IMG/VR virus record: IMGVR_UViG_3300044712_000057
Span: 1-37,352 of that record
Length of the DNA stretch: 37,352 nucleotides
Source of the DNA: a virus
Direction: 5' to 3' (one strand)
The first letter of the stretch is position 1, and the number at the start of each line of letters is the position of its first letter. Made by a program: the position numbers and the translations under genes. The notes under the pieces are model-generated. The model worked only from the letters and a program-made list of their open reading frames with translations. It was not told where the DNA came from and did not search any database. Shown piece by piece: positions 1-37,352 of this stretch.

Positions 1-155
1 TGAGCAGCAGAAGCAGTGTCGTAAGCACCAGTAACATTGCTGCCACTAGAGCCACCGCCTTCTAATGCTCCGCCTAGAGTACCACCAATAGCACCACCAA
101 CAGGTCCACCGAAGTATGAACCAGCTATTGACCCGATTGAACTAAGTAGTCCCAT
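1..155 (-). CDS. Virion protein, N-terminal fragment (cut by window edge)
   Basis: Partial gene that starts at ATG 155-153 and runs off the left edge, giving 51 codons plus 2 bases. The start MGLLSSIGSIAGSYFGG is followed by a Gly/Ala-rich stretch with glycine-zipper character (GGPVGGAIGGTLGGALEGG). Such N-termini are common in phage ejection or membrane-penetrating virion proteins. An SD-like AAGGAAAT lies just upstream. It follows the tail-collar gene by 15 bases. The fragment that enters the right edge of the window on the same strand is probably the rest of this gene (see findings). Function as a virion protein is inferred from composition and neighbours. Confidence 0.7.
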   Translation of the reverse strand, partial: MGLLSSIGSIAGSYFGGPVGGAIGGTLGGALEGGGSSGSNVTGAYDTASAA

Positions 156-170
156 GATTATTTCCTTTGA

Positions 171-836
171 TTAAGATTTCATGATGTAGCACAATGCATA
201 GTACGGAGGTAAGTTAGCATTTGTACCGCTAACACCTGTTGAAGCATTGGTTGTTGCTACAGTAATACCTGTTGTTGATGTTGATGTATTTAAGTAACCA
301 GCATTGCTATCAGAATATTGGTGTGAAGAAATACTTCCAGCATCTTTATCACGAATGTATTGGTGATTGTGTCCTGGGTCTGTTACAACTGATGTTGCAG
401 TATGTGTATGTGATACAACTACAGCATCTGCAGAACCGCCTGTAGCACCAACTGAATATGTAGAACCTGCACCAACTACGAATTTATTTCTTAAGTCTGG
501 TGTTGAATTAGAACCATCACATAGTAACCATCCGCTAGGAATAGATGCTGAAGAACCAGACCACAACATAATCATACCTGTTGTAAAGGCTGCAGATAGT
601 GCTGTTTGAACAAAAGCTGTGGTAGCTATTTGTGTTGTGTTAGAACCTGTTGTTGCTGTTGGTGCTGCTGGAGTACCTGTAAATGTTGGAGATGCTGTAT
701 CTGCTTTAGAACTAATAGCAGAAGCAATAGCATTCAACTCATCATCAATCTCAGTACCTTTAACAATCTTACCAGAGTTACCTGTTGGTAGTGTGTCTTT
801 AGTTGCAAAGTTAGTAGCTTTTGTATAGTTACTCAT
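171..836 (-). CDS. Tail-collar domain fibre protein
   Basis: 221-residue protein with the phage Tail Collar layout near its middle: MLWSGSSASIPSGWLLCDGS followed by TPDLRNKFVVGAG. The second half is Gly/Ser/Thr-rich with a SHTHTA motif, and the end LPPYYALCYIMK is the usual C-terminus of microcystin-dependent-protein/tail-collar proteins. The N-terminal 80 residues contain SPTFTGTPAAPTA, a motif typical of phage fibre connectors. It probably forms part of a receptor-contacting tail appendage. Start ATG 836-834 is preceded by AAGGATAAGAC, a good SD. It sits 9 bases downstream of the large tail protein gene and is transcribed with it. Confidence 0.8.
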   Translation of the reverse strand: MSNYTKATNFATKDTLPTGNSGKIVKGTEIDDELNAIASAISSKADTASPTFTGTPAAPTATTGSNTTQIATTAFVQTALSAAFTTGMIMLWSGSSASIPSGWLLCDGSNSTPDLRNKFVVGAGSTYSVGATGGSADAVVVSHTHTATSVVTDPGHNHQYIRDKDAGSISSHQYSDSNAGYLNTSTSTTGITVATTNASTGVSGTNANLPPYYALCYIMKS

Positions 837-845
837 GTCTTATCC

Positions 846-2447
846 TTAAATCAGTGTTTTACCGCCCTTAAGTCCAAAGTCAATCTTTTGAATAGACAAA
901 GGAGCATTGTTAATATCTGCTTCAAAACCTAACTGAACTACTTTACCTGAGCCACCAGCATTAATTTGAGCATTATCAAGAGCAATACCGTTAGAGAATG
1001 TAGCTATGTTATATTCAGCAGTTCCGTATTCGTAAACAGTCAATGTGTCTAAAGTAATAACACCAGTGTTGTAGTTACTGTTGTAATCAAATCCCCATTT
1101 AAAAGAAATAGCTTGTGCTGAACCGCCAATAGCAACCATGTTAATTCGTTTTAACATTTTTACTTGGGCTGGATTATCAAAATCAAAGTAGTTTGTATAG
1201 TAAGACATACGGTAGGTTGTTCCGTTGTCCTGATACCCGTTGTATTTACCAATGTAACCAGCTTTGCCGATATATAATTCTTTATTCTGAGTTAAGTTAA
1301 AAGCTGTAGGTTTTATGTCTTTCCAGATAGTTACTCGTGAACCGCCATTATCTAATACACCTCTTGTATCAAAACAATAAGTAAATCCAGTAGAAGGTAA
1401 TGCTAATAAGTAATGAGCATCTGTAGGATAGTAAATAGCTTTAATGTATTTAGTTACTTCACTATTCACATTGGTTAATAAGCTATCACGAACATTCTTA
1501 GAGATATCTCTGAAAGGTAAAGACTTCTCTTGAACTGTTCTTTGTAAAGACTGCACACCTGTTTGAGACAAGAATAGGATATCTGAACCGATAGATGCTA
1601 CAGAGTCTCTAGCAATACAACCAACACCATTAATTACATCGCTTAATGACAATGCTGATGGGTCTGTTGGGTTAGCATAAACAACAATATGTCTCTGACA
1701 GAAAATAACCAAGAAACCGTTATGTGATGCTAAAGCAACAATAGGGTCGTTGTTAGGAACAACTTCACTAATATTTAAATATCCTGCAGTGCCTGTCTTC
1801 CATTCAGCAGGATTTAACAAATCACTAAAATAAATGGTTTGTCTGTCGTTCGCAATGTCAGCAACCCATACACGACCAAAAGCTGTTAAGACACAGTTAG
1901 GTGTAAAGCTAGATGCTGTATAGCTTCCTGGTAGGTTTGTAGCTACATCGCCAAGTCTTTGTAAGCCATAAGAACCTGTATGTGCATGAGCTGTAGAACC
2001 TAACTTATGATACAAAAGAGCAGGATGCCCTTCTTGAACTAGGATGCCGTGTCCTGACGGAGTAGCACCAGTATCGTAAGGCATACCGCTAATCTGCCAG
2101 TTGTCATCACTGATAGTGTATGTTAAGTTAGCAGAGTCTGTGCTATTACGAACAGCTAGTTCTGTAAGAGTTGTAGTGCCACTATATAGCTTGTTATTAG
2201 CAGCAGACAACACCACATTACCGTCATCCTTAACAAGCTCATAGATAGCTCTAAATGAGCCTGTAGAAGCTGCAGATGTGTTTACTTTAGTCCAACCTTT
2301 ACGAGCACCAATACGACCATATTGGTCAATAACACAGTTAAAGGCTTCTAAAGCATAACCGCTAGATAACTGAATAGAGCTATCTTGTGTGTTAAGACCG
2401 TAGAAGCCTGGAGCTGCGATTGAGCCAGTAAGTAGTTGTTCTGCCAT
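846..2447 (-). CDS. Large tail protein (tail nozzle/stabilisation type)
   Basis: 533-residue protein lacking signal peptide and membrane segments. The N-terminus carries APGFYGLNTQ and NCVIDQYGRIGARKGW; this ARKGW-type start is familiar from large tail proteins of podoviruses and uncultured aquatic phages that sit next to the head-tail adaptor. The body is rich in beta-forming, Gly/Tyr/Asn residues and contains spaced W/F repeats compatible with a beta-propeller fold such as tail nozzle or gp10-type proteins. The start overlaps the stop of the adaptor gene by one base (TAATG), indicating coupling. Exact equivalence to T7 gp12 or P22 gp10 cannot be decided from sequence reading alone. Confidence 0.65.
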   Translation of the reverse strand: MAEQLLTGSIAAPGFYGLNTQDSSIQLSSGYALEAFNCVIDQYGRIGARKGWTKVNTSAASTGSFRAIYELVKDDGNVVLSAANNKLYSGTTTLTELAVRNSTDSANLTYTISDDNWQISGMPYDTGATPSGHGILVQEGHPALLYHKLGSTAHAHTGSYGLQRLGDVATNLPGSYTASSFTPNCVLTAFGRVWVADIANDRQTIYFSDLLNPAEWKTGTAGYLNISEVVPNNDPIVALASHNGFLVIFCQRHIVVYANPTDPSALSLSDVINGVGCIARDSVASIGSDILFLSQTGVQSLQRTVQEKSLPFRDISKNVRDSLLTNVNSEVTKYIKAIYYPTDAHYLLALPSTGFTYCFDTRGVLDNGGSRVTIWKDIKPTAFNLTQNKELYIGKAGYIGKYNGYQDNGTTYRMSYYTNYFDFDNPAQVKMLKRINMVAIGGSAQAISFKWGFDYNSNYNTGVITLDTLTVYEYGTAEYNIATFSNGIALDNAQINAGGSGKVVQLGFEADINNAPLSIQKIDFGLKGGKTLI

Positions 2448-3094
2448 TAAACAGCACTCCAGGATGATTCTTCACCGTAACGACCTGATTCCAATGCAAT
2501 AGCATCAGCTAGTGATTGCTTATACAAGCCATAGGCTTCGTTAGAAGCTAAACCACCATCTTCACCTCTTTCAGCCAATGCTTTAGCATAAGCTAAGAAG
2601 ATAACAGGTTCATAAGGAACTTTTAGTACATCAGCATTGTTAGACAACATTGGTTGAGGTAACACAATGTTAAAACGAATGTTGTAGACACCATCAGGAA
2701 TAGGAAATAAGTCTACCTGTGTGTCTCCGTTAGAGTCAGTACCGTTAAAGTTATAGTACTGTGGAGAACCTTTTTGAGTTGAGTTCAACAAGAACTTTTG
2801 GTTCATCCAAGTAGTTGATGCACCGTAGACTTCAATGTCTGATGTATCATTAAGCACATCAATAACACGGAATCGCTGACCAGAACCTACTAACACATAG
2901 TTAAATATGTCTGCACCTGTAACAGCTGTTAAAGTGTCATACAATGAGTTCCAGTTGTATGCATCTTCAACATTTCGTTTAGCATCATTGACAAACTTGC
3001 CAATCATTTTAGAATAGGCATTATCAGTCACTGAAGACACTTCAGATTCTCTAAGCCTAACTAGCACTTCGTTAACTAATTGAATATAGTTCAT
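2447..3094 (-). CDS. Head-tail adaptor / tail completion protein
   Basis: 215-residue, mainly helical protein starting MNYIQLVNEVLVRLRESEV, the usual opening of podovirus adaptor proteins (T7 gp11 / P22 gp4 functional class). A central beta-rich part (DLFPIPDGVYNIRFNIVLP) and a helical end with YEPVIFLAYAKALAERGEDGG also fit that class. It lies between small virion proteins and the large tail protein, as expected for an adaptor. Its ATG coincides with the predicted transcription start of the promoter at 3101-3130, so its mRNA may be leaderless; no well-spaced SD is visible (AGG lies only 3 bases before ATG). Assignment rests on fold-type motifs and context. Confidence 0.6.
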   Translation of the reverse strand: MNYIQLVNEVLVRLRESEVSSVTDNAYSKMIGKFVNDAKRNVEDAYNWNSLYDTLTAVTGADIFNYVLVGSGQRFRVIDVLNDTSDIEVYGASTTWMNQKFLLNSTQKGSPQYYNFNGTDSNGDTQVDLFPIPDGVYNIRFNIVLPQPMLSNNADVLKVPYEPVIFLAYAKALAERGEDGGLASNEAYGLYKQSLADAIALESGRYGEESSWSAV

Positions 3095-3100
3095 ATACCT

Positions 3101-3130
3101 ATTCTACCATATAATTGTATGTTTTGTCAA
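3101..3130 (-). promoter_or_regulatory. Strong sigma70-type promoter
   Basis: On the minus strand TTGACA (3130-3125) is followed after 18 bases by TAGAAT (3106-3101), with an extended -10 TGG immediately before it. It lies in the gap between the DUF6496-type gene and the adaptor gene and points at the adaptor. The predicted +1 (3094) is the A of the adaptor ATG. Confidence 0.7.
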
Positions 3131-3136
3131 GTGTTT

Positions 3137-3322
3137 TTATCGTCCACGACCTGATTTTTTCATGCTTTTTGGCTTAGGCATATTAGCCTGAGACATAGCG
3201 ATAGCGATGGCTTGTTTACGGCTTTTAACGATAGGACCTGTTTTAGAGCCAGTATTCAATGTACCTGCCTTAAATTCACTCATAACTTTACCGATTTTTG
3301 CTGATTGTTTCTTAGTTGCCAT
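3137..3322 (-). CDS. Small basic DUF6496-type protein
   Basis: 61-residue, strongly basic protein. The arrangement KIGKVMSEFKAGTLNTGSK followed by VKSRKQAIAIAMSQA and a Lys/Arg-rich tail matches what I know of the DUF6496 family, small proteins found in phages and bacteria with no established function. A DNA-binding or virion-associated role is possible given its charge, but this is inference. It is 2 bases from the upstream gene and ends just before the adaptor promoter. Confidence 0.7.
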   Translation of the reverse strand: MATKKQSAKIGKVMSEFKAGTLNTGSKTGPIVKSRKQAIAIAMSQANMPKPKSMKKSGRGR

Positions 3323-3324
3323 TA

Positions 3325-3669
3325 TTAACTCCCGTTTTGATAAGATGTGTTTTGATGGATTTCTACAGTAAAGATTACTGAGAATGATGATGTTGCTTCA
3401 GGGGTAACCCTTAGTTCATCATATTCGTCCATCACCATGCGACCTTGGTTGAACATCAAGTAGCTACCTGCACTGACAGAATGTCCACCAACAATAGTTA
3501 CTGATTCACTGTCAGAACTATCATACCAAGTAGCAGTTACTGACTTAGAGCTACCACCATAGTTAGAAAGCATTAATAGTGTTGCAATGGCTTTACAGCC
3601 TTTAGGGACAGTGTAGACTGTGTTGCTACTACCTGCTGTGAGGTTTTCACCTACTGTCAATTCTCTCAT
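3325..3669 (-). CDS. Small beta-rich virion-associated protein (unknown)
   Basis: 114 residues, no Cys apart from one at position 25, no membrane segment. The sequence alternates hydrophobic and Ser/Thr residues (NTVYTVPKGCKAIATLLMLS, VTATWYDSSDS, FSVIFTVEIHQ), suggesting a compact beta-sandwich such as those of head decoration or fibre-associated proteins. It starts one base inside the stop of the coiled-coil/TM gene. No function can be named; context places it in the virion morphogenesis block. Confidence 0.6.
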   Translation of the reverse strand: MRELTVGENLTAGSSNTVYTVPKGCKAIATLLMLSNYGGSSKSVTATWYDSSDSESVTIVGGHSVSAGSYLMFNQGRMVMDEYDELRVTPEATSSFSVIFTVEIHQNTSYQNGS

Positions 3670-3881
3670 TATTTAGTCCAATGACTTGTTATATAAGTTA
3701 TAATACCACCAACACCTGATGCGATGACCATACCCATCCAGAACCCACCTTTAGACTTATTAGCCAACTCTAAAAGCTCTTCCATGCCTTGCTCTAGCTT
3801 GTCTATCTTCTTTTCCATAGCTTCTACCTGAGCAACTAGCTTACCGTATTTATAGAGGTCTACTCCGTTTTCTGTAGTCAT
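3669..3881 (-). CDS. Coiled-coil protein with C-terminal membrane segment
   Basis: 70-residue protein with a helical, charged N-terminal two thirds (KLVAQVEAMEKKIDKLEQGMEELL, heptad pattern) and one hydrophobic segment near the end (GFWMGMVIASGVGGIITYI) followed by SHWTK. Small proteins of this shape occur in many phages and are sometimes annotated as holins or membrane-associated virion factors. The real holin candidate is elsewhere (30829-31311), so this could be a second membrane protein acting in lysis or DNA entry. Function unproven. Confidence 0.6.
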   Translation of the reverse strand: MTTENGVDLYKYGKLVAQVEAMEKKIDKLEQGMEELLELANKSKGGFWMGMVIASGVGGIITYITSHWTK

Positions 3882-3883
3882 AC

Positions 3884-4036
3884 TTATTCATCCGCAGGTA
3901 ATGGTTGGTTGCCTTCGGCTACCCATTTTAGGTACTCTTGGTAGTCTGTGTTGGCTGGGTCAAATGGGATAGCTGCATTGTCCGACATACGAATAACCAT
4001 TTGAAGTCCGCTTAAGGCTGTGTAAAGTTTATACAT
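3884..4036 (-). CDS. Small fibre-associated protein (assembly-chaperone-like)
   Basis: 50-residue protein, ATG 4036-4034 to TAA 3884-3886. It opens MYKLYTALSGLQMVIRM and continues IPFDPANTDYQEYLKW..., the conserved end of many small proteins coded beside phage tail fibres and often annotated as tail fibre assembly or hypothetical proteins. It lies 3 bases downstream of the 371-residue fibre gene, the third fibre/small-protein pair in this region. It may help fold or attach the fibre; that is inferred from position. Confidence 0.65.
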   Translation of the reverse strand: MYKLYTALSGLQMVIRMSDNAAIPFDPANTDYQEYLKWVAEGNQPLPADE

Positions 4037-4039
4037 ATT

Positions 4040-5155
4040 TTATAACTCCGCAGAAGCTGTCCAGTTACCTGTTGTTAGATAACTATTGTTTGCGGTAAAA
4101 GAGCCACCGTTATCACCATAAAATCCCATTTGTGTTAAAGCTCCATTCAAAACAGTAGAATTACAAGTATTCCACCCACCGTTATAGTATCCCCATCTGC
4201 CAGCGGTAGAACCTGTATCTGCCCTATAAGCAGTCATTGTTGGGTTTGCTCTCATTTGAACTGGAAATGCAATAAAAGGAATCCATCCTGTTGCACCACT
4301 ATAAGCAGTAAATGCCCCTTTATAACCTGGGCTTTTAGCATCTCCAACTGATTCACTTGGAGAAAAACTACTACAGTAATATCTCTGACAAAGTTGCAAC
4401 TCAGTTCCGTATGGTCTATAGTCAAAAGAAGTAGCAGCACTACCTTTCTCTAACTGAACACCAGTAATATACCAAGTTGCACCAGAAGTTCCAACTAAAG
4501 AAGTAGAACCTGTTGAATTCCAGTATTGTCCAGCAGCCCATGTATTTGCTGTGGAACTGTATGTTGAACCAGTTCCAAGACTAAAACGAATATCAATTCC
4601 AGAACCATTGGTTGTCAGCCAAGTTCCGCTTGTATCGCCAGCAATAGTTATGGTCTTTTGCTCCCAAGTATTAGCAGCATTGATTGTATATGCAAATGGA
4701 TAACTTCTATTTTGAGCAGAATTAATAACAGCACCACCAAAAGTACCTGTTAAGCTAGACCTAACCCAGAAAGATAAAGTAACTGTTTGAGCATTAGCAG
4801 TACCCCATCCTAAATCAGCAGTATTTAATCCTTCAATCGGTTGGTAAAAAAGATTGTAGTCAGTTGATGTGATGGAATATGCAGAAGATGAAGAAAATCC
4901 TGTATATTTTGCAAACCCAGCAGGGGGTGTTATAGAGTTTAAATTTTGTCCCCAAGTTAATTTACCAGATTGAGAACCTTCAAATCTCCATCTATCTACT
5001 GGAAAATTATTTGTTCCAGTTCCGCTAGCACCAGCATTCCTTTGGTCTATGACCATCGCACCGTTAATAATACGATTCTTGAACCCATTCGGTGCTGTGC
5101 CTTGAACAGAGCCATCAGGAAAAGTAATCTGACTGCCGCTAATACTTAAACTCAT
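4040..5155 (-). CDS. Tail fibre protein
   Basis: 371 residues, Gly/Ser/Thr/Tyr/Trp-rich. The N-terminus SLSISGSQITFPDGSVQGTA leads into NRIINGAMVIDQRNAG, a motif I recognise from tail fibres of aquatic phages. The middle (about 90-240) reads like a carbohydrate-binding beta-sandwich (VTLSFWVRSSLTGTFG..., TWYITGVQLEKGSAATSFDYRPYGTEL), and the C-terminal third is a separate Gly/Asn-rich beta domain likely to contact the receptor. ATGA overlap with the upstream small protein indicates coupled translation. Receptor specificity cannot be inferred. Confidence 0.75.
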   Translation of the reverse strand: MSLSISGSQITFPDGSVQGTAPNGFKNRIINGAMVIDQRNAGASGTGTNNFPVDRWRFEGSQSGKLTWGQNLNSITPPAGFAKYTGFSSSSAYSITSTDYNLFYQPIEGLNTADLGWGTANAQTVTLSFWVRSSLTGTFGGAVINSAQNRSYPFAYTINAANTWEQKTITIAGDTSGTWLTTNGSGIDIRFSLGTGSTYSSTANTWAAGQYWNSTGSTSLVGTSGATWYITGVQLEKGSAATSFDYRPYGTELQLCQRYYCSSFSPSESVGDAKSPGYKGAFTAYSGATGWIPFIAFPVQMRANPTMTAYRADTGSTAGRWGYYNGGWNTCNSTVLNGALTQMGFYGDNGGSFTANNSYLTTGNWTASAEL

Positions 5156-5313
5156 GCTAATTGCTCCTCAGTTGGTCTAGCTAATGTAGGGTGTTCCCAT
5201 TTAGCAATATAGTCTCCACGACCATCTGAATCGTTCTGAAGTCTTATTACACTTAGGAAATCTTCAACAGTAAGTTCTGGATAGATAGCTTTAATTTTTT
5301 CATATAAACTCAT
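5152..5313 (-). CDS. XkdW-like small tail protein
   Basis: 53-residue protein from ATG 5313 to TGA 5152. The pattern LYEKIKAIYPELTVEDFL ... LQNDSDGRGDYIAKWEHPTL resembles the XkdW family, small proteins found with tail fibre genes in Bacillus PBSX and many other phages. It overlaps the following fibre gene by ATGA (5152-5155) and the preceding one by one base. It probably acts in fibre assembly or attachment, but the family has no firm biochemical role. Confidence 0.7.
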   Translation of the reverse strand: MSLYEKIKAIYPELTVEDFLSVIRLQNDSDGRGDYIAKWEHPTLARPTEEQLA

Positions 5314-5867
5314 TATGCAGTCCTCGCTAAAAATCCGCTGAATCTAGTATTAACTGCTGGGTCAGCTCCGCCTATACCTGCTGTAGCTCCGTTGATAAAA
5401 ACATAAAACTCAACATAATCTGTTGTTCCGTTACAATAAATCAAATCTGAGTGGTTAACCATTGTTCCAGAAGAAGTTGAGCTAATTTGTCCTCCTCGTG
5501 AATAAGAAGTACCATTTTTATAAAATTCAACAACAAATGTAGAAACACTTGTACCTTCACCTCGGAGTGTTCCGTTAAACTGATAATATCCAGCAACTGT
5601 AGGTGTAAAACGACTTGAGGAATAACAGTTTGCGGTATCAAAAAGCTCGTTGGTCATTGTGGCTTTTACCCAGCTTCCAGCTGAAATAGATTGAGTTGAG
5701 CCAGTGTAATTATTAGCAGCAAAAGCTGGACCAGTACCCGCAAAAGTAGATGCAGTAGTAATAACAGTGCCAGTCTGTGCAGGTAAACTCAGAGTATAGT
5801 TACTAGCAGTAGTAGGTTCTTGTAGAGTAACTGAACCACCGCTAGAGGAATTTAATTTAACTGCCAT
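5313..5867 (-). CDS. Tail fibre protein with C1q-like beta domain
   Basis: 184 residues. The first 35 (SSSGGSVTLQEPTTASNYTL, LPAQTGTV) form a connector repeat seen at the N-terminus of many phage fibres. From about 50 on, the sequence AFAANNYTGSTQSIS ... RFTPTVAGYYQFNGTL ... VEFYVFINGA has the look of a C1q/TNF-like jelly roll, a trimeric fold used in phage fibre tips. It is sandwiched between two small fibre-associated genes with overlapping starts and stops. The jelly-roll assignment is by motif spacing only. Confidence 0.7.
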   Translation of the reverse strand: MAVKLNSSSGGSVTLQEPTTASNYTLSLPAQTGTVITTASTFAGTGPAFAANNYTGSTQSISAGSWVKATMTNELFDTANCYSSSRFTPTVAGYYQFNGTLRGEGTSVSTFVVEFYKNGTSYSRGGQISSTSSGTMVNHSDLIYCNGTTDYVEFYVFINGATAGIGGADPAVNTRFSGFLARTA

Positions 5868-6142
5868 TATACTGTTCCTTTAGGATATTTAGCTTTAACA
5901 GCATTACAAGCATCAATATAGGCTTGAACCTGAGCTGCATCACCTTTAACGATACCGTCTAAGTATTCTCTGAAGTCTGGGTATTCTGCAGCTCTTTGTG
6001 CTTTGTATTCGTTAGCAACTACTAATGCTTGTGCAGCGGCTAAATCGTATTCAACTACTTGTTCATTAGCATCATAAGCAACATCACCACGAATAGTAAC
6101 GATTAAAGGATTAAGTTGGTAGATAGCTTCGTGTAACATCAT
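5867..6142 (-). CDS. Small conserved fibre-associated protein
   Basis: 91-residue, mostly helical acidic protein. The C-terminal half RAAEYPDFREYLDGIVKGD...YIDACNAVKAKYPK is a widely conserved phage motif found next to tail fibres, with no established activity. The N-terminal half (YQLNPLIVTIRGDVAYDANEQVVEYD) is beta-rich. ATGA (6139-6142) overlap with the upstream fibre indicates translational coupling. Likely a fibre chaperone or adaptor. Confidence 0.65.
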   Translation of the reverse strand: MMLHEAIYQLNPLIVTIRGDVAYDANEQVVEYDLAAAQALVVANEYKAQRAAEYPDFREYLDGIVKGDAAQVQAYIDACNAVKAKYPKGTV

Positions 6143-6630
6143 GCTGCAATCTCCATAAGTGTAATAGAAGCATATGCTGGAATACCGCCTATAGTATCAC
6201 CAATATATCCTGTACCTGTATTAACTCTATAATAAACTGTGTATGTTGTTGCAGAAGTTGTTGAAGGGGAGTCTAATGTTGAAACTGTAAAGTAAGCATT
6301 TGTTGTTTCTCCAATAAATCCAAAACCAGCATCATTTCCTAAGTTTGTTGAGTTTCTATAGATAGTATAAACAGTTCTTCCAGATGAGGTTGAAATTAAA
6401 CCAATTCCTCTAGCAATCACAAGTATCTTATTAGCTGAGTTTGAAGGTGTAATTGTTGCTGTCAAAAAAGATGAAACAAAAGAAGTTGATGTTGTTGATG
6501 AGTTACCTGTTAAAGTATTATTAACAACTTGAACAACACTGCCACTTGGAGCATTGGCATCAGGTAATGAACCTGTTAAAGGCTGTGTACCTAAGTTAAT
6601 TCCACTTGTTCCTGATATAGTAAAAGCCAT
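6139..6630 (-). CDS. Tail fibre / receptor-binding module
   Basis: 163 residues, beta-rich and Ser/Thr/Gly-rich. N-terminus MAFTISGTSGINLGTQPLTG is a fibre connector; the rest (STSFVSSFLTATITPSNSANKILVIARG ... ASITLMEIAA) resembles single-domain trimeric fibre tips encoded as short separate genes in aquatic phages. It starts one base inside the stop of the heptad-repeat fibre and may extend it as a separate chain. Function inferred from motif and position. Confidence 0.7.
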   Translation of the reverse strand: MAFTISGTSGINLGTQPLTGSLPDANAPSGSVVQVVNNTLTGNSSTTSTSFVSSFLTATITPSNSANKILVIARGIGLISTSSGRTVYTIYRNSTNLGNDAGFGFIGETTNAYFTVSTLDSPSTTSATTYTVYYRVNTGTGYIGDTIGGIPAYASITLMEIAA

Positions 6631-7955
6631 TATACAATCACCCAGTTAGCACCAGACTCTACAGTTACTGTGTAGCCTGAAGAAATAGTTATAGGACCTG
6701 CTGATAAACCATTGTTACCAGAAGTTACTGTGACATTCTCACCAATAGTTTGTGAGTTATAAGCAATCGCTTTAGTAGATGCACTACCAAAGTATTGACC
6801 ACCTGCAACAGTAGCAGTAGTTACTCCAGTGATTAAACCTTTACCATTAACAGTAATGACTGGAATAGCTGATGCACTTCCGAATGAACCTGTATTACTA
6901 TTAACTGTTGCTAGTGTTGCATTTGTGATTGCAGTGCCTGTATTACCAGATAAAGTTAAATCACCGCCAGTAACAGAGATAGAACCTGATACAGTAGCCC
7001 AACTAGTATTAGTACCGTCAGTAGTTAAGTACTTACCTGCATTACCTGTTTGAGATGGTGTATAACTAGCAGCTAGAGTAGCACTGTTAGCTGCATTAGT
7101 TGCTGATGTTGCAGCAGCACTAGCAGAGTTAGAAGCATTGGTAGCACTTGTAGCTGCAGCAGAAGCTGAGTTACTTGCATTGGTTGCTGATGTTGAAGCA
7201 CTGCTTGCTGATGTACTTGCTGATGATGCACTAGATGCAGCATTGGTAGCTGATGTAGAAGCATTGCTAGCGGCTAATTCAGCAGCTGCTTGAGCCGTCT
7301 CAGCATTTGTTTCTGCAGTCTCTGCATTAGTCTCAGCAGTTTGTGCAGCAGTTGCACTAGTAGCTGCATTGGTAGCAGAAGTTGATGCTTCAGATGCCTT
7401 AGTAGTGGCTGTCGATGCTGATGTTGAAGCAGAGGAAGCACTAGAAGCAGCACTGGTAGCTGAACTACTTGCGGAAGTCGCTGAAGAAGCGGCATTAGTC
7501 GCACTAGTAGAAGCATTAGATGCAGATGTACTAGCAGAAGAAGCAGATGAAGCCGCAGATGTCGCAGATGTCGAAGCTGCTGAAGCAGACGATGCTGCAT
7601 TAGTTGCTGAGGTGCTTGCTTCACTGGCTTTTGTAGTCGCAGTTGAAGCAGAACTAGCCGCATTTGTTGCAGCAGTTTCAGCATTGGTTTCAGCGGTTTC
7701 AGCATTAGTCTCTGCAGTCTCAGCATTGGCTTCAGCAGTCTCTGCAGCAGCCTGAGCAGCTTCAGCAGCAGCTTGTGCAGCTTCGGCAGCTAATTTAGCG
7801 GCGGCAGCGGCAGCAGCATCAATCTCAACCTCAGCAGCTAGCTCACGAACTAATAGAGCTTCACTGGCTGAGTCACCAGTTGCATCTCCTGCACCACCTG
7901 CTCCACGATAAATCGCACAACATAAGTGCTTTTGTTTAGGACTGTTATAAAACAA
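6630..7955 (-). CDS. Long tail fibre shaft protein with Ala/Ser heptad repeats
   Basis: 441 residues from a TTG start (7955-7953) with SD AAGGA 7 bases upstream. The N-terminal 50 residues (SPKQKHLCCAIYRGAGGAGDATGDSASEALLVRELA, quoted in parts: KHLCCAIYRGAGG, ASEALLVREL) form the tail-attachment part. Residues 56-293 are 34 unbroken 7-residue repeats rich in Ala, Ser, Thr and Asn, expected to form a long trimeric coiled-coil shaft. Residues 300-441 are a beta-rich head with SGSISVTGGDLTLSGNTGT and a terminal TVTVESGANWVIV. The 5' end overlaps the HNH gene by 11 bases. The exact start is uncertain because no ATG is available near the SD. Confidence 0.75.
   Translation of the reverse strand: MFYNSPKQKHLCCAIYRGAGGAGDATGDSASEALLVRELAAEVEIDAAAAAAAKLAAEAAQAAAEAAQAAAETAEANAETAETNAETAETNAETAATNAASSASTATTKASEASTSATNAASSASAASTSATSAASSASSASTSASNASTSATNAASSATSASSSATSAASSASSASTSASTATTKASEASTSATNAATSATAAQTAETNAETAETNAETAQAAAELAASNASTSATNAASSASSASTSASSASTSATNASNSASAAATSATNASNSASAAATSATNAANSATLAASYTPSQTGNAGKYLTTDGTNTSWATVSGSISVTGGDLTLSGNTGTAITNATLATVNSNTGSFGSASAIPVITVNGKGLITGVTTATVAGGQYFGSASTKAIAYNSQTIGENVTVTSGNNGLSAGPITISSGYTVTVESGANWVIV
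7077..7790 (-). repeat. 34-heptad coding repeat in fibre gene
   Basis: Degenerate 21-base tandem repeat coding 34 consecutive heptads of the type NAETAET, NASTSAT, SASTSAS. One composite block (TATTKAS-EASTSAT-NAA) occurs twice, at heptads 8-10 and 19-21, and NAETAET also recurs at heptads 4-5 and 23, suggesting internal duplication. Low base complexity makes the other frames open over long stretches, producing spurious reading frames. Confidence 0.85.
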
Positions 7956-8448
7956 TTTTATTTCCTTTGCGAATATTTTCTAAAGCAGGTATAACCTGTA
8001 GATTCCAAGGAACATGAAGACCGCACACTGTTTTACCTTTTAAAGGAACAATATGGTCAACATGATACTGTGTATCTGTTAACTCGAATTGTAAATTAGC
8101 TAACCAATAAAAAGACTCTATTTGTTTGTGCTGCTCTTTTGTTAGCCATTTAGGTGTTGCTTGTAACTTTTTAGCTCTATACCTAGTAGATTTTGCACAG
8201 TTCTTATCTTTGTTTTCTGTTCGCCATCTTTTAGATGTGTTTTTATTTCTTTCTAAAGCATATTCTAAATTATTATAATACCAAGAACTTGCTCTTTGTT
8301 TTGCTGCTTCTCTGTTTTTAGCAGCATATTCTCTATCTTGTTTTTGTTTACAGAGCCTACACTCATCAGACAAACCGTCTTTACGAGATTTGTTTTTACC
8401 GAATTCTGTCGGTAGTTTAAATGTTTTACATTTATAGCAATGTTTCAT
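7945..8448 (-). CDS. HNH endonuclease (free-standing, homing type)
   Basis: 167-residue basic protein. An N-terminal zinc motif CYKCKTF...FGKNKSRKDGL...CRLCK (Cys 4, 7, and a CxxC near 31-34) is followed by a Lys/Arg-rich helical linker and a C-terminal HNH core YHVDHIVPLKGK...GLHVPWNLQVIP...ENIRKGNK. The HVDH dyad and NLQ Asn are the expected metal-site residues. It sits between the capsid terminator and the fibre gene and its last 11 bases overlap the fibre start. Such genes are mobile selfish elements in phages. Target site unknown. Confidence 0.85.
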   Translation of the reverse strand: MKHCYKCKTFKLPTEFGKNKSRKDGLSDECRLCKQKQDREYAAKNREAAKQRASSWYYNNLEYALERNKNTSKRWRTENKDKNCAKSTRYRAKKLQATPKWLTKEQHKQIESFYWLANLQFELTDTQYHVDHIVPLKGKTVCGLHVPWNLQVIPALENIRKGNKIVL

Positions 8449-8479
8449 GTCTTATTTAAAAGCTCTCTGTGGAACTCTT

Positions 8480-8504
8480 AAAAAAGACCCCTGCCGAAGC
8501 AGGG
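8480..8504 (-). terminator. Rho-independent terminator after capsid gene
   Basis: On the minus strand CCCTGC-TTCG-GCAGGG (8504-8489) forms a perfect 6-bp stem with a stable TTCG loop followed by GTCTTTTTT (to 8480). It lies 15 bases beyond the capsid stop codon and upstream of the HNH gene, so it should end or attenuate the highly expressed head-gene transcript. Confidence 0.9.
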
Positions 8505-8519
8505 AATCTTAGTCAGCTA

Positions 8520-9482
8520 TTAGCCGTTTACAGCCAATACGAAACCAGCTTCTGGGCGAACTGTCTTCACACCGTACAATGTATCTGCAGTGTAAAGGTT
8601 AGCCAAGTATTCTTGTTTGTATTGAGTTTGTGAACGAACACCAACTTGTTCAGCAAGAACCATTGTGTCTGTATGGAACAACAATGCACCTTTAACCGCA
8701 TCACCAGCTGAGTTTTCAGCAGCAGTTTCGATTACTGGGCAGTTACTTGATACGAACACATCGATACCGTACAATGAACCAATCAAACCAGTTTGTGTTG
8801 AACGACCGTCAACGAAGTCTGAGCTGTTGTAACGAGTAATACCCATGATTGCATTTCTCAATGATGGTGGGATTACAAACTTACGACCGTCCATTGGTAC
8901 ATCAGCATCGTCCATCAACTGAATCAACTTACGGAAACCTTCATCAGTGAATACATCAGATGTTGTTACTGTGTCAACTGCATAAGCTGTCAAACCAGTA
9001 GAAGCATCGATGAAATAGCTGTTTGAGTGAGTCCAGTCAGAAGCATCACCGTCACCGAAAGACTTACCTAAACCAAATAGGTCGTCATCAGTTTGTTTTG
9101 CCAATGCATAGCCAGCATCTTCTGTGTAGAAAGAACGAAGAGAAGCCAAAGCTTGAGCAGCAGTGATGTCCTCGATTAAACGAGAATATTCATAGTGCTT
9201 GTTGATAACAACTTGTACTTCAGATTCTGTATCAGCCTGAATCTTAACTGCAGTAGCAGCAACTTTAGCATTTGCTGAACCACGAGTTGGCTTTGGAATA
9301 TGAAGTGTGTCGCCTTTTTTGCCACGGAATGACATCTTGCGAACTAAGTTTGCTAAAACGATATTCTTCTTGTATGCAGCGATAACCTCATCACTCCAAA
9401 TTTCTGGAATGAAAGTACCTGCTTTAGAAGCTGTTACGATAGAAGATGAACTTCCTGGGAATGTTTCTGCTGTTACTGCCAT
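8520..9482 (-). CDS. Major capsid protein
   Basis: 320-residue protein. The stretch TFIPEIWSDEVIAAYKKNIV, then GKKGDTLHIPKPTRG, then RLIEDITAAQAL and a C-terminal GIDVFVSSNCPV...VLAEQVGVR...LYGVKTVRPEAGFVLAV is the pattern of HK97-fold major capsid proteins of many podo- and siphoviruses of aquatic bacteria. It follows the scaffold gene by 33 bases and is followed by a strong terminator, as expected for the most abundant virion protein. No protease gene or N-terminal delta domain is apparent, so assembly probably uses the separate scaffold. SD AAAGGATTAAATATC precedes the ATG. Confidence 0.9.
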   Translation of the reverse strand: MAVTAETFPGSSSSIVTASKAGTFIPEIWSDEVIAAYKKNIVLANLVRKMSFRGKKGDTLHIPKPTRGSANAKVAATAVKIQADTESEVQVVINKHYEYSRLIEDITAAQALASLRSFYTEDAGYALAKQTDDDLFGLGKSFGDGDASDWTHSNSYFIDASTGLTAYAVDTVTTSDVFTDEGFRKLIQLMDDADVPMDGRKFVIPPSLRNAIMGITRYNSSDFVDGRSTQTGLIGSLYGIDVFVSSNCPVIETAAENSAGDAVKGALLFHTDTMVLAEQVGVRSQTQYKQEYLANLYTADTLYGVKTVRPEAGFVLAVNG

Positions 9483-9515
9483 GATATTTAATCCTTTAAA
9501 AAATAAGTTCTAAAA

Positions 9516-10334
9516 TTACTTGACTCGACCTTCAGCATATGCTTGCATGATTTCATCAGACATTTGCATATATCTATCAGGGTCTGTCATTCTCAATTTA
9601 ATTAGGTCTGCTCGACGATATACTTTACGGCTTACCTCGCCACTGCCACCGACATCAACAGATGCAGCTTTCATTGCTTGTGATTGAGCTTTACTCTCTA
9701 CTAAATCAGCATTAGTTGCTTGTTGAACTTGTTGCTGTTGTTTGATTTGTTTAATCTCCTTGTAGGTAGACAACAATTCATCAGCAGCTTCAAAATCATA
9801 CTCAGCATCTGCTTTAGCAAATAGGTTCAAACGAATTGATGAAGATTTAACCCAATCTTGGAAACCAGCATCTTGTGCAATAGTTCCAAAGTCTGGATGT
9901 TTAGCTGCTAATTGTTGAGCAGTTTTCATCTTCTTCATTTCGAGTGCAGCCTGTCTAGCTTCAATTACAGCAGGGTGCTTCTCAACTGTTCTTGCGACGG
10001 CTTGTTTAGGGTCTGCAAAAAAGTCTTCGTCTAGCGATTCTTCAATAGGCTCTGCAGCTTTCTTAGAGGATTCGAGTTGTTGTTTCAATAACTGGTCTGC
10101 AAGGCTTCGTACTTCGTGAACCTCGTTTGCTTGTCTGCCAATCAGCTTTTCAGCTTCAATGTGCATCTTTGCAATCTCAGCAGCTGATTTACCTTTGTAC
10201 TTCTCTGGTAATTCTTCTACTGGTTCACTAACTGCTGCAGGTTGTGCTTCTGGAGCATCTGCTTGTTGCTGTTGTACTACTTCTTGCTCTTCATTAGGAA
10301 ACAATTCTTCCTGTTCTACAAAATTTGCTGCCAT
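9516..10334 (-). CDS. Scaffolding protein
   Basis: 272-residue, highly charged, Gln/Glu-rich protein with predicted long helices and no Cys. The acidic N-terminus (EQEELFPNEEQEVVQQQQ, PVEELPEKYKGKSAAEIAKM) and the Arg/Lys-rich C-terminal (EVSRKVYRRADLIKLRMTDP) match the familiar scaffold layout, in which a basic C-terminal segment binds the coat protein. Its location between portal-proximal genes and the capsid gene supports this. SD AGGAGACTTTAA precedes the ATG. Confidence 0.85.
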   Translation of the reverse strand: MAANFVEQEELFPNEEQEVVQQQQADAPEAQPAAVSEPVEELPEKYKGKSAAEIAKMHIEAEKLIGRQANEVHEVRSLADQLLKQQLESSKKAAEPIEESLDEDFFADPKQAVARTVEKHPAVIEARQAALEMKKMKTAQQLAAKHPDFGTIAQDAGFQDWVKSSSIRLNLFAKADAEYDFEAADELLSTYKEIKQIKQQQQVQQATNADLVESKAQSQAMKAASVDVGGSGEVSRKVYRRADLIKLRMTDPDRYMQMSDEIMQAYAEGRVK

Positions 10335-10400
10335 TTAAAGTCTCCTGTCACCGAATCAAGTGATTTTAGGATTTATGTTCTAAGGCTCTTTCGAGGTATC

Positions 10401-10637
10401 TTAGGCTTGATTTCGCTTCTGTTCAGCTTTGCGAGCTTCTTCACGATTCTTAGCCCATTTCTCATGAGCTGATACATACACTGGGTCTGTACCATCCAAT
10501 GAGATACGAGGTGTCGAAATGATTCGTTTCGCATCGTTGCCACAAGCACTACATGGAACTACAGTTGTCTCATAACCAACTAAGTTCTCTGTAATATGTC
10601 CAGCTTCACACTGGAACTCATACATCCTACGAGTCAT
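10401..10637 (-). CDS. FmdB-type zinc ribbon protein
   Basis: 78 residues. MYEFQCEAGH...VPCSACGNDAKRII has the CxxxH/CxxC arrangement (Cys 9, His 13, and the CSAC pair near 33-36) of FmdB-like zinc ribbons, frequently found between portal and scaffold genes in podoviruses. The C-terminal 30 residues are charged and helical. It overlaps the upstream small gene by 11 bases; GGGAG 9 bases before the ATG at 10637 favours this start over the internal Met 5. Role in the phage is unknown. Confidence 0.75.
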   Translation of the reverse strand: MTRRMYEFQCEAGHITENLVGYETTVVPCSACGNDAKRIISTPRISLDGTDPVYVSAHEKWAKNREEARKAEQKRNQA

Positions 10638-10881
10638 CGCTGCTGTCTCCCGACATGAGCTGCTCGAAGGATTGAGTTGAGCTTTCTTTGAGGGTTAGAA
10701 TCCAGTTTAGGATGTCTAGTTGCCCTCTTTTAAGCTGCAACTCTGTTTCGTTTTGGATTGGTAGGACATTGTTGAGTGCTTTGAACATATTCTCAGCATC
10801 TTCCATCAAATCCTGCCAACCTTTGGTAGCCATCATTGAAAATCTCTCTTCATAATAGCTTTGTAATTTTTTGTCTATCAT
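10627..10881 (-). CDS. Small conserved helical phage protein
   Basis: 84 residues, acidic, helical. The pattern SMMATKGWQDLMEDAENM ... ELQLKRGQLDILNWILTLKE resembles a conserved family lying between portal and scaffold genes in podoviruses, without known activity. It is the first gene after the promoter at 10921-10949, with a predicted 33-base leader and SD AAAAAGGACAAAGAATG. It probably supports head assembly or its regulation. Confidence 0.7.
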   Translation of the reverse strand: MIDKKLQSYYEERFSMMATKGWQDLMEDAENMFKALNNVLPIQNETELQLKRGQLDILNWILTLKESSTQSFEQLMSGDSSDDS

Positions 10882-10920
10882 TCTTTGTCCTTTTTAGGAG
10901 AATGGGTTAATAATGTTGCT

Positions 10921-10949
10921 ATTTTACAACACTTTAGTCAGTTTGTCAA
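10921..10949 (-). promoter_or_regulatory. Strong sigma70-type promoter for capsid module
   Basis: Minus strand TTGACA (10949-10944), 17-base spacer, TAAAAT (10926-10921). It overlaps the portal stop codon and points to the small protein / zinc ribbon / scaffold / capsid genes. With the terminator at 8480-8504 it defines a separate head-gene transcription unit. Confidence 0.8.
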
Positions 10950-12952
10950 GCATTATTTGACTGTTTTTGCATCTGTAGCTCTACAATCTTGCCTTTGTTA
11001 TTGATGTCTTTCTCTTTTAGCATCAATTCAGCAATCTTTGCTCGCTTCTCAAACTCATCGTTTTGATTTTGACCATCAATGTTGGTAGACAATGAGCTGA
11101 TTACCTTCACTTTTAGCTCTTCAGGCATCAACTGAGTCTCTGTAACAGTCTTAGCAGCTTCTGCTTGGTCTCTTTGTGCTCTTGCTTGTAGAGATTGAGT
11201 AGTTGCTTGAACCTGTTCCATCTGCATTTTAGCTTGCATCTGAGCCATTTGAGCCTGTTGAGGGTCAGGTTGACTCATTTTCTCTAGAGCAGCTTCCATT
11301 TCAGCACGGTTAGACAAGCTAGAGTTAGCAATAATGCCCTTAAGAATCACTGGCAACACAGGAGTATTAGGTCCTAGAGTCTGTAACAAGCCAATTAGCT
11401 GTTGTTGTTCGTATTCACGAGCCATAATACCCAAAGTAGCAGTCGGAATGAACTTCATGTCGACAGAAGGGTATCTTTCAGGGTCAAACTGCATATAGCG
11501 GAAGGCTACTTTCTTAATCAAAGGAACTAAGAAGTCTTCTTGGAAGTTTGTCAAAGTTCTCTTGTACTTCTTGATGATGCTTGCCATAGCTGCAGTCATC
11601 GCTTGACCACCACCTTCACGAGTACCAGCAGATACTAAGCCTTGAGAATCTAAAGTACCTGTTGCTTGTAACAACATTCTTTCAAATTCTTTTGCAGCTG
11701 CAGCATTGTCTTGCTTTGTTTGACCAAACTGGAACGGATATAGAATCTCTGATGGAGCACCGTTAGTCAAAATAGCTTTACCAGGTTTTACTTCAAACTT
11801 AGCACCACGAGGTAGACGAGTAGCATCCATAGCAATCATTGGTGCTGTAGTCAATGCTAATGAGTCTAGGTGGCTACGAAGCTGTGCATCAATAGCTTTC
11901 TGCATATTGTATGCTTTCTCAACTGTACCACGACCCCAGAAACGACCAGGAACTGTGTCGTCTTGATAAGCTACTACTGGACGGTCTTGCATCATGTAAG
12001 GTGATTTCTCAGCCTTCAACAACAAACCATCATTAGCAATCACTACAATAGCTTCTACAAGACCTGAATAAGTATCAGCAGTAGAATCTTCAGGGAATAA
12101 GTCTACAACTTCTTCACCTTCATTTTCCATCTGGTCTAAATACTCTTTAGGAACTAAACCATAGTAAGTTAATAGCTTAACTTTATCATCTTGATACTCA
12201 ACTAAATCTTGAGTAGCTTCTAAGTTGTCATCATTTCCTGAAGGACCAATGTCTACCTTACGATAGATACCTTTTTCCATTCCTTCAACAACTTTGTGAA
12301 TAGACACAAACTTCTCAATAGCAACACCCATAGCATCGTCCACTGATGTTGCATTAGGGTCAATCAAGAAGTTCTTAGGATTTACTGGTACTGTCTTAAC
12401 ACAGAAATATTCTCTTTCAGACACACCGTAAGCAGCTTGTTGTGAGCCTGGAATAGGTTGAGTAGTAGGAATAAACTCTACTTCTTGTTTAACAACTAAC
12501 TCACCAATACCTGTACCATAGATTTCAGCCATCAACTCAATCTGGTCAACAGACTTGCGAATCTTATGTTTTTCTAAATCTTCACGAAGCAAACTTCTCA
12601 TTGCTTCAATGTCCATCTTGTTACCGTTCATGTCCTTGACATCATCTTTAATGTCAAAGTATTCACCGTTACCAAAGATAGCTTCCATAATTTCAGCATG
12701 GCGAGTCTCTACTGCTTGCTGAGTTGCTGGACTAATAATACGACTTCTCTCTGACTCACGAGTACGGTCAGAAGCATCCCAAACACCACGGAAGATTCTT
12801 TCGTATTCTTTCCAGTTCTCTAAGAAGTTCTGGTCTCTGTGGTCTCTCCAGCGGTCTGTGTGTGATACGACAAAAGATACAATCTCTTTGTCAGATTCGC
12901 TAGGTTCGTCCCAGCTCTTAGTACCTTCGTTGTTGTCAATCATCTTTGCCAT
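10946..12952 (-). CDS. Portal protein, P22-like
   Basis: 668 residues, the normal size for P22 gp1-type portals. Recognisable parts are SHTDRWRDHRDQNFLENWKEYERIFRG in pieces (EYERIFRGVWDASDRTRESERSRI), the wing domain with TVPVNPKNFLIDPNA, the stem region PGRFWGRGTVEKAYNMQKAIDAQ, and TGTLDSQGLVSAGTREGGGQAM. The C-terminal 120 residues are Gln/Met-rich helices (barrel-like). Twelve copies should form the DNA channel at the head vertex that binds the terminase. The end of the gene carries the promoter for the next block. One-base overlap with the Cys-rich gene upstream. Confidence 0.9.
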   Translation of the reverse strand: MAKMIDNNEGTKSWDEPSESDKEIVSFVVSHTDRWRDHRDQNFLENWKEYERIFRGVWDASDRTRESERSRIISPATQQAVETRHAEIMEAIFGNGEYFDIKDDVKDMNGNKMDIEAMRSLLREDLEKHKIRKSVDQIELMAEIYGTGIGELVVKQEVEFIPTTQPIPGSQQAAYGVSEREYFCVKTVPVNPKNFLIDPNATSVDDAMGVAIEKFVSIHKVVEGMEKGIYRKVDIGPSGNDDNLEATQDLVEYQDDKVKLLTYYGLVPKEYLDQMENEGEEVVDLFPEDSTADTYSGLVEAIVVIANDGLLLKAEKSPYMMQDRPVVAYQDDTVPGRFWGRGTVEKAYNMQKAIDAQLRSHLDSLALTTAPMIAMDATRLPRGAKFEVKPGKAILTNGAPSEILYPFQFGQTKQDNAAAAKEFERMLLQATGTLDSQGLVSAGTREGGGQAMTAAMASIIKKYKRTLTNFQEDFLVPLIKKVAFRYMQFDPERYPSVDMKFIPTATLGIMAREYEQQQLIGLLQTLGPNTPVLPVILKGIIANSSLSNRAEMEAALEKMSQPDPQQAQMAQMQAKMQMEQVQATTQSLQARAQRDQAEAAKTVTETQLMPEELKVKVISSLSTNIDGQNQNDEFEKRAKIAELMLKEKDINNKGKIVELQMQKQSNNA

Positions 12953-13434
12953 TACTCTTCCTCTGTAGAATCTTTAAAAGGGTCTTCATAATCCATTGAC
13001 TCTGGATTTTCTTTAATTGCTTTCATTCGTTGGTCATCAATCGGACCACCCATCTCTTGTTCATCACAAGTACGAACTGGAGAACAAGTAATATCAAATA
13101 GTGTGCAGTAAGCGACTGGATGTGATTCGATGTCAGCCCACTTAGGTGTTAACGGTAACTGTGAAGCTTTAAGTTCAAATGCTGGACCGTTAGCGATACA
13201 GTCTTGAATCTCTGTCGTGTTGACATAGTGTTCGCAGTTAGCACATAGGCGACCACGAGCATCTCCTTCAGAACAGTTCCACTTCAAAGCTTTCTGTCTC
13301 CAAAAGTCTTCGTTAGGCTGTCTAGGGTCTGCTGGACCTAAGCCGTGCTCTGCGATTGTTGAAAGATGATTCTTTACATTCAGCTTATTATTCTGAAGAG
13401 GTAAAGGACAATTATCTAGTTTTGAAATATCCAT
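12952..13434 (-). CDS. Cys-rich protein between large terminase and portal (unknown)
   Basis: 160 residues with eight Cys at 9, 54, 64, 67, 79, 110, 117 and 123, no signal peptide. The arrangement RLCANCEHY...DCIAN...AYCTLFDITCSPVRTC suggests metal or Fe-S binding in the cytoplasm. The C-terminus is acidic (PESMDYEDPFKDSTEEE). It is coupled to both neighbours by one-base overlaps, which places it in packaging or head assembly. Similar Cys-rich genes occur beside portals in other phages, but I know of no proven function. Confidence 0.7.
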   Translation of the reverse strand: MDISKLDNCPLPLQNNKLNVKNHLSTIAEHGLGPADPRQPNEDFWRQKALKWNCSEGDARGRLCANCEHYVNTTEIQDCIANGPAFELKASQLPLTPKWADIESHPVAYCTLFDITCSPVRTCDEQEMGGPIDDQRMKAIKENPESMDYEDPFKDSTEEE

Positions 13435-14696
13435 CAGTATCCCGAAATAACATCAAAAGTTTCCCACTCATCTCCACCATCTTCATCAAAGTTATAGCTA
13501 GTCACAGCTAGTTGGTCGATGTACGACAGTGCATCAGGTAAGTCATCGTGTACTTGTGGTGTAGGGAACATTAACAGTTGGTCAACAAACTCGTCAAAGT
13601 CACCTTCACAGTTTAGAATTACTTTGCCATGCTCGAACCGTCCTTGCAAAGCCCAAATAACTCTATCTACTTTCTTCTTATTACCGTGTGTTAAGTCTTG
13701 TATATGAGCAAAGCAATTATGTTGTCTCATCAAGTTACTTAAGTACGGTAACACAGCATTCTTAAGAGCACCTCTTTCAATACCAACAGCCATTGGCTCA
13801 TACTGTGCAATATTCTTAAGAATTCTGGTTGCAGTCTCTTCGATATCCCATCGACCAGACTCAATCTTATCTACAAACCAATCACCATCGTCAGTAACCT
13901 TGACACAAGCAATCGCTGATTTATCCAGTCTGTTCTTAGCGGCAGAAGCATTCTTAGCAACTCCTTCAAAACCAGCTAAGTCGATTGCGATGTACCAACT
14001 ACCAAACTGTGGTTCTTCACCAAACTTAATCCATTCTTCTTTAAACAATCCTGCACCAGCATTGTTGAAGGAAGACAAATACTCCTGATTGAAAGCAAAG
14101 CTTGATAGTGTTCTCTTAGCAGCTTCAATCTCTTTAGGGTCAATCGTTTCATTATCAGCAGTGGTGAAGTGCCATGATTTCCATTCTTCATCCTCACCGC
14201 CTTGTCCTAGCTGATACCAGTCATAGAAGTGGTTTCTTCCTGACGGAGTAGAGATGAACATAGCTCTACCTTTTTTATCAGACAAAGCAGCACGAAGAAC
14301 CTTCTCCCAAATCTCTGCTTTAATAAAAGCTACCTCGTCCATTACTAAATACGACAAGGACACACCACGAAGAGAGTCAGGGTTATCCGCACCACGAACT
14401 AATATCTTACGACCATTCACCAAAGTAATCTCTAGGTTGTTGATGTGTGCAGACTTGATAATCGGTCTACCTAACTCATTCAACAAATCCCAGATAATTG
14501 TTCTGGCTTGTCCGAGGGTTGGTGCAACATACATCACCGCAGAACCTTCAGGACAGTTAATACCTTCAATCAACAAGGTCACTGCAGATAATCTTGACTT
14601 ACCACAACGACGACCAGCAGCAATAACTTTAAACCTGGTTGTATCCTTAAATACTTCTTGTTGCCACTTCAGTAATGCAAAATTAAGTTCTGCCAT
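13434..14696 (-). CDS. terL: Terminase large subunit
   Basis: 420 residues. ATPase domain: Walker A GRRCGKS at 28-34, Walker B LVMDE at 117-121, coupling motif STPSG at 149-153. Nuclease domain of RNase H fold: AIDLAG with Asp 239, GIERGA with Glu 307, and DDLPDAL with Asp 384/385/388. It cuts concatemers and pumps DNA through the portal. The ATG at 14696 has SD GAGGAAAC inside the end of the HNH gene. The short N-terminus before Walker A is typical of this group. With small terminase upstream and portal downstream the packaging module is complete. Confidence 0.95.
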   Translation of the reverse strand: MAELNFALLKWQQEVFKDTTRFKVIAAGRRCGKSRLSAVTLLIEGINCPEGSAVMYVAPTLGQARTIIWDLLNELGRPIIKSAHINNLEITLVNGRKILVRGADNPDSLRGVSLSYLVMDEVAFIKAEIWEKVLRAALSDKKGRAMFISTPSGRNHFYDWYQLGQGGEDEEWKSWHFTTADNETIDPKEIEAAKRTLSSFAFNQEYLSSFNNAGAGLFKEEWIKFGEEPQFGSWYIAIDLAGFEGVAKNASAAKNRLDKSAIACVKVTDDGDWFVDKIESGRWDIEETATRILKNIAQYEPMAVGIERGALKNAVLPYLSNLMRQHNCFAHIQDLTHGNKKKVDRVIWALQGRFEHGKVILNCEGDFDEFVDQLLMFPTPQVHDDLPDALSYIDQLAVTSYNFDEDGGDEWETFDVISGY

Positions 14697-15117
14697 GTTT
14701 CCTCAAATATTCCGCTGCTTTCTCTAGCAGTTGTGGACTGTCTTGAAACTTACCTAAACCTTGATTACAGTTGCTACAAAGTAAATCTCTAATTGCACCT
14801 GTTTCATGGTCGTGGTCAACAGCAAGCCGTTTACCAGTAATACATTCTTTATTACAAATAGCACATTTGTTGTCTTGGGCTTTTGCTTTCTTTTTCCAAA
14901 ACTCAATACTTATTTTAAACATCCTTTGAAGATTTGAAGCTCGTTCTTTTTCACGAGTACCTTCATAGTCTTCTTGTAAAGCTTGTTGTCGTCTTTCTTT
15001 TGCATCTACTGACTCACACTCTTTACATCTTGTTCTTAATCCGTCTTTAAATCTGCAGTGTTTACTGAAACAGACTAACGGTAGTTCTTTATTGCACTTC
15101 TTACAAACTTTATACAT
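14683..15117 (-). CDS. HNH endonuclease, Endo VII-like
   Basis: 144 residues. N-terminal CKKCNKELPL...CKECE zinc site and C-terminal CAICNKECITGKRLAVDHDHETGAIRDLL with LLCSNCNQGLGKFQDSP, the signature of the recombination endonuclease VII (T4 gp49-like) superfamily. Found both as junction resolvases and as free-standing homing nucleases. Placement between small and large terminase, with the last 14 bases overlapping terL, points to a homing-type insertion, though a role in concatemer trimming during packaging is possible. SD AGAGGTGTTAT precedes the ATG. Confidence 0.85.
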   Translation of the reverse strand: MYKVCKKCNKELPLVCFSKHCRFKDGLRTRCKECESVDAKERRQQALQEDYEGTREKERASNLQRMFKISIEFWKKKAKAQDNKCAICNKECITGKRLAVDHDHETGAIRDLLCSNCNQGLGKFQDSPQLLEKAAEYLRKHGRT

Positions 15118-15189
15118 ATAACACCTCTGTTATTACCTGAAGTTTAGATTAGGCAGGGAATCAGGTTAATTCCTTTTCGGTCCGTCGAC

Positions 15190-15582
15190 CTAGCCTTCTC
15201 TTGATTCTACATCTATTATACCAGTATCTATTATATCTGCTTGTTCTATCTTTGGCTCGCTAATAGATGTTATGTTAATACTAATTTGAGGAGTGCTTCC
15301 ACCTTGCTTGTCCTTATCAAAGTAAGACAAAGGTAATACCCTGTCAATACACATCTTCAATGCTGCACCCTGTACAGGATGTCCATCCGTCATGGCTATC
15401 TCTACAATCTTGTTAATAACTTTGTCACCTGTGGTAGCAAGTAACCTAGCTTTTAATTCTTGTATCCTACCGCTATCGCCTTGAGGTCTTCCGACCGCAC
15501 CTCGCCCACCCTTCTTTTTGGCAGCAATGGCTGCTTTTGGTGGTCGTCCTTTGCGGACTTTAGTTTCGACAGTGTCAGACAT
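15190..15582 (-). CDS. terS: Putative terminase small subunit
   Basis: 130 residues, basic N-terminus with an AT-hook-like KGRPPK at 12-17 and a second GRPQGD, followed by a helical segment (RIQELKARLLATTGDKVINKIVEIAM) and VLPLSYFDKDKQGGSTPQISINIT. This organisation is common in proteins just upstream of terL in aquatic podoviruses and fits DNA recognition by a small terminase. It is the first gene of the leftward late operon. SD AAAGGATACA precedes the ATG. Called from layout and context, not from a decisive motif. Confidence 0.7.
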   Translation of the reverse strand: MSDTVETKVRKGRPPKAAIAAKKKGGRGAVGRPQGDSGRIQELKARLLATTGDKVINKIVEIAMTDGHPVQGAALKMCIDRVLPLSYFDKDKQGGSTPQISINITSISEPKIEQADIIDTGIIDVESREG

Positions 15583-15648
15583 TGTATCCTTTTATCCCAA
15601 TAGGGAAAGACAATTATTAAAAGACAAACAAAAAGATTTGTTTTGTGC

Positions 15649-15674
15649 AGAGTCCTATATACTATATAGACTCT
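15649..15674 (-). promoter_or_regulatory. Leader hairpin of late transcript
   Basis: Arms 15649-15654 with 15669-15674 and 15656-15660 with 15664-15668, one bulged base (15655) and a 3-base loop: 11 bp in all. It lies in the predicted 194-base untranslated leader of the late operon, beside the palindrome ACTCTATAGAGT. No T-run follows, so it is not a terminator. Confidence 0.5.
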
Positions 15675-15681
15675 ATAGAGT
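15670..15681. repeat. 12-bp palindrome ACTCTATAGAGT, copy 1
   Basis: Perfect 12-base palindrome in the late leader. The identical palindrome occurs at 19160-19171, also in a non-coding stretch. Related CTCTATAG/CTATAG sites flank it at 15682-15690 and 15769-15777. Possible operator or recombination site. Confidence 0.6.
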
Positions 15682-15782
15682 TCTATAGCACTTTGTTGAA
15701 GACCTCTGATTTAGTTTCTTTTCGTCAGGGTGGTTAATTAGTCTTAGAGTGCTACAGAATGCATTTGTGCTCTATAGAAACT

Positions 15783-15811
15783 ATTATAACAAAGTATGTC
15801 AATCTTGTCAA
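15783..15811 (-). promoter_or_regulatory. Consensus sigma70 promoter of late operon
   Basis: Minus strand TTGACA (15811-15806), exactly 17 bases, TATAAT (15788-15783): perfect consensus in both boxes. Predicted +1 is near 15776, giving a leader of about 194 bases before the small terminase ATG. A second TTGACA (15802-15797) lies between the boxes. Confidence 0.9.
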
Positions 15812-16062
15812 GTACTTTCGACAAAGAAAGTTACCTTGAATCTGACAAAGTACCTAAAGAGCACAGTATTGACCTTAGCGGACCTTCATAGTCTTTATAG
15901 GTGCTCCGCAAGACCTAAAGTGTGCAGTTTCTTCATTCCTTTATTAATTTTAGTTATGATATTGTCATTGTTCATTATTGTTCTTTATTATCAATTATTT
16001 ACTAAGTATTCATACTGCATTGCAATATAGGTCATTTTAGCTTTTTCGTGTGCCTAGAGAGC

Positions 16063-16127
16063 TACTTCAAATATCATAGACATCATAGACCCCTCCCCCC
16101 ATGTCTTTGAAGTAAGCACTCACTTAC
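16063..16127. other. Long bulged stem-loop with C-rich loop, plus adjoining hairpin
   Basis: TACTTCAA (16063-16070) pairs with TTGAAGTA (16107-16114) and AGACAT (16078-16083) with ATGTCT (16101-16106), leaving a 7-base bulge and a 17-base loop ending in CCCCTCCCCCC. The adjoining GTAAG-CACTCA-CTTAC (16112-16127) is a second inverted repeat that competes for the same bases. Probably part of a replication or regulatory locus. Confidence 0.6.
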
Positions 16128-16138
16128 ATCATTGTCTT

Positions 16139-16164
16139 AATTGGGGACAGAGTCAGCATAGTTA
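16139..16164 (+). repeat. 26-bp direct repeat, copy 1
   Basis: AATTGGGGACAGAGTC followed by AGCATAGTTA. It matches 16183-16208 in 23 of 26 bases, with a 44-base period. The first 16 bases recur exactly at 22483-22498 and the first 12 at 27077-27088. Iteron-like; alternatively a repeated regulator site. Confidence 0.75.
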
Positions 16165-16182
16165 GTGAAGACTAACCAAGAT

Positions 16183-16208
16183 AATTAGGGACAGAGTCAA
16201 TATAGTTA
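16183..16208 (+). repeat. 26-bp direct repeat, copy 2
   Basis: AATTAGGGACAGAGTC followed by AATATAGTTA. Its final TTA is also the start of the DnaA box TTATCCACA at 16206-16214, so repeat and box are physically joined. Confidence 0.75.
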
Positions 16209-16214
16209 TCCACA
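16206..16214 (+). promoter_or_regulatory. DnaA box, candidate replication origin
   Basis: TTATCCACA is identical to the strongest bacterial DnaA box. It lies just after the iteron-like repeats and before an AT-rich segment (about 16270-16400). A single 9-base match can occur by chance; the context is what makes it noteworthy. Confidence 0.5.
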
Positions 16215-16486
16215 GGCTCGAATGTATGGGGTGATGTAGCACCTCTAAAAGGTAACCTAAGACAGACTAGACAGATAGTAATGATTCTCATTTAACTCTT
16301 ATATAAGACATAGGATAACTCATCTATAAGACATTAGACACAATAGTTATAGACTATCAAGAACTGAATAGCGATAGAAATAATTGTTAGAAATAATTCT
16401 TGTTTGTAAGGTTTCAGTAAGTTTCATTGCCTAGAATGTAGTCATGGTAAGCAATAAAGCTAACCAGTAATTGAAAGGGTTAAACC

Positions 16487-16729
16487 ATGAAAGCAAATCT
16501 AGCACAAGTCAGACAAGTAGCAGACAAATTCGTATCAGTAACAACACAGACACTTCCAGAGCATTTTGACATTGATTTAGGAATTGCCTTGGCTGAGTAT
16601 CAATTAAGGTCTAGCACACCTTTAGACCTTGAAAGAATGCTTGCAACTGATGACCTCTACTCATTCAAGCATGATGTGATTGGCATCTACAACAAGGACA
16701 ATTTTGTCCCTAGATTCGCTAAAGTCTAA
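16487..16729 (+). CDS. Early small protein, unknown
   Basis: 80 residues; first gene of the rightward block. Helical N-terminus (KANLAQVRQVADKFVSVTTQ) and a C-terminal DVIGIYNKDNFVPRFAKV. Neutral to slightly acidic, no Cys, no membrane segment. SD AAAGGG 9 bases before the ATG. No family recognised. As the first gene after the control region it may be an early host-takeover or regulatory protein. Confidence 0.65.
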   Translation: MKANLAQVRQVADKFVSVTTQTLPEHFDIDLGIALAEYQLRSSTPLDLERMLATDDLYSFKHDVIGIYNKDNFVPRFAKV

Positions 16730-16736
16730 CTGACGA

Positions 16737-16768
16737 GGATTTAGTATCCGAAACCCTAGCGATAGGGT
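16737..16768 (+). other. Tandem hairpins downstream of first early gene
   Basis: GGAT-TTAGT-ATCC (16737-16749) is followed at once by ACCCTA-GCGA-TAGGGT (16753-16768), the latter with a GNRA tetraloop. No T-run follows, so it is not a standard terminator. It may stabilise or process the early mRNA. Confidence 0.5.
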
Positions 16769-16847
16769 CTTAGACAAGATTTATACCTGTAATGCTCATG
16801 TAAGTATTTAGCTTTACAGTCTAGCAACACTAACAGAAAGGCACACA

Positions 16848-16940
16848 ATGAAAAACTTAATTATCAACACAGTAACTATGGCAGTCTTAGCTATCAGCTT
16901 AGGCTATCTTTGGGCGGTTGTATTAACTCAAACAAACTAA
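16848..16940 (+). CDS. 30-residue single-span membrane peptide
   Basis: ATG 16848 to TAA 16938-16940. MKNLIINTV then a hydrophobic segment TMAVLAISLGYLWAVVL and a polar end TQTN. Preceded by GAAAGG at a suitable distance. Could be an inner-membrane microprotein that affects the host, such as superinfection exclusion, but this is speculation. Short length makes it less certain; the clear SD and good membrane segment support it. Confidence 0.5.
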   Translation: MKNLIINTVTMAVLAISLGYLWAVVLTQTN

Positions 16941-16957
16941 ACACAGGAGTATCAATA

Positions 16958-17176
16958 ATGGACATAAACAAATGCTTAGACCTAGCTAGAAAGCAAGCTA
17001 GTAATGCTAAAGATGGAACATTAAAATTTAACGGCACTACTTATGGGTTTGAGTTTGACCGCTATCAAAATGTGTATATTGTAACAGACTTAAACACTAG
17101 CGAAGAAATAACAAGGCTAAACACTCGCAAGCTAACTGATGCGAGAAAATGGTTAAAAGAATATTTGTCTAATTAA
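16958..17176 (+). CDS. Early small protein, unknown
   Basis: 72 residues. Start at ATG 16958 chosen because CAGGAG lies 8 bases upstream; a longer reading frame upstream would overlap the membrane peptide. The N-terminal helix (DINKCLDLARKQASNAKDG) is followed by a beta-hairpin-like part (TLKFNGTTYGFEFDRYQNVYIV) and a basic C-terminal helix (TDARKWLKEYLS). Family not recognised. Confidence 0.65.
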   Translation: MDINKCLDLARKQASNAKDGTLKFNGTTYGFEFDRYQNVYIVTDLNTSEEITRLNTRKLTDARKWLKEYLSN

Positions 17177-17186
17177 ACAGGAGTAT

Positions 17187-17504
17187 ATGACTATGAAAAC
17201 CACAGTAAATTTTTACGAGTTCCGTGATGGGATGATGGCTTTAAGACCTAATAATTTTACTTATGAGGGCTTAGAGATTCTATTTGAAGGACTGGAACAG
17301 TTCGAAGAAGACACTGGCAAAGAACTAGACTTTGACCCAATTGCTATATGTTGTGACTTCTGCGAGATGTCCGAAGATGAAATAAAACAGTCTTACAATG
17401 TAAATCTTGAAGAGTCTTCAAAAGATATGTATGACTGGCTAAGTAACCAAACTTGGGTGCTAGGTTATTCTATTACTGGCTCTTATGTTTTTAGACAGTT
17501 TTAA
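17187..17504 (+). CDS. Conserved phage protein, unknown function
   Basis: 105 residues, acidic. The motif FDPIAICCDFCEMSEDEI after NFTYEGLEILFEGLEQFEEDTG is a pattern I know from a widespread phage/bacterial family of unknown function. Two ATGs (17187 and 17193) follow the SD GGAG; the second has the better spacing (9 against 3), so the true start may be 17193. Acidic early proteins sometimes mimic DNA, but nothing here proves that. Confidence 0.7.
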   Translation: MTMKTTVNFYEFRDGMMALRPNNFTYEGLEILFEGLEQFEEDTGKELDFDPIAICCDFCEMSEDEIKQSYNVNLEESSKDMYDWLSNQTWVLGYSITGSYVFRQF

Positions 17505-17513
17505 GGAGGTCGT

Positions 17514-17747
17514 ATGTTCACAATTTATACAGATGTCGGAGTAGAGATTGATGTCAAGTTCAACGATTTAGACTTCGACGAACTCATAGACGAGCTAGAG
17601 AACGAGAAATATATTGTCTTAGGGGTTGGGCAAGGTAAACAGTTGCTAGACGACTGGGCAGAGCTTTACAAGTCAAATAGACACCATGAACTACTAGAAC
17701 AAATTAGAACATTGATTCAAGACCACACAGGAAAGGTTTTACCATGA
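17514..17747 (+). CDS. Early acidic small protein, unknown
   Basis: 77 residues. N-terminal beta part (MFTIYTDVGVEIDVKFNDL), acidic middle (DFDELIDELENEKYIVLG) and a helical basic end. A very strong SD, AAGGAGG, precedes the ATG, so it is likely well expressed. It opens a chain of six genes joined by ATGA overlaps. No family recognised. Confidence 0.65.
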   Translation: MFTIYTDVGVEIDVKFNDLDFDELIDELENEKYIVLGVGQGKQLLDDWAELYKSNRHHELLEQIRTLIQDHTGKVLP

Positions 17748-17920
17748 AAACTTATAGAATTTATGCAAGCCATGAGGTTTACTATGTCAAAGAAGTGCAA
17801 GCAGAATCTTGGGAAGAGGCTAGGAGGATTGGTTGGGAGAATGATTATGGCGATGATTGGCAGGAATTACCTGAGTTCGGTAACTGGCAACTAGATGAGA
17901 TTAGCGAGGTAACAGAATGA
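17744..17920 (+). CDS. Early small protein, unknown
   Basis: 58 residues, ATG 17744 to TGA 17918-17920, overlapping both neighbours by ATGA. Starts MKTYRIYASHEVYYVKEVQA, followed by ESWEEARRIGWEN and Trp/acid-rich DDWQELPEFGNWQLDEI. The opening beta hairpin followed by an E-rich helix is a common layout of small phage and bacterial proteins of unknown role. Confidence 0.65.
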   Translation: MKTYRIYASHEVYYVKEVQAESWEEARRIGWENDYGDDWQELPEFGNWQLDEISEVTE

Positions 17921-18060
17921 AAAAGATTAAACCAAGCAAATACACCAACGAAAACCCACCAATTAACGATAAGGCTTGGGAGTATCACAAATACAACGAT
18001 ATTCTCGCTAGGTTTAAGGCTATGGGCTGGCTTCCACCAACTGAAAGGGCTAAGAAATGA
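17917..18060 (+). CDS. Early small basic protein, unknown
   Basis: 47 residues, ATG 17917 to TGA 18058-18060. Basic ends and a central aromatic helix: KPSKYTNENPPINDKAWEYH then ILARFKAMGWLPPTERAKK. ATGA overlaps on both sides. Too short to assign. Coding support comes from coupling and base composition like its neighbours. Confidence 0.55.
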   Translation: MKKIKPSKYTNENPPINDKAWEYHKYNDILARFKAMGWLPPTERAKK

Positions 18061-18437
18061 TTAAACAAACTAAAAGGGCTATTGTCTTAGGTCTTATGGG
18101 TGATAAGCATATGACTTTATATGATGTGATTAAATACTGCACAGACTACAAGCTATTAGACCCTCAATCAGTCAGAAACACTGTGAACAATCTATACACC
18201 ACTGGTGTGCTCGTTAAGGTTGGCGAAGAGCTAAAGCCTAAAGAACTGCACACCGCAGGGAAAGCAACTGTTTTAGTCTATAAGGTTGCAACTGGTGAAG
18301 ATGGCTATAAACCTAATTTCAAGGGCTTACAAAAGGAAAAGATGCCTAGAGATGCTAGACGGAAACTGATGCTTAAATTTGCACCTATGACCATGCTCTA
18401 TGCTAAGGAACTCAGATTGACTAAGGATATGCTATGA
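18057..18437 (+). CDS. Putative winged-helix DNA-binding protein
   Basis: 126 residues, basic. LGLMGDKHMTLYDVIKYCTD...DPQSVRNTVNNLYTTGVLVKVG reads as helix-turn-helix followed by a wing, the shape of small winged-helix regulators. The C-terminal part is Lys/Arg/Met-rich (LQKEKMPRDARRKLMLKFAP). It may regulate phage or host transcription. Family not identified; the fold call is from pattern only. Confidence 0.6.
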   Translation: MIKQTKRAIVLGLMGDKHMTLYDVIKYCTDYKLLDPQSVRNTVNNLYTTGVLVKVGEELKPKELHTAGKATVLVYKVATGEDGYKPNFKGLQKEKMPRDARRKLMLKFAPMTMLYAKELRLTKDML

Positions 18438-18601
18438 CACGATTAGACACACTTAGACAGAGCCTATATACAATCTGTCGCTATGACTATGACACAAAAG
18501 ACTATATTAGATACAATCAACTCTTATGGGCTGATATCCAAAAGCTAGATATTGAAGCGGTAGAAGATGCTATAAAACAACTGACGGAGTGCAATCAATG
18601 A
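18434..18601 (+). CDS. Early small protein, unknown
   Basis: 55 residues, ATG 18434 to TGA 18599-18601. Tyr/Asp-rich helical protein (RQSLYTICRYDYDTKDYIRY) with an amphipathic C-terminal helix (DIEAVEDAIKQLTE). ATGA overlaps with both neighbours. No family recognised. Confidence 0.6.
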   Translation: MTRLDTLRQSLYTICRYDYDTKDYIRYNQLLWADIQKLDIEAVEDAIKQLTECNQ

Positions 18602-18780
18602 TTAAGAAATACGAATTAAGGGATTCAGATGGGGATTTGATTAGAATCTTTATGTCTCATGATGAAGCCGTGAAGCATTTAACAAGCGGTGATTACTTGG
18701 TGGAAATTAAGACACTGCAACCACCAAAAGTAAGCCTTTATCAGTTAGCAGTGAAAAAGGTAGGCTATTCTGACCTCTAA
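18598..18780 (+). CDS. Early small protein, unknown
   Basis: 60 residues from ATG 18598, chosen over an in-frame GTG 9 bases earlier because ACGGAG stands 9 bases upstream and the ATG forms an ATGA overlap. Pattern KKYELRDSDGDLIRIFMSHD...HLTSGDYLVEI suggests a small beta-sheet domain. Last gene of the ATGA chain; a promoter-like element follows. Confidence 0.6.
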   Translation: MIKKYELRDSDGDLIRIFMSHDEAVKHLTSGDYLVEIKTLQPPKVSLYQLAVKKVGYSDL

Positions 18781-18804
18781 AACACTGTTTAAACCTATTT
18801 TAAG

Positions 18805-18833
18805 GCACTTTTAAGCTGTTTTTATGGTATAGT
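18805..18833 (+). promoter_or_regulatory. Possible extended -10 promoter
   Basis: TGGTATAGT (18825-18833) is an extended -10 element; the corresponding -35 (GCACTT, 18805-18810) is poor. It lies in the 102-base gap before the zinc-finger gene, so it could start a second early transcript. Confidence 0.4.
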
Positions 18834-18882
18834 CTATATCTTGGTATTAACTAAGCTATTTTAAACGATTCTAGGGGGTTTT

Positions 18883-19128
18883 ATGAGATGTTTATGTTGC
18901 AACGAATCATTGAGTGATTATGAGGTAACTATTCGCCATGCTATCACTAAGCAATTTGTAGAGTTATGCTCTGTATGTCTTAAAGATAGCGGTATTCCTG
19001 TGCAGGTTAGACCAGACCTGATAGGAGAGGTAGATACTGCATTAGAAGACCTAGTAGATGACTATGAGGGTTTAGTTGAGGATGACTTTGAAGATGATTA
19101 CTATAAGGATATGTGGGACGAAAGATGA
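18883..19128 (+). CDS. Small zinc-finger protein with acidic tail
   Basis: 81 residues. MRCLCCNESLSDYEV has Cys 3, 5 and 6 and LCSVCLKDSG a second CxxC (29, 32), a likely zinc ribbon; similar small proteins are common in T7-like phages of Proteobacteria. The C-terminal half is strongly acidic (EVDTALEDLVDDYEGLVED, DDFEDDYYKDM). It may bind a host protein or mimic DNA. SD GGGGG 5 bases before ATG. Confidence 0.7.
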   Translation: MRCLCCNESLSDYEVTIRHAITKQFVELCSVCLKDSGIPVQVRPDLIGEVDTALEDLVDDYEGLVEDDFEDDYYKDMWDER

Positions 19129-19159
19129 ACACTTTAGCCCTATATAGACCTATGATGAC

Positions 19160-19171
19160 ACTCTATAGAGT
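19160..19171. repeat. 12-bp palindrome ACTCTATAGAGT, copy 2
   Basis: Identical to 15670-15681. It lies in a roughly 200-base stretch (19129-19330) that has no convincing gene and also contains the inverted repeat TTGAC-9-GTCAA (about 19283-19301), suggesting a control region for the next early genes. Confidence 0.6.
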
Positions 19172-19330
19172 AACAACTATTAATAATCACCCTTACAGAG
19201 AACATTCAGTAAAGAACCTTATAGAGAGCATTATAATGAACTTTAAAAATGTTGTCAAGCTATTTATTTTTGTCTTAACTATTGACTTTTACAATGTCAA
19301 GAACTAAGGTGTCTATACACAGGAGGAACT

Positions 19331-19495
19331 ATGATACATTTACACACTATGACTAAAGAAGAACATGACGAATTTATGCGACATCATGTCTTACACGATA
19401 TGGCTGAGTTGGTCTTACAATATGGCTATGACGAGGTAATGGCTGATTTAGCGAACATTTTAGACAACAAACTGGACAAACTAGAGCCATGTTAA
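19331..19495 (+). CDS. Early small protein, unknown
   Basis: 54 residues, ATG 19331 to TAA 19493-19495, with the excellent SD AGGAGG. His/Met-rich start (MIHLHTMTKEEHDEFMRHH) and an amphipathic helix (DEVMADLANILDNKLDKLE). No family recognised. Overlaps the next gene by 7 bases. Confidence 0.65.
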   Translation: MIHLHTMTKEEHDEFMRHHVLHDMAELVLQYGYDEVMADLANILDNKLDKLEPC

Positions 19496-19713
19496 AACAA
19501 GTAACGATTGTCTTGTTGTCTTTTGTTATGGGGTTTCTATTTAACACAGTAGCGACACCGATAGCGAATGTCGATAGATGCACTGATTTCACTAAGTATG
19601 GGGTTAAATGGGTAGGATATATTGGTCTATCCTATGAGGGTGATGTCAGGTGCTTTTGGTTAGAACAACAATTCCCTAAAAGGGTTATACAAGGAGTAGA
19701 AACAAAATGGTAA
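19489..19713 (+). CDS. Small membrane-anchored or exported protein
   Basis: 74 residues. N-terminal hydrophobic segment QVTIVLLSFVMGFLFNTVATPIA after MLK, then a polar domain with two Cys (RCTDFTKYGVKWVGYIGLS, VRCFWLEQQFP). This suggests a periplasm-facing domain held by one span or released by signal peptidase. Possibly involved in envelope changes; family not recognised. Confidence 0.6.
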   Translation: MLKQVTIVLLSFVMGFLFNTVATPIANVDRCTDFTKYGVKWVGYIGLSYEGDVRCFWLEQQFPKRVIQGVETKW

Positions 19714-19949
19714 AACCTGTTGCATGGATAGATGAAGAAACAAATTGCTTTGTTTATAGTCAAAGCGAATATGAAGAATTAAGCGAATACGACAAAGGCG
19801 GTTTAATCCCACTCTACACCGCACCAAGAGAGTTAAGTGATGAGGAAATAAGACAGATATACATTGAAACAATGGAATCACCTTATACACATCAGCAATC
19901 TTATTTTGGATTTGCTAGAGCAATACTAAAGAAAGCGAGTGAGAAATGA
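19707..19949 (+). CDS. Conserved small phage protein
   Basis: 80 residues. KPVAWIDEETNCFVYS and IPLYTAPRELSDEEIRQIY...FARAILKKASEK is a familiar phage pattern, with the LYTAP motif shared by many small early proteins of unknown function. The last 31 bases, coding AILKKASEK and the stop, are repeated exactly at the end of the next gene. Confidence 0.7.
   Translation: MVKPVAWIDEETNCFVYSQSEYEELSEYDKGGLIPLYTAPRELSDEEIRQIYIETMESPYTHQQSYFGFARAILKKASEK
19919..19949 (+). repeat. 31-bp direct repeat at gene ends, copy 1
   Basis: Exact 31-base match with 20110-20140, covering the 3' end and stop codon of two consecutive genes. Points to tail exchange or duplication by recombination. Confidence 0.9.
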
Positions 19950-20140
19950 GAACATTAAATGAAATTGTAATGGGCAGTTTAATTTACACACAAAATAAAC
20001 ATGAATTAGGCGAGGGATGGGCTGAAGAAAGATTAAACAAAATGGATAGACTTGAATACCTTGAAAGAATTAGTGATGCTTTAGAAGAACTTTTTGAAAG
20101 ACATGAAGAAGCAATACTAAAGAAAGCGAGTGAGAAATGA
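19946..20140 (+). CDS. Early small helical protein with copied C-terminus
   Basis: 64 residues, acidic helical (GEGWAEERLNKMDRLEYL, ISDALEELFERHE) ending AILKKASEK like the preceding gene. ATGA overlaps on both sides. The shared end suggests the gene acquired its 3' part by recombination. Function unknown. Confidence 0.65.
   Translation: MRTLNEIVMGSLIYTQNKHELGEGWAEERLNKMDRLEYLERISDALEELFERHEEAILKKASEK
20110..20140 (+). repeat. 31-bp direct repeat at gene ends, copy 2
   Basis: Exact copy of 19919-19949; the flanking bases differ on both sides. Confidence 0.9.
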
Positions 20141-20376
20141 ACAACGATATTAACTTTGACAAAGTAAAGAAACAGATTGAAGACTGGTTTAAAGAGAAAG
20201 AACAAGACCCTCACTGGGTAGCTATGCAGAAAGAAGTTAGAGAGACTGACAGAGAGATTAAGAGAATCGTTAGTAACATCGAATGCGACTATGAACGACA
20301 CAGTAGTTTAATTGCTGATGCTCTTGATGCTTATTTAAGAGAATATCAACTTGAGGATTTGAAAAAGTGGAAGTAA
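20137..20376 (+). CDS. Small charged helical protein, unknown
   Basis: 79 residues, almost entirely charged helix (DKVKKQIEDWFKEKEQDPHW, VRETDREIKRIVSN). Coupled upstream by ATGA and overlapping the primase-helicase start by 10 bases. Possibly an accessory replication factor given this coupling, but no family is recognised. Confidence 0.65.
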   Translation: MNNDINFDKVKKQIEDWFKEKEQDPHWVAMQKEVRETDREIKRIVSNIECDYERHSSLIADALDAYLREYQLEDLKKWK

Positions 20377-21959
20377 CTCAATCAAAATTCACTGGACACT
20401 CATCATGTCCTGATTGTGGTAGTAAAGATGCTTTATCTACTTATGATGATGGGCACACATGGTGTTTTAGTTGTGAAACCTACACCAATGGCGATTCAAA
20501 AACAATTCAACCTATAAAGAAACCTATGAATAAGGATATTAAATTTTATGACTCTGCTTCTTCTACTTCTATCTCTGACCGTGGTCTTACTTCGTCTACT
20601 TGCCTAGCTTATGGAGTAAAACAGGCACGAGATAAGCACTATTACCCTTACTATGATGCTGATGGTTTAATGGTTGCAGTGAAGACTCGTGATGTTGAGA
20701 ACAAACAATTCTCGATTGCAGGAGACTTTAAAGATGCAACACTGTTCGGACAACAGAACTTCACTAAAGGTGGTCGCTATCTAACTATCTGCGAGGGTGA
20801 ATTAGATGCTCTAGCTGCTTATCAGATGCAAGGCAGTAAGTATCCATGTGTTTCTATCCGTAACGGTGCTAGTGCTGCTCTAAAGGACTGCAAAGCTCAA
20901 TATGAGTGGATTGATAGCTTTGAGAACATTGTTATCTGCTTTGATGGTGATGAGCCTGGCTTAAAAGCATCTCAAGCAGTCGCAGAACTCTTTGGCGGTA
21001 AAGTCAAAGTGATGAAACATAAGAAAGGTTATAAAGATGCCTGTGATTATCTTAAGACTAACTCGACTAAAGAATTCATTGATGCTTTTTGGTCTGCTGA
21101 GTCTTATATACCTGATGGGATTATTCAAGGTAACTCACTCTGGGAAGTTGTATCTACACCTATTGAGAAAGCTGACTGCGATTATCCCTACGAAGCTCTC
21201 AACAAACTTACCTATGGAATTAGAAAGGGTGAGCTTGTCATGGTCACTGCTGGGTCGGGTCTTGGGAAATCTCAATTCTTACGAGAAATCGTATGGCACA
21301 TTCTTAACAAGACTACTGATAATATCGGTCTCATGTTCCTTGAAGAAGGGGTCAGGAAGACAGCACGAAGTCTAATGTCTTTAGCAGTCAATAGACCAAT
21401 TCATTTACCTGATGTCGAGGTAACCTCAGAGGAGTTAAAAGATGCTTTCGATAGAACCTTGGGAACTGATAGACTATATTTATTTGACCACTTCGGTTCT
21501 ACTAGCTTGGAGAATATCGTTAATCGTGTTCGATACATGGCTAAGGGTCTTAACTGCGGCTATGTGTTTCTTGACCACCTTAGTATTATTGTATCAGGTG
21601 GCGATGTTGGCGATGAACGAAAAGCTCTTGATGCAATTATGACTAAGCTTCGTATGCTAGTGCAAGAAACAGGTATCAGTTTAATTTGTGTCTCACACCT
21701 AAAACGACCTGAATCCAAAGGACATGAGGAAGGTGCGGCTACATCACTAGCACAACTTCGTGGCTCTGGTGCTATTGCACAACTTAGTGATATAGTGATT
21801 GGTTTAGAACGAAACGGACAGGCAACGGATATGATTGAACGAAATACCACCCATGTTCGTGTCTTGAAGAATCGCTTTAGCGGTTTCACTGGTCAAGCAG
21901 GACATTTGCTTTATCAGAGTCATACAGGTAGAATGCTCGAAACTACGGAGGAATTATGA
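20367..21959 (+). CDS. Primase-helicase, T7 gp4-like
   Basis: 530 residues from a GTG start. Zinc-binding domain with Cys 14, 17, 33 and 36 (CPDCGSKDAL, CFSCETY); TOPRIM primase core with Glu 143 in CEGELDALAA and FDGDEPG with Asp 193/195; RecA-like helicase with Walker A AGSGLGKS at 295-302 and FLDHLSIIVSG as Walker B. It unwinds DNA and makes primers at the fork. Slightly shorter than T7 gp4 (566). An internal ATG (Met 54, base 20526) lies just after the zinc domain, as in T7 gp4B. ATGA overlap with the next gene. Confidence 0.95.
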   Translation: MEVTQSKFTGHSSCPDCGSKDALSTYDDGHTWCFSCETYTNGDSKTIQPIKKPMNKDIKFYDSASSTSISDRGLTSSTCLAYGVKQARDKHYYPYYDADGLMVAVKTRDVENKQFSIAGDFKDATLFGQQNFTKGGRYLTICEGELDALAAYQMQGSKYPCVSIRNGASAALKDCKAQYEWIDSFENIVICFDGDEPGLKASQAVAELFGGKVKVMKHKKGYKDACDYLKTNSTKEFIDAFWSAESYIPDGIIQGNSLWEVVSTPIEKADCDYPYEALNKLTYGIRKGELVMVTAGSGLGKSQFLREIVWHILNKTTDNIGLMFLEEGVRKTARSLMSLAVNRPIHLPDVEVTSEELKDAFDRTLGTDRLYLFDHFGSTSLENIVNRVRYMAKGLNCGYVFLDHLSIIVSGGDVGDERKALDAIMTKLRMLVQETGISLICVSHLKRPESKGHEEGAATSLAQLRGSGAIAQLSDIVIGLERNGQATDMIERNTTHVRVLKNRFSGFTGQAGHLLYQSHTGRMLETTEEL

Positions 21960-22288
21960 AACAAGATTTATTAGAAGCAGCTAGGAACTATGCCAAGCAT
22001 GACGAGTATTCAGTTACTCGCAACTACATCCTAGCATTGTGTAATGAGATTGAACGACTACGAGAACTGAACAAGAGTGTGCTATCTCGCATTCAGGACA
22101 ATCGTGAGATGTTTGAAGATGCAGAACGATATCACTGGTTAAAGACTAACTCATGGGACTTGCCTGAAGAAGTCATTGCACCGACTGTGATTGCTTGTGA
22201 TGGTCGTGGTAACAACTGGGAATGGTTAACAGGCATTATGCTTGATGAAGCGATTGATAAATTTAGAAAAGGTAACAAATATGATTAA
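21956..22288 (+). CDS. Conserved small phage protein, unknown
   Basis: 110 residues. ARNYAKHDEYSVTRNYI, then NEIERLRELNKSV and FEDAERYHWLKTNSW...LDEAIDKFRKG. The AERYHWLK ... LDEAID arrangement recurs in many small phage proteins of unknown function, here coupled to the helicase by ATGA. SD GGAGG close to ATG. Confidence 0.65.
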   Translation: MKQDLLEAARNYAKHDEYSVTRNYILALCNEIERLRELNKSVLSRIQDNREMFEDAERYHWLKTNSWDLPEEVIAPTVIACDGRGNNWEWLTGIMLDEAIDKFRKGNKYD

Positions 22289-22475
22289 CGAACACGATAT
22301 TGCAGATATGTGCAACCTAGACAAGCTACACGAAGGTGATAGATTTGTCGTAGGTGGTGATAAAGAAAAGATGGTGTTTAAGATTAAGAACTTTAGCGGT
22401 GATTATGTCTATTGCTATGATGGCTTTGGCTCAGTGCATCATTTCGCTACTTGGACTAAAGTGAGGAAAGTATGA
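22281..22475 (+). CDS. Small beta-rich protein, unknown
   Basis: 64 residues. ATG 22281 was chosen because AAAAGG lies 8 bases upstream; an earlier in-frame start would overlap the previous gene by 47 bases. Pattern LDKLHEGDRFVVGGDKEKMV ... GDYVYCYDGFGSVHHF suggests a small beta-barrel. Function unknown. Confidence 0.6.
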   Translation: MINEHDIADMCNLDKLHEGDRFVVGGDKEKMVFKIKNFSGDYVYCYDGFGSVHHFATWTKVRKV

Positions 22476-22696
22476 TAGTTAAAATTGGGGACAGAGTCGT
22501 TAACATTAGCAACATCACTTATATCATTGACCGCAATGTGTTCTTTAACAATGGCACATCATGGATAATGACAGAACCAGAGATTCAACAATTACTTTAT
22601 GTGTTATTTGAGGAAAAAACACCATTAGAGAAGATGATTGAAGAAACTAAAGCTGACTTAGATATCAAACCTAAAGCTAAGAAAGCTAAGAAATGA
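22472..22696 (+). CDS. Small protein with Lys-rich tail, unknown
   Basis: 74 residues. MIVKIGDRVVNISNITYII with beta-hairpin character, then a helix and a lysine-rich end (KPKAKKAKK). The first codons contain an exact 16-base copy (22483-22498) of the origin-region repeat. ATGA overlaps on both sides. Function unknown. Confidence 0.6.
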   Translation: MIVKIGDRVVNISNITYIIDRNVFFNNGTSWIMTEPEIQQLLYVLFEEKTPLEKMIEETKADLDIKPKAKKAKK

Positions 22697-22839
22697 TTGA
22701 GCAACTCATTGTAGGAGCTACAGGTGTAGGGTATCTTATTGTTGGTATCCTACAGTTGACTAAAGGTTCTGTACCAAATGCCATGATATGGATTGGTTAT
22801 GCTTTTGCACAGGTGGGATTATGGCTGACACTAAAGTAG
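22693..22839 (+). CDS. Small two-span membrane protein
   Basis: 48 residues, ATG 22693 to TAG 22837-22839. Two hydrophobic segments (LIVGATGVGYLIVGILQL and AMIWIGYAFAQVGLWLTL) separated by TKGSVPN. Overlaps the previous gene by ATGA and the next by 19 bases. It may be a second holin-like or host membrane-modifying peptide. No family assigned. Confidence 0.55.
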   Translation: MIEQLIVGATGVGYLIVGILQLTKGSVPNAMIWIGYAFAQVGLWLTLK

Positions 22840-23267
22840 GAACTGGTTCAGATGATTATGTTAAACGACAGTCTTTACAAGTCGGAGAAAAACTGTTTGA
22901 ACAGTGGGCTAAAGATAAAGGATATGTAGCTACAGTATTTGGTTCTAATGCTACCGATAATTATATCCCTAATTTCTTTAGGTTAAACCCAATTCTTAGA
23001 AACTCTCCTGATTATATTTTAAACACATCATCAAAGACATTTGTTGTTAGTGTCAAAGGAACTGCCAATATTAAGTTAAAAGAAATAATGCTTCTTGACC
23101 AACTTGTTGCGGCTTATTCAAGCGATAAAGCACCGTTGATATATGCTTTTTGCTTTAAAGGACATGAGCCAGTATTGATGAGCATAGACACATTGAAACA
23201 ACGATTTGCTGAAGCTGAAAATAAACAATGGCACGATGGAGTAATTTATCGTACAATAAAAATATGA
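22821..23267 (+). CDS. Putative PD-(D/E)XK-like nuclease
   Basis: 148 residues from ATG 22821 (GGTGGG upstream); an earlier in-frame start would lie inside the membrane gene. GEKLFEQWAKDKGYVAT followed by SPDYILNTSSKTFVVSVKGT resembles the core of PD-(D/E)XK nucleases, with Asp in PDY and Lys in VSVKG, but the usual Glu before x-K is Ser. It could be a diverged or inactive nuclease or have its acidic residue elsewhere. ATGA coupling to DNA polymerase supports a replication or recombination role. Confidence 0.45.
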   Translation: MADTKVGTGSDDYVKRQSLQVGEKLFEQWAKDKGYVATVFGSNATDNYIPNFFRLNPILRNSPDYILNTSSKTFVVSVKGTANIKLKEIMLLDQLVAAYSSDKAPLIYAFCFKGHEPVLMSIDTLKQRFAEAENKQWHDGVIYRTIKI

Positions 23268-24913
23268 GAATAGTATTAGACATAGAAACTAACAGCACAC
23301 ATGATGAGATATGGCTTGCAGTGTGTCGTGACATTGATAACGACAAGGTAACTCGTTTTCGTGGTCGTGATGCACTACAAGACTTACTTAACCGTGCTGA
23401 TAAAATCATTACACACAACGGAATATTCTTTGATTTCCCTGTATTAAAGAAATTATGGAATATACAGGTAAAAAAGTCACAAGTTATTGATACCTTGGTA
23501 TTGTCTAGGCTATATAACCCTTCGCTAGAAGACGGACACAGCCTAGCTGCTTGGGGTCAACGACTAGGGTTTCCTAAAGGTGAGTTCACAGACTTTGACG
23601 GTGGAATCACAGATGAAATGATTAAGTATTGTGAACAAGACACACTAGTAACTAAACAGTTGTATTTACATTTAACTAAGGAGATGAAGAATGACTTCTC
23701 GCAAAAGAGTATCGACCTCGAACACCAAGTTGCAATCATCATCGCAGAACAAGAACGAAATGGTTTTAAACTTGATGAGAGAGCAGCTACGGAGCTTCTA
23801 TGTGAACTTAAGACTAAGTTGGAAGCTATCAAAGTTGAAATGGAAAGCATATTTCCTCCCAGAATTGAAAGTGGAAGAACTAATAAGAAAACAGGAAAAC
23901 CACTCAAAGACATCATCACTCCGTTCAACCCAGGCAGTCGTCAGCAAATCGCAGAAAGACTCCAAGAAAAAGGTTGGAAGCCCAAGAAGCACACCGAGAA
24001 AGGCAGTGTCATCGTCGACGAAACAACCCTCGAAGGCATCGACATCCCAGAAGCGAAAGCCATCGCAGAATACTTGATGTTACAAAAGCGGATAGCTCAG
24101 ATAGAATCTTGGCTAGAAGCAGTTGGTAAAGATGGTAGGGTTCATGGTCGTGTTATCACCAATGGTGCAGTGACTGGTCGTATGACTCACATGAGTCCTA
24201 ATATGGCTCAAGTGCCTAACAGCGGTGCTGTATATGGACCTGAATGCAGAAACTTATGGACAGTAGAGAAAGGTAATAGATTAGTTGGCATCGATGCTTC
24301 AGGTTTGGAGCTGAGGATGTTGGCTCACTATATGAATGACGATGCATATACAAATGAAGTTGTATCAGGCGATATACACACAGCGAACCAAACCGCTGCA
24401 GGTCTGGAGACGAGGAATCAAGCTAAGACTTTTATCTATGCATTCCTCTATGGTGCGGGAAGTGCCAAAATCGGGACGATTACTGGAGGTGGTGCGAAAG
24501 AAGGACAAAAGCTCATTGATAGTTTTCTTCGCAACACACCGAAACTTAAAGCACTTAGAGAAAAGGTTAGTCGTATCTATGCTCAAAAAGCATGGCTTCC
24601 AGGTCTTGACGGACGGAAGCTACTCGTTAGGTCGGAGCATTCGGCACTCAACACACTATTGCAAGGTGCAGGTGCAATCGTCATGAAGCAAGCAGTTGTG
24701 TTATTGTCTAATCGCCTAAAGCGAGAAAAGATATTTCACAAGTTCTGTGCTAATGTGCATGATGAATGGCAGATTGAAACTAAAGAAGAAACTGCTGAGT
24801 TAGTAGGTCAATACGGTGTATGGGCTATTGAACAAGCAGGTAAAGAACTTAACATGAGATGTCCTTTAACTGGCGAATACAGGACAGGTCTAACTTGGAA
24901 GGACACACACTAA
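23264..24913 (+). CDS. DNA polymerase, family A (T7 gp5-like)
   Basis: 549 residues from ATG 23264. Exonuclease: Asp 6/Glu 8 (LDIET), Asn 52 and Asp 57 (HNGIFFD), Tyr 122/Asp 126 (YCEQD). Polymerase: motif A GIDASGLELRML (Asp 344, Glu 349), motif B RNQAKTFIY (Arg 384, Lys 388, Tyr 392), motif C HDEW (His 499, Asp 500, Glu 501). It is shorter than T7 gp5 (704); the gap between exo III and motif A is 218 residues against about 300 in T7, so the thioredoxin-binding loop appears to be missing. It should work without host thioredoxin. ATGA start overlap. Confidence 0.95.
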   Translation: MRIVLDIETNSTHDEIWLAVCRDIDNDKVTRFRGRDALQDLLNRADKIITHNGIFFDFPVLKKLWNIQVKKSQVIDTLVLSRLYNPSLEDGHSLAAWGQRLGFPKGEFTDFDGGITDEMIKYCEQDTLVTKQLYLHLTKEMKNDFSQKSIDLEHQVAIIIAEQERNGFKLDERAATELLCELKTKLEAIKVEMESIFPPRIESGRTNKKTGKPLKDIITPFNPGSRQQIAERLQEKGWKPKKHTEKGSVIVDETTLEGIDIPEAKAIAEYLMLQKRIAQIESWLEAVGKDGRVHGRVITNGAVTGRMTHMSPNMAQVPNSGAVYGPECRNLWTVEKGNRLVGIDASGLELRMLAHYMNDDAYTNEVVSGDIHTANQTAAGLETRNQAKTFIYAFLYGAGSAKIGTITGGGAKEGQKLIDSFLRNTPKLKALREKVSRIYAQKAWLPGLDGRKLLVRSEHSALNTLLQGAGAIVMKQAVVLLSNRLKREKIFHKFCANVHDEWQIETKEETAELVGQYGVWAIEQAGKELNMRCPLTGEYRTGLTWKDTH

Positions 24914-25122
24914 TGAAAGACGAGAACTACGATTACGAAGACGAGCAAAATGTTGTTGGTGTTGTGACTCTGATTGCTTATGATAATGACACATACATCA
25001 TTAAAACAACCTTACAAGCAGATGACATGGTTCAATTAGTAGTAGAAGTAGGTGATGATTTGTTAGAAGGCTTAGTGGAAGGAATGGAAGATTTCTCACA
25101 TAGTGGAATGACAAAACATTAA
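24913..25122 (+). CDS. Small acidic protein, unknown
   Basis: 69 residues. ATG 24913 shares one base with the polymerase stop. Very acidic (MKDENYDYEDEQNVVGVVTL, VVEVGDDLLEGLVEGMEDF) with a beta-rich middle (YDNDTYIIKTTLQADDMVQL). It may bind a positively charged partner in the replisome or mimic DNA. Its 3' end carries the promoter for the SSB gene. Confidence 0.6.
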   Translation: MKDENYDYEDEQNVVGVVTLIAYDNDTYIIKTTLQADDMVQLVVEVGDDLLEGLVEGMEDFSHSGMTKH

Positions 25123-25135
25123 AATGTAGTATAAT
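25108..25135 (+). promoter_or_regulatory. Sigma70-type promoter for SSB gene
   Basis: ATGACA (25108-25113), 16-base spacer, TATAAT (25130-25135). Predicted +1 near 25142 gives a 37-base leader to the ATG at 25179 with SD AAGGAG. It would boost the ssDNA-binding protein and following genes. Confidence 0.7.
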
Positions 25136-25178
25136 GAAGTTGCAGTATTTTATTAATGCAGTATCTAAGGAGAATCAA

Positions 25179-25592
25179 ATGAGTGACATTAAACCAGTAA
25201 AACTTACAGCTGAAATCCAATGGGCTTTCTTCGATAAAGTTTCAGACATGAGTGGCAAGTACCAAGTAGACTTAACTAACTTGAGTGAACAAGCCGTAGC
25301 AGCATTAGAAGCAATCGGTGTAGCAGTTCGTAAGAGAGAAGATAAACCTGAGAAGGGTTGGTTTGTTACTGTTAAATCCAATAACCCAATCAAGCCAGTT
25401 GATGAGAAAGGTAATCACATCACAGCATTGGTTGCTAACGGTTCTAAAGCCACAGCATTGGTATCAGCCTATGAGTGGACTTGGAAAAACAAGACAGGTA
25501 TTTCACCTAGCTTGATGAAAATTGTTATCACAGACTTGAAGGAATACAATCCTGAAGCTGCAACAGCTGATATTGACGACGATATCCTCTGA
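25179..25592 (+). CDS. Single-stranded DNA-binding protein, T7 gp2.5-like
   Basis: 137 residues from ATG 25179 (SD AAGGAG, 6 bases away). GKYQVDLTNLSEQAV and GSKATALVSAYEWTWKNKTG ... MKIVITDLKEY align by pattern with the OB-fold strands of T7 gp2.5 (GVYKVDLT, GGSKLKVKYSLVPYKW). The acidic tail ATADIDDDIL is the expected partner-binding end, although it lacks the terminal Phe of T7. It protects ssDNA and contacts polymerase and helicase. Shorter than T7 gp2.5 (232). Confidence 0.85.
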   Translation: MSDIKPVKLTAEIQWAFFDKVSDMSGKYQVDLTNLSEQAVAALEAIGVAVRKREDKPEKGWFVTVKSNNPIKPVDEKGNHITALVANGSKATALVSAYEWTWKNKTGISPSLMKIVITDLKEYNPEAATADIDDDIL

Positions 25593-26272
25593 TGATAACG
25601 GCTCTCATTGATGCTGATTCTTTGTGCTATGCTGTAGGGTTTTCATCGAATGATATTGATGAAGCCCTAGCAGTATCTCGCTTAGAATCAACAATGGTTG
25701 AACTATGTATGGACTTAGAGTGCGATGACTACAAGGGATTCCTTACTGGTAAGGGTAACTTCCGAGTAGAACTAGCAAAGACAGTCCCATATAAGGGAAC
25801 TCGACCAACTGAGAAGCCAATACACCTACAAGCCCTGAGAGAGCACTTAGTGTCCTCTTGGGGTTTTGTGGTTGTAGATGGTATAGAAGCTGATGATGCT
25901 GTTGGCATTGAAGCTTATAAACTTCCTGAAGATGAAACCATCATGGTTCACATCGATAAAGACTTAAACCAGTTCAGAGGTTGGCACTACAACTATCGCA
26001 AACGAGAGAAGTATTATGTCTCTGAGTTTGAAGGTTGGTACAACTTTTATCTACAGATTCTAACTGGTGACAGAATTGACAACATTGAAGGTTTAAAAGG
26101 TATTGGACCTGCTAAGGGTGCTAAAATACTTAAAGACTGCACAACTGTTGAACAGCTCTACGATGCTGTTATGTATGCCTACGAAGGCGATTCAGAACGA
26201 GTGTTAGAGAACGGACAACTACTTTATCTACAAAGAAAAGAAGGAGATGTATGGCAACCACCCCAAAGATAA
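25592..26272 (+). CDS. 5'-3' exonuclease / flap nuclease
   Basis: 226 residues. PIN/FEN fold: IDADSL (Asp 7, Asp 9), GIEADDAVGIEA with the acidic cluster, HIDKDLNQ, and the helix-hairpin-helix-like ILTGDRIDNIEGLKGIGPAKG. In T7-type replication this activity (gp6) removes primers and degrades host DNA. It begins one base inside the SSB stop (TGATG) and its last 22 bases overlap the next gene. Confidence 0.9.
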   Translation: MITALIDADSLCYAVGFSSNDIDEALAVSRLESTMVELCMDLECDDYKGFLTGKGNFRVELAKTVPYKGTRPTEKPIHLQALREHLVSSWGFVVVDGIEADDAVGIEAYKLPEDETIMVHIDKDLNQFRGWHYNYRKREKYYVSEFEGWYNFYLQILTGDRIDNIEGLKGIGPAKGAKILKDCTTVEQLYDAVMYAYEGDSERVLENGQLLYLQRKEGDVWQPPQR

Positions 26273-26571
26273 TCCAGGTGTCTTGGATTGATGCTGTTGC
26301 TGATGTAGGCTGGGAAGGAAAGACAAAGGCAGAGATTCACCATTGCATCACTGTAGGCTATGTTGTTGATGAGACTGACGAAGCATTGTGTCTTGCATCT
26401 ACATGGTCTATCGACCAAACAAATGCTCGTATGCACATTCCTAAAGCATGGATTAAGAACAGAAAGGTATTAGCAAGTGAAAACACAATCAGCGAAAGCA
26501 AAGGGAAGAAACCTACAAAAGTGGGTCGTCAAAGAGCTACTAAAAAGATATCCGCAACTAAGCGAACTTGA
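26251..26571 (+). CDS. Conserved small phage protein with basic tail
   Basis: 106 residues. IIQVSWIDAVADVGW...HCITVGYVVDETDEALCLAS and MHIPKAWIKNRKV is a recurring phage pattern of unknown function. The last 30 residues are Lys/Arg/Thr-rich (SKGKKPTKVGRQRATKK) and are read from the same DNA as the start of the next gene, an overlap of 95 bases. Function unknown. Confidence 0.65.
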   Translation: MATTPKIIQVSWIDAVADVGWEGKTKAEIHHCITVGYVVDETDEALCLASTWSIDQTNARMHIPKAWIKNRKVLASENTISESKGKKPTKVGRQRATKKISATKRT

Positions 26572-26815
26572 CCTTCGTAGCTGCCCTATGGGTTCTCATG
26601 GCGAAGATGTTGTAATGTCTCAAGCAGCTAAGGATGCAATCCCTGCTAACTTTGAATGTAAGTCACTAGCTAAAGTAGCTGTCTACAATTACTACGAACA
26701 AGCTAAATCACATGGCAACTATGAACCGATTGTTATTGTTAAACAGAACGGCTGTAAACCTTTGGCAGTGATTGATGCTGAAGTGTTATTTGACATGATG
26801 GCAGGTGGCGAATGA
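26477..26815 (+). CDS. Putative PD-(D/E)XK resolvase-like nuclease
   Basis: 112 residues from a GTG start. AKAKGRNLQKWVVKELLKRY, GEDVVMSQAAKDAIP and FECKSLAKVAVYNYYEQA fit the E...D...ExK arrangement of phage Holliday junction resolvase-type nucleases: helix with Lys/Arg, GED, then ECK. It would resolve branched replication intermediates before packaging. The start lies deep in the previous gene; the N-terminal AKAKGRN motif looks functional, so the long overlap seems real. Confidence 0.65.
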   Translation: MKTQSAKAKGRNLQKWVVKELLKRYPQLSELDLRSCPMGSHGEDVVMSQAAKDAIPANFECKSLAKVAVYNYYEQAKSHGNYEPIVIVKQNGCKPLAVIDAEVLFDMMAGGE

Positions 26816-26985
26816 GTTATGCAAAAGACCTGATTGAGCAGTTCGAGAACTTGACTGCAACAATGGAACTAGAAGCTCGTTATATGCGAGAAAGAAACGA
26901 AAGACTTGAAGCAGAAAATGAATATCTCAAGAAACAGATTGATGTGTTATTAAAAGTAATTGGAAAGGAAAGCTATGGAGATTAA
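26812..26985 (+). CDS. Small coiled-coil protein
   Basis: 57 residues, ATG 26812 to TAA 26983-26985. Continuous charged coiled coil: LIEQFENLTATMELEARYM, RERNERLEAENEYLKKQID. ATGA overlap with the nuclease gene and 11-base overlap with the next. Unknown role. Confidence 0.6.
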   Translation: MSYAKDLIEQFENLTATMELEARYMRERNERLEAENEYLKKQIDVLLKVIGKESYGD

Positions 26986-27178
26986 AATAGACATAGACAA
27001 TGATTTCTGTGATGAGATTGTTGCTGCTAGATTGATTCAGACATCGAAGTCTTTGAAGAAAGACATCAAAGACAAGAATTGGGGACAGGAAGATTTAGAA
27101 AGCTTTGCAAAGGTTGTAGAAGCCCTAGAAATTGTAGGTCCTTGGTTTGTTTACGATTGGAAGAAGAAAACTAAATGA
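26975..27178 (+). CDS. Small helical protein, unknown
   Basis: 67 residues from ATG 26975 with SD AAAGGAA. MEIKIDIDNDFCDEIVAARL, then SKSLKKDIKDKNWGQEDLE, and an aromatic end PWFVYDWKKK. Contains a 12-base copy of the origin repeat (27077-27088). Conserved-looking but not assignable. ATGA overlap with the DnaQ-like gene. Confidence 0.6.
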   Translation: MEIKIDIDNDFCDEIVAARLIQTSKSLKKDIKDKNWGQEDLESFAKVVEALEIVGPWFVYDWKKKTK

Positions 27179-27909
27179 ACATCTTATTACTTGACATTGA
27201 AACATCGCCTAACAGTGCTTATGTCTGGGGTCTATACGACCAGAACATCGGCATCAATCAAATGATAGATTCATCTCAAGTTCTTTGTTACTGTGCTAAG
27301 TGGCTCGGTGATAAAGAAGTTGTGTTCGATTCTATTCACAAATCATCTCGTAAGAAAATGTTGAAAGGTATTCATGGACTTATCAATCAAGCAGACGGTG
27401 TTGTTACTTATAATGGCAATAAGTTCGATTTACCTATTCTTAACAAGGAATTCTTACTTCATGGTTTTAATCCACCATCGCCTTCTAAGAAGATTGATTT
27501 ACTTCGTACTGTTAGGAGCAACTTTCGCTTTACTTCTAACAAACTAGATTATGTCTCACAACAATTAGGACTAGGTAAGAAAGTAGACCATGAAGGATTT
27601 GAACTCTGGCTTAAGTGCATGGATAAAGACAATGCAGCTTGGGGTCGTATGGAGAAATACAATATTCAAGATGTCATACTATTGGAAAAGCTTTACTATA
27701 AGTTGTTGCCGTGGATTAAATCGTTACCTAATCGCAATCTCGAAACGGATGACCATGTATGTCCATCATGCGGAAGTAAGCATCTACAAAAAAGAGGTAT
27801 TAATAAAACAATCACAGCAGAGTATCAAAGGTATCAATGTAAAGACTGCGGTTCGTGGAGTCAAGGGACTACAGCGGTTAAAAAAGGTATCAAAATCAAA
27901 GGTTTATAA
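27175..27909 (+). CDS. DnaQ/RNase H-like exonuclease with C-terminal zinc ribbon
   Basis: 244 residues. Exonuclease motifs DIETSP (Asp 7, Glu 9), YNGNKFDLPIL (Asn 80, Asp 85) and KYNIQDVILLEKLY (Tyr 162, Asp 166) match DEDD 3'-5' exonucleases of the RNase_H_2 (YprB-like) kind. The C-terminus adds a zinc ribbon CPSCG...CKDCG (Cys 196, 199, 222, 225), related to transposase-type ribbons (QKRG, YQRYQCKDC). It is separate from the polymerase exonuclease and may process DNA or RNA ends. Confidence 0.85.
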   Translation: MNILLLDIETSPNSAYVWGLYDQNIGINQMIDSSQVLCYCAKWLGDKEVVFDSIHKSSRKKMLKGIHGLINQADGVVTYNGNKFDLPILNKEFLLHGFNPPSPSKKIDLLRTVRSNFRFTSNKLDYVSQQLGLGKKVDHEGFELWLKCMDKDNAAWGRMEKYNIQDVILLEKLYYKLLPWIKSLPNRNLETDDHVCPSCGSKHLQKRGINKTITAEYQRYQCKDCGSWSQGTTAVKKGIKIKGL

Positions 27910-27911
27910 TA

Positions 27912-28256
27912 ATGACAAATAAATTTACTGACAATCCTGTGGCAATGCCAAATCTGTGTTATAATACTACCCCTTCCGCAAAAACCTTAGCTGATGCTTA
28001 TAAACTATATGCTCAAGGTCAAGAAGACCAAGGCGATGTTATGTCTAAGCAAGTAGGTGGAAACCACTATAGAAAAGCAATTCAGCCTTGGGATATTATC
28101 GAAGAATGGCAGCTCAATTTCTGGGCTGGTAATGTTTTGAAATATCTGTTACGATATCCATATAAGAACGGTGTTGAAGATTTGGAAAAAGCTAAACACT
28201 ATTTAGAATACCTCATCAAGAAGGAAAAAGATGCCGCTACTGCTACACGAGATTAA
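27912..28256 (+). CDS. DUF3310 protein
   Basis: 114 residues. The C-terminal two thirds, KQVGGNHYRKAIQPWDIIEEW, NFWAGNVLKYLLRYPYKNG and EDLEKAKHYLEYLI, match DUF3310, a helical family frequent in phages and sometimes called nucleotide kinase-like without proof. The N-terminal 40 residues are variable. It sits between an exonuclease and the reductase, so a link to nucleotide metabolism is plausible. Confidence 0.85.
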   Translation: MTNKFTDNPVAMPNLCYNTTPSAKTLADAYKLYAQGQEDQGDVMSKQVGGNHYRKAIQPWDIIEEWQLNFWAGNVLKYLLRYPYKNGVEDLEKAKHYLEYLIKKEKDAATATRD

Positions 28257-28386
28257 GGAACGGCTCACAGAGCTTGATGAAGTAACTTTGCTAGAGTTGC
28301 TAAACATCACTAGCGAAGACATTGTAGAGATGTTCTCAGACCGTATCGAGGACAATGCCGATAAACTAGAAAAGGAAGTTAAATAA
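28231..28386 (+). CDS. Small acidic helical protein, unknown
   Basis: 51 residues, ATG 28231 to TAA 28384-28386, overlapping the DUF3310 gene by 26 bases. Leucine-rich helix LLLHEIKERLTELDEVTLLE and acidic DNADKLEKEV. SD AAGGAAAAAG. Unknown; it ends 2 bases before the reductase gene. Confidence 0.6.
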   Translation: MPLLLHEIKERLTELDEVTLLELLNITSEDIVEMFSDRIEDNADKLEKEVK

Positions 28387-28388
28387 TA

Positions 28389-30296
28389 ATGACTAAATAC
28401 ACAATGAGTCCATACAATAACTTCATCGCTAAATCAAGATACAGTCGCTATCTTGACGATGAAGGTCGTCGTGAGCACTGGAATGAAACAGTAGCACGAT
28501 ACTTTGATTTTATGGAACAACATCTTAAAGACAAACAGAACTATGTCTTGACTAAAGAACTTCGTGCTGAACTAGAGTCTGCAGTGAACAACTTAGAAGT
28601 GATGCCGTCTATGCGAGCTATCATGACTGCAGGACCTGCTCTTGAGAGACAGAACATTGCGGCATTTAACTGCTCGTATCTTCCTATTGACGACCCTAAA
28701 GCTTTTGATGAAGCAATGTATATTCTCCTATGCGGTACTGGTGTAGGATTCTCTGTGGAGCAGCAATATGTTAATAAATTACCTGAAGTACCAGATAAGT
28801 TGTTTGATAGTGAGACTACTATTGTTGTTTCCGATAGTAAAGAAGGATGGGCAAAGTCGCTTCGTCAACTATTGGCTCTTTTATACTCTGGCGAAATTCC
28901 AAAATTCGATTTGTCAAAAATTCGTCCTGCGGGTGCGAGACTCAAGACATTTGGCGGAAGAGCATCAGGACCTAAGCCTTTGGAAGACTTGTTCAAATTC
29001 GTTATTAGTAAGTTTAGGAATGCAACAGGTCGCAGACTATCGTCTTTGGAATGTCATGATGTTCTCTGTAAAATCGGGGAAGTTGTTGTCGTGGGAGGTG
29101 TTCGCAGAAGTGCAATGATTTCTTTGTCTGATTTGTCTGATGACAAGATGGCTCATGCTAAAGCAGGTAACTGGTGGGATGGTCAAGGACAACGAGCATT
29201 GGCTAACAACTCTGCAGTATATTCAGAGAAGCCATACATCGGTCAGTTCATGAGAGAATGGACATCAATCTACGAATCACATTCAGGTGAGAGAGGAATC
29301 TTTAGTCGTGATGCATCGCAGAAACAAGCAGCCAAGAACGGTCGTAGGGATGCTACTTACGATTTTGGTACAAATCCTTGTAGTGAGATTATTCTTCGTC
29401 CTTATCAGTTCTGCAATCTATCTAGCTGTATTGTTCGTAGCGATGATGATATGGATTCATTGGCTCGTAAAATCCGTATTGCAGCGATTCTTGGTACTTT
29501 CCAGGCTTCGTTAACTAACTTTCCATACCTTCGTAAGATTTGGCAGAAGAACACTGAGGAAGAAGCTCTATTAGGTGTATCTATGACAGGTATCTGTGAT
29601 AATGCACTATTGAATAACCCTGACGACTTAGAGTTGCCAGCTAGATTGGAGAAACTAAAAGATGTGGCAGTATCTACTAATGCTGAATTTGCTAGTGCAG
29701 TGGGGATTAATCAGTCTGTGGCTGTTACCGCTATTAAGCCTGAAGGAACAGTATCTCAGCTTTGCTCTACTGCAAGTGGGATTCATCCTCAACACAGTAA
29801 GTATTATATTCGTAGGGTACGAGCTGATAACAAAGACCCACTAACTCAGTTCATGATTCAGTCTGGATTCGTTGCAGAACCTTGTGTGATGAAGCCTGAT
29901 TCAACAACAGTGTTTAGTTTCCCTGTTGCTGTAGCGGATGGTGCTTTACTTCGTGATGATTTATCTGCACTGCAGCATTTGAAGTTGTGGTTGTTGTTCC
30001 AAAGACACTACTGTGAACATAAACCATCTGTGACTATCTCTGTTAAAGAAGATGAATGGATGGAAGTTGGAGCATGGGTTTACAAACACTTTGATGAAGT
30101 AACTGGTGTTTCATTCTTGCCGATGGATGGTGGTACATACAAACAAGCACCATACGAAGAATGTGATGAAAAGACCTACAACAACCTTAAACTGTTACAA
30201 CCTGAAGGCATTGATTGGGCTAACTTTAAAGAGTTTGACGACAATGTGGAAGGTGCACAGATGCTAAGTTGTACTGCAGGTGGTTGTTCTATCTAG
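28389..30296 (+). CDS. nrdJ: Ribonucleotide reductase, class II (B12-dependent)
   Basis: 635 residues. Matches monomeric adenosylcobalamin-dependent ribonucleoside-triphosphate reductase: Cys 95 (NCSY), the catalytic loop NPCSE with Asn 329, Cys 331, Glu 333, partner Cys 342, and the terminal CTAGGC pair (Cys 628/633) that passes electrons to the active site. The distances C331-C342 and C-x4-C equal those of Lactobacillus RTPR (C408/C419, C731/C736). It makes dNTPs for phage DNA and depends on host cobalamin and a host reductant, as no thioredoxin is coded here. The transcript ends at the terminator downstream. Confidence 0.93.
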   Translation: MTKYTMSPYNNFIAKSRYSRYLDDEGRREHWNETVARYFDFMEQHLKDKQNYVLTKELRAELESAVNNLEVMPSMRAIMTAGPALERQNIAAFNCSYLPIDDPKAFDEAMYILLCGTGVGFSVEQQYVNKLPEVPDKLFDSETTIVVSDSKEGWAKSLRQLLALLYSGEIPKFDLSKIRPAGARLKTFGGRASGPKPLEDLFKFVISKFRNATGRRLSSLECHDVLCKIGEVVVVGGVRRSAMISLSDLSDDKMAHAKAGNWWDGQGQRALANNSAVYSEKPYIGQFMREWTSIYESHSGERGIFSRDASQKQAAKNGRRDATYDFGTNPCSEIILRPYQFCNLSSCIVRSDDDMDSLARKIRIAAILGTFQASLTNFPYLRKIWQKNTEEEALLGVSMTGICDNALLNNPDDLELPARLEKLKDVAVSTNAEFASAVGINQSVAVTAIKPEGTVSQLCSTASGIHPQHSKYYIRRVRADNKDPLTQFMIQSGFVAEPCVMKPDSTTVFSFPVAVADGALLRDDLSALQHLKLWLLFQRHYCEHKPSVTISVKEDEWMEVGAWVYKHFDEVTGVSFLPMDGGTYKQAPYEECDEKTYNNLKLLQPEGIDWANFKEFDDNVEGAQMLSCTAGGCSI

Positions 30297-30308
30297 TTTC
30301 CTTGTGTA

Positions 30309-30357
30309 GTCTCTTCGGAGACCTTTATGGCAGCCCTTAACTGGGCTGTCTTTTTTT
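30309..30357 (+). terminator. Tandem hairpins and terminator for rightward genes
   Basis: GTCTC-TTCG-GAGAC (30309-30322) is followed by GGCAGCCC-TTAACT-GGGCTGTC (30329-30350) and seven T (30351-30357). The T-run touches the stop codon of the convergent lysozyme gene, so rightward transcription ends right at the junction. Confidence 0.9.
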
Positions 30358-30832
30358 ATGATAAGAACAAAGCTCTTTCATCGTTACGACGACTAACTAA
30401 ACCTTTAAGCACTTTACCACCTGCTTTAGTCCAGTCTAGGAATCCGTCTGCAGCACCTTCAAAGTCTCCACGATTGACTTTCATACGAATAGTAGACTTC
30501 TGTAAGTTTCCTAACCCAACATTGAATGAAAAACTAACGAGAGCATCGAATTGTCCTTGAGTAAGAGGACCAGGGCACAAGCGAGCCACACCTTGTTCAA
30601 ACCTAGCAAGGTCTTTCTTAAGAATATCATCTACTTCCTCCATTGATAGAGTTCTATTCCAACCATCGGGAATAGGTAAATTTCTTCGTTCCTCTAGCTT
30701 TAAACGACCGTGCATCGGGTCAATCACATGACCGACACCAACAGTCCATAAAAGAGCAGGACATTGATACGGCTTTGTCCTAACCCCTTCATGGTGTTTA
30801 ATCATGTGAATTACTTTGTCGCTGATTTTCAT
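30356..30832 (-). CDS. Endolysin, GH24 lysozyme
   Basis: 158 residues. Catalytic triad Glu 15 (HHEG), Cys 24 and Thr 30 (WTVGVGH) has the same 9- and 6-residue spacing as T4 lysozyme (E11, D20, T26), with Cys in place of Asp as in some phage lysozymes. C-terminal half GPLTQGQFDALVSFSFNVG, then FLDWTKAGGK and GLVSRRNDER, is typical. It has no signal peptide, so it needs the holin to reach the peptidoglycan. ATGA overlap with the holin gene. Confidence 0.95.
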   Translation of the reverse strand: MKISDKVIHMIKHHEGVRTKPYQCPALLWTVGVGHVIDPMHGRLKLEERRNLPIPDGWNRTLSMEEVDDILKKDLARFEQGVARLCPGPLTQGQFDALVSFSFNVGLGNLQKSTIRMKVNRGDFEGAADGFLDWTKAGGKVLKGLVSRRNDERALFLS

Positions 30833-31311
30833 CGCTTAAATGCCTGACCGCCAAAATAGAATGCAATAATCGAAGCAAATATTTGTTGTGAGTCATCATC
30901 CCATAATAGGTTCAATGCTGTATCGAAAGCGACATCTCTATGGAAAGCATAAAGAAAACCGAATACATCCACAAACACAAGGAGAAGAAACATACCGTAA
31001 GTAATAGCAGGTCGAACCATTGCTCTCGCATTGATAACCCACAAAGAAGCACCTTTAGCTGACTCAGTATCGTGCTGCAATAAAGCCATATGTGTTTGCA
31101 TATCTGCATTGATTTGTACCTGTTCTGTGCGAATTTCTTCTACTTTAGCCTGTGCAGCATAGCCAGCAGCCATCATCTGCATTTCTCTTTCAGTCTGCAT
31201 ACGAGCTAGTTCAAGCTCATGCTTCTTGTCTGCTTTATCTTGAAAGATGTCTAATATCTTAGGGACACCGCCCATAAGAAAAGATATAACTGTTGATAGG
31301 ATTGTCATCAT
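30829..31311 (-). CDS. Holin, 3TM-superfamily type
   Basis: 160 residues. Hydrophobic N-terminus with GGVPKILDIFQDKADKKHE, a long charged helix (about 30-85), then transmembrane segments near 100-122 (RPAITYGMFLLLVFVDVFGF) and 142-156 (QIFASIIAFYFGGQAF). This order corresponds to the Holin_3TMs family. It should open the inner membrane at the end of infection. Coupled by ATGA to the lysozyme. Two adjacent ATGs at the start are possible. Confidence 0.8.
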   Translation of the reverse strand: MMTILSTVISFLMGGVPKILDIFQDKADKKHELELARMQTEREMQMMAAGYAAQAKVEEIRTEQVQINADMQTHMALLQHDTESAKGASLWVINARAMVRPAITYGMFLLLVFVDVFGFLYAFHRDVAFDTALNLLWDDDSQQIFASIIAFYFGGQAFKR

Positions 31312-31315
31312 GATA

Positions 31316-31741
31316 TTAGTCCTTGTTTGCTAATGGGTTATCTAAAGCTTTGCGAATCTTAGTATCTACTTCTTTTCTCATCTCACGAAGGTCTTTGTCT
31401 ACTTCACGAGATAACTGCTTACCGTCTCTCTCAACCTGTTCAACAACCTTCTCAAGCCTACGAACATCGTTCTTAATGTCGTTCTTGATATCTCTTGTAT
31501 AGTCATTCACTTTGTTAGTTGATTCTTCCATCAAAGCTAACTTCTTGTCATATTCAGTAAAGTCAGGAGATACATAGTTCTTAATAGCACTTCTCATGCT
31601 CATATAGTCGTTGTAGAACTCGAATGCACCCCAAAAAGCACCACCAACAACTGGTGCAATAGACACAATCATGACCATTAGTTTGCTAGTTAATTTGAAG
31701 CTAAAACCAGCTACATTAATCTCTTTTTCGATACTGCTCAT
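31316..31741 (-). CDS. Membrane-anchored coiled-coil protein (possible i-spanin)
   Basis: 141 residues. One membrane segment near residues 19-41 (SKLMVMIVSIAPVVGGAFWG) followed by a long charged coiled coil (DYTRDIKNDIKNDVRRLEKV, REVDKDLREMRKEVDTKIRK). That is the general shape of an inner-membrane spanin, which disrupts the outer membrane after lysozyme action, but no partner o-spanin lipoprotein was found. It lies 4 bases upstream of the holin and overlaps the exported protein by 26 bases. Confidence 0.6.
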   Translation of the reverse strand: MSSIEKEINVAGFSFKLTSKLMVMIVSIAPVVGGAFWGAFEFYNDYMSMRSAIKNYVSPDFTEYDKKLALMEESTNKVNDYTRDIKNDIKNDVRRLEKVVEQVERDGKQLSREVDKDLREMRKEVDTKIRKALDNPLANKD

Positions 31742-33017
31742 CTACCATCTCCTCGTGTTTTCTTTGATTCCCCATTATCAGAGCATAGTAGCTCCTGTTA
31801 TTATCTTGTATCGGCTTCTTAACCATTTGCTTAAACAGCATATCGACAATCAACACAGGCGGTGGTGGTTGATACATCTCTGTAATCACTGGTGCTGTCG
31901 TCGTGATTTCAGTCTTAGCTTCAGGCTTCTTTGTTGAAACCACTTGTTTTGTCTCTGTCTTCTTCTCTGTCTTTGATTCGGTCTGAGCTGCTTGAGCAAC
32001 CTGACTTGTAGGCGAAGAACTTGATACAGTGCTCGTTGCATTTGTAGTTACCGTTTGAGTTGCTGGTCTTGTGATGACTTCGTTGACAACTGGGTCAGAC
32101 ACGACAGGAGTTTCAACTGCAACTGTACCTGTTGTGCTAACTTGGACAGTTGGTGCTGACACAGTAACTGTTGGTGTTGACACAACATTAGCAAGTGCAT
32201 AAGCTGTTTCGTATCCAGGACATCTTCTGTCATACAGCGAGTTAAGGCTGCATTGTTGATTGAAATAAGCTTCTGCATATCCTGGACAGGTTCTATCATA
32301 TAAAGGGCTTATCCTACATTGATTGTCAAAATATGCCTGTGCATAACCTGGACAGCTTGTGTTATACAAAGTGTTCAAAGAGCATTGCTGAGACAAATAA
32401 GCTGCAGCATAGCCAGGACAACTAGAGCTTGATAGAGGGTCTATTAAGCATAAATCACCTGTAGATTGTGTAATATACGACACAATTTCATTACTAGTGA
32501 ATCCTGGACCATGATAATACTGTGTATACTCACCTACCGATGTATTACCAGTTCTACCTATTGTTACAGGTCTCCAAGGACTGATATTGACTTGCTCATA
32601 GTGCATACCGATGTAGCCACTAGGTCTAATCTCAACACCAAAAGTATTTAAGTTCTGTGGAGCACCGTATTCACTGATGTTCTCCCACTTATACCTCTGA
32701 TACTGTGGAGTTCCTTCAGTTAGGAATCTACCTTGACCATAGTTAATAAGGTCAGTCTGTAACGGCATGATAGCAAAATCAAATGGACTACCGTTACTAG
32801 TTCTTAAATCGAATCCTGTGCAACACCAACTATTGTTTGGATTGAGGAAGCCAACAACACCGTTACTGAACATATAAGATTCAGTAAAGACACGACCATG
32901 ATAAGGGAATGGAAACTGGAGTGGAACTCTAGCATACCCATCATCGTATATCGTATGTTGGACTATTTGTGCCTGTGCTATGCCAATACAGGCTAAGAAG
33001 GCTACAATCCATTTCAT
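31716..33017 (-). CDS. Exported protein with NIDO-like domain and Cys repeats
   Basis: 433 residues. Signal peptide MKWIVAFLACIGIAQA with cleavage after AQA. Residues 20-190 are beta-rich (DDGYARVPLQFPFPYHGRVF, FSNGVVGFLNPNNSWCC) and look like a nidogen-type (NIDO) domain. Residues 190-277 are four exact 22-residue repeats with Cys at 190/200, 212/222, 234/244, 256/266 and CPGY after each second Cys. Then a Thr/Ser/Pro/Lys linker and a conserved end PPPPVLIVDMLFKQMVKK. It would act in the periplasm or outside the cell. Function unknown; ATGA coupled to the next exported gene. Confidence 0.75.
   Translation of the reverse strand: MKWIVAFLACIGIAQAQIVQHTIYDDGYARVPLQFPFPYHGRVFTESYMFSNGVVGFLNPNNSWCCTGFDLRTSNGSPFDFAIMPLQTDLINYGQGRFLTEGTPQYQRYKWENISEYGAPQNLNTFGVEIRPSGYIGMHYEQVNISPWRPVTIGRTGNTSVGEYTQYYHGPGFTSNEIVSYITQSTGDLCLIDPLSSSSCPGYAAAYLSQQCSLNTLYNTSCPGYAQAYFDNQCRISPLYDRTCPGYAEAYFNQQCSLNSLYDRRCPGYETAYALANVVSTPTVTVSAPTVQVSTTGTVAVETPVVSDPVVNEVITRPATQTVTTNATSTVSSSSPTSQVAQAAQTESKTEKKTETKQVVSTKKPEAKTEITTTAPVITEMYQPPPPVLIVDMLFKQMVKKPIQDNNRSYYALIMGNQRKHEEMVDEQYRKRD
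32187..32450 (-). repeat. Four 66-base coding repeats (22-residue Cys repeats)
   Basis: Codes four units of exactly 22 residues, each with two Cys at fixed distance (10 within, 12 between). Units read like CSLNTLYNTSCPGYAQAYF. Period is constant with no insertions. Confidence 0.85.
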
Positions 33018-33457
33018 TTAATCTTTGGTCTGTCAGGAATCATGTTAGGATTAGCAAGCCAATAGTTCTTAGCTTCTATACCTACTTTACCTTCTACTGG
33101 ACAGTATGTACCTGCATCCCACATACCCCACCATAGGTTAGCATCTTGGCACATTACAGATACAGCAGCAGTCTTCATTTGCATATTGAATAAAGACTCA
33201 GCTTTTAATAACATTTCGCAATTAGCATCACGAACTGTAGTACCCATAGAGATACCAAATATTTGTGTTTGCACTGCAGCAGCAACACCGCTACTACACA
33301 TCTTGTTATTGATGGTTGTAATAGACGGTGAAATCGCTGATGGTGGAGGAGACTCTACTTTTGTCTTACTATTAGAAGTAGACTCAGTTACAATAGGCTG
33401 ACCATGAGCAGCTGCGACAGCTAATAGACATACGATGATTGTAACTATATATCTCAT
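33014..33457 (-). CDS. Exported four-Cys protein
   Basis: 147 residues. Signal peptide MRYIVTIIVCLLAVAAAHG, then a short Ser/Pro-rich linker and a helical domain with Cys 54, 80, 103 and 119. VRDANCEMLLKAESLFNM, AAVSVMCQDANLWWGMW and YCPVEGKVGIEAKNYW recall small exported proteins (RD-C...CQD...CP motif) often found in phages and of unknown function. Two disulfides are likely. Coupled by ATGA to the Cys-repeat protein, suggesting joint action at the envelope or in the virion. Confidence 0.7.
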   Translation of the reverse strand: MRYIVTIIVCLLAVAAAHGQPIVTESTSNSKTKVESPPPSAISPSITTINNKMCSSGVAAAVQTQIFGISMGTTVRDANCEMLLKAESLFNMQMKTAAVSVMCQDANLWWGMWDAGTYCPVEGKVGIEAKNYWLANPNMIPDRPKIK

Positions 33458-35250
33458 TGGTTTTGCTCTCTTATTGCAAATAAACCCTGTGCTGCACGAC
33501 CAGTTTGATTTAATGCTTGCTCTCTAAGCTTTTCATACAAAGCAGGATTTTTCATTGCAAGCCAACCTAATGTGTCAGCAGCCACACCTGCAGTACCAAT
33601 ACCTGCTAATACAGGAAGATTAAATAAACCAGTATACCCAAGACCAACACCAACACCTAAGTTTTTAAGCATTGAAGGTGTAATTGGAGTTCCTTTAATT
33701 CCTTCTTCTTGTCCAATAACATCTTTCATTTTTTTAGCATATTCTTGTAACGGACCTTTACCACCACCACCTTGTAAAGTACCTGTCTGTGAAGCAGCTT
33801 CTTTAACTAACTGTACTGGACTAAAGTTACCGTTACTGCTTGCTGCTGATTTTGCCGCACCTGCAACACGAAGAATTTCTGAATAAGCTTTATCTACTGC
33901 TCTAATAGAGCCGCTAGGGTCTACACTATAAACAAAATTATTAAAGTTATCAGACAAACCTTTAAAAGCATCATACATTTCACTATCTGTACCTGCTCCA
34001 AGATTTTTCACTTTAGCTTGTAGATATTTTTTAATGTCGTGTAATTTTTGACCGTCTGTGTTATAAACCATTTGTAACACACCTGGCTGTTGTCCTGTAG
34101 CACCTGCGGCAACACCTTGAGCTGGTGTAAATTTATCTATAACTCTTCTTTGTAGTTCTTTTTCAAACTTAGCAAACTCAGTTTCATCTAAAACAACACT
34201 GGCTTCTTGTTTAATAGCTCTGACAGCAGACATAAAATCATCTGTAGCCTGTACTTGACCTAATTTATTAAATGCTTCTGGATATGCTTTTTTAATAATA
34301 GTTGTACCTGCATTGACAGCTTCTTGACCGTCAGCATATACTTTAGGAAGTTTCTGACCAATATTTCCTAATACTTCGTCAACAGTTGCTACTGTAAATA
34401 CTTTATTGATTTTTTCTGTAGTTGCTTCTTTACCTAACACACCTTTAACAGTGTCTACAAAACTTTCAGCCTGTCTCATTAGAGTACCCATTGGACCGCC
34501 AAAAGCTTGTCCTGGTTTCATCTCTAAACCTTTATCTAACAACTCTCTAGCACCTGCTTTAAAAGCTGGGAAAGCTGTAGATATGACACCGCCAAAAGCA
34601 GCACCCATTGCAGCTTGCTTACCTTTTTCACGAAGGATGTCTTCATTTGTCATTCCTTCTTCTGCTACTGGGTTAAATACAGAACCTAAAGCACCAGCAC
34701 CAGCAGCCTTTAGAGCTGTTGTAGTTGCTGTTGAACCTGCACCAGAAGGGATAAGTTTATTAACTGGACTAGCAATAGCACCTACAAGTTCTGCTAAGTC
34801 AAAACCTTCAGCACCTGAACTAGCTCTTTGCTGTTCATAAGATTTTCTCATTTCATTTGAAAAGTCAATACCACCTTGACCTGTCAATTCTGCTACAGCT
34901 GCAACTGGATTTAGCACTGCACCTTTAGCAATCCCAGCACCAATCTGAACACCTCTATTAACTACTTGACCAGTTGCTTTTCCTAATGCACCTTGCTCAG
35001 TCTTCTGTGCTTCAGACAAATAAGCCATAGGATTAGTTACATCACCACCTGCTGCTTGAGCATTGGCATCATCCCAACCTTGACCAGGTTTAGACACCAT
35101 CCAATCAGGAGTTCCTTTTAACTTGTCTAAAAAGCTACCTGTGCTTTGAGCAGGTTGCTTAGAGATATATGCTTCAATTCTTGCTTTAGCCGCTGCAGGG
35201 TCAGTTTCTGCCATTTCATATTGCTGACCTTTATATTGATAAATAGGCAT
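33454..35250 (-). CDS. Putative internal virion / DNA ejection protein
   Basis: 598 residues. N-terminus MPIYQYKGQQYEMAETDPAA, then Gly/Ala-rich hydrophobic helices (GAGIAKGAVLNPVAAVAEL, AALGSVFNPVA-type stretches) and long charged helices (about 280-470), with a hydrophobic C-terminal part (GVGVGLGYTGLFNLPVLAG). This composition and its position before the lysis genes fit ejection proteins that form a channel for DNA entry. No lytic transglycosylase motif is visible. ATGA coupled to the exported four-Cys gene. Confidence 0.65.
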   Translation of the reverse strand: MPIYQYKGQQYEMAETDPAAAKARIEAYISKQPAQSTGSFLDKLKGTPDWMVSKPGQGWDDANAQAAGGDVTNPMAYLSEAQKTEQGALGKATGQVVNRGVQIGAGIAKGAVLNPVAAVAELTGQGGIDFSNEMRKSYEQQRASSGAEGFDLAELVGAIASPVNKLIPSGAGSTATTTALKAAGAGALGSVFNPVAEEGMTNEDILREKGKQAAMGAAFGGVISTAFPAFKAGARELLDKGLEMKPGQAFGGPMGTLMRQAESFVDTVKGVLGKEATTEKINKVFTVATVDEVLGNIGQKLPKVYADGQEAVNAGTTIIKKAYPEAFNKLGQVQATDDFMSAVRAIKQEASVVLDETEFAKFEKELQRRVIDKFTPAQGVAAGATGQQPGVLQMVYNTDGQKLHDIKKYLQAKVKNLGAGTDSEMYDAFKGLSDNFNNFVYSVDPSGSIRAVDKAYSEILRVAGAAKSAASSNGNFSPVQLVKEAASQTGTLQGGGGKGPLQEYAKKMKDVIGQEEGIKGTPITPSMLKNLGVGVGLGYTGLFNLPVLAGIGTAGVAADTLGWLAMKNPALYEKLREQALNQTGRAAQGLFAIREQNQ

Positions 35251-35258
35251 ATATTTCC

Positions 35259-36398
35259 TTATAGAGGTTTATCTAAATTAATAACACCACCAGCAGAAGG
35301 TTGTGCAGTATTACTGTCTAAATTAACAGGTGCTTTACCTTTTCCTTTACTGAAAGTAACATCACCAGAACTCTTAACTCTTTGATTAAAGTTAAACTGA
35401 CCAGAAATATCTTCTAATCTGCTTTGTAATTTAGCTTTAGTTCTATTTACCCATAGTCTTAAAGATTCTGGGTCTGAGTAGCCAGGGAAGCTCTTCATTG
35501 CTGCTCTCATGTCAGCATCAGAAGCAGAGCCAGGAGGTAAGTTATTAATTTGTTCAATCAACTGTGCTGCTGCAATCTTTGTTTGTGCAGTCAATGTCTT
35601 AGAAGAAGCTAAACCTTTTGTAACACCCGCTGTTGTCCAGTCAGCATAACTTTCTGCATCTTTAATATCTTGACCAGTAACATCATTAAGCATCTTAAGA
35701 AGTTTCTGACCTTCTGAGAATTCTGTACGAATAGGCTTCATTTCTGCTGCACCAAAGACAGTTCCATCAATATCTCGGTATGCACCTGTCTTACCTACAG
35801 GACCAGCACCAGTACCGCCTTCAGCAGCTTGCTTCATCAACAATGCATTCTTTTTGTCTAAAGAAGCTTGAACAGCTTTCATTACTTGGTCTGGTGTACC
35901 AAACTTACGAACTACTTTAAGAACATCTTCATCAGTAGCATTTTCACCAAGTGCATTAAGTTCTTCACGAAGTTTCTTCTCTTGGCTAATCTTCTGTTGT
36001 GCTGTCTGTGCTTCTGCACCAGTCTTCATTAACTGATTAGATTTATCCATAGCTTGTACAGATAAATCAGTATACCCTTTAGCAGCTAATGCTTGAGCAA
36101 AACTTTGTAGACCTTCAGGAGTTGTTGTGTCGAATTGTTGTCTCATTTGAGTAACATCACGAACCATCTTTAACTGAGGGTCTTCCATACCAAAAATACC
36201 ACCTAAAGCAGTACCAGCCATCTGACCTCTTTGTGCTGCTTGAGCATACAAAGGCTGTAATGACGGATTCAACATAGTACCAGGACCAGCAGCAGCTGAT
36301 GCAAGTTTCTGTTGTTCTGCAGCTAACTGTGCTGCTCTTTGTTGTTGATATGTCTCTGGTGTTAAACCAAATAGTGTAGGTATAATGTTATCTGCCAT
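35259..36398 (-). CDS. Putative internal virion protein
   Basis: 379 residues from ATG 36398 (SD CGGAGAATA); a longer reading frame upstream lies within the neighbouring gene and is not credible. Helical, Gln/Ala/Met-rich: LTPETYQQQRAAQLAAEQQK, QSFAQALAAKGYTDLSVQAM, SASDADMRAAMKSFPGYSDP. Such proteins precede the large ejection protein in podoviruses. The C-terminus is Gly/Lys/Asn-rich and flexible. No enzymatic motif recognised. Confidence 0.65.
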   Translation of the reverse strand: MADNIIPTLFGLTPETYQQQRAAQLAAEQQKLASAAAGPGTMLNPSLQPLYAQAAQRGQMAGTALGGIFGMEDPQLKMVRDVTQMRQQFDTTTPEGLQSFAQALAAKGYTDLSVQAMDKSNQLMKTGAEAQTAQQKISQEKKLREELNALGENATDEDVLKVVRKFGTPDQVMKAVQASLDKKNALLMKQAAEGGTGAGPVGKTGAYRDIDGTVFGAAEMKPIRTEFSEGQKLLKMLNDVTGQDIKDAESYADWTTAGVTKGLASSKTLTAQTKIAAAQLIEQINNLPPGSASDADMRAAMKSFPGYSDPESLRLWVNRTKAKLQSRLEDISGQFNFNQRVKSSGDVTFSKGKGKAPVNLDSNTAQPSAGGVINLDKPL

Positions 36399-36399
36399 A

Positions 36400-37352
36400 T
36401 TATTCTCCGTATGAACCCCAGCCATCAGCACCTGTGTAATAGCCACTGAATGGATTATAAATGTTTCCACCTAAAGCAGATACTTGTGTACCAATATCAC
36501 CGCCACCGCCAATCAAGTTATTAAACCAAGAACCTAATTGACCTGCATAGCCTGGAGTATTAACACCGCCTTGACCGCCAAACAAACCTGTTAACTGATT
36601 CATTGTAGAAGTATTAGCAGTTGCATTCAAACCTTGTTGAGCAATCTGACCTGCTAAACCTGTTTGAGCTGCTGTAGAAGCTAATGTACCTGCCGCAGCA
36701 CCTGCTGTAGAAGCACGACCACCAAGCTCTGAACCTAATGCTAAAGGTTGAGCACCCATAGATTCGATAGAAGTACCAAGACCTAGTTGTGTCTTTAATG
36801 GGTCGTAGGCAGCTGTTTGTAAACCGTAACCAGTACTTGTTAAGCCAGCAGCTTTAGACAACAAACCAGAACCAAATGTAGCTTGATTTTGTGCGGCTAT
36901 GTCTGCATTAGCAGCTAACTGAGCTTGTCTAGTTGCTAAAGAATTATAGTAAGCAGCCATCTCAGGATTTGTTGCGGCTAAACCTGTTGTTGTACCACCA
37001 GTAGCTAAACCAGAACGACCTGTTTGATATAGTTTATTACGAATACCAGCTAATTCTTGTTCCTGTAATGGAGCTAGCAAAGCATTTTGTTGAGAGATGT
37101 AGCGATTACGAATAGCTTCAGGAGACTCACCTAAGTATCCTTGACCAAGACTTGCTAATTGACCAGCACCTTGATTTAAGTAGTCTGTATTAACACCTTG
37201 TGCTTGAGACAATAAACCACCATAACCGCTTAACAAACGAGTCTGTAGGTCTTGTAGTTCAGGAGCAAGAGTATAACCTGCACTGACTAACTGACCTGTA
37301 TTTGGGTCTATCTGGAAATTAGACTTACCAAATGTAGTAGTAATACCTACTG
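36400..37352 (-). CDS. Virion protein, C-terminal fragment (cut by window edge)
   Basis: 316 codons plus stop, open to the right edge; the true start lies outside. The visible part begins VGITTTFGKSNFQIDPNTGQ and continues YTLAPELQDLQTRLLSGYGG, a pattern common to podovirus virion proteins of 300-400 residues. It is rich in Gly, Ala, Gln, Thr (ARQAQLAANADIA-like helices) and ends with GSWFNNLIGGGGDIGTQ and an aromatic tail. The nearest in-window start (TTG 37236) is not the real one, because coding continues upstream. Probably continues the fragment at 1-155. Confidence 0.8.
   Translation of the reverse strand, partial: VGITTTFGKSNFQIDPNTGQLVSAGYTLAPELQDLQTRLLSGYGGLLSQAQGVNTDYLNQGAGQLASLGQGYLGESPEAIRNRYISQQNALLAPLQEQELAGIRNKLYQTGRSGLATGGTTTGLAATNPEMAAYYNSLATRQAQLAANADIAAQNQATFGSGLLSKAAGLTSTGYGLQTAAYDPLKTQLGLGTSIESMGAQPLALGSELGGRASTAGAAAGTLASTAAQTGLAGQIAQQGLNATANTSTMNQLTGLFGGQGGVNTPGYAGQLGSWFNNLIGGGGDIGTQVSALGGNIYNPFSGYYTGADGWGSYGE

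Follow-up and report, generated by a model that had tools for sequence, protein, structure and literature searches.

The question raised by this locus is why a phage should encode exported, disulfide-rich proteins beside its holin and endolysin genes. The window analysed here is the whole 37,352-nucleotide stretch of IMG/VR virus record IMGVR_UViG_3300044712_000057, and a reading made from its letters alone had picked out two ATGA-coupled genes at 31716-33457, with the genes, strand (minus) and coordinates all correct. Both secreted proteins, here called P2 and P1, are real, but the description of them as a pair falls short, since a third partner, P3 (31316-31741), had been overlooked.

Organization of the P2-P1-P3 cassette

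The cassette comprises three overlapping or adjoining minus-strand genes, after which come holin-like and lysozyme genes:

33014..33457, minus strand: P2, exported small protein of 147 aa with a signal peptide, a PPSAISPSI spacer and a 4-Cys domain; matches phrog_20531 (E 1.4e-11)
33059..33298, minus strand: P2 conserved domain, residues 54-133, a beta hairpin plus helices with C54, C80, C103 and C119 invariant (90-sequence alignment, AF2)
31716..33017, minus strand: P1, exported multidomain protein of 433 aa
32502..32957, minus strand: P1 N-terminal NIDO-like beta-sandwich domain (profile match, the window sequence itself being in the profile; AF2 pLDDT about 90; weak Pfam NIDO matches in relatives)
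32187..32450, minus strand: P1 repeats, residues 190-277, four 22-residue two-Cys CPGY units (repeat count; one helix per unit in the model)
31842..32180, minus strand: P1 linker rich in Thr, Ser, Lys and Pro, predicted disordered (pLDDT mostly below 50)
31722..31796, minus strand: P1 C-terminal helix with the conserved tail H-x-E-M-V-D-x-Q-Y (alignment, AF2)
31316..31741, minus strand: P3, with one N-terminal transmembrane (TM) segment, a coiled coil and a C-terminal ALDNPLANKD tail
30829..31311, minus strand: holin-like membrane protein (phrog_6637, E 3.3e-21, no function named; phrog_3427, holin, E 2e-6)
30356..30832, minus strand: endolysin, phage lysozyme PF00959 (E 4.5e-39)

The P2 and P1 genes overlap by ATGA, and P1 and P3 by 26 nt. 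The cassette had been placed between ejection genes and the holin and lysozyme genes; it does lie between upstream late genes and the holin and lysozyme genes, but the "ejection" identity is without database support. Elsewhere in the window, the best PHROG for 846-2447 is labelled amidase (phrog_5107), a label that is doubtful because head closure and virion structural families match there too.

The four cysteines of P2 are invariant in an alignment of 90 sequences, and its AF2 model consists of a beta hairpin and four helices (pLDDT about 92 in the helices and less in the hairpin), so that the compact four-Cys domain of the sequence-only reading stands, though not as a purely helical one. The phrog_20531 profile is also matched by 21 of 22 P2 relatives, and exactly one P2 is present in each of 43 records searched, all of which were picked for carrying it. 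Foldseek against the PDB gave no match to P2 (best E 0.98) or P1 (best E 0.27), and PDB sequence searches with profiles of P2 and of the P1 N-domain likewise gave none. A second structure comparison returned Z scores of at most 2.9 for P2, which are too low to interpret, and of at most 5.0 for P1, mostly to sandwich domains of carbohydrate enzymes. Against viral structure models, P1 has six matches below 1e-3; one is from Synechococcus phage S-SRM01 and the other five are from uncultured phages, and the names of the matched proteins are uninformative.

P1 is built from a NIDO-like beta domain, four two-Cys units, a disordered linker and a C-terminal helix, and AF2 assigns a pLDDT of about 90 to most of the beta domain and repeats and below 50 to most of the linker. 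The units begin at residues 190, 212, 234 and 256; their spacing of exactly 22 and the C-x9-C-PGY pattern in each agree with the "four exact 22-residue repeats" described earlier, but their sequences are not identical. Among P1 relatives, which have 0-14 units each, 284 successive unit pairs are spaced by 22; the clade of the window itself spans copy numbers from 1 to 14, the proteins differing mostly by whole 22-residue units. The NIDO-like assignment of the N-terminal domain holds in part: the window P1 itself has no match to Pfam NIDO (PF06119), but NIDO is the best Pfam match for the same domain in relatives (E 1.5e-5 and 4.8e-4, and three of ten members in another scan), in every case below the curated gathering cut-off where one was shown. 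This domain differs by lineage, being NIDO-like in the window clade and in L149 and a putative carbohydrate-binding domain in HTVC033P and S28C10, and it is less well conserved than the P1 tail, P2 and P3. Where present, the NIDO-like domain occurs once per genome. The idea that P1 mimics a receptor was dropped, as its N-domain has no second copy in the same genomes, tail genes included.

Signal peptides are evident by eye at the start of both window proteins, and a simple rule finds them in 122 of 131 P1 and 132 of 141 P2 sequences, as against 208 of 1018 other open reading frames (ORFs) of the same loci; the earlier assignment of signal peptides to both thus extends to more than 90% of their relatives. 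Of 131 P1 proteins, 122 have an even number of cysteines past the signal peptide. Lipobox matches are not consistent in either (4 of 131 P1, 3 of 141 P2), so that no means of keeping P1 at the outer membrane is evident.

P3 combines one TM segment near its N terminus with a coiled coil and an "NPL" tail. Each of the 137 loci whose sequence extends more than 3.2 kb downstream of P2 has an ORF that pairs a TM segment with an NP[LMYF] tail (a count that includes contigs fetched twice), and this rule selects 149 of 835 downstream ORFs versus none of 746 upstream and 5 of 1793 antisense ORFs. Among 114 distinct P3 proteins, the N-terminal flank of the TM segment is the more positive in 84 (N-in, C-out) and the reverse applies in 25. 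P3 has weak matches to coiled-coil families, and the Rz-like phrog_4297 (E 0.0042 only) is one among many of these. Because their genes overlap in the close clade, covariation between the tails of P1 and P3 was disregarded there. In the Roseobacter phages CRP-810 and CRP-207, two genes annotated as lysozyme (gp51, L182:6219-6641, and gp73, L183:3292-3873, respectively) appear P3-like by eye, and no lysozyme features were seen in them by eye; the P1 slot of both phages is filled by another protein. An "OmpA family" annotation in CRP-810 was also rejected, since no such domain was seen by eye.

Distribution and linkage to lysis genes

The sequence-only reading supposed that phages rarely invest in such proteins, which is mistaken: the cassette is present in hundreds of aquatic viruses, in many cases near the lysis genes. 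P1 relatives were found at 42 IMG/VR loci and P2 relatives at 47, and a P2 profile search recovered at least 600 IMG/VR stretches, with 600 of 600 confirmed by tblastn. P1 and P2 relatives occur together and keep their signal peptides, as the proposed pairing had predicted. Public phages with P2 include the pelagiphages HTVC115P, HTVC033P, HTVC023P and HTVC202P, together with Baldr, the T4-like Mosig, a Votkovvirus and a spring podovirus, and more distant versions are present in roseophages and N4-like Achromobacter phages. The complete P2-P1-P3 arrangement recurs in unrelated phages (pelagiphages, the Votkovvirus and Mosig). RSL1, mentioned in a JWAlpha note, was not found in the search for P2, and searches of the open-access literature turned up no account of the cassette.

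Several variants and neighbours were recorded in passing. A type B cassette (L104, L108, L120 and L160; e.g. L160:5494-7721) has a short P1, after which come three more small proteins (about 165, 125 and 149 aa) whose starts resemble signal peptides by eye; the 125-aa protein has no match in public phages. L172 carries its cassette on a contig of 335 kb that is assigned to a Neomarinimicrobiota genome bin; a binning error or a large phage may explain this. Genes upstream of the cassette in L113 (3110-3790) and L172 (2215-2928) resemble bilin reductases by eye, and L113 also has heme-oxygenase-like and small heat-shock-like genes (by eye).

Within the window clade, homologous holin and lysozyme genes lie past P3 in 52 of the 59 loci with sequence there. 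Two of the remaining seven are second fetches of contigs already listed, and the other five, read individually, have another holin-like protein and a peptidase-M15-like endolysin in their place (by eye). The linkage of cassette and lysis genes therefore outlasts gene replacement. Outside the clade, P3 adjoins a peptidase M15 gene in HTVC023P, an amidase-type lysozyme is near P2 in HTVC033P, a holin-like gene precedes P2 in Mosig and S28C10 (by eye), and P2 and P3 precede a chitinase A gene in MW202675. The genes within 2.5 kb past P3 at about 50 such loci include glycoside hydrolase 19, phage lysozyme, M15 peptidase and GTA holin, a tally that has no control set, and for that reason the tie to lysis genes outside the window clade is suggestive only. 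Lipase_3 genes, possible envelope-lipid enzymes, lie within 2.5 kb downstream of P3 at five of the loci outside the clade. The cassette is not always so placed: it is just before terminase in HTVC202P and Baldr, and amid late structural genes in several phages.

Search for spanins

Linkage to holin and endolysin genes is also a characteristic of spanins, and we scanned all reading frames for lipoboxes, recovering lambda Rz1, T7 gp18.7 and T1 gp11 as positive controls; the credibility of matches was judged by eye, and the contigs scanned may be incomplete. The scan gave no lipoprotein ORF in the window, in four of eight clade contigs, or in HTVC202P and Baldr, and in the other four clade contigs only minus-strand ORFs of unlikely make-up and one P2. 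There was no match in HTVC115P, the contig of L149, HTVC023P or MW202481, and solely unconvincing ORFs were found in HTVC033P, CRP-207 and S28C10 (S28C10, MW202481 and HTVC023P being scanned up to about their last 1 kb). The Rz-like PHROGs phrog_739 and phrog_89 have no match in the window. Relatives with a variant cassette are different: L079, L134 and L160 each have an Rz-like gene followed at once by a lipoprotein gene, a classical spanin pair. In L149 an Rz-like protein is encoded 3′ of P3, and no lipoprotein partner was found for it. Neither P1 nor P2 consistently has the lipobox of an outer-membrane lipoprotein that defines an o-spanin, and on this ground we do not classify the cassette as a spanin.

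These observations bear on a recognized question. In the survey by Kongari et al. (2018), about 13% of the phages, many being marine, yielded no spanin, and the authors ask whether and how such phages disrupt the outer membrane in another way (PMC6139136). The cassette was not located in the spanin-less cyanophages of that study, a tblastn search with a P2 at E values up to 1 returning no cyanophage.

Possible role and relationship to known systems

It is well supported that the genes form a trio, that the products are exported, that the cassette belongs to the lysis region in the window clade, and that window-like phages have no recognisable spanin. We tentatively propose, at somewhat less than even confidence, that P2, P1 and P3 form an envelope-spanning complex of the lysis module that carries out the outer-membrane step. 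The proposal rests on the linkage of the trio, the P1 and P2 export signals, the TM segment and coiled coil of P3, the adjoining holin and endolysin, and the lack of a recognisable spanin lipoprotein in the clade. The cassette would be expressed late; P3 would be an inner-membrane protein whose coiled coil extends into the periplasm, much like an i-spanin, and P1, disulfide-bonded and lectin-like with a long flexible linker, would be the outer partner binding an envelope glycan or the outer membrane. P2 may be a disulfide-stabilised adaptor, and contact would be made through the conserved C-terminal tails of P1 and P3. Once the endolysin had degraded the peptidoglycan, the complex would be released and could act on the outer membrane, working like a spanin without being one by sequence.

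Several observations stand against such a complex. P1 has no consistent lipobox, a length shifting with 0-14 repeats is odd for a periplasmic ruler, the cassette directly precedes terminase in two phages, and a classical spanin pair is co-resident in L079, L134 and L160, which counts in particular against plain replacement of spanins. Alternatively, spanins may be absent because the outer membranes of the hosts are fragile. The broader notion that the exported complex, with its lectin-like disulfide-rich outer component, is a third and non-lipoprotein route of outer-membrane disruption that replaces spanins in many aquatic phages is one we regard as doubtful. Of the three ideas advanced by the sequence-only reading, outer-membrane disruption nonetheless fits best, given the lysis-gene neighbours and the lack of recognisable o- or u-spanins in the clade, with the amendments that the proteins form a trio, that the trio is common, and that three relatives with a variant cassette also have a spanin pair.

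Other roles can be weighed against the same evidence. The changeable P1 N-domain on a steadier base of P1 tail, P2 and P3 resembles a variable recognition head, as might be expected if an exported lectin-like P1 bound the phage receptor or a surface glycan to block further phages or to prevent progeny from sticking to debris; we think superinfection exclusion or receptor masking of this type rather unlikely, as the cassette is linked to holin and endolysin and not to early genes, the single NIDO-like domain has no copy among the tail genes, and no outer-membrane anchor is seen. A role in lysis timing, in which P2 and P1, as sensors in the periplasm, would delay or trigger lysis through the holin or P3 in the manner of the T4 antiholin RI, would account for the co-existence with classical spanins, and P2 is a small exported disulfide protein in a cassette adjoining holin genes; P1 is far bigger than timing seems to require and general PHROG scans gave no antiholin match, and we hold this role to be unlikely.

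Surface display or release of P1, which would promote aggregation or capture particles as an adhesin or part of a fibre, is in keeping with its adhesin-like make-up and variable repeat number, and with the three additional exported-looking proteins of type B loci (by eye). It seems distinctly improbable, with neither a secretion channel nor a surface anchor identified in the window, and is hard to reconcile with lysis soon after. The location amid late structural genes in several phages would suit P1 and P2 being ordinary virion parts, but signal peptides in more than 90% of both proteins and even Cys numbers point to export to an oxidising compartment, and JWAlpha gp25, a distant P2-domain protein, is not named among the virion proteins in the part of PMC3915230 covered by a text search; we consider a virion role very improbable.

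Conserved, exported and tied to lysis genes, the cassette is a concrete candidate for the question of Kongari et al. (PMC6139136) in pelagiphages and other aquatic phages without a recognisable spanin. The P2 4-Cys domain, the P1 tail HxEMVDxQY and the P3 tail NPL provide three markers that help annotate proteins presently called hypothetical, "lysozyme" or "OmpA family".

Relationships to described families and systems are partial. The window P2 matches the C-terminal part of phrog_20531, an entry with no assigned function, and P1 and P3 are unmatched by it. The P1 domain shares with nidogen-like (NIDO) PF06119 its motif pattern and, through relatives, weak profile matches, but those scored are under the cut-off and the window P1 itself is unmatched. 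T4 RI, a periplasmic antiholin with a cleavable signal peptide (PMC8385771), is a small exported protein of lysis, and P2 resembles it in being small and exported; P2 differs in its four invariant cysteines and its companions P1 and P3, with no sequence match in the general PHROG scans. Two-component spanins (lambda Rz/Rz1, T7 gp18.5/18.7) offer several parallels: P3 has an N-terminal TM segment and coiled coil, its gene overlaps that of a second exported protein, the cassette is near holin and endolysin genes, and the C-terminal tails are conserved. P1 departs from these spanins in its cleavable-type signal peptide without a lipobox, its several-fold greater length, its lectin-like and Cys-repeat domains, and its linkage to a third protein, P2.
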